NCBI RefSeq assembly: GCF_038396785.1
Contig: NZ_CP151087.1
Span: forward strand, 3,968,001 to 4,032,000
DNA: 64,000 bases
From: Sphingobacterium thalpophilum
GTDB lineage: Bacteria; Bacteroidota; Bacteroidia; Sphingobacteriales; Sphingobacteriaceae
Reading direction: 5' to 3'
Position 1 is the first letter of the stretch, and each line of letters opens with the position of its first letter. Both the position numbers and the translations under genes were made by a program. The notes beneath the pieces are model-generated. The model saw only the letters and a list, made by a program, of their open reading frames with translations. It was not told where the DNA came from and ran no database searches. This document shows, one piece after another, positions 1 through 64,000 of this stretch.

Positions 1-87
1 GGAATGGTTAATCCTGTTGCGCTAAATGGTCGAAACACGGTGATAGCGAGTACGATGGATGGCAAAATAGTTTCATTACAGTTTTAA
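1..87 (+). CDS. 3' end of a truncated upstream gene
   Basis: An open frame runs from base 1 to a TAA at 85-87 and encodes the last 28 residues of a protein entering from the left. It ends in DGKIVSLQF, with the phrase NTVIASTMDGKIVSLQ just before. This resembles a terminal strand of a beta-propeller or other secreted beta-rich protein, but the piece is too short to assign. It precedes the GH9 gene by 42 bases on the same strand, so it may belong to the same carbohydrate-use operon. That it is coding is inferred from the open frame and plausible residue composition. Confidence 0.5.
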   Translation, partial: GMVNPVALNGRNTVIASTMDGKIVSLQF

Positions 88-129
88 GCAATCGATTGAA
101 TTGATCTTTTTGAAAATAAATGCCTTGAT

Positions 130-1956
130 ATGATAAAAAAATGTCTAAACTTCTTAAATTTACGTCAAGCTTTTTTGCTTGTTTTTGCATGTTTTGTTTG
201 TAACTTTGCGAAAGCACAGCAAAATGCTTGGATTAGAATAAACCAATTGGGCTATACACCGGCGGGCAAGAAGGTCGCGGTATGGGGTGGGAAATCAATC
301 AGGCAGCTTCGTTCTTTTGAAATTAAAAACGCGCAAACGGGTAAAACAGTCTATGTGCATCCTGTCGGAAAAGATTATGGGGCTTATGGTCCTTTTGTTC
401 AAAGCTTTCGTTTTGATTTCTCTTCTATGCAGGATACGGGACGTTTTTTTGTTCAGGCCGGAGATGTGAAGTCTCCAACATTCCGAATCGCTCGGGACGT
501 TTATAAAGGAGCGGCAGATTTTGCACTGCGTTATATGCGGCAACAACGGACATTGTTCAACCCTTTTCTGAACGATAGCTGCCATACACACGATGGCTTT
601 GCGCTGTATGCAGGAAAGGTTGGCATTCCCGATAGCTCCCGTATCGATGCGGGTGGCGGTTGGCATGATGCTTCTGATTATTTGCAATATGCGACAACGT
701 CAGCAAATGCAACATTTCATCTGTTAGCGGCTTACCGCGATTTTCCAAAGGTGTTTGGTGATCTAAAGCAAGCAAATGGTCTTGATGGAAAAAATGGCCG
801 GGCCGATGTGCTCGATGAGGCAAAATGGGGCTTGGATTGGCTGTTGAAAATGCATCCCAAGGCCAACCAAATGTACAATCAGATTGGTGATGACCGGGAT
901 CATGCCAGCATGCGGATGCCAAAGGAAGATCCTTACTATGGTCGTGGATTTGAGAGACCGGTGTATTTTATCGATGGCGAGCCACAGCAGCGTGGCAAGT
1001 TTATGAACAATACAACCGGGACAAGCTCTACTGCTGGTAAATTTAGTAGTGCTTTTCGACTGGGGGCGATGTTGTTTGACAAAGAGGATCGGAAATATGC
1101 AACGCTGCTTTCGAAGAAATCGGAAACAGCCTATGCTTATGCCAATATAAAACCAGGCGTGACACAGACAGTTTCTGTGAAATCGCCCTATATTTATGCC
1201 GAAGATAATTGGGTAGACGATATGCAGTTGGCCGCTGCAATGGGTTTTTCGATGACAAAAAAAGAAAAGTTTGCACGAGAAGCCTTACGCTTCGCCCGGC
1301 AAGAAAAGATTACACCTTGGATGGTTAGCGATACTGCTGCACATTATCAGTGGTATCCTTTTATCAATCTTGGGCATTATGAGTTGGCAAAAGGATTAAA
1401 AGGACAAGATCGCGAGGAGATTGTTTCCTATTATAAACAGGGGATTGAGCAAGTCAATCGGAGAGCTGAGAAAAACGCTTTTTTTCGGGGAGTTCCCTTT
1501 ATTTGGTGTAGCAACAACTTAACGGTATCCTTTGCGATCCAATGTCTCTGGTATAAAGAATTGACGGGAGATGCACATTTTGATGAGCTAGCCCAAGCTA
1601 ATTTTGACTGGTTATTCGGGGCGAACCCTTGGGGCACGAGTATGGTATATGGTCTTCCGGCTGGAGGCGATACACCTGTCGATCCGCATTCGGCATTTAC
1701 CTTTCTTGGAAAGCATCCGATCGACGGCGGATTGGTTGATGGGCCCATTATGGCATCCACGTACCGCAATCTGATTGGTATCAAGTTGAATAATCCGGAT
1801 AGCTATGCGGAGTTTCAAAGTGATCTGGCGGTCTATCATGACGACTACGGAGATTATAGTACGAATGAGCCGACAATGGATGGTACCGCTTCGTTGATTT
1901 ATCTGTTGGCTTCAAAGGAGGGTAAGGCCATGGAGGAGCCTACCGGAAAAAAGTAA
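130..1956 (+). CDS. Glycoside hydrolase family 9 (endoglucanase-like), secreted
   Basis: Predicted secreted beta-glycan hydrolase of 608 residues. An N-terminal signal peptide (about residues 1-29, ending FAKAQ) is followed by the Ig-like CelD_N domain (about 32-125, starting IRINQLGY) and the GH9 (alpha/alpha)6 barrel. The GH9 catalytic base motif is seen as WHDASD (D180 and D183), and the C-terminal acid as NEPTMDGTA (E580). GH9 enzymes cleave beta-1,4-glucans and related beta-glycans; the exact substrate here cannot be read from the sequence. The frame stops right after a run of six A, and a polysaccharide-deacetylase domain continues in the -1 frame, so the natural product may be a longer two-domain enzyme (see the slippery site). 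Confidence 0.9.
   Translation: MIKKCLNFLNLRQAFLLVFACFVCNFAKAQQNAWIRINQLGYTPAGKKVAVWGGKSIRQLRSFEIKNAQTGKTVYVHPVGKDYGAYGPFVQSFRFDFSSMQDTGRFFVQAGDVKSPTFRIARDVYKGAADFALRYMRQQRTLFNPFLNDSCHTHDGFALYAGKVGIPDSSRIDAGGGWHDASDYLQYATTSANATFHLLAAYRDFPKVFGDLKQANGLDGKNGRADVLDEAKWGLDWLLKMHPKANQMYNQIGDDRDHASMRMPKEDPYYGRGFERPVYFIDGEPQQRGKFMNNTTGTSSTAGKFSSAFRLGAMLFDKEDRKYATLLSKKSETAYAYANIKPGVTQTVSVKSPYIYAEDNWVDDMQLAAAMGFSMTKKEKFAREALRFARQEKITPWMVSDTAAHYQWYPFINLGHYELAKGLKGQDREEIVSYYKQGIEQVNRRAEKNAFFRGVPFIWCSNNLTVSFAIQCLWYKELTGDAHFDELAQANFDWLFGANPWGTSMVYGLPAGGDTPVDPHSAFTFLGKHPIDGGLVDGPIMASTYRNLIGIKLNNPDSYAEFQSDLAVYHDDYGDYSTNEPTMDGTASLIYLLASKEGKAMEEPTGKK
1932..1956 (+). other. Candidate -1 frameshift site joining GH9 to the deacetylase domain
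   Basis: The heptamer A AAA AAG occupies 1947-1953 exactly in the zero frame of the GH9 gene and is followed at once by TAA (1954-1956). A Shine-Dalgarno-like GGAGGAG at 1932-1938 ends eight bases upstream. This is the order of elements in the E. coli dnaX frameshift site. A -1 slip continues as VTRDIFGAIVRGDSTKRQ and then the deacetylase domain with no stop until 2651, giving about 840 residues. I did not identify a convincing downstream stimulatory hairpin. A single missing A, as a natural mutation or a sequencing error in the homopolymer, would produce the same picture. Confidence 0.5.
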
Positions 1957-2006
1957 CACGGGATATTTTTGGAGCTATTGTCCGGGGCGACTCGACAAAA
2001 CGGCAG

Positions 2007-2651
2007 GTGGCCCTGGTGTTTACCGGTCATGATTTATCTGAGGGTACTGCTGAGGTATTAGCAAGTCTAAAGCATAATGGCGTTAAAGGCTCTTTTTTCC
2101 TGACAGGCGATTATCTCAGAACTCCAGGTTTTAAGCCGTATGTCCGTCAGATGTTAAGCGATGGCCATTGGATTTCGGGGCATTCCGATAAACATATTCT
2201 GGTGAGTGACTGGGGGAGTAGGGAGGTGCTTTTGGTCAAACGTGACTCTTTTGTCGCTGATCTTAAAGCAAACCTGAAAGCACTGGAAGGCGCGGGCGTC
2301 AAAAGAGAGCACTTGTCCTATTATATTCCTTCTTATGAATGGTATAATAGTGAAACAGTCGACTGGGCAAAAGCGGTTGGTCTGAATTCGGTTAATTATA
2401 CACCAGGAATACGGACTGCGGCCGATTATACCTATCCTGAAATGGGAGCTCGCTATTTATCGTCGACAGCGATTCTCGACAATCTTTGGTCTCACGAAGC
2501 TCGATATGGGCTCAATGGATTTTTGATATTGATTCATATGGGAACTGATGATCGGCGGAAAGATAAGCTGTATCATCATTTGGATGATATCATTAGCATA
2601 TTAAAGGGGAAAGGGTATCAACTTGTGGATGTACCCGATTTATTGAAATAA
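2007..2651 (+). CDS. Polysaccharide deacetylase (NodB/CE4-like) domain, likely the C-terminal half of the GH9 protein
   Basis: A NodB-fold deacetylase would remove N- or O-acetyl groups from a polysaccharide. Visible motifs are VALVFTGHD (motif 1, metal-ligand Asp), HSDKH (motif 2, the HSxxH metal site), YYIPSYEWYN (motif 3) and LILIHMGTD (C-terminal His motif). The only recognised start is GTG at 2007, which falls inside the domain's first beta strand. The frame is open upstream to 1926 and encodes GAIVRGDSTKRQ, the usual beginning of this family. There is no ATG, own RBS or signal peptide. The domain is therefore probably expressed as part of the upstream GH9 protein by frameshifting, or it is separated by a real or artefactual one-base deletion. 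The domain identity is firm; the start is not. Confidence 0.75.
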   Translation: MALVFTGHDLSEGTAEVLASLKHNGVKGSFFLTGDYLRTPGFKPYVRQMLSDGHWISGHSDKHILVSDWGSREVLLVKRDSFVADLKANLKALEGAGVKREHLSYYIPSYEWYNSETVDWAKAVGLNSVNYTPGIRTAADYTYPEMGARYLSSTAILDNLWSHEARYGLNGFLILIHMGTDDRRKDKLYHHLDDIISILKGKGYQLVDVPDLLK

Positions 2652-2673
2652 AGAAATACAATATATACTAATA

Positions 2674-3486
2674 ATGGTAAATACAACGGAGAAAGATTCG
2701 AATTATCAGGATTTGGACAAGATGTCTGTGCATGAGTTATTGACAAATATCAATAATGAGGATAAATCTGTGCCACTTGCTGTAGAGCAGGCTATCCCTC
2801 AGATTGAAGCATTAGTCAAAGTCACTGTGGAGAAAATGAAGGCTGGTGGTCGAACTTTTTATATCGGCGCTGGTACAAGTGGTCGTTTGGGCGTGTTGGA
2901 TGCGTCAGAATTACCTCCGACTTACGGCGTTCCATTTGAATGGATCATTGGGTTGATTGCTGGTGGTGATACTGCAATTAGAAAAGCAGTTGAATTTGCA
3001 GAAGATGATTTGGAGCAAGCCTGGAAAGATATGGAAGCGTATGATATTGATGAAAACGATGTTGTTATCGGTATTGCGGCCTCTGGAACCACACCTTATG
3101 TTATTGGCGGATTAAAAATGGCAAATGAGAAAGGACTTGTGACGGGATGTATTGTCTGTAATGGGGGTTCTCCGATTGCTGAAGTAGCACAGTATCCGGT
3201 TGAGGTTATTGTTGGGCCAGAATTTGTTACCGGGTCTACTCGGATGAAATCGGGTACAGCACAGAAACTTGTGTTAAATATGTTCAGTACTGCAGTGATG
3301 ATCCAATTGGGTAGGGTAAAAGGGAATAAGATGGTCGATATGCAATTGTCAAACCATAAGCTGGTCGGTCGTGGTGTACGTATCATTATGGATCAAACCG
3401 GGGCGCTGGAAGAAGAGGCTGCGGCTTTACTTGAACAATTTGGTAATGTAAGACAGGCCATCGAAGCTTATCAGGCTACCCATTGA
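2674..3486 (+). CDS. murQ: N-acetylmuramic acid 6-phosphate etherase
   Basis: MurQ cleaves the D-lactyl ether of MurNAc-6-phosphate to give GlcNAc-6-phosphate and lactate, feeding recovered cell-wall sugar into amino-sugar metabolism in the cytoplasm. The 270-residue protein has the SIS sugar-isomerase fold, with the phosphosugar loop YIGAGTSGRLGVLDASELPPT at about residues 63-83; E79 in it corresponds to the catalytic glutamate of the family. IAASGTTPYV and GSTRMKSGTAQK are further family signatures. Length is slightly below that of the E. coli enzyme (about 298). It starts 22 bases after the deacetylase frame and is followed 39 bases later by a sodium symporter, suggesting uptake and breakdown of a muramyl sugar. 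No MurNAc kinase (AnmK/MurK) is in the window. Confidence 0.93.
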   Translation: MVNTTEKDSNYQDLDKMSVHELLTNINNEDKSVPLAVEQAIPQIEALVKVTVEKMKAGGRTFYIGAGTSGRLGVLDASELPPTYGVPFEWIIGLIAGGDTAIRKAVEFAEDDLEQAWKDMEAYDIDENDVVIGIAASGTTPYVIGGLKMANEKGLVTGCIVCNGGSPIAEVAQYPVEVIVGPEFVTGSTRMKSGTAQKLVLNMFSTAVMIQLGRVKGNKMVDMQLSNHKLVGRGVRIIMDQTGALEEEAAALLEQFGNVRQAIEAYQATH

Positions 3487-3525
3487 GTATAACCTACTAA
3501 AAATCACCTATTTTAAAAACAAACT

Positions 3526-5016
3526 ATGTCACCAGTAATATTATTATCTTTTATAATAATCTATTTTGCAGTTCTGCTTGCAGTAGCTCACTTCACCTCG
3601 AAGGGGGCTTCGGATAACTCTACTTTTTTTGTCGCAAACCGGAACTCTAAATGGTATATGGTCGCCTTTGGGATGATCGGTACCGCGCTCTCCGGCGTAA
3701 CTTTTATTTCGGTTCCCGGCGCAGTAGGTGCGTCTGAATTTAGCTATTTTCAATTTGTTCTTGGGAACGCCGTTGGTTTTGTCATTATTGCCTATGTATT
3801 GCTTCCGCTCTATTATAGAATGAACTTGACTTCCATCTATACCTATTTGGAAGAACGTTTTGGGCACACCACGTACAAAACAGGTGCTGCTATTTTTTTG
3901 GTTTCCCGTACGATCGGTTCGGCATTTCGTCTTTATTTGGTGGCAATCGTATTGCAGCATTTTATTTTTGATGCCTGGAATGTGCCTTTCGCGATTACGG
4001 TCGTTATATGTTTGGTGTTAATCTGGATGTATACAAATAAGGGCGGTTTAAAGACGATTATTGTGACAGATACCCTACAGACTACCTTTTTAGTGACCGC
4101 AGTAATTCTCTCTATCTATTTTATGGCCAAAGGATTAGATTTTGGTATCGTCGATACTTTCGAGGCTGTAAAAGAAAGTAGTTATTCGAAGATCTTTTTC
4201 TGGGATGATTTTGTCGGTAGTAAAGCTAATTTTTGGAAACAATTCTTGGGAGGGATTTTTGTGACCATTGCGATGACGGGGCTAGATCAGGATCTGATGC
4301 AGAAGAACTTATCGATGGGGACCATTAAAGAAGCTCAAAAGAATATGATCACTTTTACAAGTGTTTTTGTGGTCATCAATATATTCTTTTTAGCTGTCGG
4401 TGCTTTGCTGTATATCTATGCGGCTAAAAATGGAATTGATGTGACTCAATTAGCAACACGCGATTATTTGTACCCAGAAATTGCATTAAACCACTTGGCT
4501 ATTGTTCCTGCAATCATCTTTATGATGGGGTTAACGGCTGCTACTTTTGCAACGACAGATAGTGCGCTAACGGCATTGACAACATCTTTCTGTGTGGACT
4601 TTCTAAATTTCAATAAAAAAGAAAATCCCAATGATCCAGCGCTGATCAAGCAGCGTAATTATGTGCATTTTGGTTTTTCCATTGTGATGCTGTTGGTTAT
4701 TCTGGTCTTTAAGCTGATCAATGATGACTCGGTCGTCAATGCAATCTTTACGGCAGCGAGTTATACCTATGGACCTTTATTGGGTTTATTTGTTTTCGGA
4801 ATATTCACAAAATATGCCGTGCGGGATAACGCTGTACCTTATATCTGTGTACTTTCGCCTACCGTCTTATTTTTGCTTAAAACCTATGTTATTGAAGTGT
4901 ATACACCTTATGTTATCGGATTGGATTTGATCATTATTAATGGTTTTATCACGTTTGTGATGCTTTTGATCAGTTCTCCAGGTAAAGCAAGTGAAAAAGC
5001 ATTGTCCCATAATTAA
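3526..5016 (+). CDS. Sodium:solute symporter (SSS family)
   Basis: An integral inner-membrane protein of 496 residues with about 13 hydrophobic segments. It begins with a helix followed by FVANRNSKWYMVAFGMIGTALSG, the SSS-family signature region (sodium-dependent sugar, sialate, proline and pantothenate carriers). It probably couples Na+ entry to uptake of a small organic solute. Its position directly behind murQ suggests an amino sugar such as MurNAc or a related saccharide, but substrate cannot be assigned from the sequence alone. It is the last gene of the GH9-murQ group; the punA gene after it has its own promoter. Confidence 0.88.
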   Translation: MSPVILLSFIIIYFAVLLAVAHFTSKGASDNSTFFVANRNSKWYMVAFGMIGTALSGVTFISVPGAVGASEFSYFQFVLGNAVGFVIIAYVLLPLYYRMNLTSIYTYLEERFGHTTYKTGAAIFLVSRTIGSAFRLYLVAIVLQHFIFDAWNVPFAITVVICLVLIWMYTNKGGLKTIIVTDTLQTTFLVTAVILSIYFMAKGLDFGIVDTFEAVKESSYSKIFFWDDFVGSKANFWKQFLGGIFVTIAMTGLDQDLMQKNLSMGTIKEAQKNMITFTSVFVVINIFFLAVGALLYIYAAKNGIDVTQLATRDYLYPEIALNHLAIVPAIIFMMGLTAATFATTDSALTALTTSFCVDFLNFNKKENPNDPALIKQRNYVHFGFSIVMLLVILVFKLINDDSVVNAIFTAASYTYGPLLGLFVFGIFTKYAVRDNAVPYICVLSPTVLFLLKTYVIEVYTPYVIGLDLIIINGFITFVMLLISSPGKASEKALSHN

Positions 5017-5080
5017 TGCATTCCAGTGATAAAAAGTTTCTCCATTGGTGAGAAGATGTAAATACAAGTATTGATTTTGA

Positions 5081-5136
5081 TTTGTACGTACAGAAAAATT
5101 AAGTTAAGTTTGATATACTTAGTTTTTCTGTACGTA
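5081..5136 (+). promoter_or_regulatory. punA promoter with an embedded 20-bp inverted repeat
   Basis: A Bacteroidota-type promoter is visible: TTTG at 5081-5084, a spacer of exactly 20 bases, and the -7 box TAAGTTTG at 5105-5112. The spacer 5085-5104 is itself the left arm of an inverted repeat whose right arm is 5117-5136 (19 of 20 positions complementary, the last a G-T pair). The 12-base loop 5105-5116 contains the -7 box. Transcription would begin at about 5118-5120, so only the right arm, ending on the A of the start codon, is in the mRNA. The layout looks like an operator for a dimeric regulator rather than a terminator. Confidence 0.65.
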
Positions 5137-5951
5137 TGTATCATAGCATAAATGAGACTACGGAGTTTATCCGTAGAAAAATTGGAGATTTTACTCCAGA
5201 GTTCGGTATCATCCTAGGTACTGGTTTAGGTAAGTTGGTGGATGAAATTGAAGTCGAGTATCAGCTGATGTATTCCAATATACCAAATTTCCCCATTTCG
5301 ACTGTTGAATTTCATTCTGGTAAGCTTATTTTTGGAAAGCTGAGTGGCCGCAATGTGGTTGCTATGCAGGGGAGGTTGCATTATTATGAAGGTTACGATA
5401 TGCAACAAATTACCTTTCCGATCCGTATCATGAAAGTTTTGGGGGTACAAAAATTGTTTGTTTCCAACGCTGCGGGCTCCCTGAATCCTGATGTGAAAAA
5501 AGGTGACCTTGGAATTATTGAAGATCATATCAATTTGTTGCCGGATAATCCGCTACGCGGACAGAATTTGGCCGAGTTTGGTCCACGATTTCCGGATATG
5601 AGCGAGCCTTATAACCGAAAGATGATTGGACAGGCTCTTGAAATTGCAGCCAAACATGCTATTGCTGCGCGAAAAGTTGTTTATGTTTCTTCCGCAGGTC
5701 CAAATTTGGAAACAAAAGCGGAATATCGTTATATGCGCCTGATCGGTGGGGATGTGGTCGGTATGAGTACCGTTCCAGAAGTGATTGTTGCTAATCATAT
5801 GGCACTGCCGGTATTTGCGATTTCTGTTGTTACGGATGAAGGCTTTCACGAGGAGCTTAAACCCGTATCATTACAGGAAATTGTTAATGTTGCGGAGAAA
5901 GCGGAACCTAAAATGACATTAATTTTGAAAGAATTAATAGCTTTGCAATAA
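5136..5951 (+). CDS. punA: Purine-nucleoside phosphorylase
   Basis: Splits purine (deoxy)nucleosides with phosphate into free base and (deoxy)ribose-1-phosphate for purine salvage in the cytoplasm. The 271-residue protein is the trimeric PNP type (PNP/MTAP family). The phosphate loop GTGLGKL is near residue 29, GRLHYYEGY near 85, the conserved NAAGSLN near 113, and the base-specificity region NLETKAEYRYMR with GMSTVPEVIVANH near 190-215. The length fits the family. The ATG overlaps the end of an inverted repeat embedded in its promoter, suggesting a dedicated regulator. No other nucleoside gene is adjacent; hpt lies about 40 kb away. Confidence 0.93.
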   Translation: MYHSINETTEFIRRKIGDFTPEFGIILGTGLGKLVDEIEVEYQLMYSNIPNFPISTVEFHSGKLIFGKLSGRNVVAMQGRLHYYEGYDMQQITFPIRIMKVLGVQKLFVSNAAGSLNPDVKKGDLGIIEDHINLLPDNPLRGQNLAEFGPRFPDMSEPYNRKMIGQALEIAAKHAIAARKVVYVSSAGPNLETKAEYRYMRLIGGDVVGMSTVPEVIVANHMALPVFAISVVTDEGFHEELKPVSLQEIVNVAEKAEPKMTLILKELIALQ

Positions 5952-6064
5952 ATTACCTCTTCATGTATCTCTGTTGAAGGAGAAGGTTGTTGGATTTGTG
6001 TGCGGTGAAGGGTAATTGGTTCATTGAGGTGAATTTAGCTTTTTTGGTTTTTATATAATTTTAG

Positions 6065-8134
6065 ATGAAGTTGATCGTACGCATACTTGCCGCATGGTGT
6101 GTTTTATTTATTTATTCCGTGGATGTCATTGCGCAGAGCAAAGAGGATTGGAGTAGCGCATTGGATTCGGCCAGAGCCAAAGAGGACGGGAAGAAAGATT
6201 CTGTCATCCTTTCTGCGAAGTATATCCGATATGCCACACTGGATATGTTAAAAAAAGGAACTTATACACGGCAGATCGATACATCACATCATAATTATCA
6301 ATATTATAATCCGCAGAATTTACCTTGGAATCCCAGTGTGAACCTTGGGGCTTATGGCCTTGCCACACGGGATCTATTGTTCCAGCCTAAAAAGACCATT
6401 GGCTTTCAGTCTGGTTTTACAGCGTTGGAACGTTATTTATTGAACCCCGATTCGGTCCAATATTTTAGGGCCCGGGCGAGGTACTCCGAATTGTCCGCGG
6501 TAGGATTCTTTTTTAATGACCAGGTTTTTAGGGCTCGGGTGGCGCAGAATATCAATTCCCAATGGAATATGAATGTCGATTTCCATTCTACTAAAACGGA
6601 TGGATTTTACCTTGGACAGAATTATTCGGATTTAAAGGCTTCAGTTGCTTCTTGGTATGAATCGAAAAATAACCGGTATAATTTGTTGATCAATGGCGTA
6701 TTTAATCGTTTGGATGCCATGGAGAATGGCTCTATTACAGAAGATCTTCCATTTGCGCCTGGAAATAGACAGTCTCCTGATCGATTTATACCGAAATTCT
6801 ATGATGCCGGTAACACAAGGGTACCTCGATCTAAGTGGTGGGATAATTCATTCTTCCTGAGACAGTCACTTTATTTGGGACGATTGGATACGATCGATAA
6901 AGGCAAGCCGACCATGCAGATCCATCCGACCAATAGTATGGCGCATAATACGCGTATCCGAAGGCAGACATACAGCTTCTTCAAGAACATGGATGACCAA
7001 AATGCAGCATTACCATACAATAATAGAGCATTGGCGCTAAACAATGATAAGACGTTGATCACGAATGTTTCCAATGAATTTGAATATAACTTTTTTCTTA
7101 GAGGGAAGTCGGTCTTTAAGAACGAGGCAAAGTTGAATTTGGCTTTTCAGCACGACATGAACTGGGTGGAGCAGAATCAGTTGGACTCCATGCGGTATTA
7201 CAATAATACATCAGCCTATCCACAGCCGCTGAAGAAACTGCCGGATAGCACAACATTTGATCGTTTTTATCAGAACGGAATTGTGAAAGGTGAATTAGGA
7301 TATAAGTTTTCAGATCGTCTTGATTTTAGTTTAAAAGCGAATCAAATCGTATTTGGCCACAACTTTGGAGATTTCTTGTATGAAGCTAAAGCGGATATCT
7401 CGATGGGGGATAAAATCGGAAAGGTGACGTTGTCAGCTTATTCACAGAACAAATCTCCGGAGATGGTTTTCGAGAATTTAAATTATACCTACGGAAAATG
7501 GAATGATTTAGATCTTAAAAAGACGAAAATTCAGAATCTGGGTTTTCAATATGCCAATCCGATGCTTGGTTTCCATGGCAAGGTGGAGTATTTTCTGATG
7601 AACAATTATTCTTATTTCGAAGAGTTGTCCAATCCACAGAACGATCCGAAGAAAGATAAATGGATTGTTCCGGCACAATTGGATAAAGCTAATTTGTTAA
7701 AGGTAACCGTTGGACAAAAATTTAAATTAAACCATTTTACGTTTGATAATCTCGTGGTCTATCAAAAGACAGATCAACAGGATGCATTGGCAGTTCCCGA
7801 GCTGTATACCTGGCATAGTTTGTATTACAGTAACCTGTTTTATAAAGTTATTGATTATAGTATCGGTCTGGACGCAAAGTTTAATACACCCTATGCCAAT
7901 CCGAATTATTCGATTGGGACAGGGCAGTTTTACAATGCTTACAAACAGATTGAGTTTTCGACATATCCGATCATGGATTTATGGATTACAGCGAATATAC
8001 AACGGGTAAATATGTTTTTGAGTTATAATTTTTTAAATCAGAACTTCTATCCGCATGGTTACTATACGGTCAGACGTTATCCGATGAATAGTGCTAATTT
8101 TAGGTTTGGTATTTCTTGGAAGTTCTATGATTAA
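6065..8134 (+). CDS. Putative outer-membrane porin (Porin_10-like)
   Basis: A 689-residue protein with a signal peptide (about 1-23, ending VIAQ) and a long series of alternating aromatic/polar beta strands. It ends in FRFGISWKFYD, typical of outer-membrane barrels of Bacteroidota. The overall pattern (early charged region, LPWNPSVNLGAYGLATRDLLF, ARARYSELSAVGFFFNDQVF) matches what I recall of the 'putative porin' family. It likely forms a diffusion channel in the outer membrane; the solute is unknown. It is separated from punA by 113 bases and followed after 130 bases by the tRNA cluster, so it is probably a single-gene unit. Confidence 0.8.
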   Translation: MKLIVRILAAWCVLFIYSVDVIAQSKEDWSSALDSARAKEDGKKDSVILSAKYIRYATLDMLKKGTYTRQIDTSHHNYQYYNPQNLPWNPSVNLGAYGLATRDLLFQPKKTIGFQSGFTALERYLLNPDSVQYFRARARYSELSAVGFFFNDQVFRARVAQNINSQWNMNVDFHSTKTDGFYLGQNYSDLKASVASWYESKNNRYNLLINGVFNRLDAMENGSITEDLPFAPGNRQSPDRFIPKFYDAGNTRVPRSKWWDNSFFLRQSLYLGRLDTIDKGKPTMQIHPTNSMAHNTRIRRQTYSFFKNMDDQNAALPYNNRALALNNDKTLITNVSNEFEYNFFLRGKSVFKNEAKLNLAFQHDMNWVEQNQLDSMRYYNNTSAYPQPLKKLPDSTTFDRFYQNGIVKGELGYKFSDRLDFSLKANQIVFGHNFGDFLYEAKADISMGDKIGKVTLSAYSQNKSPEMVFENLNYTYGKWNDLDLKKTKIQNLGFQYANPMLGFHGKVEYFLMNNYSYFEELSNPQNDPKKDKWIVPAQLDKANLLKVTVGQKFKLNHFTFDNLVVYQKTDQQDALAVPELYTWHSLYYSNLFYKVIDYSIGLDAKFNTPYANPNYSIGTGQFYNAYKQIEFSTYPIMDLWITANIQRVNMFLSYNFLNQNFYPHGYYTVRRYPMNSANFRFGISWKFYD

Positions 8135-8195
8135 AAATTATTTCGGTGTTTCTTAGCTTGTTGTGATATTAAAGGCATAAAATCTTATAAAATAA

Positions 8196-8226
8196 TTTTG
8201 AGAATAGAATTTTTAAGCTATATTTG
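8196..8226 (+). promoter_or_regulatory. Promoter of the tRNA-Val cluster
   Basis: TTTTG at 8196-8200 and TATATTTG at 8219-8226 are separated by 18 bases, matching the Bacteroidota primary-sigma consensus (TTTG, about 19 bases, TAnnTTTG). The first tRNA begins 39 bases after the -7 box, leaving a short leader. Confidence 0.65.
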
Positions 8227-8264
8227 CACACGCAATTAGGGAACGGCGTTCTTTAAAAAAGTAT

Positions 8265-8339
8265 GGAGGCTTAGCTCAGCTGGTTCAGAGCATCTGCCTT
8301 ACAAGCAGAGGGTCACAGGTTCGAATCCTGTAGCCTCCA
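8265..8339 (+). tRNA. tRNA-Val (anticodon UAC), copy 1
   Basis: A complete 75-nt cloverleaf: acceptor stem GGAGGCT/AGCCTCC, D stem GCTC/GAGC, anticodon stem TCTGC/GCAGA with loop CTTACAA (anticodon TAC), T arm ACAGG-TTCGAAT-CCTGT, discriminator A. CCA is encoded at 8340-8342. It is the first of four consecutive tRNA-Val genes. Confidence 0.95.
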
Positions 8340-8352
8340 CCATACAAAAGTC

Positions 8353-8427
8353 GGAGAATTAGCTCAGCTGGTTCAGAGCATCTGCCTTACAAGCAGAGGG
8401 TCACTGGTTCGAATCCAGTATTCTCCA
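8353..8427 (+). tRNA. tRNA-Val (anticodon UAC), copy 2
   Basis: A 75-nt cloverleaf with anticodon loop CTTACAA (TAC). D and anticodon arms are identical to copy 1, but the acceptor stem is GGAGAAT/ATTCTCC and the T stem is ACTGG/CCAGT. All changes are paired, so the stems are intact. CCA is encoded at 8428-8430. Confidence 0.95.
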
Positions 8428-8439
8428 CCAATCCAAAAC

Positions 8440-8514
8440 GGAGGCTTAGCTCAGCTGGTTCAGAGCATCTGCCTTACAAGCAGAGGGTCACAGGTTCGAA
8501 TCCTGTAGCCTCCA
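8440..8514 (+). tRNA. tRNA-Val (anticodon UAC), copy 3
   Basis: The 75-nt gene body appears identical to copy 1 (acceptor GGAGGCT/AGCCTCC, anticodon TAC), but CCA is not encoded: ACAA follows the acceptor stem. It is followed by a terminator at 8516-8543, separating it from the tRNA-Val(GAC) gene. Confidence 0.95.
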
Positions 8515-8515
8515 C

Positions 8516-8543
8516 AAAGCATCATCAAATGGTGCTTTTTTTT
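8516..8543 (+). terminator. Intrinsic terminator after tRNA-Val copy 3
   Basis: A stem of AAAGCATCAT with ATGGTGCTTT (one T-G pair), a 3-base loop and a run of T. It lies only 5 bases before the fourth tRNA gene, so that gene depends on readthrough or its own promoter. Confidence 0.7.
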
Positions 8544-8548
8544 CGTTA

Positions 8549-8623
8549 GGGGGTTTAGCTCAGCTGGTTTAGAGCACTACCTCGACAAGGTAGGGGTCAC
8601 TGGTTCGAACCCAGTAATCCCCA
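8549..8623 (+). tRNA. tRNA-Val (anticodon GAC)
   Basis: A 75-nt cloverleaf: acceptor GGGGGTT/AATCCCC with one G-T pair, D stem GCTC/GAGC, anticodon stem CTACC/GGTAG, loop TCGACAA, T arm ACTGG-TTCGAAC-CCAGT, discriminator A, no encoded CCA. With the usual 7-base loop numbering the anticodon is GAC, reading GUC/GUU. Position 33 is then C instead of the nearly universal U, which is unusual for an elongator tRNA. Confidence 0.9.
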
Positions 8624-8629
8624 CGATAA

Positions 8630-8660
8630 AAAAAAGCGTTCTTCATGAACGCTTTTTTTA
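8630..8660 (+). terminator. Terminator of the tRNA cluster
   Basis: AGCGTTC-TTCAT-GAACGCT hairpin (8635-8653) flanked by A and T runs, just downstream of tRNA-Val(GAC). Confidence 0.85.
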
Positions 8661-8684
8661 TGGGCTGAATGCGCTGTAAATTTG

Positions 8685-8692
8685 AAAGTCCC
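8685..8692 (+). repeat. Target-site duplication, left copy
   Basis: AAAGTCCC, identical to 10114-10121, immediately outside the left terminal inverted repeat. Confidence 0.9.
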
Positions 8693-8760
8693 GGATCATG
8701 TACAAAAGTTGTGGAGGGGATAAAAAATAATTAGATATTTGTGCTTTGATATTTATACAG

Positions 8761-9126
8761 ATGCACGAATCTTTCAACGCGTTAATGCCCTTAATTATTC
8801 CCGAAGGAGTTTCCGATTATTTTGAGATGACCCACTATTCCAAAGAAGAAAAAAGACTGGATATCTTTCTGGAGGAACTCAATAATACACCTGAAGAATA
8901 TCAAGGCCAGAAGTTGATTTCCAAGGGGTTTTTCGAACCCGTTACCCTTCAAGATTTTCCTATCCGTGGCATGCAGGTCTATCTTCATGTCAAGCGCCGC
9001 AGGTGGCTCAACCAGGATACCGATAAAGTAGTCTACAGAAATTGGGAACTAGTAGCCAAAGGGACGCGCATCACACAGGATTTCGCAGCTTTTTTAAAAG
9101 GTATCAGCGGACAACCAGGCTCATAG
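8761..9126 (+). CDS. ISAon1-type transposase N-terminal region (orfA)
   Basis: A small acidic/aromatic protein of 121 residues from ATG 8761 (MHESFNALMP); a TTG at 8746 would add five residues. It matches what I recall as the N-terminal ORF of ISAon1-like elements, carrying the DNA-binding part of the transposase. Near its end is RITQDFAAFLKGISGQPGS and a TAG at 9124-9126. The downstream transposase frame is already open and coding-like across this stop, in the +1 frame relative to this one, so the two products may be joined by frameshifting. Confidence 0.8.
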   Translation: MHESFNALMPLIIPEGVSDYFEMTHYSKEEKRLDIFLEELNNTPEEYQGQKLISKGFFEPVTLQDFPIRGMQVYLHVKRRRWLNQDTDKVVYRNWELVAKGTRITQDFAAFLKGISGQPGS

Positions 9127-9241
9127 CATTCAGACCATCAGTTCATTCTATGGGATATCAGCCAGTAAACTAAGGAGATACTACCGCAATAAACTGAGCG
9201 GTTTCCAGGATTGGGAGCATCGCGAAAATGCGCGAGATGGA

Positions 9242-10090
9242 TTGACCTTCCCACAGAATGTCAGCGGCCATCTTTCTATTGACGAGACCTGCCTATCCCA
9301 TGGCGAGCTCTATACCGTTGTCACCAATAAAGAAGCACGGGGCAAAAAAGGGACCATTGTAGCCATACTGAACGGGACAAAATCAGAGAACATTATCCCG
9401 ATCCTTCAAAAGATCCCACAGAGATTACGAAATAAAGTTCAAGAGATAACGCTTGATTTAGCCGGTAATATGGGATTGATAGCCAAAAGATGCTTTCCCA
9501 ATGCTGTTCAGGTAATAGACCGTTTCCATGTTCAGCAACTTGCTAACGAAGCGCTTCAGGAAATAAGGATAAAGCACCGCTGGCAGGCCATTGACTATGA
9601 AAATCAGGCAATTGACCAAGCACGAAAGAATAAGGAAACCTATTTTCCGGAAGTCCTATCCAACAGTGAAACCATCAAACAGTTACTTGCAAGAAGCCGA
9701 TACCTGCTTTATAAAAGTGAACATAAATGGACTTACGAGCAAAGAGAAAGGGCTGCTGTACTCTTTGAGCGATATCCCGATATTGAAAAGGCGTACAGGC
9801 TATCCCAAGAACTCTCTTGGATATTCAACACCACCATAGATAAGATCTACGCCTTTACAAGGTTGGCAAAATGGGCGGATAAAGTGGAACAGGCCGGCTT
9901 CAAGTCATTCAACACCGTCTCCAGAACCATAAATATCCATCACAAAAAAATATTGAACTACTTCGACAACAAGAGTACAAATGCTTCAGCAGAATCTTTC
10001 AATGCAAAGATAAAAGCTTTCAGAAGTCAGTTTAGAGGTGTAGGTGACATCAATTTCTTCCTGTTCAGATTGACCAAATTATTTGCGTAG
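9242..10090 (+). CDS. ISAon1-type DDE transposase (orfB)
   Basis: An ISL3-type DDE transposase catalytic region. LSIDETCLSHGELYTVVTN carries the first catalytic Asp, ITLDLAGNM and VIDRFHVQQL the second region, and TNASAESFNAKIKAFR the catalytic Glu region. The first candidate start is TTG 9242, but upstream codons from about 9122 in the same frame (HSIQTISSFYGIS to LSGFQDWEHRENARDG) read like protein and probably belong to it. No ATG, GTG or TTG lies between 9098 and 9242 in this frame. Translation may therefore start at a rare codon or arise by a +1 frameshift from orfA. The stop lies against the right inverted repeat. Confidence 0.88.
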   Translation: MTFPQNVSGHLSIDETCLSHGELYTVVTNKEARGKKGTIVAILNGTKSENIIPILQKIPQRLRNKVQEITLDLAGNMGLIAKRCFPNAVQVIDRFHVQQLANEALQEIRIKHRWQAIDYENQAIDQARKNKETYFPEVLSNSETIKQLLARSRYLLYKSEHKWTYEQRERAAVLFERYPDIEKAYRLSQELSWIFNTTIDKIYAFTRLAKWADKVEQAGFKSFNTVSRTINIHHKKILNYFDNKSTNASAESFNAKIKAFRSQFRGVGDINFFLFRLTKLFA

Positions 10091-10113
10091 TCCACAGGTT
10101 TTGAAACTGATCC

Positions 10114-10121
10114 AAAGTCCC
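10114..10121 (+). repeat. Target-site duplication, right copy
   Basis: AAAGTCCC, identical to 8685-8692, immediately outside the right terminal inverted repeat. Confidence 0.9.
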
Positions 10122-10170
10122 CGATCCGGTATTCAATCTGTCTCGGGAATCTCTCGCGTTTATTTTCTTA

Positions 10171-11352
10171 CTATTTCCGTTTCTTACCTAGTTTAATTCC
10201 GTAACCTGTCGTCCATTCAATAAAATCAGCCTTGCCACCATGGGCTTTAATGGAAACACCGGCAAAGAAATCTTTGTATACTTTATAACGTACACCTGCT
10301 CTTAAATACACGGGCATGCTTTCGCCATTGAATTCGTTGCGATGAAGGTAGACTCCTACATTTCCGTTGATGTATAGACGTGAATTTAACACATGATCAA
10401 TGTAGAATGCTGGGCCGTAAGAAAATAGGGCGGAGAATTTCCCGGCTTTATCGCCGGCAACCTTCTCATCGTTTCCGCTAGCTGAATAAAATGCATCGAA
10501 GCCAGCGCCAAGCCGCCATTTGTAGCCGAAATGCCTGCTGTAGTATGCGCCTAATGTAGATTTAAAATATTGGCCATCGTGTTCGCGGTCAATCTGTTTG
10601 AAGCCAAAGGCATAGTTGAAATGGAGTTCCTCTGTTTTCTCCATCGGTGGAATACTACTTTTTCTATAATCAAAAGGTTTGTTTGTTGGTGTATACGAAA
10701 CAGATAGGCTCAAGGGGACGAGGTTTATCCCGGTGTTCGGTAATGCCAGGGCTCCATTGCTGAAGTGATGAAAGGCTGCGCCGGCCCCTACCTGGAAGTT
10801 TTTATTTAGGCGGTAGTTGGCCTGAAGTCCAAGATCAATAAATACATTATTTTTGCTGCCAATAAGTAGATTGAAAGGATTATCTTCTTCATTATAAGGA
10901 TTGAATCTGCCCGAGAGGCCGAGTGCAATCCGATAGTTGAAATTCCACCTCGAGTTTACTTTTGGTCTAATGGGAATGGCAACAAAGCCATAAGCCGCGA
11001 AAGGTCGTCCGAGGTGTTCCTGACCAAAAGTACTGCTGTAGATTCCGATACCGTATATCGGATAGTTGTATATTTCATTGTAAATGCTCTTTAATGAGTC
11101 TTGAAACTGAGTTTGAAAACCGACTCTGAAATTTAGTCCACTATAGTATGAGTCAGCAAGGGTTTCTTTGGAGCGCTCATTGAATTTGAGTTCGCCCCCA
11201 CTTTCATGTTCAAGTTGAAATATAAGTCTCGTCTTGGCTGGGGTACGGCTTTGTAAAGTGTCTTTCGGATTCTCTATTCGGGGTGTGACCTGTGCAGTGG
11301 CACGAAAGGAGAGTAGTGCCAGGGTCACAAAAGCAAGTATTCTTGATCTCAT
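10171..11352 (-). CDS. Acyloxyacyl hydrolase / lipid A 3-O-deacylase (PagL-like)
   Basis: A predicted outer-membrane beta-barrel esterase of 393 residues that would remove a 3-O-linked acyl chain from lipid A and so remodel LPS. There is a signal peptide (about 1-20, ending ATAQ). The key motif FHHFSNG is at residues 194-200; H196 and S198 fit the PagL catalytic His-x-Ser-Asn. Barrel strands continue to TTGYGIKLGKKRK. It is much longer than classical PagL (about 150-170) because a second barrel-like half follows the catalytic part, as in other Bacteroidota homologues. It is a single gene; the IS element inserted 58 bases downstream of its stop. Confidence 0.8.
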   Translation of the reverse strand: MRSRILAFVTLALLSFRATAQVTPRIENPKDTLQSRTPAKTRLIFQLEHESGGELKFNERSKETLADSYYSGLNFRVGFQTQFQDSLKSIYNEIYNYPIYGIGIYSSTFGQEHLGRPFAAYGFVAIPIRPKVNSRWNFNYRIALGLSGRFNPYNEEDNPFNLLIGSKNNVFIDLGLQANYRLNKNFQVGAGAAFHHFSNGALALPNTGINLVPLSLSVSYTPTNKPFDYRKSSIPPMEKTEELHFNYAFGFKQIDREHDGQYFKSTLGAYYSRHFGYKWRLGAGFDAFYSASGNDEKVAGDKAGKFSALFSYGPAFYIDHVLNSRLYINGNVGVYLHRNEFNGESMPVYLRAGVRYKVYKDFFAGVSIKAHGGKADFIEWTTGYGIKLGKKRK

Positions 11353-11560
11353 GAAATAAAACGTTAGCGTTTTTTAAAATTTTTGCAAAAATAAGAATGA
11401 TATATCATTGTAACAATAGTATTTAAACAGTAGCGAAATCTAGTTGTAAAAAATGCCATTTTTCACCCACATCTTGTCGGTTGGTGGCGAGAGAAATTGG
11501 GCGGCTTAACCATCAGGATGTCAAATGGGTAAATAATTATTGTTTATGTCTTTAATTGTA

Positions 11561-11592
11561 TTGCATATAAAAAGCAATTTATCTAAGTTTGA
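11561..11592 (+). promoter_or_regulatory. Promoter of the M16 peptidase gene (shared 32-bp element, copy 1)
   Basis: TTG at 11561-11563, a spacer of 20 bases, then TAAGTTTG at 11584-11591. The 32-bp block differs from the block at 43193-43224 before the GT51 gene at only two positions, including the spacer. The left part has a short inverted repeat TTGC...GCAA. Confidence 0.65.
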
Positions 11593-11612
11593 GGTGAAAA
11601 GAAAAAGGAAAT

Positions 11613-14558
11613 ATGATTAAAAACCTATTTAGAATTACTGTTGTTACGTTTGCACTAACAACAGCGGGGTGTGCTTTGTTTGCCCAAAACACCAAATTTG
11701 ATTGGAAAGAAGCATCTGAGGGGGGGTACACCTACAAGTACGTAACCAACGATCCTACACATTCACGGTTTTATAAGCTAAAAAATGGCTTAACTGTGAT
11801 TTTGAGTCCGACCAAAAAAGAACCACGTATTCAAACTTACATTGCAACAAAAGCGGGGAGCAAAACAGATCCGAAAGATCACACCGGTTTGGCCCATTAC
11901 CTGGAGCATATGTTGTTCAAAGGAACCGATAAATTTGGCTCTAAAGACTGGGCAAAGGAGAAGCCTTTGTTAGATCAGATTGATGCACTCTATGAGAAAT
12001 ACAATGGTACAACAGACGAAACCGAACGGAAGGCAATCTATAAGGAAATCGATAAAGTGTCTGGAGAAGCTGCGAAATATGCCATTGCGAATGAGTATGA
12101 TAAATTGATGGCATCAATGGGAGCGGAAGGTACCAATGCTTTCACTTCGTTTGAGCAGACTGTTTATCAGGAGCAAATTCCTAGTAATGTAATGGATAAG
12201 TATCTTGCTGTACAGGCAGAACGATTTAGATATCCGGTATTGCGTCTTTTCCATACTGAGCTGGAAGCTGTGTATGAAGAGAAAAATATCAGCTTGGATA
12301 AAGATAATCGTAAGGCTGTAGAGTCGATGTTTTCAGCAGCGTTTCCCAATAATAATTACGGAAAGCAGACGACAATTGGTACGGTAGAGCACCTTAAAAA
12401 TCCGTCTTTGAAAGCGATTCGTGAATATTTTCATACCTATTATGTCCCAAATAATATGGGGGTGATAATGTCGGGGGATTTTGATCCTACCGAGGTGGTG
12501 AAAAAGGTGGATAAGGCCTTTGCTTTTATGCAGGCGAAAGAGATTCCAGCCTATACTTTTGATGCGGAGAAACCAATTTTAACTCCTGTTGTCCGCGAGG
12601 TTAAAGGTCCGGATGCTGAATTTATGTTAATGGGGTTCCGTTTTCCTGGCGCTGCGACAAAGGATGCCCGTATGCTTAATCTGATGAGTCAGATCTTGAC
12701 GAATGGTTCTGCTGGTCTGATTGATCTGGATTTGGTGAAGAATCAAAAATTATTAGGTGCTGGCGCTTTCCCTTATGTGTTAAAAGACTATTCTTTGCTC
12801 CTGTTGCAGGGTAATCCTGGTCAGGGACAAAGCTTGGAAGAGGTGCAACAGCTGCTGTTGCAAGAATTGGCGAAATTGAGAAAAGGTGAATTCTCGGATG
12901 ATTTGATAACAGCCATCGTCAACAATGCGAAGAAAGACGAAATCAAACAGAACGAAAGCTATGGTGACAGAGCTGAATCATTGATGGATGCCTTTACTTC
13001 GGGTCAGGATTGGGCGTCTGTTGTGGGATATTCGGATGAATTGAATAAAATCACCAAGCAAGATGTGGTGGATTTTGCGAACAAATACTTGAATGACAAT
13101 AATTATGTTGTTGTTTATAAGCGTAAGGGCGTTGATAATAATGTTGTTAAAGTTGTTAAACCTGAGATTACTCCTGTAACGGTCAATCGCGACGATCAGT
13201 CTGAGTTCTTGAAGCGGGTTGAAGCAATGCCAGAGGATAAAATCCAACCGGTATGGGTCGATTATAACAAAGATATTAAGAAAGCTACAGCGAACGGTTT
13301 ACCAGTACTTGCTGTAAAGAACTCAGATAATGAGCTATTTTCGCTGTCTTATCGTTTTGATGGTGGAAAATGGAGCAATAAGTTACTTTCATTGGCTGCG
13401 GGTTATCTTGAATTTTTGGGTACAAAAGACAAATCCAGTGAGCAATTCAGCAAGGATTTCTATCAATTGGCTTCTGATTTTTCGGTGTCTGCAGGAAATG
13501 AGGAAACCATGGTGTCGATTTCAGGTTTGAATTCAAATTTTACGGCTACATTGAGCTTGATTCAGGATTTGTTGCGTAATTGTGTTGCTGATCAGGAGGC
13601 TTTCAAAATGTATATTGCCCGTCTTAAAAAAGCGAGAGCAAATGCGAAAGAAAACAAGGGAGCGATCATGGAAGGCCTAAAATCGTATGCTAAATACGGC
13701 GCTAAAAATCCGTTTAATAATGTGTTTACAGATGCGGAATTGGATGCTTTAAAAGCGGAGGATTTGGTGAAGGCATTGCACGATTTGGCTAATATGAAAC
13801 ATACGATGCTTTATTTTGGCCCGTTAACTGCCTCGGAATTTGCAGCGAAAGCGAAACCTTTGAAACAAGGTGCCGGAGAGTATGTTCAGGCGAAAAAGGC
13901 GGTCGTGTTTGCAGAATTGCCAACAAGCAAGAACCAGGTCCTTTTTGCTAATTTCGATATGAAGCAGGCTGAAGTGTTTTGGTATAGAAGTTCAGGAATA
14001 TACAACAGTGCCTTAACACCGACTGTTTCATTGTTTAATAATTACTTTGGTGGCGGAATGGGAAGTATTGTCTTCCAGACTATCCGTGAATCAAAAGCAT
14101 TGGCTTATTCAACTTATGCTTATTACGGACAGCCTTATAAAAAGGAAAATCACTATACCGTTGGAGCCTATGTTGGGACGCAGGCTGATAAATTTAACGA
14201 TGCGGTTAAAGGCATGAATGAGTTGCTGGATGTGTTGCCTGAAAGTGCTAAGGGTCTGGATATTGCGAAAGTAAGTCTGGAAAAATCAATTGCCAGTGAA
14301 CGTGTATTGAATGCTTCTATCTTAGGTAGTTATCTGGCTGCACAACGTTTGGGGAATGCAACTGATATTCGTAAAGTTGTCTATGAGCAAGCACCAAAAT
14401 TAACCTATGGCGACCTAAATACTTTCCACAAGAAAGAAATGAGTCAAAAGCCGTACGTTTACTGTATTGTAGCGAAGGAAGAAAGTCTTAAGCCAGAAGA
14501 TCTTGCGAAACTGGGCGAGGTTAAAAAGCTGGATCTTAAAGAGATCTTCGGCTACTAG
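11613..14558 (+). CDS. M16 (pitrilysin/insulinase) family zinc peptidase
   Basis: An exported metallopeptidase of 981 residues with duplicated M16 halves. The inverted zinc motif HYLEH is at residues 95-99 (H95, E98, H99), and the third ligand Glu is probably in ELEAVYEEK (216-224). The C-terminal half contains the inactive-half motif GGGMGSIVFQTIRESKALAYS. The N-terminus is hydrophobic and may be cleaved as a signal peptide after ALFAQ or processed as a lipoprotein at the Cys of TTAGC. It probably degrades peptides in the periplasm. It has its own promoter and a strong terminator, so it is a single-gene unit. Confidence 0.9.
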   Translation: MIKNLFRITVVTFALTTAGCALFAQNTKFDWKEASEGGYTYKYVTNDPTHSRFYKLKNGLTVILSPTKKEPRIQTYIATKAGSKTDPKDHTGLAHYLEHMLFKGTDKFGSKDWAKEKPLLDQIDALYEKYNGTTDETERKAIYKEIDKVSGEAAKYAIANEYDKLMASMGAEGTNAFTSFEQTVYQEQIPSNVMDKYLAVQAERFRYPVLRLFHTELEAVYEEKNISLDKDNRKAVESMFSAAFPNNNYGKQTTIGTVEHLKNPSLKAIREYFHTYYVPNNMGVIMSGDFDPTEVVKKVDKAFAFMQAKEIPAYTFDAEKPILTPVVREVKGPDAEFMLMGFRFPGAATKDARMLNLMSQILTNGSAGLIDLDLVKNQKLLGAGAFPYVLKDYSLLLLQGNPGQGQSLEEVQQLLLQELAKLRKGEFSDDLITAIVNNAKKDEIKQNESYGDRAESLMDAFTSGQDWASVVGYSDELNKITKQDVVDFANKYLNDNNYVVVYKRKGVDNNVVKVVKPEITPVTVNRDDQSEFLKRVEAMPEDKIQPVWVDYNKDIKKATANGLPVLAVKNSDNELFSLSYRFDGGKWSNKLLSLAAGYLEFLGTKDKSSEQFSKDFYQLASDFSVSAGNEETMVSISGLNSNFTATLSLIQDLLRNCVADQEAFKMYIARLKKARANAKENKGAIMEGLKSYAKYGAKNPFNNVFTDAELDALKAEDLVKALHDLANMKHTMLYFGPLTASEFAAKAKPLKQGAGEYVQAKKAVVFAELPTSKNQVLFANFDMKQAEVFWYRSSGIYNSALTPTVSLFNNYFGGGMGSIVFQTIRESKALAYSTYAYYGQPYKKENHYTVGAYVGTQADKFNDAVKGMNELLDVLPESAKGLDIAKVSLEKSIASERVLNASILGSYLAAQRLGNATDIRKVVYEQAPKLTYGDLNTFHKKEMSQKPYVYCIVAKEESLKPEDLAKLGEVKKLDLKEIFGY

Positions 14559-14605
14559 ATATCGGATTGCTTGTCTTAAGAATTAGATTAGCGTATGAAA
14601 TTAAG

Positions 14606-14637
14606 AAGCCTCCGGTGTTTGCCGGAGGCTTTTTTTG
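14606..14637 (+). terminator. Terminator after the M16 peptidase
   Basis: A perfect 9-bp GC-rich stem AGCCTCCGG/CCGGAGGCT with a 6-base loop and seven T; also suited to stop minus-strand readthrough. Confidence 0.88.
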
Positions 14638-14763
14638 TATCAGGTTTTGTGATGCCCTTTGTTTTTTTTATGCTTGTTCACGCTACGGAATCCTTGTTTC
14701 ACTGTTCGTGAGTAGGATTAGTTTTAGGGTGAATTCGCTATCATGGCTACTAAAACTAGCGTA

Positions 14764-15285
14764 TTAAAACCGGATAATCTCCTCAATCTGTTCGTTGATA
14801 AATTGCAGCGTATCTTCTTTGAATAACTGCCCTTCATCATTCAGTTCGTTCTGAACATTGGGTAGAAAGATCTTGAGGGGAAGCACGTGCATTCTTAAGT
14901 AGTGGCATATGCCGGTCAGATGATCGATGCCACGGAGGTTGCCATAGCGTCCCGAAGATAGTCCGACCAATGCAACTTTCTTGTGATAAAAGCTGATCGG
15001 AAAAGTGCAGCAATCGATAAAAAGCTTGAGCGCTCCTGGTATACTTCCGTTGTATTCTGGTGCGATAAAAATAAACAGATCCGCTTTACTGATCTTTTCT
15101 TGGATAGGTTCAAATGCTGTACTTCTTTTGCCATAAAGATCTGTTTCTAAAATGTTTGCTGGTAGATCTTCCAACGAAAAGATGTCACTTTCAATTGACT
15201 TACGGTCAAGTAATTGCTGGTAGCACTTTGCTATTTTTAACGTCTTACTATTGGGACGGTTTGTTCCGGATATTATTAAAATCAT
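14764..15285 (-). CDS. NAD(P)H-dependent FMN reductase family protein
   Basis: A cytoplasmic flavodoxin-fold oxidoreductase of 173 residues. The N-terminal MILIISGTNRPNSKTLKIA is the FMN-phosphate loop (SGTxRxxS). APEYNGSIPGALKLFIDC at about 70-90 is the second FMN site, and LVGLSSGRYGNLRGIDHL the third. These enzymes transfer electrons from NAD(P)H through FMN to quinones, azo dyes or metals. I place the start at the ATG complement 15283-15285, because the family begins a few residues before the FMN loop; a longer frame to 15381 adds 32 residues with no family resemblance. It is a single gene, divergent from parA. Confidence 0.87.
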   Translation of the reverse strand: MILIISGTNRPNSKTLKIAKCYQQLLDRKSIESDIFSLEDLPANILETDLYGKRSTAFEPIQEKISKADLFIFIAPEYNGSIPGALKLFIDCCTFPISFYHKKVALVGLSSGRYGNLRGIDHLTGICHYLRMHVLPLKIFLPNVQNELNDEGQLFKEDTLQFINEQIEEIIRF

Positions 15286-15512
15286 TGTGTTGTTGATACT
15301 TATAAAAAGCGCAGTTTCAAAGTGGATACATATCTTGATTTTTTGTATCTTAGCATCCTGAGGATATGTGCTTTCGATCAATCAAAAGTACGAAATATGC
15401 TGAATTTGTTTTGTTAATTTGAATTACGGATAAAAAATTTGGCAAATTGATCTTCAAAAAAGTGAAATGTAGTATAAAAAGACATTTTAATTAAGAAAGG
15501 TTTTCATTCAAG

Positions 15513-16310
15513 ATGGGAAAAGTAATTGCAATCGCAAATCAAAAGGGTGGGGTCGGAAAAACCACAACGTCAATTAATTTGGCGGCTAGTTTGGCGGTTT
15601 TAGAATATAAAACATTGTTGGTCGATGCAGATCCCCAAGCAAACTCTACTTCTGGGATTGGCTTTGACCCTCGTACAATCAGCGCAAGTGTATACGAATG
15701 TTTGGTAAATGATTTGGATCCTCGTGAGGCGATTCAATCAACAGAAACACCAAATTTGGATCTTTTACCCGCTCATATTGATTTGGTTGGGGCAGAAATT
15801 GAGATGATCAATATGCACGAAAGGGAGTACAAGATGAAAAAGATCTTGGATCAGGTGAAACAGGATTATGATTTTATTATCATCGATTGTTCGCCTTCCT
15901 TAGGCTTAATTACAATCAATGCACTATCTGCATCGGACTCAGTCATCATTCCGGTACAGTGCGAATACTTTGCCCTAGAAGGACTTGGTAAGTTGTTGAA
16001 CACAATTAAAATCGTTCAAAACCGTTTAAATACAAGTTTGGAGATCGAAGGAATTTTGTTGACCATGTATGATGTTCGTTTAAGATTGTCAAATCAGGTG
16101 GTCGAGGAAGTAAAAACACATTTCACTGATTTAGTTTTTGATACGATTATTCAGCGAAATACCCGTTTGAGCGAAGCTCCAAGCTTTGGAATTTCTGTTA
16201 TCATGCATGATGCTTCCTGCAAAGGGGCAATTAATTATTTGAATTTGGCACGCGAGATTTTACAGAAAAACGGGCATCTTAATGAAATGAATAAAACAGT
16301 AACCGCATAA
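15513..16310 (+). CDS. parA: ParA/Soj chromosome-partitioning ATPase
   Basis: A cytoplasmic Walker-type ATPase that moves or orders the chromosome origin region together with ParB. The 265-residue protein has the deviant Walker A motif KGGVGKTT at residues 11-18 and DADPQANST (A' region). IIIDCSPSLG is the Walker B region, and PVQCEYFALEG the switch region. It lacks an extra N-terminal helix-turn-helix, so it is the chromosomal Soj type and not a plasmid ParA repressor. The start of parB follows one base after its stop, indicating co-translation. Confidence 0.95.
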   Translation: MGKVIAIANQKGGVGKTTTSINLAASLAVLEYKTLLVDADPQANSTSGIGFDPRTISASVYECLVNDLDPREAIQSTETPNLDLLPAHIDLVGAEIEMINMHEREYKMKKILDQVKQDYDFIIIDCSPSLGLITINALSASDSVIIPVQCEYFALEGLGKLLNTIKIVQNRLNTSLEIEGILLTMYDVRLRLSNQVVEEVKTHFTDLVFDTIIQRNTRLSEAPSFGISVIMHDASCKGAINYLNLAREILQKNGHLNEMNKTVTA

Positions 16311-16311
16311 T

Positions 16312-17247
16312 ATGGCAGCACATCAGCGTAAAACAGGACTGGGAAGAGGTTTAGGTGCGCTATTAAACGATAGTGTAGAAGTTCCTGCTAAAAGTAATCA
16401 GCAAGTGGAAGAGGCTCCTCTAGTTACATCAACTGCTGTAAAAACAACAAAAGAGAATGGCAGTATCAGCCATGTTCGTGTAGAAGAAATATCTGTCAAC
16501 CCTTTTCAGCCGCGTACGGAATTTGATCCGGTTGCCTTACAGGAGTTATCGGAATCAATTATTTTACAAGGATTAATTCAGCCGATTACCGTACGTAAAA
16601 TTTCGGACGGTAATTATCAGTTGATCTCCGGGGAGCGACGTCTCCGTGCTTCTCGCTTGGCCGGTATCACCGAAATCCCAGCGTATATCCGTACCGCCAA
16701 CGACCAGCAGATGCTGGAAATGGCCCTGATTGAGAATATTCAGCGGGAGAACCTAAATGCGATTGAAGTAGCCTTGAGCTTTCAGCGCATGATTGAGGAA
16801 TGTAATCTAAAACAGGAAGAATTGGGGGAGCGAGTCAGTAAAAACCGTTCTACTGTTACAAATTATCTCCGTTTATTAAAACTCCCACCCGTCATTCAAG
16901 CGGCAATACGTGATGGAGCATTGACCATGGGACATGCTCGTGCCTTGATTAATATTCCTGAGGTTGATAAACAGCTTTATATCTTTAAGTTGATTATTGA
17001 TCAAGGTTTATCCGTTCGTAAGGCGGAGGAGTTGGTTCGTGAGTTACAAAAAGGCGGTAAGAAAAAAGCCGGGAAAGATAAAGCTCCGATGTCTTTTCAA
17101 TTGCAGAAGATTGAAGATGATCTGGCTTCGAAATTTTCTTCTCGCGTCAAATTGAATCTGAAGAGCACAAAAGGAAAAGGAGCAATTGAGATCCCTTTTG
17201 AATCGGAAGATGATTTAAGTCGCATTCTTGAATTGTTAGATTGGTAA
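16312..17247 (+). CDS. parB: ParB chromosome-partitioning protein
   Basis: The 311-residue CTP-dependent DNA clamp loads at parS sites. Order: a ParA-stimulating N-terminus with GLGRGLGALL at about residue 8, the ParB/Srx CTPase domain (VNPFQPRTEFD, then LISGERRLRASRLAG near 105), the helix-turn-helix region (LGERVSKNRSTVTNYLRLLKLP near 180), and a C-terminal dimerisation part. The gene overlaps neither neighbour but lies one base from both, so parA-parB-DUF5683 is one transcription unit. I found no TTTCACGTGAAA-like parS site in the window. Confidence 0.95.
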   Translation: MAAHQRKTGLGRGLGALLNDSVEVPAKSNQQVEEAPLVTSTAVKTTKENGSISHVRVEEISVNPFQPRTEFDPVALQELSESIILQGLIQPITVRKISDGNYQLISGERRLRASRLAGITEIPAYIRTANDQQMLEMALIENIQRENLNAIEVALSFQRMIEECNLKQEELGERVSKNRSTVTNYLRLLKLPPVIQAAIRDGALTMGHARALINIPEVDKQLYIFKLIIDQGLSVRKAEELVRELQKGGKKKAGKDKAPMSFQLQKIEDDLASKFSSRVKLNLKSTKGKGAIEIPFESEDDLSRILELLDW

Positions 17248-17248
17248 T

Positions 17249-17971
17249 ATGGCCAAGTTAATAAGCTTGATATTTGCGGTGTTTACACTGTCGGTGGTAC
17301 ATGGACAGACTGTGGATACAATTCCTAAGAAACAAATAACACCCGTCAAAATAGATAGCATAAAGCAAAAATCGGTACAGGATACCGTAAAGAAGGAATC
17401 TCGGAAGGAACGTAAAAAACGGGAGAAGGAGGAGGCTAAGGCGAAAGAGAAGGTTGTATTCAAGGATTCGACACGCTTGGCTATTGAAGCAAAAAATAAA
17501 CAGGCTTGGGAACGTTCTTTGGTTCTTCCAGGCTGGGGACAATATACCAACGGTGGCGTTTGGTGGATAAAAGTGCCTGCAATCTATGGCGGCTTAATAA
17601 CAACCGTACTTGTTTTTGATTTTAATAACCGTTATTATAAGGAATTACTGGGGGTGTTACAGGACAAAGCTCTTGGTAAGCCTATTGATCCTTATTACAT
17701 CGGAATCTCAGACCAATCTATCATCCGAGCAAAAGATAATGCGCGGCGAAATCGAGACCTCATGGTGCTGCTTACTTTAGGTGTTTATGGCCTGAATGTC
17801 GCAGAGGCTTATATTGACTCGATGCTTAAATATCGCTGGAGCATTGGCGACGATAAACCCAAAAAGACTGCTTTCTTAATTGGACCTACTTTAATGGATG
17901 CGAGTCTCGCGTCGGGAACTTATTCATTGAAACCTACTGTAGGACTTAAGTTGACCATGAAATTCAATTAA
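17249..17971 (+). CDS. DUF5683-domain membrane protein
   Basis: A 240-residue exported or membrane protein of unknown function. It has a signal peptide (about 1-19), a long Lys/Glu-rich charged stretch (about 35-75: KKESRKERKKREKEEAKAKEK), then the DUF5683 core starting SLVLPGWGQYTNGGVWWIKVP with two or three hydrophobic segments. The family lies beside parAB in many Bacteroidota, and here its ATG is one base after the parB stop. The conserved linkage suggests an envelope role tied to the cell cycle, but that is inference only. Confidence 0.82.
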   Translation: MAKLISLIFAVFTLSVVHGQTVDTIPKKQITPVKIDSIKQKSVQDTVKKESRKERKKREKEEAKAKEKVVFKDSTRLAIEAKNKQAWERSLVLPGWGQYTNGGVWWIKVPAIYGGLITTVLVFDFNNRYYKELLGVLQDKALGKPIDPYYIGISDQSIIRAKDNARRNRDLMVLLTLGVYGLNVAEAYIDSMLKYRWSIGDDKPKKTAFLIGPTLMDASLASGTYSLKPTVGLKLTMKFN

Positions 17972-18155
17972 CTCCCGTATTCCTAAGGTGATATTTCGAT
18001 TGGAAATGATTGTTGATCAGGGGTTATCTAATTTGTCTTTTAGTGAATATTGCATATACACTGCTCGTTCAGATTGATGTTTGTGGTTTTTAAACATGGG
18101 TATTTCATTGGAATTTTTTAATTTTAAAAATAAACTATACTTTTTTTCTAAATAT

Positions 18156-18899
18156 ATGAACATCATTCTCTTGGGATATGGCAAAATGGGGCAGATTATC
18201 GAAAGATACGCGCTGAAAAGAGGCCATCAAATTTTTTTAGTTGTCGATGAACATAATCGTCCTAACCTGACTGCTGATGATATCAAAGGGGCTGATGTCG
18301 CAATAGACTTTAGTGTACCTTTCGCGGCACTGGATAATATGAATCTTTGCCTTGAGGCAGGTGTACCTATTGTCGTCGGAACAACCGGTTGGTATGATCA
18401 ACTGGAGGAAGTTAAGACGAAGTGTTTGGAGTCTGATGGTTCCATTTTGTATGGATCTAACTTTTCCATCGGAGTGAATGTATTCTTCCATATCAATAGA
18501 ATGTTGGCGAAGGCCTTACAGCCGTACAAACAATATGATGTCCAGGTAGAGGAGATACATCACATTCACAAACTGGATGCACCTAGTGGTACAGCAATTA
18601 CGATTGCTGAGGGGATATTGGATAATAGCGATGTGAAAACCAACTGGGTGAATACGGTTATTGGTGATCAGGATGAAATTATTCCAAAACCACAGGAGCT
18701 TTTAATTGAAAGTCATCGTATCGAAGAGGTTCCAGGAACACATACGGTACTTTATAGTTCTGAGGTTGACCAAATAGAGTTTAAGCATACCGCACATAGC
18801 CGCGATGGATTTGCCTTAGGAGCTGTAGTTGCTGCTGAATGGTTGAATGGCAAAAAAGGTTTCTATCAGGTTACTGAAATTTTTGATTTTAATAAATAG
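18156..18899 (+). CDS. dapB: 4-hydroxy-tetrahydrodipicolinate reductase
   Basis: Reduces 4-hydroxy-tetrahydrodipicolinate with NAD(P)H in the lysine and meso-diaminopimelate pathway, in the cytoplasm. The 247-residue protein starts at ATG 18156 with the Rossmann motif LLGYGKMGQ; an upstream in-frame ATG at 18081 would add 25 residues unlike the family. VVGTTGW near residue 74, the catalytic EEIHHIHKLDAPSGTA near 130 (His/Lys), and HTAHSRDGFALGA complete the signature. It lies between DUF5683 and lepB, in the order seen in related genomes. It supplies DAP for peptidoglycan; dapF, the later epimerase, is at 36 kb. Confidence 0.95.
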   Translation: MNIILLGYGKMGQIIERYALKRGHQIFLVVDEHNRPNLTADDIKGADVAIDFSVPFAALDNMNLCLEAGVPIVVGTTGWYDQLEEVKTKCLESDGSILYGSNFSIGVNVFFHINRMLAKALQPYKQYDVQVEEIHHIHKLDAPSGTAITIAEGILDNSDVKTNWVNTVIGDQDEIIPKPQELLIESHRIEEVPGTHTVLYSSEVDQIEFKHTAHSRDGFALGAVVAAEWLNGKKGFYQVTEIFDFNK

Positions 18900-18915
18900 T
18901 ATTAATAAGTAGATT

Positions 18916-20484
18916 ATGGGCTTAATTATATTTGCGGTTTTAACAGCAATATCGGGATATGGACTGTGGCAATTGTTTGTTAAAGCGGGCAGAAATGGCT
19001 GGGAAGCAATCGTACCTTTTTATAGCCAGTATATTCAGGCGAAATTGACAGGAAGACCTACATGGTGGGTAGTTTTATTGCTCGTACCGATTGTCAATGT
19101 CTTTGTTTTCTATAATCTTTACCTTGATTTTATCCATTGTTTTGGAAAACGCCGTTTTTGGGAGAATGCTGCTGCAGTTTTAGTACCTTTTATTGTTCTG
19201 CCAATGTGGGCAAAGGACAATAACGTACGTTTTTTGAATGGCTTATATGCTAAGAATTTAAAGGCTGCAAGCCAAGAAGGTCTTGAATTGACTGAAGAGA
19301 AGCGTGCCGAAATTGCACTCGAATCTTATAAAGAATATAAAATTAAATATCCGTACAAGAAATCGATGGTACGCGAATGGGCAGATGCCATTGTATTTGC
19401 AACCGTAGCGGCATCGCTTATTCGTGGCTTCCTGATCGAAGCTTATATGATTCCAACAGGATCTATGGAGCGTACCTTGTTGATCGGGGATTTCTTATTT
19501 GTGAGCAAGTTAAATTATGGCCCCCGTGTTCCTAATACGCCGATTGCCTTTCCTTTTGCGCATCATACGATGCCCATCACTGGCGGAAAAGCGTATTCTG
19601 AATTGATTGAGCTTCCTTATAAACGTTTGCCAGGATTTCAAAAAATTGAACGTAATGATGTCGTTGTTTTCAATTTTCCTGCGGGTGACACTGTTGCGCT
19701 TGAAAACCAAAATTCAAGTTATTATGATCTTGTTCGAGTTTATGGTTGGCAGACTATCAATTCTCAGTTTACAATCCAGGCAAGACCTATCGATAAGAGG
19801 GAGAACTATATTAAACGCTGTGTTGGATTGCCTGGCGATAAAATTTTCATGAAAGATGCCAAACTCTTTGTGAACGATCAACCAGGATTTGATCCTCCAG
19901 AAAGCCAATTGGACTATCTCGTATTAACGGATGGTACCCCATTAAATATGGATAGGTTACGGGAGTTGAGAATAGAAGCGGTCGGTAGCGATCAGCAGCC
20001 TGGTGTTTATCAGTTGTTCATGACAAAAGATGAACTGGCCATTGTAAAATCTTGGTCGAATGTCAAAGAAATCAGAAGAAATCCTGTTGGAGAAGGAGCT
20101 TATCCGTATGATCCACAATACAAATGGAATTTTGATAATTTTGGACCGATTTTAATCCCGAAGAAAGGATGGACAGTGGCATTAAATGCACAGACTCTGC
20201 CCATTTATGAAAGAGCTATCCGTGTTTACGAGAATAACAAGTTAGAAAAACGTTCGGATGGGATCTATATCAATGATGTGAAAGCAGACCATTATACGTT
20301 TAAAATGGATTACTTTTGGATGATGGGTGATAATCGCCATAATTCTTTGGATTCAAGGGGCTGGGGATTTGTTCCCGAAGATCATGTTGTCGGAAAGGCT
20401 TTATTTACTTGGATGAGCTGGGATGACATTGGTACCGGACTTTCGAAAATTCGTTGGAACCGTATCTTTAAAGGAATTCATTAA
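18916..20484 (+). CDS. lepB: Signal peptidase I with extended N-terminus
   Basis: Cleaves signal peptides from exported proteins at the outer face of the inner membrane. The 522-residue protein is longer than typical SPase I (about 200-330). The first about 110 residues form a separate membrane domain of three hydrophobic segments (DUF5684-like: [20 protein letters not shown]). The S26 catalytic domain follows, with [10 protein letters not shown] (nucleophile S183), [11 protein letters not shown] (general base K300) and [18 protein letters not shown] long insertion of roughly 100 residues sits between the Lys and GDN boxes, as in other Bacteroidota. It starts 16 bases after dapB and ends with a terminator. 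Confidence 0.93.
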
Positions 20485-20525
20485 TAATTGCAAGGTCAGC
20501 AATAGTACCGCTATTTAGGGGGGAA

Positions 20526-20558
20526 TAAAAAGGGCTTTCGTGTAAGAAAGCCCTTTTC
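20526..20558 (+). terminator. Terminator after lepB
   Basis: AAAGGGCTTTC/GAAAGCCCTTT hairpin with a 6-base loop and T-rich tail, closing the par-dapB-lepB cluster. Confidence 0.85.
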
Positions 20559-20636
20559 TATTGATGCATTTTTGTGCAATTCGCTAGATCACAAGAAGCT
20601 CATTTATAAAGTTAGCGCTCTTCGCAGAACATGCTA

Positions 20637-21353
20637 TTATTTCAAACAAGCCAGATAACGTTTGATGGTTTCTTCTAATCCTAGGTATAGTGCATCAGAG
20701 ATGAGGGCATGGCCAATACTTACTTCCAGGAGTTCGGGGATATGTTGGTTGAAATATTGCAGATTGTTGAGATCTAAGTCATGGCCCGCATTTAGACCTA
20801 AACCGACTTCACGTGCTTTTAATGCAGCTTTGAAATACGGTTTTATAGCGAGTTCCTTGTCGAAGCCATATTCCGTGGCAAAACCTTCTGTGTAAAGTTC
20901 AATGCGATCTGTTCCTGCTTCTGCCGCAGCCTCTACCATTTCTTCAACCGGATCAACAAAAATAGAAACACGTATACCTGCATCTTTGAACAATTTGCAC
21001 ATATCTTGTAGGTAGGCTTTGTTCTTAATGGTATCCCAGCCATGATTCGAGGTCAATTGTCCTTCGATATCTGGCACTAAGGTTACTTGTGCTGGTTTAT
21101 TGGCCAATACAAGGTCAATAAATTTCTGTTCCTGGCAATTTCCTTCAATATTGAGTTCGGTCTGGATTTCTGCTTTTAAGTCAAAGACATCCTGATAGCG
21201 AATATGTCTTTCATCAGGTCTCGGGTGGACAGTGATGCCTTGTGCTCCAAAACGTTCACAGGCTAATGCTGCAGATACTAGATTAGGATTATTGCCACCT
21301 CTGGAATTTCTGAGCGTTGCGATTTTATTGATATTTACTGAAAGTCTAGTCAT
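20637..21353 (-). CDS. pdxJ: Pyridoxine 5'-phosphate synthase
   Basis: Condenses 1-deoxy-xylulose-5-phosphate with 3-amino-2-oxopropyl phosphate to pyridoxine phosphate, the last ring-forming step of the DXP-dependent vitamin B6 pathway. The 238-residue protein is a (beta/alpha)8 barrel of the usual length. [20 protein letters not shown] is the conserved N-terminus, [13 protein letters not shown] carries substrate-binding His/Arg, and VTLVPD and [12 protein letters not shown] are further family blocks. I place the start at the ATG complement 21351-21353 because it gives the standard MTRLSVN end. It is divergent from the diadenylate cyclase gene with about 60 bases between. Confidence 0.94.
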
Positions 21354-21413
21354 TTTCCTGTATGTTATGTTGTAAAAATACAAATAATATCTATTTTTTT
21401 TTAACTTGCATAT

Positions 21414-22208
21414 ATGGATGGAATCGACTATAGCCTGTTTAGCGGCTTTCGCCTATTGGACGTTATTGATATCATATTGGTAGCGATTATTATCTACTAT
21501 ATCTATAGTTTGATTAGAGGGACCATTGCTGTTAATATCCTGATTGGTGTAGCACTGTTTTATGGTGTTTATATAGTCGTTAAGCAGATGCACATGCGTT
21601 TACTGACCGAGATATTCGGCGGTTTTATATCTGTAGGGTCCATCGCATTGATTGTCGTGTTCCAACAGGAAATCAGGCGATTCTTACTGCACGTTGGAAA
21701 GAACATATCCATGAAACGGAAAAAAGTTTTTTGGTCATTTATCGGGAATAAGAAAGCTATACAAAAGGATTTGACGGAAGACTTAAAACCGGTTATTGAA
21801 GCTTGTAGAAGCATGTCGCGTACACGGACAGGTGCTTTATTGGTTTTTTCAAAATATTTTGATGAGGAGTATTATCAGAGCAGTGGTGAGTATATCGATG
21901 CCCATATATCGAAGCGCCTGATTGAAAGTATCTTTCATAAAAATAGTCCTTTGCATGATGGAGCAGTCGTTATTGTTGATTTTAAGATTATGACAGCATC
22001 TTGTGTGCTACCATTGTCGGATAGTGAGGATTTGCCGCTGCAATTCGGACTACGCCATCGCGCTGCTATTGGGGTGACGGAAATCTCGGATGCGATTGCT
22101 GTTATTGTCTCTGAAGAGACCGGAGAGATCTCTTTTGCGAAAGACGGAAATGTCAATATGAACGTTTCACCAGAAGAACTTGAGCAATTGCTAAAAGACG
22201 AGCTATAA
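21414..22208 (+). CDS. cdaA: Diadenylate cyclase (CdaA/DacA type)
   Basis: Makes cyclic di-AMP from two ATP; this messenger controls potassium and osmolyte balance and cell-wall state. The 264-residue protein has an N-terminal membrane part of about three helices (residues 15-80) and a cytoplasmic DAC domain. It has the two catalytic motifs: DGA at residues 182-184 ([10 protein letters not shown]) and RHR at 214-216 ([11 protein letters not shown]). The length and layout fit CdaA and not DisA or CdaS. The usual partner gene cdaR is absent; the next gene is convergent. Confidence 0.94.
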
Positions 22209-22244
22209 AACTAAAGGCCGAGTTATAAAAAAGGCTTTAAATGC

Positions 22245-22286
22245 AATGCCCCCAAAAAGTGAGATACTTTCTGGGGGCATTTTTAG
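22245..22286. terminator. Bidirectional terminator between cdaA and the DUF2911 gene
   Basis: AATGCCCCCA...TGGGGGCATT hairpin extended by AAAGT/ACTTT, followed by T on the plus strand, between two convergent genes. Confidence 0.85.
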
Positions 22287-22296
22287 CTATAAATAC

Positions 22297-23142
22297 CTAT
22301 TTCTTTGCAGCGTTGATAACTTGGGTGTTCAATTTGATGTATTCACTATTTTTATCTGCTGTGGCAACTTCAAGACCTTTCGTTGCAGTTTCTATTGCAC
22401 CTTTTTTATCTCCAGCTTTTAATTGAGCTTTTGCTTTCCAATAAAGGACGTGAGCAGCTTTGGGTTGAGCTTTGGCGGCTTCGTCATACCAGTTTAGCGC
22501 TTTATTTAGATCTAAGTTATTACTGAAGTAATATTGGGCTGCGGCAAAATAAGGTTTTTTCTCGCCCTTCATAGCTTCGTCGATGGAGGCTAATATTTTA
22601 GCCTGTTGATTGACTTTGAGATCAACCTTTACTGACGTTTTTTCCCAAGCCAAACTCAATACAGCACCTGTAGGCGTAACATTGTCGAAAGAAATGCTGA
22701 AAGTTTCTACTGGATTTGCTAGGGTATGAGGTTTCACATTGAAGCGTAAAGCATCTTCACTTTGTTTATAGGTATAGGCGCCCCATTGTTTTGTGTTTTT
22801 ACTGATGATGATGGTCCACTCTGATTTGTTCGGGATCGTGAAAAGAGCATAGGTTCCGGCGGAAAGTTTGTGTCCATTCAGCTCAACATCACCTTCAAAA
22901 GATAATGTGGTATTTGTATTTGCACCTGTGCGCCATACTTCGTTGTAAGGAACAAGATCACCAAAAATCTTACGACCGTTCATGCTAGGTCTGCTGTAAT
23001 TAAGGGTTACGTTTTCAATACCTAATCCTTGTGTAACTGTCTGTGAGCTACTTGCTGCAGGTAGTTTTAACTGAGCAAAAGATTCGTTGGCCGTAAACAT
23101 CATTGTTGCGGCAATGGCAATTGCAAAAAGATTCTTTTTCAT
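22297..23142 (-). CDS. DUF2911-domain exported protein
   Basis: A 281-residue protein with a signal peptide (about 1-23, ending ESFAQ). The DUF2911 domain (about 38-175) contains NYSRPSMNGRKIFGDLVPYNEVWRTGANTNT, KLSAGTYALFTIPNKSEWTIIIS and KQWGAYTYKQSEDALRF. The C-terminal 80 residues look like two TPR-type helical repeats (ALNWYDEAAKAQPKAAHVLYWKAKAQLKAGDKKGA). The family is common and usually in several copies in Bacteroidota; its function is unknown, with a location in the periplasm or at the outer membrane. It appears to be a single gene. Confidence 0.85.
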   Translation of the reverse strand: MKKNLFAIAIAATMMFTANESFAQLKLPAASSSQTVTQGLGIENVTLNYSRPSMNGRKIFGDLVPYNEVWRTGANTNTTLSFEGDVELNGHKLSAGTYALFTIPNKSEWTIIISKNTKQWGAYTYKQSEDALRFNVKPHTLANPVETFSISFDNVTPTGAVLSLAWEKTSVKVDLKVNQQAKILASIDEAMKGEKKPYFAAAQYYFSNNLDLNKALNWYDEAAKAQPKAAHVLYWKAKAQLKAGDKKGAIETATKGLEVATADKNSEYIKLNTQVINAAKK

Positions 23143-23316
23143 CTGTATTATTGTTTGTTTGTTGTTGTATGCTTAATCTTGTTGCTCAATATGCGCTTGA
23201 AATGCATTTGATCATGCTTTCCATTTCTCCTGTTGAAAAAACAGAAAATCTGATTATAGTATGGCTGTATATTTAATGGCTCTTACAGCATCTATCTCCT
23301 AAAAATAGGAAGAATT

Positions 23317-23360
23317 TTAAGAAAAAAAGGCATCTATTTTTAGATGCCTTTTTTTCTTAA
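23317..23360 (-). terminator. Terminator of the FucP-type transporter gene
   Basis: A perfect 20-bp stem with a 4-base TTTT loop containing GGCATCTA/TAGATGCC and A/T runs on both sides. It can act on both strands; the minus-strand transporter gene ends 20 bases away. Confidence 0.88.
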
Positions 23361-23379
23361 AATATAAGATGGATTTACA

Positions 23380-24672
23380 TTAATTCGTTTTGCCAACTTT
23401 ATGACCTACTATAGAGAAAAACATAATGTATAGATAGCCCGGAATCATTGCATATAAGAATGCGTGTTGAAAATCAATATGTAAATGATCTTTTAATAAT
23501 CCGTAGATCAAAGGCCATATAGCACCACCTGCAATACCCATAATCATGATAGCTGACCCTGTTTTCGTGAACTTTCCGAGGCCTTTAATTCCTAGCGGGA
23601 AGATAGCTGGCCACATGAGGGAGTTAGCGATTCCTAACAAGGCAACGAATATAAATGAAGTTGTACCAGTCGTAAAAACAGAAATAATGGTGAATGTGAT
23701 GCCAATGATTGTGCAAATGCGCAGGGCCATTTGTTGTGATACAAATCTCGGAATAGAAATAATACCAATAATATAACCGATCAACATACAAGCGAGTGTA
23801 AATGCTGTTGCATAGGTTGTAAAGAAGGGATCAACTTTCAGTTCGCGTGCATAGACGCCAATGATATCGCCTGCCATAACTTCGACGGCCACACAGAAGA
23901 AAATTGCCAAAGCCCCCAAGAACAAATGTGGATATTGAAATATCGATGTTTTCTTTGCTGCCACAGTTCCGCTTTCTGCGCTGGTTTCTTCTTCGGCATC
24001 CACATCGACCTCAGGCAGGTGTGTGAACTTTAAGAATATTGCGAAGGCAACGAATATAATTGCAAGAGAGATGTATGGAGTGTGCACGCGTTGAAGAAGA
24101 TCATCTAATATCGCATTCTTTTGGACAAGATCCGTTGTTGCTTCTAATTTTGCTGTTACTTTTTGAGCATCTTTTAAAAAGAGTGTTCCAAAAAGGATAG
24201 GTACAATGATACCAGCCGATTTATTGAAAAATCCAGCTATTGAAATACGTTGTGCAGCGCTATCAATGGGACCAATAATACTTAAGTAAGGGTTAACGGC
24301 TGTTTGTAATAATGCCATTCCTGAACCTTGGATGAAGATTCCTGTTAAAAATAGGCCGTAGCTTCTATTATCTGCCGCAGGAATAAAGATCAAAGATCCT
24401 AAACCTAATATAATAAGACTGACAACTAAACCATTTTGGAAACCAATTTTTTTAATGATGACTGAACTGGGAAGTGCTAGGAAAAAATAAGCAATATAGG
24501 AAGCAAAGGTTACGAAGAAAGCTTGCAAATCTGTTTCGAGGTTACAAGCAATTTTTAAGAATGGAATTAGAGTTCCGTTTGCCCAGGTAATAAAACCGAG
24601 GATAAAAAATAAACCACAGCAGATGGCCATAGGGCGAAAAGCTGTTTTACCAACGTTAGGATTAGTGGTCAT
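23380..24672 (-). CDS. MFS sugar transporter (FucP/glucose-galactose type)
   Basis: A 430-residue inner-membrane carrier with 12 predicted helices. The order of the signatures FILGFITWANGTLIPFLKIACNLE (helix 1), QGSGMALLQTAVNPYLSIIGP (helix 4), SIAGFFNKSAGIIVPILFGTLF and ANSLMWPAIFPLGIKGLGKFTKTGSAIMIMGIAGGAIWPL is that of the FucP family of H+-coupled fucose, glucose/galactose and GlcNAc carriers. A 25-residue acidic cytoplasmic loop lies in the middle. The specific sugar cannot be told from sequence. No hexose-metabolic gene is adjacent; it is a single transcription unit with its own terminator. Confidence 0.88.
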   Translation of the reverse strand: MTTNPNVGKTAFRPMAICCGLFFILGFITWANGTLIPFLKIACNLETDLQAFFVTFASYIAYFFLALPSSVIIKKIGFQNGLVVSLIILGLGSLIFIPAADNRSYGLFLTGIFIQGSGMALLQTAVNPYLSIIGPIDSAAQRISIAGFFNKSAGIIVPILFGTLFLKDAQKVTAKLEATTDLVQKNAILDDLLQRVHTPYISLAIIFVAFAIFLKFTHLPEVDVDAEEETSAESGTVAAKKTSIFQYPHLFLGALAIFFCVAVEVMAGDIIGVYARELKVDPFFTTYATAFTLACMLIGYIIGIISIPRFVSQQMALRICTIIGITFTIISVFTTGTTSFIFVALLGIANSLMWPAIFPLGIKGLGKFTKTGSAIMIMGIAGGAIWPLIYGLLKDHLHIDFQHAFLYAMIPGYLYIMFFSIVGHKVGKTN

Positions 24673-24867
24673 GTTTTGTTTTATTATATTTAGTTAAGTT
24701 ATCGTTCGAGGATTGGTAAATCAGTAGGAATAAGGAATGAACAAACGATTGCGCTTCATAATTACTGATTTTTAAAGTATCCATCCTACAAGACTACTTA
24801 AATTTCTTGAATATCGGAAATAAATAAAGGCATATTTTTGGGGGATTTTGATAATTAATTGACAAAA

Positions 24868-24903
24868 AAAAGAAGGATAAATTGTGAAATTTATCCTTCT
24901 TTG
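24868..24903 (-). terminator. Terminator of the thioesterase-DinB-kinase operon
   Basis: AAGAAGGATAAAT/ATTTATCCTTCTT stem; reading on the minus strand it ends in a run of T, 72 bases after the thioesterase stop. Confidence 0.8.
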
Positions 24904-24974
24904 CGTATAAATATTGTCGAATTGTAATTGGAGCGAGGTGATAAATCGAGTTAGCAAGAGTCGTATAGTTATCG

Positions 24975-25400
24975 TTATTTTGGAACGATAGCTACTGTAA
25001 GTCTTGAGATACAATTTAATTTGTTGAAGCGATCGTACATTTTTATTTCCCAAATATGTGTGGATCGACCAATGTGTATTGGGCTACATTTTGCTGTTAT
25101 TACGCCGCTACTTACCGGACGTATATGATTGGCGTTTACTTCAAGTCCAACTCCGCGGTATTTTTCTGGATCAACCACGAGATTAGATGCTATACTTCCC
25201 AAAGACTCCGCTAGAACGACAGAAGCGCCGCCATGTAAAATACCATGTGGTTGTTTGACTTTATCTGTCACGGGCATGGTCGCCGTGATGGAGTTGTCAT
25301 CAATTTCTGTCGCTTGAATCTCGAGCAGACCCGATAGGTATTTGTTGAAAAATACGTTTATTTCCTCAATGCTGTAATGCTGAAACCAAATTTTTGACAT
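24975..25400 (-). CDS. PaaI-type hotdog thioesterase
   Basis: A 141-residue cytoplasmic acyl-CoA thioesterase of the 4HBT/hotdog fold. The signature HGGASVVLAESLGS at about residues 56-69 contains the catalytic Glu, preceded by QPHGILHGG. The C-terminal strand INHIGRSTHIWEIKM-type region is also present. Related proteins hydrolyse hydroxyphenylacetyl-CoA or dihydroxynaphthoyl-CoA (menaquinone route); the substrate here is uncertain. The start lies inside the last codons of the DinB gene (35-base overlap), so the two are translationally coupled. Confidence 0.88.
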   Translation of the reverse strand: MSKIWFQHYSIEEINVFFNKYLSGLLEIQATEIDDNSITATMPVTDKVKQPHGILHGGASVVLAESLGSIASNLVVDPEKYRGVGLEVNANHIRPVSSGVITAKCSPIHIGRSTHIWEIKMYDRFNKLNCISRLTVAIVPK

Positions 25401-25914
25401 CGTCTGAGTTTAAATAACGTTCTTGGATAATGATGCGATGATGATTGAGGTGGCCAGCAATGACATACAAGAGCGCTTTTACACTTGTTAGCCGTTCAGA
25501 TGCCATCCCTTTACGTTCTAATTCGACCTCATTAAAACTATTGAAAAGCATCATGTTGGCTTTGCGAAGAAAAGTAAATTCTTTACTCAGGCTTTCTAAG
25601 GTGCGATCATTGTAACGGGAATACTGAATGAGGTAGTCTTGGTCGTATCCTGCTAACTCCTTAAGATCGTTACGTGAAAAACGCAATGCCCGGTAAGCCA
25701 TGATACGCTCATTATCGATGACGTGGCCAACAACTTCTTTGATTGTCCACTTATCTTCGGCGTATTTAAAATTACCTCTTTCCTCTGGGATCGTGTCCAG
25801 GAATGCTGGAAAGGAGAGCGTTTGTTCTTCTAGTGCATCAAACACGTTATCGACAACGGTCTCAATATAAGGCGCGTAGACTGCTGGATATTCGTCAGAT
25901 TTGAGTGGCTTCAT
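25366..25914 (-). CDS. DinB-family protein
   Basis: A 182-residue four-helix-bundle protein of the DinB/YfiT metal-dependent hydrolase superfamily. His residues expected to bind a divalent metal are in VVGHVIDNERIMAYRALRF (near residue 65) and IAGHLNHHRIIIQERYL (near 155). Related bacillithiol or maleylpyruvate enzymes use such a site for thiol transfer, but the substrate here is unknown. Overlaps at both ends (20 bases with the kinase gene upstream, 35 with the thioesterase downstream) indicate one mRNA. Confidence 0.87.
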   Translation of the reverse strand: MKPLKSDEYPAVYAPYIETVVDNVFDALEEQTLSFPAFLDTIPEERGNFKYAEDKWTIKEVVGHVIDNERIMAYRALRFSRNDLKELAGYDQDYLIQYSRYNDRTLESLSKEFTFLRKANMMLFNSFNEVELERKGMASERLTSVKALLYVIAGHLNHHRIIIQERYLNSDDVKNLVSALQH

Positions 25915-27124
25915 ATTTTAAATTGCTTTTTAAGATTATTCGAAATGTTGTTCCTTTACCTACTTCAGATTCTTTTACAAAAATTTGCCCCTGGTGGTAC
26001 CGCACCATTCTTTTTGTCAGACTAAGGCCAAGCCCCCAACCTCTTTTCCGTGTTGTGAACCCCGGCTGGAAAACAGATTCAAAATTAGATCTCGGAATTC
26101 CTTTGCCCGTATCACTAATGTCTATAAAAATTTCTTCTTTCGCAATATTTTCTGAAATATTAACAGTTATCTTCCCTTCTGTACCAATGGCATTTACTCC
26201 GTTTTTCAATAAATTTTCGATAATCCAATCAAAGAGTGGAATATTTAGCTGTGCTTCAAGATGGGTGTCTCCTTTTAATTCGAAAGCAATTTTATTACTG
26301 GTTCGTATGCGAAAATAATCCATGTAATTTTTGATGACATCATACAGATTATGGTTAGTCAGCACGGGAGTAGATCCTATTTTTGAAAAGCGGTCGGCGA
26401 CGATTTCAAGTCGCTTAATGTCATTTTCCATTTCATTTAGGGTGTCATCTTCTTCGGCATCAAATTTTATGCGAATCAATTCTAACCAGCCCATCAACGA
26501 CGAAATAGGGGTGCCTAATTGATGTGCCGCTTCTTTGGTGAGCCCTACCCAAACGAGATTTTGTTCGGATTTCCGGATAGAATTGAAAACGGTATAAGCA
26601 ATAATGAGAAAGAGGGCAATCAGCGATAGTTGCACATAAGGAAACACCCTTAACTGTTGTAAAAACCATGAATCTTTATAATACACATGCCATTTTTGCC
26701 CATTTTCCAATTCCAACGTAATAGGCGGATGGCTTTTCTTCATAAACGCAAGCTGTTTTTGAAAATAAACGGGATCATAATCGAGATGTTTTGTAACACT
26801 GTCGTTGTGTCCGGGTTTAATATTTGTCTTTGTTGAATCGAGGTTACGCCAAAAAATAATGTCTTCTTTGTCGTCAGTAATAATTGCGGGTAAATTTAGA
26901 CTGTCTCTTACGGCGTAAATAAATGTAATGAATTCATCATCAACGTCGGGCATGGTCATGATATTTTTGGTACTCATGGCCCATACCTCAGCCTTCGAAC
27001 GTTCGGCATGTGCAAGATTTCGAACGAGGTAATTGGTGTAAACCAGGGAGGCGACAGCAATGACTGCTGCAAAGATAAGCAAGATAAATTTCCAGCGTTG
27101 CTGGCTAATCTGATAGGGTTTCAT
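25895..27124 (-). CDS. Orphan membrane sensor histidine kinase
   Basis: A 409-residue sensor kinase. A transmembrane helix at about 13-33, a periplasmic region of about 125 residues (40-160), and a second helix at about 163-181 precede the phosphoacceptor box LTKEAAHQLGTPISSL (H201). The HATPase domain has N box NLLKNGVNAIG, G1 DISDTGKGI, F box FQPGFTTRKRG and G2 WGLGLSLTK. There is no HAMP or receiver domain. The partner regulator is not encoded nearby. It is the first gene of an operon with DinB and thioesterase genes, an unexpected pairing. The signal it senses is unknown. Confidence 0.9.
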   Translation of the reverse strand: MKPYQISQQRWKFILLIFAAVIAVASLVYTNYLVRNLAHAERSKAEVWAMSTKNIMTMPDVDDEFITFIYAVRDSLNLPAIITDDKEDIIFWRNLDSTKTNIKPGHNDSVTKHLDYDPVYFQKQLAFMKKSHPPITLELENGQKWHVYYKDSWFLQQLRVFPYVQLSLIALFLIIAYTVFNSIRKSEQNLVWVGLTKEAAHQLGTPISSLMGWLELIRIKFDAEEDDTLNEMENDIKRLEIVADRFSKIGSTPVLTNHNLYDVIKNYMDYFRIRTSNKIAFELKGDTHLEAQLNIPLFDWIIENLLKNGVNAIGTEGKITVNISENIAKEEIFIDISDTGKGIPRSNFESVFQPGFTTRKRGWGLGLSLTKRMVRYHQGQIFVKESEVGKGTTFRIILKSNLKYEATQI

Positions 27125-27233
27125 GATTCCGTATTCGTGTCCTTCATTTGCAAATTACTGAATAAATGTCTGTTTTCTGCACTTTTATTTCATTGAAGAA
27201 GTTATCGTGCCGCCCAAATCAAAAATTTTGTGG

Positions 27234-27241
27234 TAATTTTG
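27234..27241 (+). promoter_or_regulatory. Possible -7 box immediately before gltX
   Basis: TAATTTTG fits TAnnTTTG and ends four bases before the gltX ATG. Used as a promoter, it would start transcription at or next to the start codon (leaderless mRNA). No convincing TTG lies 19-20 bases upstream, so this could be chance. Confidence 0.3.
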
Positions 27242-27245
27242 CGAC

Positions 27246-28766
27246 ATGAGTTCAGAAAGAAAAGTAAGAGTGCGTTTTGCACCAAGCCCGACAGGTGGTC
27301 TTCACCTTGGTGGGGTACGTACAGCTTTGTTTAATTTTCTCTATGCGCGTCAGCATCAGGGAGATTTTATTTTACGTGTCGAGGATACGGACCAAACTCG
27401 TTTTGTCCCAGGTGCTGAGGAATATATCAACGAATGCTTAGCATGGTGTGGTTTGACTCCAGATGAAAGCCCTTTAAAAGGAGGCGAGTACGGACCTTAC
27501 CGTCAAAGTGAGCGAAAACCATCTTACCGGAAATATGCTGAACAGCTGATCGAGAATGGTTATGCTTACTATGCTTTTGACACAGCAGAGGAGCTGGATG
27601 AGCAGCGTAAGTTGCAGCCTAATTTTCGATATAGCCACGAGAACAGACTTCAATTACGTAATTCATTGAGTTTGTCTGCCGCTGAAACTCAACAATTATT
27701 GGATGCGGGCACGCCGCACACCATCCGTATAAAGATTCCAACAGATGAAACAGTATCATTCACTGATATGATCCGTGGAAAGGTTGCTTTTGATACAAAT
27801 CTTGTCGATGATAAGGTATTGCTTAAGGCAGATGGCATGCCGACTTATCACCTCGCTGTTGTTGTAGATGATAAGGCCATGGAAATATCACATGTATTCC
27901 GTGGTGAAGAGTGGTTGCCTTCGGCACCTATCCACATCTTATTGTGGGAATACCTTGGTTGGGGGGATAGCATGCCAGGCTGGGCGCACCTTCCATTGAT
28001 CCTTAAACCAGATGGAAACGGTAAACTAAGCAAGCGTGACGGTGATCGTTTGGGTTTCCCTGTTTATGCTATGAACTGGACCGATGCTAAATCTGGCGAT
28101 ACAACAAAAGGATTCCGCGAGATGGGCTTCTTGCCTGAGGCTTTTGTTAATATGCTCGGCGTGTTAGGTTGGAATGATGGTACCGAACAGGAACTTTTCT
28201 CCTTAGATGAATTGATTCAAAAATTTAGTGTTGACCGTATCAGTAAAGCCGGTGCGAAATTTGATTTTGAAAAAGCAAAATGGTTCAACCATGAATGGAT
28301 TAAACGCTCGTCGACAGAATCCTTGTTGCCAAAGATCAAAACAGTATTGGAACATCATCAAGTAGATGCCGATGAAGCTTACGTGAGCAGGGTATTGGAT
28401 GCTGTGAAAGAGCGTTTAACTTTTGTTGAGGACTTTTGGAGTCAGGCGTCGTTCTTCTTTTTGCAACCTGCGGAATATGATTTGAATGCTGTGAAGCCTA
28501 AGTGGACTGCTGAAAAAACAGCATTTTTTGAGGATATAAACCAGTCATTCGAAGGATTTGATACGTGGAAAGCTGCTGAATTGGAGCCTTTCTTTAAAGA
28601 TGCGATTCAGGCATCGGGAATGAAAATGGGCGAGCTGATGATGCCATTCCGAATTATGTTGGTAGGCGGTAAATTTGGACCAGATGTCTTTCAGATTGTT
28701 GAATTGCTCGGCAAAAACGAGGTAATAGCACGTGTGAAAAAAGCTCTTAAAGAATTTGATGCTTAA
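27246..28766 (+). CDS. gltX: Glutamyl-tRNA synthetase
   Basis: Charges tRNA-Glu with glutamate (class Ib aminoacyl-tRNA synthetase, cytoplasm). The 506-residue protein has the HIGH motif in FAPSPTGGLHLGGVRTALFNF (near residue 12-30) and the KMSKS motif as KLSKRDGDRLGFP (near 258). It includes the DTDQTRFVPGAEEYI region and a C-terminal helical anticodon-binding cage. The length is normal. ATG 27246 is supported because the catalytic domain begins nine residues later. It is a single gene with a terminator downstream; its leader may be extremely short. Confidence 0.97.
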   Translation: MSSERKVRVRFAPSPTGGLHLGGVRTALFNFLYARQHQGDFILRVEDTDQTRFVPGAEEYINECLAWCGLTPDESPLKGGEYGPYRQSERKPSYRKYAEQLIENGYAYYAFDTAEELDEQRKLQPNFRYSHENRLQLRNSLSLSAAETQQLLDAGTPHTIRIKIPTDETVSFTDMIRGKVAFDTNLVDDKVLLKADGMPTYHLAVVVDDKAMEISHVFRGEEWLPSAPIHILLWEYLGWGDSMPGWAHLPLILKPDGNGKLSKRDGDRLGFPVYAMNWTDAKSGDTTKGFREMGFLPEAFVNMLGVLGWNDGTEQELFSLDELIQKFSVDRISKAGAKFDFEKAKWFNHEWIKRSSTESLLPKIKTVLEHHQVDADEAYVSRVLDAVKERLTFVEDFWSQASFFFLQPAEYDLNAVKPKWTAEKTAFFEDINQSFEGFDTWKAAELEPFFKDAIQASGMKMGELMMPFRIMLVGGKFGPDVFQIVELLGKNEVIARVKKALKEFDA

Positions 28767-28788
28767 ATAGATTAAGTATGAGATACCA

Positions 28789-28832
28789 AAAAGGGGTTGT
28801 CTGCATTGATTTGCAAACAGCCCCTTTTTTTG
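28789..28832 (+). terminator. Terminator after gltX
   Basis: AAGGGG-TTGT-CTGCA hairpin paired with TGCAA-ACA-GCCCCTT, then seven T. Confidence 0.8.
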
Positions 28833-28870
28833 AAAGAACCTGTTTAGTTGATTCATATTGTTTTTATTAA

Positions 28871-28965
28871 GGCATCAATGAGCTCGTGATACTCGGTTTA
28901 TTAGGCAGAAGGAATCTCCGGTTCGCTTTCATTGCTGTTGCTGCTTGCGAAAGCATGAAAGTTGT
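28871..28965 (+). repeat. Degenerate intergenic repeat, copy A
   Basis: The segment 28921-28963 (GTTCGCTTTCATTGCTGTTG onward) matches 38631-38673 at 36 of 43 positions. The preceding part 28873-28908 (AATGAGCTCGTGATACTCGG onward) resembles 38710-38745. It lies between gltX and the convergent efflux gene. No protein was recognised in it. Confidence 0.55.
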
Positions 28966-28989
28966 ATATAGGAGATTTAGCTGCCTCAT

Positions 28990-30567
28990 TTACAAGTATG
29001 GCATCCTTAGGCGCATGAAAAGTGTTTTGGCTGGGCCGAATAAAAATATTAGCCCTGTTACCAGCATTCCCAGGATTCCCAGATAAGTAAATATCTCCAT
29101 GTTACTGATTAGAGATGCTTGCTGACTTAGGGTTCCCGAAATACTTTTGCTTGCAATACGCCCTGCTATGTGATCGCTATATATTCCGGTATATTTGTCC
29201 ATTAATGTATTCCAATAGTTTATTGTCAGTGGGTTGCTTGTATTCAGTGTCTGTTCGAGTTGAATATAATGCTTTTGATTTAGTGTATAGCTAGCATTTT
29301 GAATAAGTGCAAATCCGACATTCGTACCCCAAAACCGAACGGTTGTGCCCATGAGGCCTGCATTGCCAGCATGATGGGATTCTACACCTGTCAAAATATA
29401 AATAACCAGTGGTGTAAAAAGCCATCCTTGTCCGATTCCTTGAATAAACAAAGGAAGCCCGATTGCCCAGATTGTGGTATCAGGGTAAAATATAGGTACA
29501 AATAAAAAACATGAAGTCGCCAATATCAAAAAGCCAAAACCAAAGATATATTTAGGAGATACATCGCGGAGGAGTAAGAATCCTGAACTGCCAACACCCA
29601 GTATTGTACCAAGGACATTGATGTACTGTACATCAACAATATAATGCCAGGGCCACTTCCATACGGTAGCCATCACTGTGTATACATTATTGAGACAGCT
29701 GCGAATAATATAAAAGAGAAAAAATAGGATAACACCAAAGATCACATTTTTGTATCTGAGGATCTCAAAATGAAACAGCGGTCTTTTGACAATCCGCTGT
29801 TTAATGATGAAAAGTGCTCCGAAAATAAGGAAAAGTGCGAAGTTGATGGTGATCGTGGAGCATTCAAACCAATAGTATTTGCGACCATAAATTAAAACGT
29901 AGGCCCCGCAGCTCAATGATATCAATAAAAATAGACAGCTGGCCAGATCCAGTTGATAGAGTGGGAACTTTTTACCCAAGCGATTATTGTTGAGTAACAG
30001 CAAGGCTATTGCAATCACTATCAAATGCCAATAGAGTACGACATGGATCATATCTTGCCATCCATAGTCCATTATGCTTTCTTTGAGTAAGGATGTCGTC
30101 AAAGTTGATCCTGTAAGCATAAAGGTATATAGGAAAAAATAGGCGATCGTTCGGCTTTTGGTATGCTTAATCTGCATCATAAGCAGTGGAAGAAAGCATG
30201 CACCTTCCAGTACACAGAAAATACCTTCGATCACGCGGAGAATGCCAATAAGGAAGGGGTCTCTTGTAAGTGAAATACCGAGTAGAATCAGGATGGAGAG
30301 GCTACAAGTCAAGAGTATGTATGTCCTTACTCTAAAAAACGAAAACAGCCGTTGAAATATGAGTAAGGTAACGACAATGGCGCCATACATCAAGGATAGA
30401 AAATACTGAATATCCTCAGCTTCAATATCCAGTGCCGAAGCGGTAAATGCCGTATTGGAATGGAAGAGCGACATTAGCATGAGATGTGGGAACATCGCTA
30501 CGATCATTAGCGGGAGTTTTATCCATTCGGGTACCCAGCTGTAGTATAAAGATTTGTTTGTACTCAT
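28990..30567 (-). CDS. MFS drug/efflux transporter (DHA2/EmrB-like)
   Basis: A 525-residue inner-membrane protein with about 14 hydrophobic segments, the layout of the DHA2 (EmrB) family of proton-driven exporters. Features are LYYSWVPEWIKLPLMIVAMFPH (helix 1) and LRVIEGIFCVLEGACFLPLLMMQ (motif-C-like region). QGIGQGWLFTPLVIYILTGVESHHAGNAGLMGTTVRFWG is the typical C-terminal half motif. It starts 6 bases after the stop of an EmrA/HlyD-type adaptor, so the pair probably exports a toxic or signalling compound across both membranes with an outer-membrane channel encoded elsewhere. Regulation by the divergent AraC-type gene is likely. Confidence 0.88.
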   Translation of the reverse strand: MSTNKSLYYSWVPEWIKLPLMIVAMFPHLMLMSLFHSNTAFTASALDIEAEDIQYFLSLMYGAIVVTLLIFQRLFSFFRVRTYILLTCSLSILILLGISLTRDPFLIGILRVIEGIFCVLEGACFLPLLMMQIKHTKSRTIAYFFLYTFMLTGSTLTTSLLKESIMDYGWQDMIHVVLYWHLIVIAIALLLLNNNRLGKKFPLYQLDLASCLFLLISLSCGAYVLIYGRKYYWFECSTITINFALFLIFGALFIIKQRIVKRPLFHFEILRYKNVIFGVILFFLFYIIRSCLNNVYTVMATVWKWPWHYIVDVQYINVLGTILGVGSSGFLLLRDVSPKYIFGFGFLILATSCFLFVPIFYPDTTIWAIGLPLFIQGIGQGWLFTPLVIYILTGVESHHAGNAGLMGTTVRFWGTNVGFALIQNASYTLNQKHYIQLEQTLNTSNPLTINYWNTLMDKYTGIYSDHIAGRIASKSISGTLSQQASLISNMEIFTYLGILGMLVTGLIFLFGPAKTLFMRLRMPYL

Positions 30568-30573
30568 GGGCGA

Positions 30574-31623
30574 TTAGGATTGATGGGCGGCATGGACAAC
30601 GACATTCATACCTGCGCGTAATTTCTTGAGGTCCTGTTTTGGATCAAATACAATTTTAATGGGAATCCGTTGCTCAATCTTTACGAAATTTCCGGTTGCA
30701 TTGTCTTGTGGTATCAGGGCAAATTTGGAACCTGATGCTGGAGAAAATGAGTGGATTCTTCCTTTAAAACTGAGTTTGGGAAAAGCGTCGACCTGTATAG
30801 TAACGATAGTGTCTTCTGCAAGATTTTCGAGTTGAGTTTCCCTAAAGTTAGCGTTGATCCATTTCTCTTCACTAATGACATTGGCAAGTGTCTGACCTTC
30901 CTTTACATACTGACCTGCTTGGATGGTTCGTTTTCCAACAAAGCCATCATAAGGTGCTGTAACTACGGTATACGAAAGAAAAAGCTGTGCATTTGTTTTT
31001 GCGGCCTTTTTAATATTGATATTGGCTCTTGCCGGTAGTTCGCTTGCTTTTTCTTTGTTGGTGTTTAGTTGGGCTGAATTATATTCTTCGGTTATGGTGT
31101 GCAGTTGTGCCAATGCTATATCATATGCTGCTTTGGCATTATCGTACTGTTGTTGGGTCGCAGCCTCTGCTTCAAATAAATTCTTGAATCGCTTGTAATC
31201 CTGTTCGGTCTGCCATACACTTACTTTTGCCGCTTCTAATCTTGCCTTTTGAACAGAAATGCTATTGGCTATTGCATTGGCTGTTTTGCTGATTACCTCA
31301 GCATTGCTCTGGCTACTTTGGAGTTCGGCATTCGCCATATCAACCTTGGTTTGATACTCACTGGCGTCTATAATTAATAAGGTATCGCCCCGATGTACAT
31401 ATTGGTTTTCCTCAAATCGTACCTCCTTGATAAAACCAGAGACCCTACTGGCAATAGGTGTCAAGTATTGATCAATTTGTGCGTCATTTGTTGTTACATA
31501 TTGATTGGTAAAAATAAGGTGTCTGACTAAGACGCCAATACCGGTCAATAATAATAGGCTGGCAAATATGACGAGCATTTTATTACATCCTTTTGTTTTG
31601 TCTTTTTTATCTTCTTTATTCAT
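30574..31623 (-). CDS. HlyD/EmrA membrane-fusion adaptor
   Basis: A 349-residue periplasmic adaptor anchored by one N-terminal helix (about residues 13-31). The EmrA signature VTTNDAQIDQYLTPIASRVSGFIKEVRFEENQYVHRGDTLLIID is at about 39-82, followed by a long coiled-coil hairpin (about 85-200). The second half-motif VVTAPYDGFVGKRTIQAGQYVKEGQ and a beta-barrel region complete it. It links the MFS exporter to an outer-membrane factor. It is the first gene of a two-gene operon transcribed away from an AraC-type regulator; no TolC-like gene is present locally. Confidence 0.9.
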   Translation of the reverse strand: MNKEDKKDKTKGCNKMLVIFASLLLLTGIGVLVRHLIFTNQYVTTNDAQIDQYLTPIASRVSGFIKEVRFEENQYVHRGDTLLIIDASEYQTKVDMANAELQSSQSNAEVISKTANAIANSISVQKARLEAAKVSVWQTEQDYKRFKNLFEAEAATQQQYDNAKAAYDIALAQLHTITEEYNSAQLNTNKEKASELPARANINIKKAAKTNAQLFLSYTVVTAPYDGFVGKRTIQAGQYVKEGQTLANVISEEKWINANFRETQLENLAEDTIVTIQVDAFPKLSFKGRIHSFSPASGSKFALIPQDNATGNFVKIEQRIPIKIVFDPKQDLKKLRAGMNVVVHAAHQS

Positions 31624-31996
31624 TGTTATTTTGATTGCGTAATTTTAATAGTCTGCTTTATGTGTTTATAGTGTGTCAACACAGGCGAACTGTGTACTTT
31701 TAGCATCATCTAAATTTACAGTTGAGCCTTTTTATTTGATCCGATGTTGTAGGAGACTTTTAAAAATTTAATTAAAGTCTGTTGTGCCAGTATTCAGTTC
31801 CGCTTATGATGTACTCGGAGTAGCAATTTTTCTGTGTTACTTAATCAGAATTAACCGGAATACGAGCAAACTTCCTCTGAGAGCATGAGCATATGGCTGT
31901 ACAAAGATACTGTGGAATAGAAACGTTTTGTTTTGTATAGTCGGACGGATATATGTTCATTTGCGCCATGTTGTAGGAAAAGTGTAATTTTAAGTT
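31624..31996. other. Divergent regulatory gap between the efflux operon and araC-type gene
   Basis: A gap of 373 bases that must hold the promoters of both transcription directions and likely the binding sites of the AraC-type regulator. I see a short palindrome GTGTCAACAC near 31672 followed by GAACTGTGTAC, but no convincing paired boxes. No gene is recognised in either strand. Confidence 0.4.
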
Positions 31997-32806
31997 ATGG
32001 AAGAGGAAAAACTTGTAGCTATTGATGCTGACCAATATGATTTTTATGTAGACCATATGTATGTCGATCGTATCGATTCTCGTGAGTACAAACATAAAAA
32101 GGCGCGGCTGCTCTATGCTGACGGTGGTATTATTCATGTGTTTACAACAACAAAGCACTGGTATTTGCCAGCAAGGTTTTATATGTGGATTCCGGCAAAT
32201 ACAACTTATCATCTGGAAAGTACAAGCTCTCGTATTCAGCTATATAGTTTTTATTTCAAGGAGAAGCAGCATATGCCGTCCGTACTTTCAACGCCAAATA
32301 TATTTCTAAGCAATGATCTGGTGCGTGAAATGTTTTTATTTGCTCAGGATTGGAGCGGAGGGATCAGCAAAACGGCTGATTATTCAAAGTACTGTCTCTT
32401 GCGTGCGATGATGGCGATTATTCCGGATACGAGTTCACCAATAGATGCTTTTCCGATGCAGCATCCTTATCCTAAAAGTGAAAAACTCAGGAGCGTAGCG
32501 AGATATCTGAATAGCAATATTGATCAAGCATTTACCATTGAACAGGTTGCTGTGCGCTTTGGTATGAGCAGCCGCTCGTTGTCACGGTTGTTTAAAGAAG
32601 ATATGGGGATTAGTTATATCCGTTTTTTAAGAGCCATACGAATTGCGAAAGCCCTGGAACTGATGTCTGAGAATAGCTATTCCATTCTAGAAATAGCCAT
32701 GCGTGTAGGGTACAATGAGCTGTCTTCTTTTAGCAATATTTTTACGCGTGTAACGGGTATCCGTCCATCGATATATATGGCGAAGATTAATGAATATAAA
32801 CAGTAA
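31997..32806 (+). CDS. AraC-family transcriptional regulator
   Basis: A 269-residue regulator with an N-terminal cupin-like sensing domain (about 1-150) and a C-terminal double helix-turn-helix. IEQVAVRFGMSSRSLSRLFKEDMGISYIRFLRAIRI is the first HTH with recognition helix, and ILEIAMRVGYNELSSFSNIFTRVTGIRPSIY the second, more conserved one. It is divergent from the EmrAB-like operon and is the obvious candidate to control it in response to the exported compound; this is inferred from position. It is convergent with the SNF2 helicase gene, with only 9 bases between stops. Confidence 0.9.
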   Translation: MEEEKLVAIDADQYDFYVDHMYVDRIDSREYKHKKARLLYADGGIIHVFTTTKHWYLPARFYMWIPANTTYHLESTSSRIQLYSFYFKEKQHMPSVLSTPNIFLSNDLVREMFLFAQDWSGGISKTADYSKYCLLRAMMAIIPDTSSPIDAFPMQHPYPKSEKLRSVARYLNSNIDQAFTIEQVAVRFGMSSRSLSRLFKEDMGISYIRFLRAIRIAKALELMSENSYSILEIAMRVGYNELSSFSNIFTRVTGIRPSIYMAKINEYKQ

Positions 32807-32815
32807 TGTTTTTAT

Positions 32816-35701
32816 TTAGGCCAAAAGTTCCTGCAAATCTTCCTGTGATAGTGACTTGATGAAGCTTTCTTCTGTCGTGATCAGGCTTTGTGCAATCGAC
32901 TTCTTTTTATTCTGTAAAGCTAATATCTTTTCTTCGACGGTATCTTTACTGATAAATTTATAGATAAACACGTTGCGCGTTTGACCGATGCGGTGTGAAC
33001 GGTCTACAGCCTGTTGTTCCACAGCTGGATTCCACCACGGATCCAGAATAAAAACATAGTCAGCTTCAATCAGATTGAGTCCCACCCCACCTGCTTTTAT
33101 CGATATAAGGAATAACTTGGTATCGTTGTTTTTACGAAATTGGCTGACGGCTTCATCCCGATTCTTTGTGCCGCCATCCAGGTAGGCATAATTTGTTCCT
33201 TTATGATCGAAATACTGACGGAAAATATTGAGCTGTTTTACGAATTGGGAGAAAATCAGCACTTTGTTGCCTCTTCGCATGACCATCTCAAGCGTTTCAA
33301 TGACAGCTTCAAACTTGCCGGAATCACCCGAGAATTTCTCATCCACCATTCTGGGATGATTGGCTAATTGTCGGAGCTTTGTCAGGCCTTGCAACAACGC
33401 AATTTGCGTAGATTTAGGCTTGCTGTCCAATTGTCCGTCAAGAATTGCATTGCGATATTCAGATTTGACTTTTTCGTACAACTCGGATTGTTTTTCAGTC
33501 ATTTCACAATAAAGGATCTGTTCAGTTTTTGGCGGTAATTCTGTTGCCACCTGATCTTTTGTACGTCTTAATATAAATGGTTTGACAATCGCTTGAAGAC
33601 GCTGTGCTTTTTCTTCATCTTTTTTCTTTTCTATGGGCTGTACAAATTCCTTTTGAAAATAAGTATAGCTGCCTAGTAGTCCTGGATTGGTGAAGTGCAT
33701 CTGTGCCCAAAGATCCGAAACGGAATTTTCTACAGGAGTTCCACTCAAAGCCAATTTGTTTTTGCTTTTTAGGCTTTTGATGGCTTTAAACGATTTGGAA
33801 GTTGGGTTTTTAATATTCTGGCTCTCATCGAGGATAATGTAATTAAAATAAAAGCCACTCAAGGTTTCTTCGTCAATACGCGCAATTCCGTAGGTGGTAA
33901 TTACCAAATCATATTTGGCGAAAAGAGTAGCATCTTTGATGCGGTTGTTTCCGGTATGAAGGTGGATATTAAGCTGTGGCGCAAATTGCTGTGCTTCTTT
34001 CTGCCAGTTGTATACCAATGATGTTGGCAAGACCAAAAGTGAGGTACGGACATCCTGTTCGTCTTGGAGTTGTTCTTTTTGCTGTTGCAATAACGCTAAA
34101 GTCTGTATGGTTTTACCTAAACCCATATCATCTGCAAGACAGCCGCCAAATTTATACTGCTTCAAAAAATTAAACCAATTGTATCCTGCTTTTTGGTATG
34201 GGCGAAGATTTCCCTTGAAATGTTTTGGTTCGGGAATATCAGCAATCTCTTCAAAGTTGGCTAGATTCTGTAGTTTTCGTGTAAATACCAGTTTTGTATG
34301 CTCACTAATTTCAAAGAGTAGACCAATATGTACCTTATTTAGTTTGAGCTCATGTCGGTCTGCAGAAAATTGGAAGAGATGGTTGTATTTTGCAAACCAT
34401 TCTGCCGGAATCATGGCAATTTCTCCATTTGGTAAGGTGAATTCCTTAATATTATTAAGGATATGGTTGCGCAGCTGAATAAATGGGATCTCATAGGGCC
34501 CAAATTTTGCGATAGCACTTATATCAAACCAATCATTGTCTTCATCAATGGAGATATCTAAGGAGGTGTGCCCTATGAAGAAGCGTTTTTCTTCACTATT
34601 TTGTATAATGTGGAATCCTAGAGCCTCCAGTTGTTCTTGATGGTTGTTCATCCAGTCAAATACTGAAAGCCGTTTTCCAGTTTGGTTTGCTGGCGTTAAT
34701 AAGCCGAGTTGGAGATCAACATCCTGTAGTCCCAATTTTTTTAAGCTTTCATGTTGTTGTTCTTCCCATTGCAACGATCGTTTGACACGGTGGAATATAT
34801 ATTGATCATCTTGCGCATTATATTCCATACGAACAGTAACCTTATTCTCGGCTCCCGCGGTAAAGGTATGCGGTCCGTACTTGAATTGCAGTTGTAATTG
34901 CGAGGCTCCATCCTCGACATAAATCAAATGGAGGAGTGGAATTGCTTGGTGCTGGTGGGTCTGAATTTCAAATCCTTCGGCATAGACATGATAACGTTCA
35001 ATCAGTCCACATACAAAGGTTTCGAAATATTTTTTTTCAGTGCTTCTACCGATAGAAATGTAACGTTTATTCAGGAAAGGGCTGAGCTTCTTGCCCTCAA
35101 GGGCCTGATCGAAATAATATAGGGTATTGTTTAAAAGTAACCATGCTTGTACATTGGTCAAGACAATGGCATTTTTGAACATAAACTCCAGACGCTGATT
35201 TTCGTATTTGATTGTCGGGAAATAACGTGTTTCTTCTTCGTTTCGTCGAAAATGAAATAGAATCGATGCCGCAGAGGTTGCCAATTTAATTTCTTGATCT
35301 GCTGGATAACCATCTTTGCTCATCATGAAAAGTGGTTTGTCTCCAATAGCTTCAAAAAATTGGATCATTTTTTCATCTATTTTAGGCCGAAGAAGTTCAT
35401 ACAACTTTTTATCGAAAACTTTGGAAAAGAAATCGACAGGTCTAATTGCTTTTTTATAGTATTTTTTGATGAGATGCGTTTGTTCGATTTCATCGAGCAA
35501 TCGAATCAGTTTGTAATCTACTTCATCCAATTCCGCGGCGTAAGCATCGACAGTATTGCTAAATATACGCTGATAACGTAGTGAGTAAGTCCCGTTGGGA
35601 TTGAGTTTGACCATGTGTGGCTCAATAAGATAGCCAAGATAGGGATGCTCACATATAGAATAAACGATTTTATATACTGGAAATGACTTTGACTGTTGCA
35701 T
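32816..35701 (-). CDS. SNF2/RapA-family helicase
   Basis: A 961-residue ATP-dependent DNA translocase. The first about 470 residues are a poorly conserved region without a recognisable SWIM zinc finger. SNF2 motifs follow: I LADDMGLGKTIQTLALL (near 523), Ia LLVLPTSLVYNWQKE, II YIILDESQNIKNP (DESQ in the DEAH position), III LALSGTPVENSVSDLW, IV KVLIFSQFVKQL, V AGGVGLNLIEADYVFILDPWWNPAVE, VI QAVDRSHRIGQTRNVFIYKF. Related bacterial SNF2 proteins act on DNA-bound proteins or RNA polymerase; the exact role is unknown. No restriction or defence genes flank it, so it is probably a housekeeping copy. Confidence 0.92.
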   Translation of the reverse strand: MQQSKSFPVYKIVYSICEHPYLGYLIEPHMVKLNPNGTYSLRYQRIFSNTVDAYAAELDEVDYKLIRLLDEIEQTHLIKKYYKKAIRPVDFFSKVFDKKLYELLRPKIDEKMIQFFEAIGDKPLFMMSKDGYPADQEIKLATSAASILFHFRRNEEETRYFPTIKYENQRLEFMFKNAIVLTNVQAWLLLNNTLYYFDQALEGKKLSPFLNKRYISIGRSTEKKYFETFVCGLIERYHVYAEGFEIQTHQHQAIPLLHLIYVEDGASQLQLQFKYGPHTFTAGAENKVTVRMEYNAQDDQYIFHRVKRSLQWEEQQHESLKKLGLQDVDLQLGLLTPANQTGKRLSVFDWMNNHQEQLEALGFHIIQNSEEKRFFIGHTSLDISIDEDNDWFDISAIAKFGPYEIPFIQLRNHILNNIKEFTLPNGEIAMIPAEWFAKYNHLFQFSADRHELKLNKVHIGLLFEISEHTKLVFTRKLQNLANFEEIADIPEPKHFKGNLRPYQKAGYNWFNFLKQYKFGGCLADDMGLGKTIQTLALLQQQKEQLQDEQDVRTSLLVLPTSLVYNWQKEAQQFAPQLNIHLHTGNNRIKDATLFAKYDLVITTYGIARIDEETLSGFYFNYIILDESQNIKNPTSKSFKAIKSLKSKNKLALSGTPVENSVSDLWAQMHFTNPGLLGSYTYFQKEFVQPIEKKKDEEKAQRLQAIVKPFILRRTKDQVATELPPKTEQILYCEMTEKQSELYEKVKSEYRNAILDGQLDSKPKSTQIALLQGLTKLRQLANHPRMVDEKFSGDSGKFEAVIETLEMVMRRGNKVLIFSQFVKQLNIFRQYFDHKGTNYAYLDGGTKNRDEAVSQFRKNNDTKLFLISIKAGGVGLNLIEADYVFILDPWWNPAVEQQAVDRSHRIGQTRNVFIYKFISKDTVEEKILALQNKKKSIAQSLITTEESFIKSLSQEDLQELLA

Positions 35702-35954
35702 TAAAAATAGCGGACCTTATAAATAAAGGTTTCTAATATACAATAAAATATACCATTAATTGCAATTTGCACGTTGAAATTTTAAAAATCGATTCCAAGG
35801 GATAGCCTCGTTAATATCCTGTACTAACCTTCATTATGAAGTTGTTCACAGGTATCGTTAAATGCCAAAGATAACAGGTCGTCCTTCACGGCTTGATTTA
35901 CCTGAGTTGAAAATTTGAGTTGTAATTAGCTTGACTCGCTATAGGAGTAAAAAT

Positions 35955-36734
35955 CTAATAGTTTCCTTCAAAGACAAATTGTGCTGGACCTTTTAAGAAT
36001 ACCTCTGAGAAATGGGAGCCCTTCTTATGGAATGAAATATAAAGCTGCCCTCCTAATACGCGAATAGGAATAGTGATATCACCTTCTAAATTTTGCTGCA
36101 GGGCAACAGCCATCGCTGCTGCAGTTGCTCCAGTGCCGCAGGCATAGGTTTCATCTTCAACACCGCGCTCAAAAGTACGGAGGAAATAACCATCTCCTTC
36201 CGCTTCAATGAAATTTACATTGATGCCTTCTTTTTCATAAGTAGCATTGTTGCGAATTGCGTAGCCATCTTGGAAGACATTTTTATCCTGCAGATTTTTT
36301 ACAAACTCAACATAATGTGGAGACCCCGTTTGTAATACATAAGCTTCACCATCACGTGTATAATCTTGTACATCGATCATTTGCAGGTTGACAAGGTCTG
36401 CTGCTAGCGAGGCATGGTGTATGCCGTCTACTGCCAAAAAGACAGTTTTGTCAGTAATGATGCCTAAGTCGCGTGCAAAAGCAACGATACAACGGCCCCC
36501 GTTACCACACATGCTGCCTTCTCTGCCGTCGGCATTATAATAAATCATCTCAAAATCGTAATTTTCCTTGTTTTGAAGCAGCATTAAGCCATCGGCACCA
36601 ATGCCAAACCGACGGTTACAGAGTTTTTCCACCAATGCTTCATCTGCGCGGTCAAATGCACTGTCGCGGTTGTCTACTAAAATGAAGTCATTTCCTGCGC
36701 CCTGATATTTTGAAAATCTTACTTTTGATGCCAT
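35955..36734 (-). CDS. dapF: Diaminopimelate epimerase
   Basis: Converts LL-diaminopimelate to meso-diaminopimelate for lysine and peptidoglycan synthesis, in the cytoplasm, without cofactor. From the ATG complement 36732-36734 the protein has 259 residues and begins MASKVRFSKYQGAGNDFILVD. The two catalytic Cys are in MCGNGGRC (C76) and ETYACGTGATAAA (near 210). A further in-frame ATG seven codons upstream is less likely because the family starts close to the KYxGxGNDF block. A 10-bp inverted repeat lies 15 bases upstream of the start. Confidence 0.94.
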   Translation of the reverse strand: MASKVRFSKYQGAGNDFILVDNRDSAFDRADEALVEKLCNRRFGIGADGLMLLQNKENYDFEMIYYNADGREGSMCGNGGRCIVAFARDLGIITDKTVFLAVDGIHHASLAADLVNLQMIDVQDYTRDGEAYVLQTGSPHYVEFVKNLQDKNVFQDGYAIRNNATYEKEGINVNFIEAEGDGYFLRTFERGVEDETYACGTGATAAAMAVALQQNLEGDITIPIRVLGGQLYISFHKKGSHFSEVFLKGPAQFVFEGNY

Positions 36735-36748
36735 TACGTTGATTTGTA

Positions 36749-36774
36749 GTAACAAAAATACGTTTTTTTGTTAC
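36749..36774. promoter_or_regulatory. Inverted repeat in the dapF upstream region
   Basis: GTAACAAAAA (36749-36758) and TTTTTGTTAC (36765-36774) form a perfect 10-bp palindrome with a 6-base centre, just upstream of dapF. On the minus strand it includes TATTTTTG, a possible -7 box, so it may be an operator; a suitably spaced -33 element was not seen. Confidence 0.4.
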
Positions 36775-36964
36775 AAAAAACCGGGTAAAAGTTAAGATTT
36801 GTTAAAATGATTGCATTTGTCTAGCAATTAACATTTTTTAACGTGTCGGATTTTCCGAAGGCCTTGAAATGGTATTACATTTGAACATATCCGAATAAAA
36901 TCGGTAATTTTAGGAGCAAAAGTTATCAGCATATATTAGGACATTTTAAAATAGAAATAAGTTT

Positions 36965-38518
36965 ATGAATAAGGTCGGTTTAACGCTATTAACGGCTGTT
37001 TTCGGTGGAGCGGTAGCATTAGGTGGTTACAAGCTTATTGAGAATAAGAAGTTGGATGGTATGTCTTTCGAAGACAAACAAAAAGTTTATTTTGCAAACA
37101 ATCCTACAGGAGTTATGTCTTCAACAGGCAATCCTGATTTCACCCAGGCTGCCGCAATAGTGTCGCCAGGTGTAGTGCATATTAAGACAACCTATAGCCG
37201 TAAAGGATCACAGCAATCGCAAGGTTCTCCGTTGGATATGTTTGAAGAGTTTTTTGGCATGCCACAAGGTGGTGGACGTCGTCAAATGCAGGCGCAACCT
37301 GTGCAGGCATCCGGATCAGGTGTAATTATCTCGGATGATGGTTATATTGTAACGAATAACCACGTCGTAGAAGATGCAGATAAAATTGAAGTCGTATTAA
37401 CAGACAAACGTACGTTTGAAGCCAAATTGATCGGACGTGATCCGAATACAGATTTAGCCTTGTTGAAAGTGTCAGGCAAGGGGCTTCCTGTGGTCAAGTT
37501 AGGTAACTCAGATAATGTCAATGTCGGTGAATGGGTGTTGGCTTTTGGATACCCGCTAGGGCTTCAATCTACAGTTACCGCAGGTATCATTAGTGCAAAG
37601 GGTCGTCAGATCGGTATTCTGAGTGAAGGTCAGCAACAACGTGGTAATCCATTTGGTGGTGGACAGGATCAAATCCCGGTGAGTTCAGCGATAGAATCCT
37701 TTATTCAAACAGATGCTGTTATCAATAAAGGAAATAGTGGTGGTGCGTTGACGAATGCTTCGGGAGAATTGATTGGTATTAACTCTGCTATCGCTTCTCC
37801 GACAGGAACATATGCGGGTTATGGTTTTGCGATTCCGGTCAATTTGGTGAAAAAGATTGTCGATGACTTTGTCGAATACGGTAATGTAAAACGCGGTTAT
37901 ATCGGTGTTACCTATACCGAAATAACACCTGAACTTGCTAAAGAGAAAGGTTTCACAGATGTTGATGGCTTGTATGTTCAAGACGTTGTAGCTGGTGGTG
38001 CCGCAGAGGCTGCAGGTGTTAAAAAAGGAGATATCCTGAGCAAGATTAATGGAAAAGTGATCACAGGTTCACCTGTCTTAAGTGAAACTATAGGTCGTGC
38101 GCGTCCTGGAGATAAGGTCAATGTCACCTACAAACGTGATGGTAAGGAAAAACAAGTAACCATGACATTGAAAGGGGAAGAATCCTTGAAGACCGCAAAT
38201 ACCGGCGGTAAAGCTTCTAAAAGTGCAACGGAGATTTACAATAAATTGGGTGCAAGCTTTATTCCTGCTTCAGCTCAGAAGAAAAAAGAGCTGGGTGTCA
38301 ACTCTGGAGTTGTTGTGACCCAAGTGAATCGTGGTGGCATCTTTGATTACTTCGGTGTAGAGCGTGGATTGGTCATTACTGAGGTTAATGGAAAAGCTGT
38401 AAATACAGTAGACGATGTTGAAACTGCGCTTGGCGCAACACAACGTAATATTGTGCGATTGAAAGGGGTATCTCCTCAAGGTGGTGCTGTTCAATTGAGC
38501 TTCCCAGTAGAATATTAA
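36965..38518 (+). CDS. degP: Periplasmic HtrA/DegP serine protease
   Basis: A protein quality-control protease and chaperone of the Do (S1C) family, 517 residues. An N-terminal hydrophobic segment (about 3-22) acts as signal or anchor. The trypsin-like domain carries the triad H133 (TNNHVVEDAD), D163 (NTDLALLK) and S258 (KGNSGGAL). A Gln/Gly-rich loop at about 80-110 corresponds to the regulatory LA loop, and two PDZ domains follow (about 320-410 and 430-515). It probably degrades misfolded envelope proteins and is stress-induced. It is divergent from dapF and ends at a terminator. Confidence 0.94.
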   Translation: MNKVGLTLLTAVFGGAVALGGYKLIENKKLDGMSFEDKQKVYFANNPTGVMSSTGNPDFTQAAAIVSPGVVHIKTTYSRKGSQQSQGSPLDMFEEFFGMPQGGGRRQMQAQPVQASGSGVIISDDGYIVTNNHVVEDADKIEVVLTDKRTFEAKLIGRDPNTDLALLKVSGKGLPVVKLGNSDNVNVGEWVLAFGYPLGLQSTVTAGIISAKGRQIGILSEGQQQRGNPFGGGQDQIPVSSAIESFIQTDAVINKGNSGGALTNASGELIGINSAIASPTGTYAGYGFAIPVNLVKKIVDDFVEYGNVKRGYIGVTYTEITPELAKEKGFTDVDGLYVQDVVAGGAAEAAGVKKGDILSKINGKVITGSPVLSETIGRARPGDKVNVTYKRDGKEKQVTMTLKGEESLKTANTGGKASKSATEIYNKLGASFIPASAQKKKELGVNSGVVVTQVNRGGIFDYFGVERGLVITEVNGKAVNTVDDVETALGATQRNIVRLKGVSPQGGAVQLSFPVEY

Positions 38519-38553
38519 GCGTTGAATTAAGAATTGGTTGATTAATATAGTTT

Positions 38554-38591
38554 AGGTGGTTCTAACCGTAAGGTTAGGCCACCTTTTTTTT
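38554..38591 (+). terminator. Terminator after degP
   Basis: AGGTGG-TT-CTAACC paired with GGTTAG-GC-CACCT around GTAA, followed by eight T. Confidence 0.8.
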
Positions 38592-38609
38592 CTGAAAGTG
38601 TCTGATCTT

Positions 38610-38850
38610 ATTGGCCAGAAAAAACCTTCAGTTTGCTTTCATTGCTGTTGGTGGCTGCGAAGTCATGAAGGTTTTATCCTTTGTATTATGATCACGTTTT
38701 TTCATTAAGGGAGTAATGAACTCGCTATGCTTGGTTTACTAAGCATTGTTTAATTTCATTGGCTTTAATGAACTCAGTTATTGGTCAGAATGATTTTTAG
38801 GCGGGTTTTTCCGCTGTTTTTGTATGCGAAATCAGGAAAATTTGGTGGAA
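38610..38850 (+). repeat. Degenerate intergenic repeats, copies B and C
   Basis: Copy B (38631-38673) matches 28921-28963 at 36 of 43 positions. Copy C (about 38768-38850) retains AATGAACTC, TTGGTCAGAA, CCGCTGTTTTTGTATGCGAA and CAGGAAAATTT at matching order. A block at 38710-38745 (AATGAACTCGCTATGCTTGG) resembles 28873-28908, and more weakly 14731-14760. They fill most of a 595-bp gap without recognised genes. The rest of this gap (38851-39113) shows nothing I can name. Confidence 0.5.
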
Positions 38851-39113
38851 ATGCTATGTCACTTGGTAACATGTAGGTCAATTTTAAGCTGGTTGTTTCC
38901 TTAATAATTTTAGTTTAGCTATTTTGCGGAATGAAGAGCCGAACAGCGCCAGTACTTGTTAAGCTGCGTCTTTCTGGCCTGATGATTTATTATATATTTT
39001 GCTATCGACAAGAATGAGAGCCTGATTATATGGGCTAAAGGCGTTCTTTGCGTCCTTTAGTTGGATCAGTCAACGGTATCGCGATTGCTTGATAGTTTTT
39101 TAAAATTATAGAG

Positions 39114-39560
39114 ATGAAGATTTTAATGGTTTGTTTGGGCAATATCTGTCGTTCGCCCCTTGCACATGGTATATTAAAACAAAAAGTTGCGGATAATCAA
39201 TTAAATTGGGTCGTTGAATCGGCGGGTACAGGTGACTGGCACATTGGTGAAGCACCCGACCGTAGGGCGATAGCCATTGCAAAGAAGTATGGTGTCGATA
39301 TTTCCGGTCAGCGGGCCCGACATTTCAAGCCGCATTTTTTTGCCGAATATGATCTTATATTTGTGATGGATAGACAAAATTATGAAGATGTATGCGCTCA
39401 GGTGATTGATAAGGAAGACCTGAACAAAGTGAAATTGTTTTTAGGAGATGATGTTGTTCCCGATCCGTATTTTGACGATAATTTGTTCGATCCAGTTTTT
39501 CAGATGATTGATCAGCGCTGTGCAGAGGTTATTGCAAAAGGAGGGAATCTAACGGCATAA
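39114..39560 (+). CDS. Low-molecular-weight protein-tyrosine phosphatase
   Basis: A 148-residue cytoplasmic phosphatase. The active-site P-loop CLGNICRS (C7 to R13) is at the N-terminus and the general-acid loop VPDPYFDDN is at about 121-129, as in LMW-PTPs. Members act on tyrosine kinases of capsule export or on small phosphoesters; no capsule genes are adjacent here, so the substrate is open. It is followed by a small conserved protein gene 37 bases downstream on the same strand. Confidence 0.93.
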   Translation: MKILMVCLGNICRSPLAHGILKQKVADNQLNWVVESAGTGDWHIGEAPDRRAIAIAKKYGVDISGQRARHFKPHFFAEYDLIFVMDRQNYEDVCAQVIDKEDLNKVKLFLGDDVVPDPYFDDNLFDPVFQMIDQRCAEVIAKGGNLTA

Positions 39561-39597
39561 GTGTATTTATTTATCTTAGTTTGTTTAAAACAAAAAA

Positions 39598-39945
39598 ATG
39601 AAGGCAGCAGAAGTAAATAAGAAGTGGAGTATTCTACAGGATGAAATTGCTTCACTATTCGATATGGAAAAGCCGGACATCAAAGTCTGTTTATTCCTCA
39701 TTGGTGTTCAGGAATTGGGTAAAGGTGCTCAAAAGTTCTCAAAACGGGAAAAAGAAGAATTGATGCACATTGCGACCTGTCGTCTTTTCAGTGCAATGGG
39801 ATTTTATAATCTGAAAGGTCTGGATGAAGAGGGGTGGCCACATTGGGAATTGGTAAAACCTATTCCTAACTATACGCTTTTGGAACAAGAACTGATTATG
39901 AAGTCCTTGATCATAAATTATTTTGAGGAATTAAACGTTATCTAG
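39598..39945 (+). CDS. Conserved hypothetical 115-residue protein
   Basis: A small soluble helical protein starting MKAAEVNKKWSILQDEI, with blocks VCLFLIGVQELGKG, KREKEELMHIATCRLFSAMGFY and DEEGWPHWELVKPIPNYTLLEQELIMKSLI. I recognise it only as a type of protein seen in Bacteroidota without known function. Coding is well supported by the ATG, codon pattern and the spacing between a phosphatase gene and a cyclophilin gene on the same strand. There is no signal peptide, membrane segment or metal motif. A link to the phosphatase is suggested only by proximity. Confidence 0.8.
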   Translation: MKAAEVNKKWSILQDEIASLFDMEKPDIKVCLFLIGVQELGKGAQKFSKREKEELMHIATCRLFSAMGFYNLKGLDEEGWPHWELVKPIPNYTLLEQELIMKSLIINYFEELNVI

Positions 39946-40003
39946 AAGATAGCACAATTGAAAAAACTGGAAGTTCTAATTGGGAGCATATAATTATTAA
40001 CAG

Positions 40004-40762
40004 ATGAAATTTTTAAAGGCTAGTTTAATAGCAGTATTCTGCTTTCTGCAGGTTTTGGCATTTGCGGCTAAACCCGAGTTTAAATATGTACAGATCGTTA
40101 CTGACAAGGGAACCTGTGTGCTGCGGTTGTATAATGAGACACCTAAACATCGGGATAACTTTGTCAAATTGGCAAAAAGTAAATATTACGACGGGACTTT
40201 GTTCCATCGTGTCATCCAGAATTTTATGATTCAGGGTGGTGATCCTGATTCAAGAAATGCCGTTGGCGGCGCTCAATTGGGTAATGGAGGACCAGGGTAT
40301 ACAATTCCTGCAGAGATTCAGGATGGTTTATTCCATAAAAAAGGTACTATCGGAGCGGCTCGAGATAATAATCCCGCAAAGGCTTCTTCAGGTTCTCAAT
40401 TTTATCTCGTTCAGGGAAAGGTATTCACCCCTGAAGACCTCGATCGTTTGGAGCAAACACGAATGAATGGTAAGAAATTTTCGGAAGTGCAACGTCAGGC
40501 GTATACGACTATTGGTGGAGCTCCGCATTTGGATTGGAATTATACCGTATTTGGTGAGCTGGTCAAAGGCGTGGATGTCATCGATCAGATTGCAGCTGTG
40601 AAGACCGATAAGCACGATAGGCCAGAAGTCGACCAAAAAATGAGCATGCACGTGCTCACAAGACGAGAAGCGTTAAACCTGGAGCGAGAACTAAAAGGTC
40701 TAAAACCTCAGACGGGTATCTTTTCTAAAATTGGTGATCTGTTCTCTTCCAAGGATTATTAA
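40004..40762 (+). CDS. Exported cyclophilin-type peptidyl-prolyl isomerase
   Basis: Catalyses cis-trans isomerisation of Xaa-Pro bonds during protein folding. The 252-residue protein has a signal peptide (about 1-22, ending AFAA). The cyclophilin domain contains FHRVIQNFMIQGGDP (active-site Arg/Phe/Gln), SSGSQFYLVQG and LDWNYTVFGELVKGVDVID. An insertion of about 20 residues (FTPEDLDRLEQTRMNGKKFSEVQRQAY) lies between the last two, and a C-terminal tail of about 40 residues follows. It is expected in the periplasm. It lies 58 bases behind the hypothetical gene and 72 bases before exonuclease III on the same strand. Confidence 0.93.
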   Translation: MKFLKASLIAVFCFLQVLAFAAKPEFKYVQIVTDKGTCVLRLYNETPKHRDNFVKLAKSKYYDGTLFHRVIQNFMIQGGDPDSRNAVGGAQLGNGGPGYTIPAEIQDGLFHKKGTIGAARDNNPAKASSGSQFYLVQGKVFTPEDLDRLEQTRMNGKKFSEVQRQAYTTIGGAPHLDWNYTVFGELVKGVDVIDQIAAVKTDKHDRPEVDQKMSMHVLTRREALNLERELKGLKPQTGIFSKIGDLFSSKDY

Positions 40763-40834
40763 TGTCGTTATGATTCGCAAATCAGGGGTTGAAGAGCTTT
40801 TTCCCTTATTATTTAGCATCTCAATATTCAAAAA

Positions 40835-41602
40835 ATGAAAATAGTAACCTATAATGTGAATGGTTTACGTGCAGCCTTGAAGAAAGATTGGTTAGGCTGG
40901 TTGAAAACTGTAAATGCAGATGTCATCTGTCTTCAGGAGATTAAAGCTACACCGGATCAAATTCCTGAAATTGCTTTGTTGGAACAGATGGGCTATGAGC
41001 ATTACTGGTATCCCGCTCAAAAAAAAGGCTATAGCGGAGTCGCCTTGTTTACGCGTATCACACCTAAGCATATTGAGTATGGTTGCGGCCATGAAGATTA
41101 TGATTTTGAAGGACGTATTATCCGTGCTGATTTTGATCAGGTTTCCGTGATGAGTACTTATTTTCCATCAGGTACGACAGGAGACGTGCGACAGGATTTT
41201 AAATACCGTTTTCTGGCGGATTTTCAGTTATATAGCGATAAGCTTTTGGTCGAAAAACCGAATTTGGTCGTTTGTGGTGATTATAATATTTGTCACCGTG
41301 CTATTGATATTCACAATCCAAAATCAAATGCAAATTCTTCGGGATTTCTTCCAGAGGAGCGCGAATGGATGGAGAATTTTATTAATTCGGGCTATATCGA
41401 CTCTTTTCGCCATTTAAATCCGGATCCGCACCATTACAGTTGGTGGAGTTACCGTGCTGGAGCACGTGCGAAAAACCTAGGTTGGCGTATTGATTATAAT
41501 ATGGTTTCAAAACCTCTGGCAGAGAAAATCAAATCGTCCAGCATAATGCCAGATGCTGTCCATTCCGATCATTGCCCGGTATTGTTGGAGCTTGCCGTCT
41601 AA
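40835..41602 (+). CDS. xth: Exodeoxyribonuclease III
   Basis: An AP endonuclease and 3'-5' exonuclease for base-excision repair, of the EEP superfamily. The 255-residue protein shows MKIVTYNVNGLRAALKKDW (N7-type Asn), CLQEIKATPDQIP (metal Glu), VVCGDYNICHRAIDIHNPK (Asp/Asn pair), LGWRIDYNMVS and DAVHSDHCPVLLEL (catalytic Asp-His). The length is standard. It is the last gene of a same-strand group and is followed by a strong bidirectional terminator shared with the convergent mrp gene. Confidence 0.96.
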   Translation: MKIVTYNVNGLRAALKKDWLGWLKTVNADVICLQEIKATPDQIPEIALLEQMGYEHYWYPAQKKGYSGVALFTRITPKHIEYGCGHEDYDFEGRIIRADFDQVSVMSTYFPSGTTGDVRQDFKYRFLADFQLYSDKLLVEKPNLVVCGDYNICHRAIDIHNPKSNANSSGFLPEEREWMENFINSGYIDSFRHLNPDPHHYSWWSYRAGARAKNLGWRIDYNMVSKPLAEKIKSSSIMPDAVHSDHCPVLLELAV

Positions 41603-41615
41603 TTAGATGGCATCT

Positions 41616-41657
41616 CACAAAAAAAGGCTTTCATATGCATGAAAGCCTTTTTTTGTG
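41616..41657. terminator. Bidirectional terminator between xth and mrp
   Basis: A perfect 19-bp stem with loop ATGC containing GGCTTTCAT/ATGAAAGCC and A7/T7 tracts, between convergent genes. Confidence 0.9.
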
Positions 41658-41682
41658 AAGCACGAGGGACATTATTAACTAA

Positions 41683-42747
41683 TTATTTCCCCTGGCTATG
41701 GATAATGGAAAGTTGCTGGGCAACTTTCTCTGCAATCGTTAAAAATGATTTCGTTACAGGATCTTCGGTATCTATGGCAACTGGGAAACCATTATCTCCA
41801 GCATCAGAAATGCCTTTTAATAAAGGGATTTCACCAAGGAAAGGAACTTTATATTCTTCTGCTAAACGTTTTCCACCGTCTTTACCAAAAATATAGTATT
41901 TATTCTCTGGCAGCTCAGCCGGGGTAAAATAGGCCATATTTTCTACGACGCCCAATAATGGAATATTGATGCTATCCATTAAGAACATTCCAATTCCTTT
42001 GACGGCGTCGGCCAGGGCAACGTGCTGCGGCGTAGTGACAATCACAGCTCCGGCAATAGGGAATGTCTGCGATACGGTGATATGGATGTCACCAGTGCCT
42101 GGAGGCATATCAACGACCAAGTAATCCAGTTCGCCCCAATGCGCATCGTTAAAAAGCTGCTTGATTGCTGAAGTGGTCATTGGACCACGCCATGGAATAG
42201 GCTGGTTTGGATCGGTGAAAAATCCTATTGAAAGTAATTTCAGCCCAAATTTTTCAAGCGGTTCAATTTTAACCTGTCCGTCTGGCATTTCTACCGAACC
42301 TGGCTTAGCGCCTTCCAATCCAAACATAATCGGAAGCGATGGTCCATAGATATCGGCATCTAAAAGTCCTGTTTTAGCACCTTTAGCATGGAGAGCAAGA
42401 GCTAGATTGGCGGCAACCGTAGATTTACCAACTCCACCTTTGCCTGAAGATACCAAAATGATATTTTTAATACCCGACACTTGTGCGCCTTGCTTCCCAA
42501 TCACATTGGAAGTCATATTGATCTGAACTTCGAGATTCTTGTCGATGAAATGGGCTATAGCGTTTCGACAAGCATGCTCAATATGGTCTTTAAGCGGGCA
42601 AGCTGGCGTAGTTAAAATGACATCGAAAGAAATTTTTTGGCCTTCGATTTCGATATTTTGAATCATATTCAATGTTACAAGATCCTTTTTCAAATCAGGC
42701 TCTTCAACATAGGATAATGCATTTAATACTTGTTCTTTGGTAACCAT
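41683..42747 (-). CDS. mrp: Mrp/ApbC-family iron-sulfur carrier ATPase
   Basis: A 354-residue P-loop ATPase that loads iron-sulfur clusters onto target proteins. An N-terminal MIP18/DUF59 domain (about 4-80, with TTPACPLKDH) precedes the ATPase with the deviant Walker A SSGKGGVGKST at about 100-110, LLDADIYGPSLP and VVDMPPGTGDIH. The region ENMAYFTPAELPENKYYIFG replaces the CxxC segment of proteobacterial Mrp. The two cysteines that hold the bridging cluster there are absent, so cluster binding may use other residues. It is a single gene, convergent with xth. Confidence 0.92.
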   Translation of the reverse strand: MVTKEQVLNALSYVEEPDLKKDLVTLNMIQNIEIEGQKISFDVILTTPACPLKDHIEHACRNAIAHFIDKNLEVQINMTSNVIGKQGAQVSGIKNIILVSSGKGGVGKSTVAANLALALHAKGAKTGLLDADIYGPSLPIMFGLEGAKPGSVEMPDGQVKIEPLEKFGLKLLSIGFFTDPNQPIPWRGPMTTSAIKQLFNDAHWGELDYLVVDMPPGTGDIHITVSQTFPIAGAVIVTTPQHVALADAVKGIGMFLMDSINIPLLGVVENMAYFTPAELPENKYYIFGKDGGKRLAEEYKVPFLGEIPLLKGISDAGDNGFPVAIDTEDPVTKSFLTIAEKVAQQLSIIHSQGK

Positions 42748-42918
42748 CTGTTATTCATTTGTAATCACGGATTACAAAACTACTCATTGCAGATCAATTT
42801 CATGTCATTTCTTTGTTTTTAATGGGATTTAGAAAGCTGTATTACACTAAAAGGGATGGGACATTAATCTTCCATAGTTCAGGTTCAAAACATGAAGTGA
42901 GTATTCCTATTCTTTAAA

Positions 42919-43006
42919 CGGACCTAATAGGGACCTGATAGGGATCTCATTCGGACTTCATTCGGATGAACCCCTATAAAACCCGTTTTAAATCCCTATA
43001 AAATAA
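42919..43006 (+). repeat. 11-bp periodic tandem repeat in the mrp-GT51 gap
   Basis: Five consecutive 11-mers: CGGACCTAATA, GGGACCTGATA, GGGATCTCATT, CGGACTTCATT, CGGATGAACCC (42919-42973). A second pattern follows in which CCCTATAAAA recurs 22 bases apart. The array is about 150 bases from the mrp start and 250 bases from the GT51 gene. One helical turn per unit would place each unit on the same DNA face. The remainder of this 513-base gap has no recognised gene. Confidence 0.5.
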
Positions 43007-43192
43007 GTTGTAAATTCCTGCTAGAAAATAAGCTTATTGGAAAGTTGTCATGCCATTGGTCGGAATGGCTTTTATCATTTTTATCCGTCTATGTGTGCTT
43101 AGAAAAACTTCATGTATATTTCCTCAATAAATAAATTCCTCAATAGGCAGAGGAGAGATCGATAAATTACGTATATATGCCACGCAATTAAA

Positions 43193-43224
43193 TTGCATAT
43201 AAAAGCAAATTTATCTAAGTTTGA
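43193..43224 (+). promoter_or_regulatory. Promoter of the GT51 gene (shared 32-bp element, copy 2)
   Basis: TTG at 43193-43195, 20 bases, then TAAGTTTG at 43216-43223. The block matches 11561-11592 at 30 of 32 positions, including the spacer with TTGC...GCAA. Confidence 0.65.
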
Positions 43225-43260
43225 CTGTTGATATGCACGAATTTGCATTAAGTAATAATT

Positions 43261-45435
43261 ATGTCCAATCGATTTATAACATCTTTTAAGTCCCGCAAAT
43301 GGCGATGGCTTTATATCGCTTTAGCTGCTATTTTGGTTTTGGCGATCGCAGTAGGCACGTATGCTTATCAGAAAAGAGATGCCATGCTCATGGGAGCAAT
43401 CAACAAAGCGAAAGCGAAGTTGCTTGAAAAGTATGATATGGAATTGAAGATTCAATATTATGCTTTCCAGGGGATTAATGCCGTACAGTTTAAGAATATA
43501 CAGCTATTGCCCAAAAATAGAGATCAATTGGCTCAAATCAATGATTTGACAGTGTCTGTAAAATTGTGGCCTTTGTTATTTGGGGATGTGAAGTTAGGAC
43601 AAGTTCTTTTAGATAATGGGAAGGTTTCTCTTGTTAAAAAGGATTCGATCAGTAACTACGATTTCCTGTTCAAGAAGCAGAAAAAGGATACTATTGAAAA
43701 TGATAACCCAAAGCAGAATCTGGCGGCCTTGGCAGATCGATTGTTGAAAAATGTATTTTTTAAGATTCCAAATGACCTCGATCTCAAGAACCTTGAGCTT
43801 TCCTATCGTGACGACAGTACTTCACAACGCATTGTAATTCCTTCTGCTGTGATAGACGGCGGAGATATGGAAACCAAGTTTCTGTTAAATGACCATGAGG
43901 CGGCCTGGAATCTGACCGGAACGATTGATTCAGATAATCAAGAATGTGACCTTCGTCTTTTTTCCGATAAAAAAGAGGTAAATCTTCCACTATTACAGCG
44001 CAAATTTGGTCTCGCGGTAAGTTTTGATGAAATATCCTTCCGATTGGACAAGGCTCATCGAAGAAATAAGGAGTTGCTGGAGTTGCATGGGCAATGGGGA
44101 TTTAAAAATCTGAAAGTAAATCACTGGCGTATTTCTAGTAAAGATGTTATTTTTCCTGAGGCCATCATGCAGGGGGCATTGAATATTGGAGCATCATCGA
44201 TTGAAGTGAGCAAAGAAAGTACCGTTCAGGTCAAAGATTTCGTGTTTTCTCCTTATATCAAATATGTGCACAAGCCGGAAAAAGAACTCTTCCTCGCCAT
44301 TCATACCGATAGGATAGAGGCTCAGCACTTTTTTGATGCCATGCCAGTTGGATTATTTCCTGGCTTAGACGGTATTCAGGTGGAGGGGCATATTCAATAC
44401 GATCTAAACTTTGCGCTCGAAATAAAAAAGCCCGAAAAGCTTCTTTTCTCTTCCAAAATGGATGATAGGGATTTAAAAGTCGTTAAATGGGGAGAGGCTG
44501 ATATTGCGATGCTAAATACGCCTTTCACGTATACAGCTTACGAAGATGGTAAGCCGATGCGGGAGATTGTGGTGGGGCCTCAAAACCCTAATTTTACACC
44601 GCTAGATCAAATATCCCGTTATATGCAGATTAGTTTGATCAATACAGAAGACCCCTTTTTCTTTAAACACAAGGGCTTTGAGGAGAAGGCTTTTAAGCTC
44701 TCCATTGCTACAAATATCAAGGAAAAAGGGTTTAAGCGTGGGGCGAGTACGATATCTATGCAACTGGTAAAAAATGTTTTTCTAAATCGGAATAAGACCG
44801 TTGTGCGGAAGCTGGAAGAAATTTTGCTGGTATGGCTGATGGAGCGTTCACAGCAAGTCAGCAAACAACGCATGTACGAGGTTTACCTGAATGTCATCGA
44901 ATGGGGAAATAATGTATATGGTATTACCGAAGCTGCACGCTATTATTTTGGGAAAACACCAGCGCAATTAGGGCTTGGAGAAAGTATATTTTTGTCGAGC
45001 ATTGTTCCACGGCCTAAAAAGGGACTCAACTTTTTTGACTGGACAGGACACCTGAAAGGGAATATGTTGCGCTATTTTAATACCTATGGTCATATTATGA
45101 CCAAAACAGGGCAGATTAGTGTGGATTCAACAACTTCAAATTATGGTTTTTATGAAGTTGTTCTGCAACCGCATCTGCGGGCAGCTCGACCAGCTGTGGT
45201 AGATTCGGTTGATGTATTTGATATGGGAGATGATCCATTGTTGTTCGATCGTCTCGAAAGTAGCTCTCCTGCCGATAATCTTGAAAGTGTATCTGTTCCA
45301 AAGAAGCTAAAACAAATGGATCTAACGGAAAAGAAAGATGAGGAGGCGACTGAACCAGAGAAACCAAAACGATCGCTATTTGACAAGATATTGGGACGTA
45401 AAAAAGAAGAAAAACAAAACGACGCACACAAATAG
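43261..45435 (+). CDS. GT51 peptidoglycan transglycosylase with AsmA-like N-terminal region, no transpeptidase
   Basis: A 724-residue inner-membrane enzyme that would polymerise lipid II into glycan strands. A short cytoplasmic tail and one transmembrane helix (about 14-37) precede about 400 periplasmic residues whose start (GINAVQFKNIQLLPKNRDQLAQINDLTVSVKLWPLLFGDVKLGQVLLDNGKVSLVKKD) resembles AsmA-type proteins. The GT51 domain follows, with NTEDPFFFKHKGFEEKA (catalytic E463), RGASTISMQLVKN, ERSQQVSKQRMYEVYLNVIEWGNNVYGI and ARYYFGK. No SxxK transpeptidase domain is present; the C-terminus is a Lys/Glu-rich tail. It differs both from bifunctional PBP1 and from short monofunctional MtgA (about 240 residues). 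Confidence 0.88.
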   Translation: MSNRFITSFKSRKWRWLYIALAAILVLAIAVGTYAYQKRDAMLMGAINKAKAKLLEKYDMELKIQYYAFQGINAVQFKNIQLLPKNRDQLAQINDLTVSVKLWPLLFGDVKLGQVLLDNGKVSLVKKDSISNYDFLFKKQKKDTIENDNPKQNLAALADRLLKNVFFKIPNDLDLKNLELSYRDDSTSQRIVIPSAVIDGGDMETKFLLNDHEAAWNLTGTIDSDNQECDLRLFSDKKEVNLPLLQRKFGLAVSFDEISFRLDKAHRRNKELLELHGQWGFKNLKVNHWRISSKDVIFPEAIMQGALNIGASSIEVSKESTVQVKDFVFSPYIKYVHKPEKELFLAIHTDRIEAQHFFDAMPVGLFPGLDGIQVEGHIQYDLNFALEIKKPEKLLFSSKMDDRDLKVVKWGEADIAMLNTPFTYTAYEDGKPMREIVVGPQNPNFTPLDQISRYMQISLINTEDPFFFKHKGFEEKAFKLSIATNIKEKGFKRGASTISMQLVKNVFLNRNKTVVRKLEEILLVWLMERSQQVSKQRMYEVYLNVIEWGNNVYGITEAARYYFGKTPAQLGLGESIFLSSIVPRPKKGLNFFDWTGHLKGNMLRYFNTYGHIMTKTGQISVDSTTSNYGFYEVVLQPHLRAARPAVVDSVDVFDMGDDPLLFDRLESSSPADNLESVSVPKKLKQMDLTEKKDEEATEPEKPKRSLFDKILGRKKEEKQNDAHK

Positions 45436-45462
45436 TGTCTGTGACGAAAGAAGGATATTAAC

Positions 45463-46002
45463 ATGAAAAAGATAGAAATTGACGGATTGCTTTTCGAACC
45501 TTTATTTGAAGAAGAACAAATTCAGAAGCGAGTGCGGCTAATGGGGATTGATATAAGCCGGCGTTATGAACACAAACTGCCTGTTTTTATAGGTGTCTTG
45601 AATGGATGTTTTATGTTTATGGCAGATTTGCTTAAGCAAATTGATGTTCCTTGTGAGATGTCCTTTATTAAGTTGGCATCTTATATTGGAACGGGACAAT
45701 CTGAATTAAACGAGCTTTTAGGCCTTGGTATCGACCTTGAAGGCCGTGATGTGATTATTGTAGAAGATATTGTCGACTCCGGGCATTCACTTAAATACAC
45801 CTTGGATGCAGTAAAAAAATTAAATCCAGCCAGTGTGATTGCCTGTGCACTTCTGGTGAAACCTGAGGCACTGCAGTATCATTTCCAGGAATTAACTTAT
45901 GTTGGCTTTGAAATAAGTAAGGAATTTGTAGTTGGGTACGGTATGGACTTTAATGGTCTTTGTCGAAATCTCCCCGATATTTATAAAAACGTAGCAATCT
46001 AA
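45463..46002 (+). CDS. hpt: Hypoxanthine phosphoribosyltransferase
   Basis: A salvage enzyme that joins hypoxanthine or guanine with PRPP to IMP or GMP, in the cytoplasm. The 179-residue protein has the type I PRTase fold. VFIGVLNGCFMFMADLL is near residue 40, the flexible-loop region SFIKLASYIGTG is next, the PRPP loop DVIIVEDIVDSGHSLKYTL is near 100-115, and the base-binding FVVGYGMDFNGLCRNLPDIY closes the protein. The length is usual. It starts 27 bases after the GT51 gene, so the two may share the GT51 promoter. Confidence 0.95.
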   Translation: MKKIEIDGLLFEPLFEEEQIQKRVRLMGIDISRRYEHKLPVFIGVLNGCFMFMADLLKQIDVPCEMSFIKLASYIGTGQSELNELLGLGIDLEGRDVIIVEDIVDSGHSLKYTLDAVKKLNPASVIACALLVKPEALQYHFQELTYVGFEISKEFVVGYGMDFNGLCRNLPDIYKNVAI

Positions 46003-46046
46003 TGTGCTATCAAGTGATCGTTAGATTTTAATGGTAGAATTTCGCT

Positions 46047-46451
46047 CTATTCAAGCGTTTGATCGCTGTATAATGCTTTCAGATTGATGAGCAAAATTTC
46101 CAGATCAGACAAGGGGAATTTAGAGACAGTTTCAAACATTTCCTTTTCATCAAATTTAATGACCAAGACACCTTTATGATCTTCTTCATAGCCCGCTTTT
46201 TGTATTGTAAAGTCTATCTTTTCAAAATCAAATTCTTTTAGACTTCCTTTAAACCATTGGTAGCTAGCTGCGTAATTAAATTTGTTTTTTTGAAAATGAA
46301 TAACTTCAGTGCCATAGGTATTCCATAGTGAAACCCGGATCATATACCATGCTATTAATCCGAATATACCATAGAAGACAACACTCATAAGTGTTACCCC
46401 GTCATTGAGAACATTGGCAATGAAGCCGCCTAATGGGAGAATTATCGTCAT
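46047..46451 (-). CDS. Membrane protein of unknown function, C-terminal part of a split gene
   Basis: An open frame of 134 residues from ATG. It has two hydrophobic segments (LPLGGFIANVLNDGVTLMSVVFYGIFGLIAWYMI, about 5-40), then a soluble region (TEVIHFQKNKFNYAASYQWFKGSLKEFDFEKIDFTIQKAG) reminiscent of PH-like bacterial domains. Directly upstream in the same frame are more protein-like codons (PLVARIFIYLLTI) that lead back to a run of eight A, beyond which the continuation is in another frame. The intact ancestor was probably about 165-190 residues. Function is unknown. Confidence 0.65.
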   Translation of the reverse strand: MTIILPLGGFIANVLNDGVTLMSVVFYGIFGLIAWYMIRVSLWNTYGTEVIHFQKNKFNYAASYQWFKGSLKEFDFEKIDFTIQKAGYEEDHKGVLVIKFDEKEMFETVSKFPLSDLEILLINLKALYSDQTLE

Positions 46452-46611
46452 TATGGTCAGTAAATAGATGAATATTCTGGCAACTAGCGGTCCCTTTTTT
46501 TTCTTTTAATACCAATTGGTTTTGTGTTAGGTCGATTTGATTCATAGCTGGCATTTCTGTTCTTAAAGGTTCGTTTTTTATGGGGTAGAACACTTGTTTT
46601 GATTCTTTCAA
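46402..46611 (-). pseudogene. N-terminal part of the same split membrane-protein gene
   Basis: This frame encodes an N-terminal piece (best start perhaps the ATG of MNQIDLTQNQLVLKEKKG) and then runs into nonsense (TASCQNIHLFTDHNDD). The switch happens at the eight-A run (T on the plus strand at 46495-46502). Removing one A joins LVLKEKKG to PLVARIFIYLLTIMTIILPLGG and the rest of the 46047-46451 frame. The gene is therefore split by one extra base, or translated with a +1 shift, or subject to slippage phase variation. Confidence 0.55.
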
Positions 46612-46649
46612 ATTGATTTGCGAAATCGATGCGCATTTTACTGGCTAGC

Positions 46650-47213
46650 CTATTTAAACGCACAGGTTTCGATATGGTCGTTCACCATTCCAACGGCCTG
46701 CATATACGCATAACAAATGGTAGAGCCGAAAAATTTGAACCCCCTTTTCTTCATGTCTTTTGCTATCTTATCAGAAATAGCTGTCGTTGCAGGTACCTGT
46801 TGTAAACTTCTCCAGTGGTTGACAATCGGTTGTTTTTCGGGCAAAAAGCTGTATAAGTAGTCATAGAAGCTACCATATTCTGCTTGGATTTTCTTGAAAT
46901 GTTGCGCATTGGTAATGGTGGATTCAATTTTATTCCTGTGTTTGATAATTCCCGAATCGACCAAAAGTCTAGCAACATGTTCGTTGGTATAAGCAGCGAC
47001 TTGATCAACATCAAAATTGGCAAAAGCTTCTTGGTATGCCTTTCTTCGCCGAAGAATCGTAATCCAGCTTAAGCCAGCTTGTGCAGACTCCAGGATCAAA
47101 AATTCAAATAAAGTTTTGTCATCGCGGACTTGTCGCCCCCATTCTTTATCGTGATAGTCTACATATTGCGGATCAGAACCGCACCATTGACAACGTATGA
47201 TTTCTTTGTACAT
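46650..47213 (-). CDS. tag: DNA-3-methyladenine glycosylase I
   Basis: Excises 3-methyladenine from alkylated DNA in base-excision repair. From the ATG complement 47211-47213 the protein has 187 residues, the usual Tag length, and starts MYKEIIRCQWCGSDPQYVDYHDKEWG. The zinc-binding Cys/His set is visible (CQWC region, YHDKEWG, and the C-terminal NDHIETC). The core LLESAQAGLSWITILRRRKAYQEAF and FKFFGSTICYAYMQAVGMVNDH fits the helix-hairpin-helix fold. A longer frame to 47327 is unlikely. It is divergent from the DUF4271 gene. Confidence 0.94.
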   Translation of the reverse strand: MYKEIIRCQWCGSDPQYVDYHDKEWGRQVRDDKTLFEFLILESAQAGLSWITILRRRKAYQEAFANFDVDQVAAYTNEHVARLLVDSGIIKHRNKIESTITNAQHFKKIQAEYGSFYDYLYSFLPEKQPIVNHWRSLQQVPATTAISDKIAKDMKKRGFKFFGSTICYAYMQAVGMVNDHIETCAFK

Positions 47214-47336
47214 GTTCTCTGAAGATTTTTTGAATGCAATATAACTTTTTATCCTAACTTTACGACCAAAATTAAAGAGTTTCGAATAGAGACGGTTCAT
47301 GAGCATTTCATTACCGTTAAGAGACAATTCATTTTA

Positions 47337-48311
47337 ATGAGCGTAACTATCTTCAAATATCATATTCTATTTGTAGTACTACTGCTGTTTTCAATTACGG
47401 GATTGAATGCGCAGCGGCGGACTTTTCGGACGGTTGTACAGGACAGCAGTACAGTTAGTACTGATAGTCTAAATATCGTAAAGGATTCTGTTGAATCGCC
47501 AAACCAGAAAGTTTTGGCATCCTTGAATCCTGCGTTACAGAATCAATATCGGATCGTAACAGTGAACGGGGAAGGTTTAAGGATTCATAACATTTATAAT
47601 TTTGATGTTCAGCAGTATTTTCAGAGCAAATTAAGAAGTAGCAATTTGGATCGGCAATATGGAACGCTCAAGGCTCATCGTGAAAACTGGATTTTATTTA
47701 CAGTTCTCGCATTAATTTTTGGTGTTGGGTTGATTCGGGTATTTTTCCCTTCTGATATTAAATTGGTTTTTCAGGGGTACTGGGATGATAGGGTCTTATT
47801 GTCTGTAAGCAAAGAGGATACGATCCTGACATCTTGGCCATTTATTTTTCTATTTATATTATTTTCTGGGGCAATAGGCTTATTTGTAAGTCTATTTTAT
47901 GCATATGAATTAAATAGATTCGATTTTATTACTTTTCCCAATTATATGAAGACTGCGGGAATGGTTGGTGCTTTGTTTGCGTTAAAAATCGGATTTATCC
48001 GATTCCTATCCTTTGTTTTTCAAATTAGAAAGTTGGTAAAGGAATATGTGACCGTGCTGTATCTGATTTATTTCAATACACTTTTTTTAATGCTTCCTGT
48101 ACTATTAATTTTGAGTCTTGTGCCTTTGACATCGGTCGGAGTTGTACTGCATTTGGCTATTGTTGGAGCGGCCTTACTCTTTTTCTATCGGTTTCTTAAG
48201 ACAGCGACTCATATTATGTCTATGTATAAATTTTCAATTTCCTATTTAATTTTGTACCTTTGTTGCCTAGAAATAGCACCAATATTAATACTGTTAAGAT
48301 TATTGAGCTAA
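47337..48311 (+). CDS. DUF4271-domain membrane protein
   Basis: A 324-residue inner-membrane protein of unknown function. A signal peptide or first helix (about 8-28, ending GLNAQ) is followed by about 80 polar residues (QNQYRIVTVNGEGLRIHNIYNFDVQQYFQSKL) and then seven or so hydrophobic segments from about 117 to the end. It matches the DUF4271 family of Bacteroidota, often found just before hemD as here. It overlaps the extended hemD frame; hemD's likely ATG begins 11 bases after this stop. Confidence 0.8.
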   Translation: MSVTIFKYHILFVVLLLFSITGLNAQRRTFRTVVQDSSTVSTDSLNIVKDSVESPNQKVLASLNPALQNQYRIVTVNGEGLRIHNIYNFDVQQYFQSKLRSSNLDRQYGTLKAHRENWILFTVLALIFGVGLIRVFFPSDIKLVFQGYWDDRVLLSVSKEDTILTSWPFIFLFILFSGAIGLFVSLFYAYELNRFDFITFPNYMKTAGMVGALFALKIGFIRFLSFVFQIRKLVKEYVTVLYLIYFNTLFLMLPVLLILSLVPLTSVGVVLHLAIVGAALLFFYRFLKTATHIMSMYKFSISYLILYLCCLEIAPILILLRLLS

Positions 48312-48322
48312 AACTGGTTAAT

Positions 48323-49093
48323 ATGCAAACTTCAGACGTAGAAAGAGCAAAGAAGGTAAAAAGTGTACTGGTGACTTTACCAAAACCTGAAAACGATAAG
48401 TCCCCTTATTATGATTTAGCAAAGAAATACGGGTTAAAATTAGACTTTCGAGGTTTTATACACGTAGAAGGAGTTCCTGCCAAAGATGTGCGTAGGGATA
48501 AGGTTAATTTAGCAGATTATTCTGCTGTAATATTTACGAGCAGAAATGCTGTAGATCATTATTTTAGAATTTGTGAAGAGATGCGATTTGAAGTGTCTGC
48601 AGAAATGAAATATTTCTGTATTTCAGAGACGATTGCCCTCTATCTTCAAAAGTATATCCAATATAGAAAACGGAAGATTTTCTTTGGTAAACAGACCGCG
48701 AAAGACCTTGAAGAGGTATTGAAAAAACACAAAGGGGAGAATTTCTTGTTCCCTTGTTCGGATGTAGCCAATGAGGAAACAAGTAATTGGTTACAACAAA
48801 ACGGCTATAAATTTACACCGGCTGTGCTTTTTAGAACTGTTGTAAGCGATTTGACTGATTTGAAAGATGTTTTCTACGATGTTATCGTGTTCTTTAGTCC
48901 TTCAAGTGTACAGTCCTTATATGATAACTTCCCTGACTTTAAGCAGAATAATACAAGGATTGCAGCATTTGGTGCTTCTACTCAACAGGCTCTTTTAGAT
49001 CACGGATTGATTTTAGATATCCCTGCTCCAACACCAAAAGCGCCTAGTATGACGATGGCTGTTGAAGAATATATCAAAAAGGTAAATAAGTAA
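48323..49093 (+). CDS. hemD: Uroporphyrinogen-III synthase
   Basis: Closes and inverts ring D of hydroxymethylbilane to give uroporphyrinogen III in heme synthesis. The 256-residue protein starts at ATG 48323 (MQTSDVERAKKVKSVLVTLPKPENDKSPYYDLAKKYG). Typical elements are SAVIFTSRNAVDHYF, ENFLFPCSDVANEET, VIVFFSPSSVQSL and IAAFGASTQQALLDHGL, matching the two-domain HemD fold despite its generally weak conservation. A TTG 63 bases upstream is open but would overlap the DUF4271 gene. It is followed by a strong terminator. Confidence 0.9.
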   Translation: MQTSDVERAKKVKSVLVTLPKPENDKSPYYDLAKKYGLKLDFRGFIHVEGVPAKDVRRDKVNLADYSAVIFTSRNAVDHYFRICEEMRFEVSAEMKYFCISETIALYLQKYIQYRKRKIFFGKQTAKDLEEVLKKHKGENFLFPCSDVANEETSNWLQQNGYKFTPAVLFRTVVSDLTDLKDVFYDVIVFFSPSSVQSLYDNFPDFKQNNTRIAAFGASTQQALLDHGLILDIPAPTPKAPSMTMAVEEYIKKVNK

Positions 49094-49111
49094 TAGCCTA
49101 ACATAAGGTAA

Positions 49112-49150
49112 ATAACAAAAAAAGGGTTCTTAAGACCCTTTTTTTGTTAT
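49112..49150 (+). terminator. Terminator after hemD
   Basis: ATAACAAAAAAAGGG...CCCTTTTTTTGTTAT hairpin with an internal TCTTAAGA; A and T tracts on both sides. The remaining gap to 49524 has no recognised gene. Confidence 0.85.
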
Positions 49151-49524
49151 GTGTGCAGTTTAAGATCGGCAAGGATCTGTAAAGACTTTTACGGGCGTTG
49201 CTGTTGAGTTTTATCATTCCGAATCGGGAATGGTACGATGACAATTTTACGAATTGGCCGGATGATCAATTTGTGGGGTATGTTCATCTTGTATGAAAGA
49301 TAGATGAATCGTATTTTTATCTGTAGGGGTATAGAAATGGTGGCGAGTCGAATCGATGATGTTAAAATGTAATAAAAGTGACGATGGTCATTGAGATTTT
49401 AAGTATATTTCTATTAAATTGCTTGGAGTAATTTATTCCAATTAAAAATAAAGCATAGGCAGTATTTTTAAAATTTGATAGAAATATTTTTTTTATGTTT
49501 GTAATTAAGCAAAATTAGTCAGTC

Positions 49525-50394
49525 GTGAAGTTAAAGCAAGTTGATAAAATTTCGGGCATTCAATCAGAGGACTTTTTAAAGAATTATCTGAAACCAGGTT
49601 TTCCTGTAATCATATCAGATTTTATCAGTGCAGAAAGTCCAGCGTGGAAGAAATGGAGTTATGATTACTTTAAGGAAATCGCAGGAGATATAAAGATAGA
49701 TGTCTATGGAAAAGAGGAAGAATCAATGGACCGTGCTGCCAGTGCTCCTGTTGGCCATATGACATTTGCAGAATATTTGGATCTGATCACAAAAGAGCCT
49801 ACAGAGTTACGGTTGTTTTTGTTCAATCTACTCAAGATACGTCCTGAACTGAAACACGATGTTATTTATAACGATGTTACAGGCGGTAAGGTATTGCAAT
49901 GGTTGCCGTTTATGTTCTTTGGTGGAGAGGGGTCAAGTACCCGTAATCATTTCGATATTGATATGTCACACGTGTTTATTTCTCAATTTCAAGGATTAAA
50001 ACGTATTTGGCTTTTTCCGAATGATCAATCTGATTTGATGTACAAATTGCCATACAATTTTCATAGTATTGCAAACCCCAAATATAGTAGTGAAGAGGAA
50101 TATCCCGGGATAAAGTACCTAGATGGTTATGAAGCTGTCATTCATCCTGGAGAGACCTTATATATGCCAGCAGGCTGGTGGCACTATATTCAGTATGAGA
50201 CAGAGGGCTATTCGATTTCTGTTAGGGCGTTAGCAAATTCGATCAGTGAGAAATTGCAGGGGGCGCGTAATCTGTTTATCACAAGGCATTTTGACAATAC
50301 GATGCGAAAGATCTTCAAAGACCATTGGTTCCATTATAAAATTAATACAGCAAAGCGTCGAGCCAATAAAGCAATTAAAAGAAACAAACGTTAA
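49525..50394 (+). CDS. JmjC/cupin-8-type 2-oxoglutarate oxygenase-like protein
   Basis: A 289-residue cytoplasmic protein with GTG start and the cupin-8 (JmjC-like) fold. The iron-binding facial triad is seen as HFDIDMSH (H142, D144) and the distal His in HPGETLYMPAGWWHYIQY (H220 in WWH). Related proteins hydroxylate amino-acid side chains of proteins or small molecules using Fe(II) and 2-oxoglutarate. The substrate is unknown here. It begins KLKQVDKISGIQSEDFLKNYLKPGFPVIISDF, the typical family N-terminus. It is a single gene with a terminator. Confidence 0.87.
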   Translation: MKLKQVDKISGIQSEDFLKNYLKPGFPVIISDFISAESPAWKKWSYDYFKEIAGDIKIDVYGKEEESMDRAASAPVGHMTFAEYLDLITKEPTELRLFLFNLLKIRPELKHDVIYNDVTGGKVLQWLPFMFFGGEGSSTRNHFDIDMSHVFISQFQGLKRIWLFPNDQSDLMYKLPYNFHSIANPKYSSEEEYPGIKYLDGYEAVIHPGETLYMPAGWWHYIQYETEGYSISVRALANSISEKLQGARNLFITRHFDNTMRKIFKDHWFHYKINTAKRRANKAIKRNKR

Positions 50395-50398
50395 TATA

Positions 50399-50431
50399 GA
50401 AAGGGGACAGTAAAATGTCCCCTTTTGTTTT
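50399..50431 (+). terminator. Terminator after the cupin gene
   Basis: AAAGGGGACA/TGTCCCCTTTT stem with a 6-base loop and a T-rich tail. Confidence 0.85.
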
Positions 50432-50486
50432 TTAGCGTATTTTATGTATCAAACCTAGCTTACCCTCACACTGCAATAAGGCTTTT

Positions 50487-53366
50487 TTATTCTTCTGTAT
50501 CGTCCCATTTGCTAGCTTCCCGGTAGAATAGTGTATAAGGGTCGCTTGGATAAACTACCGTGTCCGGATTATGTCGAAATGGAATAGCCGGATTAAAGAT
50601 TTCCTGAAGAATATCTCGCAGGAATCTGACAAAATTTTCTTTCTGGAAAGCAAGGAATTCATCAGTCAATATTCCCGATTTACCACTGAATAATGTCCCT
50701 TCTTCCCGCATTTTACGGGCGACATAGAGATGAGGTTCGAGTTGTTTCCTTCCTGTCTTTTGTTCGAATACATAGGCATAGAATAGCGTCTGCACCATGG
50801 CTTTATTTTCGGTATTTGGCGCAAATACCTGGTCGATTTCTTTGAATATGATCGAGTCTCCACCAGTCTTGTAATCAACAATTCTACTGATAATACGATC
50901 GTCGTGTGTTACGACCTCATCTACACGGTCAATAATACCGTAAAGTGTGACCTGTTGTTCTTCTCCATTGATCTCAATAGGAAAGGGCAGTACATAATCG
51001 TTGTCATTCTCGAGTTCAATAATCCGAAATGCTTTGTAGTTGTTGATGTCATATTCAAGATACATCTTGACATACTCGCAGGCAATCTTCAGCATGATCC
51101 GCTGCAGGCTGTTTAAGTCATGTGTTGTCTTTAATTCGATCTGATATTGCAGGCCTATTTCACGAATCACCTGTGCTTCTATTTTGTCGATCTCGTGCCG
51201 TAAGACAGTTGTCGGTGTAAAGTCCTGCTGCCCCTTGAAAGGTAGGAATATCTTCTCCATGACATTATGGATGACAGTTCCCAGTTTATTCATCTCAAAT
51301 TCCTGAGAGATTGAAGGTGGTTCTTTGATACCGGCAATATGTTTTAAAAAAAACTGTAGCGGGGATTGCAGGTAAGTTGTTAGTGCCGTTGCAGATATCC
51401 GTTTCTGGTTGACGATAAAGTCCTGGTACATCTTTTCCCAAACCTCGCCACGCTTCTCAATAACAATCTCTTGCGCCTTATCCGCAAATTGGATGGTCTG
51501 TTGTTGAATTTTTCGGTCAAACTGAAATTTACTTTCAAACTCCAGCTGTTTGATAAAGCGACTTTCTTCGCCGGTAGAGCTTTCGTCTACTAAGCCATTG
51601 TAGAAAATATGTATTCCTTCACTGTATTGAAAATGGCGATAGAATAAATAAGCTGACAGTGCATCCTGATTCTCCAATATGGGAAGGCCATAAGCGCTTC
51701 TCAGGCTATTAGGTATAAAGGTCGGTGAATTGGACGTTTTGGGTAGAATGCCTTCATTTGCGCCTAAAATATATACGTTGTCAAAATTTAAACAACGGCT
51801 CTCCAAGAGTCCCATAATCTGAATTCCTTCTAGCGGATCTCCTTCTATCGCTGAATTTATTGGAGCGATTGCTTTTTTAATCAGGCCAATCTGGAAGCTG
51901 ATGCTTAAGGGCGCAACTGTTTCAACGCCCAGTAGCAGCTGATTTAACGTTTTCTTTGTTTCGATCAAAAGGTTGTTGTCAATTTGGCGGATGCGCTCCT
52001 GAGAAGAGATGCTATGCAATAGGTCATCGACGATCAGAATGAGCGCAGGGATCAAATGTGCCGAATTTTCGATTGGCACAAAAAACTGAGGCAGGGAGCT
52101 TTTGAGATGAAGTTCCTCCAATGCGATCTCAAAGAGCTGTTTGTCGGCAATCTCTTTTTGGATCTGAAGTTTATCTGCTAAAGAAACCATGCTGAGCGGA
52201 TGGTTGATAAAGGTCTCTATGACCTGATAAGGAATCTTCCGCCTCTTGAACTGTGATATCTCCAAATGTACATCCATCCATAGGTCCAGGATACCGAAAA
52301 TGGGAGACTGCGTCAGTGGATATCCCGTTGTGATGTTGGGGTTGACATCGGGTAGACTCTGTAGCAAAGGAACCAGTAGGTTTTCATCTGCTAGAAGAAT
52401 GGCAGAGGTCTGTTCCGCTTTATGGTGCTGTTCGAGGATATCATAGAGCAATTTTGTTTGGCTGATTTTTCCGGTGCTGGCATATAGATTTACGGTTGAG
52501 GTTCTATTGCCTATAATGTTCGGGCTATCGCCAAGCGCATTGACCAAACCTGTTTGAAAAATATTTCGACGGATAAAAAGTCCCGCCTCCTGCATAGTGT
52601 CCTCCAGGTAATAGGCATCGGCATCAAAATAGAATAGTGCGCTGCCTTTGTCCTGCCATTGTCTAAATAATTTTGCCTCAACTTTATTTAAAGCATTGAA
52701 ACCGACAAAAAGGATATGCTGAAAGGAAGATGCAAACTGCTGATTTGTAGCCTTGCCTTCAACCAGATCACGGTAGATTGTTGGATAGTTGGTTTGGCCT
52801 TCTGTTTTAAGCTTTTCTTTGAATCGATCATATAATACCGGCAGTCTTTTCCAAAGTTGAAGAAAGCGCTCTTGTACTCCACTATGCCCCGCAATAGAAA
52901 AAGACTGCCAAAATTGACGGATAAACCCTTGCTGTTCTTGCGTGAGATGTTGGAAAGCAATGTCGATTTTGGTATTGTCATAAAGTTCTAAATAGATCTG
53001 CTCGATGGGAACGAGATCATAATCCAGTTGACCGAAGTCACTCAATATAATTTCGGCAATGGGATAGAACTCTTCCAGCGTTTCTGGTTGCCTGCCCTCA
53101 GCTACCAATAACTCATTATGAATATTAAACAGATGAAAAAATTGGGTTAAAGGACTGGCTTCGGTATCATCGGTCGAAAGTCTGAAAAATTCCTGAATCG
53201 TAAAAAACTGCGGCGACCAGATCGCCTGGCCATACACTTCAGAGAGATGTTTTTTGAGGTAGGTAATCGGCCGTTTATTATTAAACACGATGGCAATTTC
53301 ACTCAGATCGTTTCCAAAACGTTTTTGAATGTCTGCTGCTACTAATTTTAGAAAGGCTGTCTGCAT
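50487..53366 (-). CDS. addB: AddB-like PD-(D/E)XK nuclease subunit
   Basis: A 959-residue partner of AddA in processing double-strand breaks. The N-terminal helicase-like half lacks a Walker A P-loop (IAIVFNNKRPITYLKK at that place), and iron-sulfur cysteines of Bacillus-type AddB were not seen. The C-terminal RecB-type nuclease is intact: LGTVIHNVME, YGIIDRVDEV, IVDYKTGGD (D-x-K core) and MVQTLFYAYVFE. SRCLNFDNVYILGANEGILPK is the UvrD-like motif. The gene begins 7 bases after addA, one operon. I call it addB by context and nuclease domain. Confidence 0.88.
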   Translation of the reverse strand: MQTAFLKLVAADIQKRFGNDLSEIAIVFNNKRPITYLKKHLSEVYGQAIWSPQFFTIQEFFRLSTDDTEASPLTQFFHLFNIHNELLVAEGRQPETLEEFYPIAEIILSDFGQLDYDLVPIEQIYLELYDNTKIDIAFQHLTQEQQGFIRQFWQSFSIAGHSGVQERFLQLWKRLPVLYDRFKEKLKTEGQTNYPTIYRDLVEGKATNQQFASSFQHILFVGFNALNKVEAKLFRQWQDKGSALFYFDADAYYLEDTMQEAGLFIRRNIFQTGLVNALGDSPNIIGNRTSTVNLYASTGKISQTKLLYDILEQHHKAEQTSAILLADENLLVPLLQSLPDVNPNITTGYPLTQSPIFGILDLWMDVHLEISQFKRRKIPYQVIETFINHPLSMVSLADKLQIQKEIADKQLFEIALEELHLKSSLPQFFVPIENSAHLIPALILIVDDLLHSISSQERIRQIDNNLLIETKKTLNQLLLGVETVAPLSISFQIGLIKKAIAPINSAIEGDPLEGIQIMGLLESRCLNFDNVYILGANEGILPKTSNSPTFIPNSLRSAYGLPILENQDALSAYLFYRHFQYSEGIHIFYNGLVDESSTGEESRFIKQLEFESKFQFDRKIQQQTIQFADKAQEIVIEKRGEVWEKMYQDFIVNQKRISATALTTYLQSPLQFFLKHIAGIKEPPSISQEFEMNKLGTVIHNVMEKIFLPFKGQQDFTPTTVLRHEIDKIEAQVIREIGLQYQIELKTTHDLNSLQRIMLKIACEYVKMYLEYDINNYKAFRIIELENDNDYVLPFPIEINGEEQQVTLYGIIDRVDEVVTHDDRIISRIVDYKTGGDSIIFKEIDQVFAPNTENKAMVQTLFYAYVFEQKTGRKQLEPHLYVARKMREEGTLFSGKSGILTDEFLAFQKENFVRFLRDILQEIFNPAIPFRHNPDTVVYPSDPYTLFYREASKWDDTEE

Positions 53367-53373
53367 CGTGCTA

Positions 53374-56300
53374 TTATTTTACTTCAGTTAATTGATTTGA
53401 TTTCGCATAATAGAGATAGGCTTTAACGTTGTTATAACCAAGGTTCTCCAAATTCTTTTTATAGTTGTCGACTTGGTACTTGTGCCCAATATAGTCTGTC
53501 TGTGTGAATTTAAAATCCAGAACGATTGTTTCTTCCACGGAGGTGAAGACCTTATCTGGACGAATGGTCTCACCCTTGGCGGTAATAATGCTTGCTTCAT
53601 TCCAGATTTTATAGTTCCCGGTGAGCCATTTATTGATTAGGGGGTGCTTCCAGATCTGATTGATCTCCTGCATGAGAAAAGGCTCTTCCTCTTTGGAAAG
53701 GATTCCTTCCTGGATCAGTTGGCCTACCAGTTTATGGATGTCTTCTTCCTTTGAAATTTGAGCCATAATATCGTGGGCCAATATGCCGTACTGCGCGGCT
53801 TTTTCCAGCATCATAATATCATTGATGTTACGCGTACTCGATTTTTCTAAGGCCATTTCCAATTCTTTGGAAATGGGGTAATGGCGAAGGGAAATAATAT
53901 TGTCTTTCTGAGCCTGATGTTTTTTTTGTTCGATCGTTTGATCGATGTGTACACCTTTTTCTTCCAGTGCAAACGGAGCTATGGGGCTATCCAAGACTTG
54001 ATAGAGCACATCGCTGATATATTCGTCTTTAATATCATATCCTGTAATTTCACCCGTTTTTTTGTCAACAGATTCTTTAAAGGAAGGAGCCGTAATATAG
54101 AGGTGTTCAACAGCACGTGTTGTTGCTACATAGAATGTGTTGAGGGCGTCCATGTAGTTGAACAGCATCTCTTCAAAATATTGCTTGAAAAATACAGATT
54201 TGCCGACTGTAGATGTATATTTTATTGGAATTTTTCCCAATTGGGCAAAAGGAGTATCCGAGGTCTCTATCCAAAAATCGCCATTGATCATGCCATCGAG
54301 ATCCCAGGAACAGAATGGAATCATCACAACGTCATAGGCTAGACCTTTTGATTTGTGGATTGTTGTTACCTCGATCGCATTAATTTCTCCGTTGGAAGGG
54401 AGCACCGCCCGGTTGCCATCTTCTTCCCAAAACTCCAGGAACTGTATAATGCCACGTTCGCCATTGGTGGAGAAAGCTGAGATCATATCTTTGAACGCCA
54501 GGAGGTAAGGGAGGTGGATATTGTCTGTGGTTGTGAAACCGTAGATTTCAATGAGTTTTTCAATTAAATGAACTAAAGGCTGTTTCTGCGCCATTTCCCA
54601 GGAGTCAATCAGCGCCTCGGGGAGATAATCTTTAAGTGCGCGGATGTCATTGCCGGCAAATTTTAACCATGCATTCTGATCGATTGTCTTGTTTTGAATA
54701 TGCTGGTAGAGATAGACCATCTTTGCTTTATGGATGGTATGTTTATCCGAATTATAGACTAAAGCCTTCAACGTTTCGATCAACAATAGTACAGCATCAT
54801 TGCTTGCTAAGGATAATGCATCACCAGATATCACTTCAAATGTAAGCTGCTGCTCTTTTTTGAAGTCCATGAGCTTTTGGATGACCAATTTAGCCTGCAC
54901 ATTACTCCGTACCAGGATACCGATCTGCTGCGCCTGATATCGTCCACTACCGAGCCAGTCGCCTATTTTTTGACATAGTTGTAGTAGCGATTCTTCAATA
55001 ACCTGATTTCTTCTGTAGCGTCCATCAGTGACAGGAATGTAGGAGATTTCGATAGATCCTAATTGCTCAAGTTTCCCTTTTTTATGTTCAGGTATTTCCT
55101 GTTGGCTGTTTTCATAAGCTTTGACCAGCATCGTGTCATTGCCAGTAGAAATCCACCACTGTTTACCTTCTTCATCAAGGCTTTCGAATACTTTTTCATT
55201 CAATACCTGTTGCAGATGCTGGGGAATACTGCTAAAGAGGTAATTGTTTAAATGGATGATATTTGGAAGACTTCTAAAATTGGTGTCAAGGCTTCCGTTT
55301 TCGATAAAGGTGGTTTTGCTATCCTCGTCTAAGTGAAAGGTGTGACCAACCTGTTGTTCTACCTGTTGCAGGAGTATACGCCAATCCCCATTTCGCCAGC
55401 GATAAATACTCTGTTTGACGTCCCCAACGATCAGGTGTTCGCTGATTGTGCCTTTGGCATCTGCCAATGCATTGATCAGTAGTGGGCTATAATTTTTCCA
55501 CTGAATACGCGAGGTATCCTGAAATTCGTCAAACAAAAAGTAGTTAAAACGATTGCCGATTTTCTCCCAGATAAATGTTGGGTCGCTATTTTCATCAAGT
55601 CCGAGTTTGTTTAATAAAATCTGCGAGTCGGAAATTAATTGAGCGCCATTGTCCCGCCGCCATTGCGTCAGTAAGTCGCTCATTTCCTTAAGCAGGCGTA
55701 GGTAATAGAGATTACTTTGTACCGCTTGATAAGCAATGTAAGCCGATAGATTATCGTGTAGCTTTTGGAACGATGCCAGAATGGGGCTGAGTGCGGCGAT
55801 AAGATCATGCCGTATATTTTTGTCACTATCTGTAAAAGCATCTTCATTGTCGATCAACTGGAGATACTTTTCCAGTACCTTGGCAATTTCGGAAGCGCTC
55901 AGCTTTTCCGTTTTTTTATTGGTTTTGCTAGCGGAGATTATTTTATTGCGCGATTTACCTTTCAGGTCACTTTCGGAGATATTAAAATTCCTGAATGTTT
56001 CACTAAAGGCTTCAATTGTCATGGAGAGTGCTTCCGTGAAGGAGTTTATCTTCTGTTCAACTTCCTGATTGAGGAGATTAAAAACCTCCTTTGGATTGGC
56101 AGAATTGATGTAGCCATCAAATTCCTGAAAATTTTCAGAGAAAATAAGACTTGCCAAACCCATTAGTTGTTGGCGGTAGTTCCAATTTTCATTTTTTGCT
56201 ATTTTCTTTTCCGCATAAGCGATAATCCAATCCAGTAGGTCGGGTCGTTCATCCAGCAATTGATTAAGCATGACTGTCAGGTCATTTTTCACTTTATTGA

Positions 56301-56724
56301 CATTCATTTCAATCTTATAAGCAGCATCAAGATTGAGTTCATACGTAAATGCGCGAATAACTTTTTGGGAAAATCCATCAATTGTACTTATGGTAAAATG
56401 ACTGTAGTCATGTAGGATACGTCGATACACCCGAAAAGCTTTCTCTTGTACCAGATGCGGATTCCAGTCTGGCTGCTGCTGGAGTAAAAGCTTTCTGAAA
56501 TCTTCAATTTTAGGGTTAGGATCGCCTGTTGCCAAGCCATGGAGTACCGAGAGGATACGTTCTTTCATCTCGGCGGTTGCCTTATTGGTGAATGTCACCG
56601 CCAAAATCTCCTTATAGCTATTCTCGTTGGAGAGTAGGAGTGTGAGATAGTGTAAAGTCAAGCTAAAGGTTTTTCCCGAACCGGCCGAAGCTTTTAGTAT
56701 TTTTAATGGCGCAACAGATTTCAT
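53374..56724 (-). CDS. addA: AddA-like helicase-nuclease (UvrD/RecB family)
   Basis: A 1,116-residue ATP-dependent helicase-nuclease for recombinational repair. Start at the ATG complement 56722-56724 puts Walker A ILKASAGSGKTFSLTLHYL at residues 8-25; a longer frame to 56901 adds residues unlike the family. ILAVTFTNKATAEMKERIL is motif Ia, FLFDEFQDTSRIQWKN motif II, VGDVKQSIYRWRNGD motif III, AIEVTTIHKSKGLAYDVVMIPF motif V and NTFYVATTRAVEHLYI motif VI. The C-terminal nuclease has GILAHDIM, RPDKVF, IVLDFKF and YQVDNYKKNL. It probably processes DNA ends for RecA. Confidence 0.92.
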   Translation of the reverse strand: MKSVAPLKILKASAGSGKTFSLTLHYLTLLLSNENSYKEILAVTFTNKATAEMKERILSVLHGLATGDPNPKIEDFRKLLLQQQPDWNPHLVQEKAFRVYRRILHDYSHFTISTIDGFSQKVIRAFTYELNLDAAYKIEMNVNKVKNDLTVMLNQLLDERPDLLDWIIAYAEKKIAKNENWNYRQQLMGLASLIFSENFQEFDGYINSANPKEVFNLLNQEVEQKINSFTEALSMTIEAFSETFRNFNISESDLKGKSRNKIISASKTNKKTEKLSASEIAKVLEKYLQLIDNEDAFTDSDKNIRHDLIAALSPILASFQKLHDNLSAYIAYQAVQSNLYYLRLLKEMSDLLTQWRRDNGAQLISDSQILLNKLGLDENSDPTFIWEKIGNRFNYFLFDEFQDTSRIQWKNYSPLLINALADAKGTISEHLIVGDVKQSIYRWRNGDWRILLQQVEQQVGHTFHLDEDSKTTFIENGSLDTNFRSLPNIIHLNNYLFSSIPQHLQQVLNEKVFESLDEEGKQWWISTGNDTMLVKAYENSQQEIPEHKKGKLEQLGSIEISYIPVTDGRYRRNQVIEESLLQLCQKIGDWLGSGRYQAQQIGILVRSNVQAKLVIQKLMDFKKEQQLTFEVISGDALSLASNDAVLLLIETLKALVYNSDKHTIHKAKMVYLYQHIQNKTIDQNAWLKFAGNDIRALKDYLPEALIDSWEMAQKQPLVHLIEKLIEIYGFTTTDNIHLPYLLAFKDMISAFSTNGERGIIQFLEFWEEDGNRAVLPSNGEINAIEVTTIHKSKGLAYDVVMIPFCSWDLDGMINGDFWIETSDTPFAQLGKIPIKYTSTVGKSVFFKQYFEEMLFNYMDALNTFYVATTRAVEHLYITAPSFKESVDKKTGEITGYDIKDEYISDVLYQVLDSPIAPFALEEKGVHIDQTIEQKKHQAQKDNIISLRHYPISKELEMALEKSSTRNINDIMMLEKAAQYGILAHDIMAQISKEEDIHKLVGQLIQEGILSKEEEPFLMQEINQIWKHPLINKWLTGNYKIWNEASIITAKGETIRPDKVFTSVEETIVLDFKFTQTDYIGHKYQVDNYKKNLENLGYNNVKAYLYYAKSNQLTEVK

Positions 56725-57018
56725 AGAATGAAGGTAGAAAGTAAAAAGTGAATTGGCAAAAATGTCGATGACTATTTCGAAGGTACTGTACCCAAACGGT
56801 TCATCCTGCTTACCGATTTGGTAAAGATGTCCTTTTGAAGGAAGGAACTGTTTTTTGTCTTGATTTTTGAAAAGTTTGTTGTAGCTTCCGTATGGAAGCA
56901 AGAAAAGATGAAGGTCTAAGGGGCAGGTATTACGGTTGAAAGAGCTTGTTGAAAGAGCTAACCCTGTCGTTTTCAGTGAAGTTTTATTAAATTATAATGA
57001 TGATTAGAAAAAAATAAC

Positions 57019-57026
57019 TATCTTTG
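57019..57026 (+). promoter_or_regulatory. Candidate -7 box of rpsP
   Basis: TATCTTTG fits TAnnTTTG, 59 bases before the rpsP ATG; the -33 region is A/T-rich without a clear TTG. It lies in the gap divergent from addA. Confidence 0.5.
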
Positions 57027-57084
57027 CATCCCCTCTAGTATGAAGCTCGGGGGATATGTTGAATACATAAAATAAAATTAAAAA

Positions 57085-57606
57085 ATGGCAACTAAAATCA
57101 GATTGCAAAGACACGGTAAAAAAGGACGTCCTTTTTACCACGTAGTCGTAGCGGATTCTCGCGCTCCACGTGACGGTAAATTCATCGAACGTATTGGTTC
57201 TTACAACCCAAACACAAATCCAGCAACTATCGTTTTGGATTTTGAAAAAGCTTTGGATTGGATGAATAAAGGTGCTCAACCAACTGACACTGCTCGCGCT
57301 ATCCTTTCTTACAAAGGTGTTCTTTACAAAAAACACTTGCAAGGTGGTGTGAAAAAAGGTGCTTTTGATGAAGCTGCTGCTGAAGCTAAATTTACAGCTT
57401 GGACTGAAGCTAATGATGCAAGAATCTCTGGTAAAAAAGATGGTTTAGCACAAACTAAAGCTGAAGCTAAAAAAGCTGCTTTAGTGGCTGAAGCTAAGAA
57501 AAAAGAAGAAAAAGCTGCTGCTGTAGCTGCTAAAAATGCTCCTGTAGCGGAAGAAACTGCTGCTGAAGAGACTGAAGCTCCTGCATCAGAAGAAACTGAA
57601 GGTTAA
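57085..57606 (+). CDS. rpsP: 30S ribosomal protein S16 with long C-terminal tail
   Basis: A small-subunit protein needed for 30S assembly. Residues 1-80 are canonical S16 ([42 protein letters not shown]). The protein has 173 residues instead of about 80-90, because a Lys/Ala/Glu-rich extension ([62 protein letters not shown]) follows. Such extensions are common in Bacteroidota S16. Codon use is strongly biased, as expected for a ribosomal gene. rimM follows after a terminator. Confidence 0.97.
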
Positions 57607-57626
57607 TTCTTTCATAAAGTATTCGA

Positions 57627-57661
57627 GAAAGCCGACTCAATCTTGAGCCGGCTTTTTTTGA
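57627..57661 (+). terminator. Terminator or attenuator between rpsP and rimM
   Basis: AAGCCGACTCAA paired with TTGAGCCGGCTT (one A-C mismatch) around TC, then seven T. It would reduce rimM expression relative to S16. Confidence 0.8.
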
Positions 57662-57725
57662 AACAGCCAATAGGCTAATGGTTTGCCAAATCATGTCTCA
57701 CAGCTAATCGCTAAATACGAAATAT

Positions 57726-58250
57726 ATGACTATTGATCAAAGCTTTTACATCGGTTACATCAGTAAAACAAGAGGTCTTAAAGGAGAAGTACAACTATTT
57801 TTTGAATTCGAGGAATACGAGAGTTTGAATATCGATGTTGTCTTTGTGGAAGTGAACAAAAAGCTTGTTCCTTATTTTGTTGATACCATTAAATTTCAAA
57901 AAAATAGTACAGCGTATGTGACATTTGAGGATGTGGATCATATCGATAAGGCTCAAGTACTTGTACGTAAAAAGCTATATCTTTCCAATGATAAGATGCC
58001 CGAGCGCGATCCAGATGATTTTAGATATACTGATTTAATCGGTTTTTTAGTGATTGATGAAAACCATGGTGAATTGGGGCAAATAACAGATGTTCAGGAA
58101 TTCCCACAGCAATTTGTCGCTTCGGTAAATATGGACGGTAAAGAACTGATGTTCCCCTTGTCCGATGATTTAATCTTAGGAATCGATGGCGAAGAGGAGA
58201 TCATTGAAGTTGAATTGCCAGAGGGCTTGGTGGATCTTTATAAAGAATAA
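57726..58250 (+). CDS. rimM: Ribosome maturation factor RimM
   Basis: A 30S assembly factor that binds S19 and the 3' domain of 16S rRNA, 174 residues. The N-terminal RimM domain (IGYISKTRGLKGEVQLFFEFEEYES) and the C-terminal PRC-barrel (DDFRYTDLIGFLVIDENHGELGQITDVQEFPQQFVASVNMDGKELMFPLSDDLI) are both present. It follows rpsP as in most bacteria, but the usual trmD and rplS do not follow; a lipoprotein gene is next. Confidence 0.95.
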   Translation: MTIDQSFYIGYISKTRGLKGEVQLFFEFEEYESLNIDVVFVEVNKKLVPYFVDTIKFQKNSTAYVTFEDVDHIDKAQVLVRKKLYLSNDKMPERDPDDFRYTDLIGFLVIDENHGELGQITDVQEFPQQFVASVNMDGKELMFPLSDDLILGIDGEEEIIEVELPEGLVDLYKE

Positions 58251-58353
58251 GCATATCCCCAAGCTTATTCAAATAAATAGCGGTATACGAACTATTGCAG
58301 TAATTTCTTATCTTGGTCTGTATATTATTACTGGCCATAATTATTGATTTATT

Positions 58354-59205
58354 TTGAAACCGTTATTACTGCTGCTATTCCTATTCTCGTTGTCTTCTTG
58401 TGCTTTCTTTGGGAAGAAAAAGGACTTTCCTGAAGGCAATTACCAAATGATATTGGGCTATTCAAATGAGGAGTATCATAAAGTAAAAAGAGAATCACCC
58501 CAAAATGTGGAGGCAGATGTCTATGGTAATGACCCGACGATATATCGGTCCTTTCTCTCCCTCCGTGATAAAGATAAGTTTGTGATGGCGATCGATGATA
58601 TCTTACTCTACGGTAAGTATAGATTTAACGGCGATCGATTAGAATTGACCGATGAGAAAAAGGGTAGTCTCGCTTTGGATATTGTTAAGGTAAAAAACGA
58701 TTTTGTTCAGCTGAGAGGTGATTTTTCACAGTTTAGCTCAGCACGTGTACCCACTAGCGAAAAACTTTATATCAACTTTGTGTTAGATAAAACCCCTATC
58801 CGGGAGACTCCGAGCAAATTTGATAGCCAGGTAAATCTATGGCGAAATGCCCCTGTAAAATCAGAAAGTGAAGAGGAGATAAAAGCCAGGGCATTGAATT
58901 TTGTAGATTATTCTATCGCTTATTTCCAACACATATCAAGTTCAGGCACACATCACGATTATCGAATGGATGGTGTTGAATCACCCATTATGTATGCTGA
59001 GAATGGCATTGTGCTCAAGGCATGGGCAGATGTACCCGATTCTTGGAAGGAATTATTTTACAACGAAAAAAATGCATTAGTCGCCTACCAATATTTATTT
59101 GATGGTTTTAAATATGGATCGAAAGAGGAGTACCATGTTAGGGGACTCTTATTGATCACGTTTTATCTCAGAAATCTGCGGAATTCCCTAGCAACGAATC
59201 TTTAG
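58354..59205 (+). CDS. Lipoprotein of unknown function
   Basis: A 283-residue exported lipoprotein. The N-terminus MKPLLLLLFLFSLSSCAFFGKKKDF has a lipobox LSSC with lipidation Cys16. The start is TTG 58354, chosen because it gives this perfect lipoprotein signal. The body has two parts: a beta-rich segment to about residue 150 (GNYQMILGYSNEEYHKVKRESPQNVEADVYGNDPTIYRSFLSL) and a mixed C-terminal domain (RALNFVDYSIAYFQHISSSGTHHDY...). I recognise no family. It lies 103 bases behind rimM on the same strand. Confidence 0.75.
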   Translation: MKPLLLLLFLFSLSSCAFFGKKKDFPEGNYQMILGYSNEEYHKVKRESPQNVEADVYGNDPTIYRSFLSLRDKDKFVMAIDDILLYGKYRFNGDRLELTDEKKGSLALDIVKVKNDFVQLRGDFSQFSSARVPTSEKLYINFVLDKTPIRETPSKFDSQVNLWRNAPVKSESEEEIKARALNFVDYSIAYFQHISSSGTHHDYRMDGVESPIMYAENGIVLKAWADVPDSWKELFYNEKNALVAYQYLFDGFKYGSKEEYHVRGLLLITFYLRNLRNSLATNL

Positions 59206-59425
59206 CCAATCCTGTTGTGGCGTAGTCAGTCTCTTCGCGGTCGATGATCCTCGATCGTTAATTTTATCTGTTTTTTTAGAGCCTTTTATATTTGGTGGAG
59301 CCTAAATTCCTGTTGTTGAATGGGAATGAATCCGAAGCCGTATTTATTGCAGTCTTTTTGTCGCTATTTTTGCCTTTTCGAAAAAATATTTTTGTCGTTT
59401 GATTTTTTAAAACGATATTAGCAAC

Positions 59426-59527
59426 GCTTATAGAGAAAGGCCGAGGGACTAGACCCGTTGAAGCCTTAGCAACCTGTATTGTTCAAGGTGCTAAATTCTA
59501 CCCTACTCCATGTGGGAAAGATAAGTT
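59426..59527 (+). ncRNA. SAM-I (S-box) riboswitch
   Basis: The conserved S-box core is readable: P1 strand CTTATAGAGA, then GAGGGACTAGACCC, GAAGCCTTAGCAACC, AAGGTGCTAAATTC, and the closing P1 strand GATAAG near 59520-59525. These are the kink-turn, pseudoknot and SAM-binding segments of the SAM-I class. It lies 70 bases before metF, and binding of SAM should shut down that methionine-pathway gene. A following imperfect hairpin TTACAT...ATGTAA with AAACG/CGTTT (59526-59570) overlaps the end of P1 and may be the expression platform. Confidence 0.93.
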
Positions 59528-59597
59528 ACATGTAGATAAACGATTCCTCGACGTGTGCGTTTCGATGTAAGCCAACCAAACTAAAAACAGTTTTTTA

Positions 59598-60554
59598 ATG
59601 AAGATTATCGATCATATCCAGAATGCCAAAGGAAAAACATTGTTTTCTTTTGAGCTATTGCCACCGGCGAAAGGGCAGGGCATCCAAAGTATTTTTAAAA
59701 CCATGGATGAACTGATGGAGTTTAAACCTCCTTTTATCGACGTAACCTACCATCGGGAAGATTATATCTATAAAGAGCATGCGAGTGGATTACTGGAACG
59801 CGTTTCCTATCGTAAACGTCCTGGGACAGTGGCGATATGTGCTGCAATCATGAATAAATATAAAGTAGATGCGGTGCCCCATTTGATATGTGGTGGTTTT
59901 ACAAAAGAGGAAACTGAAAATGCATTGATCGATTTGAACTTCCTGGGGATAGATAACGTCTTGGTATTACGGGGCGATGCACGTAAGGGCGATGCCGATT
60001 TTATACCGACCGATGGTGGACATGCCTTTGCAACAGATCTATTGGAACAGGTAACTGATATGAATAAAGGAAAGTATCTGCATGAAGACATTATCACATC
60101 GGAAAAGACTGATTTTTGCATCGGTGTAGCGGGTTATCCCGAAAAGCATTTTGAATCGCCAAATTTCAATACTGATTTTAAATACCTGAAACAAAAAGTC
60201 GATATGGGAGCAGAGTTTATTGTGACTCAGATGTTCTTTAATGTTGAAAAATACAAGGAGTTTGTAACAAAATGTAGGGACAACGGAATCCATGTCCCTA
60301 TTATTCCAGGGTTAAAACCACTGACAACGAAAAAACAGTTGGTGACCTTACCAAGGATATTTCATTTAGATATTCCGGAGGAACTGAGCGATGCTGTTTC
60401 AGCATGTAAAACGAATGCCGACGTCAGACAAGTAGGTGAAGAGTGGTTGGTGCAGCAATGTCAGGAGCTAATTAAATTTGGCGCTCCGGTTTTACATTTC
60501 TATACGATGAGTAATCCTGGTCCAACAAAGAAGATTGTTGAAAAACTAGCCTAA
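59598..60554 (+). CDS. metF: Methylenetetrahydrofolate reductase
   Basis: Reduces 5,10-methylene-THF to 5-methyl-THF, the methyl donor for methionine synthesis (FAD enzyme, cytoplasm). The 318-residue protein is a (beta/alpha)8 barrel. FSFELLPPAKGQG contains the catalytic Glu region, DVTYHRE is next, VLVLRGDARKGD is the FAD-binding LRGD block, and IGVAGYPEKH, FIVTQMFFN and IPIIPGLKPL complete the family pattern. It is preceded by a SAM-I riboswitch, consistent with control by SAM level, and closed by a terminator; it is transcribed alone. Confidence 0.96.
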   Translation: MKIIDHIQNAKGKTLFSFELLPPAKGQGIQSIFKTMDELMEFKPPFIDVTYHREDYIYKEHASGLLERVSYRKRPGTVAICAAIMNKYKVDAVPHLICGGFTKEETENALIDLNFLGIDNVLVLRGDARKGDADFIPTDGGHAFATDLLEQVTDMNKGKYLHEDIITSEKTDFCIGVAGYPEKHFESPNFNTDFKYLKQKVDMGAEFIVTQMFFNVEKYKEFVTKCRDNGIHVPIIPGLKPLTTKKQLVTLPRIFHLDIPEELSDAVSACKTNADVRQVGEEWLVQQCQELIKFGAPVLHFYTMSNPGPTKKIVEKLA

Positions 60555-60571
60555 CTCATAAAAATAAAACG

Positions 60572-60601
60572 AAAAGGGAGCGCATAAGCTCCCTTTTTTT
60601 A
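60572..60601 (+). terminator. Terminator after metF
   Basis: AAAGGGAGC/GCTCCCTTT stem, 6-base loop and seven T. Confidence 0.88.
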
Positions 60602-60801
60602 TGGTAGTATTCGTTGTGAAAGCCTAAAATATGTCCAGAATTTTGATCGTGTGGTTTAGGTCGATCGCTATATTTAGGGTTTAATAGCCTGTTTATAGTC
60701 AGATACTTGTGTTAAATAGTGTTAATTAACTTATTGGAGTCAGGATAACTTTTTAACTTAAAGTGCTAAAAAAGATTTTAACAATAGACCAAATTGACCT
60801 T

Positions 60802-63800
60802 ATGACGTACACTAGATTAAATTCTCTACTCGGCTTTGCTTGCGGACTAATTGCTACATGTGTATATATCTCCACCGTTGAAAAGACGGTAAGCTGGTGG
60901 GATTGTGGTGAATTTATTGCCTGTGCCTACAAGCTGGAAGTGGCACACCAACCGGGAGCACCATTATTTCTTCTTATTCAGAATATATTTTCCAACCTGG
61001 CTTTGGGTAATGCAGGTAAAATCGCCTATTGGATGAATATTGGATCCGCAATCTGCAGTGGGCTTACTGTTACATTTTTATTCTGGACAATAACAGCAAT
61101 TGCCAAAAAGATACTCAACAGGCAAGAGAAAGTTCAATTATCGAATTATTTCCAAATTTTTGCTGCGGGCTTAGTTGGTGCAATGGCTTTCTGCTTCAGT
61201 GATTCATTTTGGTATTCGGCTGTTGAATCCGAGGTATATGCGATGTCTTCATTGTGTACTGCGATTGTTTTTTGGGCAATTTTAAAGTGGGAAGTCCGTG
61301 CAGATGAGGAAGGTAGCGATCGTTGGCTGGTTTTTATTGCTTTTGTTATGGGCCTTTCGATCGGAGTGCACCTATTAAATCTGTTGGCAATTCCGGCTAT
61401 AGCGATGGTTGTCTATTTCAGAAGAGCAGGACAGGTTAATGCGAAAGGTACAATAAAAGCTTTCTTGGTAGGAGTGCTGATCTTGGGGGCTGTTTTGTGG
61501 GGAATTATTCAATGGTTGGTCGTTCTCGCAGCTAAGGTAGACCTCTTATTTGTAAATTCATTAGGTTTAGCCTTTGGCTCAGGTATCTTCTTCTTTTGTC
61601 TGCTGTTGGGGTGCTTCCTCATTTATGGGCTATATTATTCTTATAAAAAGCGGCAATACACACTGCATACCGGGTTACTGGTCTTTTGTTTTATTCTATT
61701 TGGTTATAGCTCCTATACTATGGTTTTAATCCGTGGAAAAGCCAATCCGTCGTTAAACAATAATGCGCCGGACAATGTGTTTTCTTTTTTGGGTTATCTG
61801 AGCCGGGAGCAATATATCCGGGAACCTTTACTCAAAGGGCCCAATTATGATTCACAAGTCGTTGGTGTAGAGAGTAAAACCGGTTATCGCAAAGATGAAT
61901 CAGGGTATATTCCTTTTAGTCAGGTCGATAAGTATAAGTTTGATAAGGAAACTTTCTTTCCCCGCATATATAGTCAAGATGGAGCCCATCAGGCTTATTA
62001 TAGGAGTTACCTCAATTTGAAGGAGGGGCAGCAGCCACAGTTCTCGGATAATTTTAAGTTCTTTTTTAATTTTCAACTGGGTGATATGTACACCCGATAT
62101 TTCTTGTGGAATTTTGTCGGTAGACAGAATGACAGGCAGGGGTATGGGACCTATAGTGACGGCAACTGGTTGTCGGGGATTAAACCATTGGATAATTGGC
62201 GTTTGGGAGGGCAAGATAAAATATCCCAATCACAGGAGCATGACCCGAGCCGGAATACCTATTTTTTCCTTCCATTGCTACTGGGAATAGCCGGAGCGAT
62301 CTGGTTGTATCGAAACAATAAACCTTATACCTTGGTCTTGACCTTACTGTTTGTGTTTACGGGAATAGCGATCGTTGTTTATCTTAACCAAACTCCTATG
62401 CAACCTCGGGAACGAGATTATGCTTACGTAGGATCTTTTTATGCGTTTGCGATCTGGATCGGACTGGGAGCAATAGCATTTGTTCGGTTTCTCAATCGTT
62501 TTGTACAAACACGGTATGCGTTAGCGACAGGTATTTCTTTCGCTTTATTGGGCGGTCCCATTATTTTGGCCCATCAAAATTGGGATGATCATAATCGTTC
62601 TGAAAAATCGCTGGCAAGGGATATGGCACGTAATTATTTAGAATCCTGCGCTCCAAATGCTATTCTATTTACCTATGGAGATCATGATACATTTCCTGTA
62701 TGGTATTTGCAAGAAGTGGAAGGAGTACGCCCGGATGTTCGGGTTGTGGTATTAAGTTATCTGACTGGCGATTGGTATATGCAGCAGGCGAAGCAGCCGA
62801 CGTATCAAGCGGCAGGTCTTCCCGTGACGATCCCAGCTGAAAAGACAAAAAAAGGCGTTCGTGATTATATCCCTTTTGTGGATAGACAGCTTGATAATGC
62901 GGTGGATATACAGCAATTATTGCAGTTTGTCACATCGGATGATCCGGAGTATAAAGTTCAGCTGAATTCAGGTGATATGGAAAACTATTTCCCTTCCAAG
63001 AAAGTCCAATTGCGCGTTGATAAAGAGGAGGTGGTTAAGAAAAATGCGGTTCCGGCTTATTTTCAGGATGCTATTGTTTCTGCAATGGAATGGGAAATTC
63101 CGAATGATCATCTGACCAGGGCGGATTTAACCCTGTTATCGGTGCTTGAAAATAACCATTGGGACAGACCGATATATTTTTCGAACATGTTGCCAAGTGA
63201 CATTAAATTGGGTCTGGATAAATACCTGGTCAATGAGGGCTTTACTTCCCGATTGATGCCTGTTGCTGCTACAGATCAGTCGACAGGAAAACGAAATGAG
63301 CAGGCCGGGCTAGTTAATATGGAAGCATTATATAACAATATTATGCATACGTATCAGTGGGGCAATGTTAAAAATGCACAGTATTTGGATACCGATTCGT
63401 TTCGCTTTACAAGTATGTACGCCCGTGATATATTTGGAAAAGCCGCCCGGATACTCTTGGCCAATGGTCAGGTCAAACAAGCTGGGGAAGTAGCGAAAAA
63501 AGCATACGATCAATTACCCGATCGCGTATATGCGATGTCAGATGCCATCAATTATGCCGATATTATCGATAGTCTATATCGTTCGGGACAACCGCAGCTA
63601 GCCAACAGGATGATGGACCGAAACCTTGATTATGTGGCTGAAAATATGGAGTATCTACATCAGTTGGTGACGGATAAGAAAAACCTGAGCTTCGAGTGGA
63701 ATGATATTCAGACCGGTTTGGATTCTGTAGACCGGTACCAGGCTATTTTATTGGAAGCAAAAGATACCAAGCGATTGGCACGTGTTGAGCGCTTGAGACA

Positions 63801-63831
63801 GCAATATCAAAATTGGTACGGAGTAGAATAA
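60802..63831 (+). CDS. DUF2723 polytopic membrane protein (PMT-like glycosyltransferase?)
   Basis: A 1,009-residue membrane protein from ATG 60802 (MTYTRLNSLLGFACG); a GTG at 60763 would add 13 residues. I prefer the ATG because homologues begin a few residues before the first helix. The DUF2723 signature EKTVSWWDCGEFIACAYKLEVAHQPGAPLF is at about 25-55. There are roughly 12 hydrophobic segments through about residue 610, then a soluble periplasmic C-terminal domain with CAPNAILFTYGDHDTFPVWYLQEVEGVRPDVRVV. The topology and DxGE-type motif resemble protein O-mannosyltransferases (GT-C fold), so protein glycosylation is plausible but unproven. It is a single gene. Confidence 0.88.
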   Translation: MTYTRLNSLLGFACGLIATCVYISTVEKTVSWWDCGEFIACAYKLEVAHQPGAPLFLLIQNIFSNLALGNAGKIAYWMNIGSAICSGLTVTFLFWTITAIAKKILNRQEKVQLSNYFQIFAAGLVGAMAFCFSDSFWYSAVESEVYAMSSLCTAIVFWAILKWEVRADEEGSDRWLVFIAFVMGLSIGVHLLNLLAIPAIAMVVYFRRAGQVNAKGTIKAFLVGVLILGAVLWGIIQWLVVLAAKVDLLFVNSLGLAFGSGIFFFCLLLGCFLIYGLYYSYKKRQYTLHTGLLVFCFILFGYSSYTMVLIRGKANPSLNNNAPDNVFSFLGYLSREQYIREPLLKGPNYDSQVVGVESKTGYRKDESGYIPFSQVDKYKFDKETFFPRIYSQDGAHQAYYRSYLNLKEGQQPQFSDNFKFFFNFQLGDMYTRYFLWNFVGRQNDRQGYGTYSDGNWLSGIKPLDNWRLGGQDKISQSQEHDPSRNTYFFLPLLLGIAGAIWLYRNNKPYTLVLTLLFVFTGIAIVVYLNQTPMQPRERDYAYVGSFYAFAIWIGLGAIAFVRFLNRFVQTRYALATGISFALLGGPIILAHQNWDDHNRSEKSLARDMARNYLESCAPNAILFTYGDHDTFPVWYLQEVEGVRPDVRVVVLSYLTGDWYMQQAKQPTYQAAGLPVTIPAEKTKKGVRDYIPFVDRQLDNAVDIQQLLQFVTSDDPEYKVQLNSGDMENYFPSKKVQLRVDKEEVVKKNAVPAYFQDAIVSAMEWEIPNDHLTRADLTLLSVLENNHWDRPIYFSNMLPSDIKLGLDKYLVNEGFTSRLMPVAATDQSTGKRNEQAGLVNMEALYNNIMHTYQWGNVKNAQYLDTDSFRFTSMYARDIFGKAARILLANGQVKQAGEVAKKAYDQLPDRVYAMSDAINYADIIDSLYRSGQPQLANRMMDRNLDYVAENMEYLHQLVTDKKNLSFEWNDIQTGLDSVDRYQAILLEAKDTKRLARVERLRQQYQNWYGVE

Positions 63832-63913
63832 TGTTGATGACACACTGAACCAAATTTACGCAGTCTGCCTAAACGGCAAATTGACTGCTATGCTTGAGGT
63901 GAAAAAACCAGAT

Positions 63914-63945
63914 GAGGCCTCTTCTAAAATATTGGAAGAGGCCTC
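63914..63945 (-). terminator. Terminator of the minus-strand gene at the right edge
   Basis: A perfect 11-bp stem GAGGCCTCTTC/GAAGAGGCCTC. The T-rich tail (GGTTTTTTC) follows only when read on the minus strand, 32 bases after that gene's stop. Confidence 0.75.
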
Positions 63946-63977
63946 GATACATATAGGATAGGGAATGAGCCAAATGA

Positions 63978-64000
63978 TTAGAATTTCATGCCGACTCCAA
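63978..64000 (-). CDS. 3' end of a minus-strand gene, probably an outer-membrane beta-barrel
   Basis: Only seven codons are visible, reading GVGMKF and then TAA (63978-63980). A terminal aromatic Phe after alternating residues is the usual last strand of outer-membrane barrels. A correctly oriented terminator lies just downstream, supporting a real gene entering from the right. The family cannot be assigned. Confidence 0.5.

Follow-up and report, generated by a model that had tools for sequence, protein, structure and literature searches.

Two look-alike blocks in the genome of Sphingobacterium thalpophilum, located directly upstream of an M16 peptidase gene and of a GT51 transglycosylase-domain gene, very probably represent the right ends of a mobile element that is non-coding, measures about 100 bp, possesses two hairpins, has TATATTTG as its target and rebuilds the box that it enters. 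The window analysed here comprises 64,000 nucleotides (positions 3968001-4032000) of the single contig of 5,752,567 bases that represents this genome (G000; related genomes are likewise designated by G and a number). The original prediction suggested that two unlinked envelope genes share a regulator or a special sigma input. The promoter-like blocks are indeed placed directly before genes, but an envelope regulon or special sigma input as the cause is not sustained, the blocks being copies of one mobile element before unrelated genes. Since filled and empty versions were found at three loci and the downstream genes are unrelated, the likeness of the blocks is attributed to common descent of a promoter-bearing repeat and not to a regulator of envelope genes.

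Both blocks (11561-11592 and 43193-43224, the coordinates originally given) consist of TTG, 20 bases and TAAGTTTG; their agreement, previously counted as 30 of 32 positions, is 29 of 32, with three mismatches. A chance origin of this likeness is excluded, because none of 100 shuffles of the window yielded a match to the block and because 20 places in the whole genome (10 per strand) match it with up to three mismatches, vs none for the reversed block pattern at the same threshold. The TTGC...GCAA motif reported within both spacers is out of register, with GCAA shifted by one base (AAAAAGCAATTT vs AAAAGCAAATTT), and TTGC-N9-GCAA was rejected as an operator, its second arm sliding by one base. 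With up to two mismatches, TTGC-N9-GCAA-N6-TANNTTTG was found 68 + 67 times, vs 33 + 27 times in the reversed control, an approximately twofold difference. A sequence-only model (R1) was built from the 20 whole-genome sites (alignment A1), and a covariance model (R2) represents the whole element. The punA promoter (window 5082-5112) has, as originally reported, TAAGTTTG at 5105-5112, preceded at a distance of 20 bases by TTG. Element sequence is not recognisable there, and R1 did not match it at E ≤ 10 (150 of 6111 candidates scored), so that it may represent either an ordinary promoter or a remnant of great age.

The blocks correspond only to the right third of the full element, as present at the second site (43115 to 43225). 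The copies in the window and their parts are the following:

11457-11593, plus strand: decayed copy upstream of the M16 gene, with a hardly recognisable left part (R2 33.2 bits, E 0.0043)
11561-11591, plus strand: promoter-like block at the right end of this copy (TTG 11561-11563, 20-nt spacer, TAAGTTTG 11584-11591)
11613-14558, plus strand: M16 peptidase gene, downstream (Pfam PF00675, PF05193)
43115-43225, plus strand: complete element copy with target halves, before the GT51 gene (R2 108.2 bits, E 3.6e-15; absent in G225)
43115-43121, plus strand: target left half TATATTT, first part of TATATTTG (the empty site of G225 reads GTATATTTGACTG)
43119-43156, plus strand: hairpin H1, TTTCCTC ... 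GAGGAGA (covarying pairs in alignment A2)
43122-43219, plus strand: element body, 98 nt, CCTC...CTAAG (filled/empty comparison)
43161-43215, plus strand: inverted repeat H2, left arm GATAAATTACGTATATATGC..., right arm TTGCATATAAAAGCAAATTTATC (covariation; folding z -1.9)
43193-43223, plus strand: promoter-like block at the right end (TTG 43193-43195, 20-nt spacer, TAAGTTTG 43216-43223)
43220-43223, plus strand: the target's TTTG (filled/empty comparison)
43261-45435, plus strand: GT51 transglycosylase-domain gene, downstream (Pfam PF00912, 143.1 bits)

A third R2 match (43261-43151, minus strand, E 0.02) is the same palindrome read backwards, and three further matches in the window (E 0.15 to 2.4) were taken as chance.

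The element is composed, in this order, of TATATTT, H1 (TTTCCTC...GAGGAGA), H2 (GATAAATT..CTTTTATATGCAA, loop, TTGCATATAAAAG..AATTTATC) and TAAGTTTG, with a body of 98 nt in the GT51 and osmC copies and 70 nt in a copy within an uncharacterised ORF, and a GC content of 0.29. Comparison of 40 sites from other genera revealed a long inverted repeat, of which the 32-mer forms one arm, and in many copies conservation extends leftwards to TATATTTCCTC; the right arm of H2 contributes the -33 TTG and the spacer. In alignment A2, consisting of 26 copies chosen for having both hairpins, 88.8% of the paired cells hold standard pairs, and two-sided changes occur in 23 cells, vs 2-5 with slid partners and a mean of 6.6 in shuffles. 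The pairing is DNA-like, since the mismatches (27 G.T vs 35 A.C outside one fixed T.G pair) show no G.T excess. Single-strand folding of four copies gave z values from -1.9 for the GT51 copy to -7.3 for copy L147, and the 32-mer alone folds no better than shuffles.

Comparison of orthologous sites demonstrated that the element is mobile, because filled and empty versions of three loci exist with exact junctions: in all three cases the junction is TATATTT|G, with TTT on both sides. Two of these loci lie upstream of genes and one within a reading frame. At the GT51 locus, G000 is filled and G225 empty (flank identity 53/60 and 56/57); G225 reads CTTCCTGTATATTTGACTGTTG, and G000 reads CTTCATGTATATTT, followed by the 98 nt and TTTGACTGTTG. 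The TAAGTTTG of this copy is thus made of TAAG from the element and TTTG from the target, and the empty site retains TTTGACTGTTG in place. From 30 GT51 loci, with orthologues taken by gene or synteny, 23 were inspected and 19 aligned: 14 have the right end and TAAGTTTG, four of these with the full element, and the other five consist of G225, without the element, and four genomes of a sister clade, which have TACATTTG and no element. The state of G225 probably reflects loss rather than a site never filled, because more distant genomes retain the right end there; instead of by excision, the element could have been removed by a precise deletion from one TTT repeat to the other.

At the osmC-like locus, G225 is filled and G230 empty (flanks 58/60 and 57/57). 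Among 19 genomes, three are filled (G000, G005 and G225) and seven are empty, with GTATATTTG at the same place; the other nine comprise five with another -7-like box and no element, G240 with TACATTTG and no element, and G251, G010 and G210 with an apparent separate remnant. G225 makes the better filled match, as the left flank of G000 agrees with those of G230 and G241 at 58/60 and 59/60 positions, vs only 34/57 and 38/57 on the right, where the first ~20 bases are identical and divergence lies further downstream. This insertion is probably a gain, since the empty state is commoner in outgroups. The close relatives G225 and G230 have opposite states at the two loci, G225 possessing the osmC copy and no GT51 copy, and G230 the reverse. 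The third locus, within the uncharacterised ORF, is filled in G237, G241 and G000 and empty in G167 (two copies) and in another G000 copy, with flanks of 54/60 and 57/57 between G237 (filled) and G167 (empty). A multi-copy family of ORFs without assigned function (236-312 aa) is present in G000:C1:3331500-3338500 and 3303500-3310500 (loci L233 and L234), near a transposase fragment; no Pfam or NCBIfam match was found for these ORFs, which are broken in several genomes.

In the whole genome, R1 detected at least 49 matches at E ≤ 0.01 (150 of 6111 candidates scored), three of which were dropped as left arms of sites already counted, leaving at least 46 sites; at the same threshold, R2 gave at least 12 matches. 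A same-strand ORF start (≥80 aa) was found within 150 nt at 41 of the 46 sites and within 60 nt at 37. The other five are represented by two insertions in an ORF, one site 171 nt before an ORF, a 27-nt match beside the metG site, and one site without an ORF of ≥80 aa. For random positions in the window, the frequency of a same-strand gene start within 150 nt is 5.8%, as determined with another gene caller. The whole-genome scan with mismatches and listing of downstream genes, proposed together with the original prediction, thus places the sites before ORF starts and not at random positions unrelated to gene starts. The element precedes dozens of genes, several of them with basic housekeeping functions. 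According to NCBIfam these include fabD, ndk, metG, murF, aroC, pheT, accD, serS and hisC (pheT and serS being partial fragments below the family cut-off, with matches beginning at residue 1), and according to Pfam, UDP-glucose/GDP-mannose dehydrogenase, epimerase, RimP, OsmC and DUF4254 genes. There is no common theme among them (tRNA synthetases; fatty acid, amino acid and wall synthesis). In G056, one R2 match (L187, 51.1 bits) ends 17 nt before a tRNA-Leu gene.

The target preference was examined in 43 copies with distinct left flanks (some orthologous), selected by TCTAAG/GCTAAG at the right end and TTTCCTC with up to two mismatches at the left, the bases before TTT being free: the four bases preceding TTT are T in 36/43, A in 36/43, T in 30/43 and A in 36/43. 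Primary-sigma promoters of Bacteroidota have a TTG at -33, with a spacing of about 20 nt to the -7 box. Their -7 consensus is TAnnTTTG, as stated in the excerpt available of PMC9723704, and TATATTTG is one form of it. Judged by their sequences, both blocks fit a Bacteroidota primary-sigma promoter, with the -33 TTG and the -7 TAnnTTTG about 20 nt apart. Insertion into TATATTTG takes place after TATATTT and before G, with TTT then present on either side; the right arm of the element brings a -33 TTG at the proper distance, and the terminal TAAG of the element forms a new TAAGTTTG together with the TTTG of the target. The rebuilt -7 box lies where the old one was, so that an insertion into a promoter exchanges its upstream part, while the start point should stay. 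The filled and empty sequences directly document the insertion, the target TATATTT|G, the rebuilt box and the DNA from TTTG onward as unchanged; from the consensus, we infer that both the old and the rebuilt boxes are working promoters used by RNA polymerase. At ndk, whose start was located in 26 of 30 loci, a -7-like box lies at approximately the same distance from the start codon in those relatives of the genus that lack the element.

Across 444,992 bases from this genome and related ones, TATATTTG was counted 66 times, 29 of them inside genes and 11 with a same-strand start within 150 nt, an informal test in which overlapping orthologous regions are included and a gene caller other than that of the 41/46 count was used. 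Sequence preference alone does not account for the 41 of 46 sites before genes: as TATATTTG is mostly not located before genes, either promoters are preferred or other insertions have been lost.

Preservation of the element differs along its length. Of 20 fetched stretches, 16 contain the M16 gene, and 12 of these 16 other genomes have the right end at the same place (TATGTTTG in G225); the remaining four, of the sister clade, have TATATTTG and no element, with flanks too diverged to place a junction. In the orthologues of both genes, GT51 and M16, changes affect the middle of the spacer and the upstream DNA, whereas the right end (TTG.ATAT and CAA.TTTATCTAAGTTTG) is retained with few exceptions. 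Eleven GT51 rows were anchored on CTAAGTTTGA, which is therefore fixed in them; in the unanchored alignment, 14 of 19 have CTAAGTTTGA. In copies that came to drive a gene, selection presumably preserves the right arm and the -7 box, whereas H1 and the left arm decay, as at M16.

Several features of these blocks could also be read as a site for a shared DNA-binding regulator, a protein bound to the arms (TTGCATAT...CAATTTATC) that co-regulates the genes and thereby conserves the spacer. We regard this as unlikely, even though GT51 orthologues keep most of AATTATAATTG and CAAATTTATC as well, beyond -33 and -7, and two inverted arms could hold two protein molecules. Descent from a mobile element already explains the likeness, the middle of the spacer drifts among orthologues both at GT51 (AAAAGC, GCAGTC, ACAGCC) and at M16 (AAAAAGC, CCACAGC, GAAAAGC), the arms covary at variable positions, which a protein site would not need, and the downstream genes lack a common theme.

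Far less probable still is a special sigma factor, or independent evolution of strong housekeeping promoters towards one preferred sequence: TTG-N20-TAAGTTTG fits the TAnnTTTG consensus (excerpt of PMC9723704), but in young copies the likeness spans about 100 bp, an unpaired loop among them, close relatives differ in the presence of the entire element, and TTG-N20-TANNTTTG occurs at 260 sites in the genome, with mostly unrelated spacers among the first 100 listed. The two covarying hairpins directly upstream of genes might likewise suggest a structured, riboswitch-like RNA leader before the start codon. This is equally hard to accept, given that the -7 box lies between the hairpins and the gene, that element-free relatives at ndk and osmC have a -7-like box at approximately the same place, that the stems are without G.T excess, and that one copy precedes a tRNA gene; moreover, searches with 12 loci gave no Rfam family at the gathering score, all eight matches at E ≤ 10 being below it.

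The distribution of the mobile element family is patchy. The exact 31-mer was found in 52 stretches of an 84,980-species collection, 47 from Sphingobacterium and five from Olivibacter (loci L051-L102, whose perfect conservation is by construction). At E ≤ 0.001, R1 matched 12 of 17 same-genus genomes, with no match in the other five, and one of 12 other-family genomes, by a single weak match; G004 and G012 gave no R2 match. In the family sample, with stricter filters, at least 65 of 201 genomes and at least 8 of 25 genera have a match. All counts of these R1 and R2 genome searches are lower bounds, 150 candidates having been scored per genome (28 in the family sample). Within one genome, copies before unrelated genes can be nearly identical: four such copies from Olivibacter share 96-97% identity overall and 95-100% in the unpaired H1 loop, vs a loop identity of 50-68% to the displayed copies of other genomes; in G000, the GT51 and osmC copies are 89% identical overall and 95% in the loop. 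Among 39 copies at least 60% identical to L175, loop identity is only slightly higher within than between genomes (0.564 vs 0.508), a difference reached by 53 of 5000 shuffles. When all copies of the alignment were considered, within-genome identity was not above that between genomes (0.636 vs 0.665), and this low within-genome likeness is ascribed to decay.

With a body of 98 or 70 nt, low GC content, no coding capacity and at least 46 right ends in G000, the element is small, AT-rich and multi-copy, as MITEs are (size range 50-1000 bp, excerpt of PMC4596501), and its presence and absence at orthologous sites with exact junctions at three loci is that of a mobile element. At a length of 3 bp, the TTT found on both sides at these loci may be a target site duplication or equally the element's own first or last bases. 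Terminal inverted repeats are not clear (left CCTCTATAAAAG vs the reverse complement of right CTTAGATAAATT, 7/12 by eye), the clear inverted repeats of the element being H1 and H2. Hairpins at both ends, no evident terminal inverted repeats, an asymmetric target and exact junctions would be compatible with single-strand HUH/Y1-type mobility (IS200/IS605- or REP-like), in which a Y1 transposase reads the end hairpins and no true target duplication arises. An improbable explanation nonetheless, it is opposed by a search for PF01797 (Y1_Tnp) in G000 and 14 control genomes, which at E ≤ 0.001 gave no match in G000, although its lineage had a recent osmC insertion, and was positive in 5 of the 14 controls. 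Plasmids, phages and viral contigs gave no match to the element, and hence no autonomous relative. A DDE_Tnp_1 fragment (PF01609, 23.7 bits) about 160 nt downstream of L186 was rejected as a partner, the element being located in another ORF. A broader proposal, which we advance tentatively and consider rather doubtful, is that working promoters attract the element to their sigma-A -7 box, perhaps when melted in the open complex, and that it rebuilds this box with its own end, enters and takes over promoters of essential genes at little cost and rewires dozens of promoters across the family, by means of an enzyme outside the Y1 family.

In the open-licence literature, as far as its accessible excerpts extend, neither this element nor an insertion into a -7 box that is then rebuilt is described. 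Correia elements of Neisseria have TA as a target. The available part of PMC10969869 presents them as small promoter-bearing MITEs, mostly mapped directly upstream of genes, and in being small promoter-carrying repeats upstream of genes they are alike; they differ in phylum and sequence, whereas here the target is the -7 box sequence, rebuilt from the element end and the target. TnGBS, ISLre2 and some members of the ISKra4 group are DDE transposons inserting in an oriented manner at a fixed place relative to sigma-A promoters; as far as the excerpt of PMC3942029 goes, they enter about 13-17 bp upstream of the -35 and encode a transposase, unlike the present element, which enters the -7 box sequence itself and, at about 100 bp, has no room for a transposase gene. 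The BrickBuilt MITE of Porphyromonas gingivalis, also from Bacteroidota, is intergenic and had promoter activity in E. coli reporter assays, but it contains 23-nt tandem repeats and bidirectional promoters and is situated 49-591 nt from the nearest genes, and a -7-box target is absent from the accessible portion of its description (PMC4596501). REP/REPIN sequences with RAYT (Y1) transposases are similarly short dispersed palindromes; their GTAG/CGTC tags (PMC3733652) are, by eye, not at the ends of the present element, whose genome is without a Y1_Tnp match.

Promoter-bearing repeats and promoter-targeting transposons are thus both known, and the element joins the two, having a -7-box target that is restored on landing. 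It could spread through promoters, those of essential genes included, instead of avoiding them, and offers a concrete case of mobile DNA overlying housekeeping promoters. The natural filled and empty alleles in close strains make an effect on expression directly measurable.

Some copies have a modified structure. In a long form (L141, L052, L199, L165 and L166), H1 and the left arm are separated by an additional internal module of about 48 bp that includes a CATGA motif, and before the DUF4254 gene long and short forms occupy the same place in different species. In Olivibacter, an insert of about 54 bp, in which CCGCCAT..ATGGCGG occurs, interrupts the right arm of L195 (G099:C12:326313-326477). 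The broken ORF at L255 (G237:C1 near 122800) holds, upstream of the element, another insert, which measures about 61 bp and has the palindrome ATGAGCATAGCTCAT.
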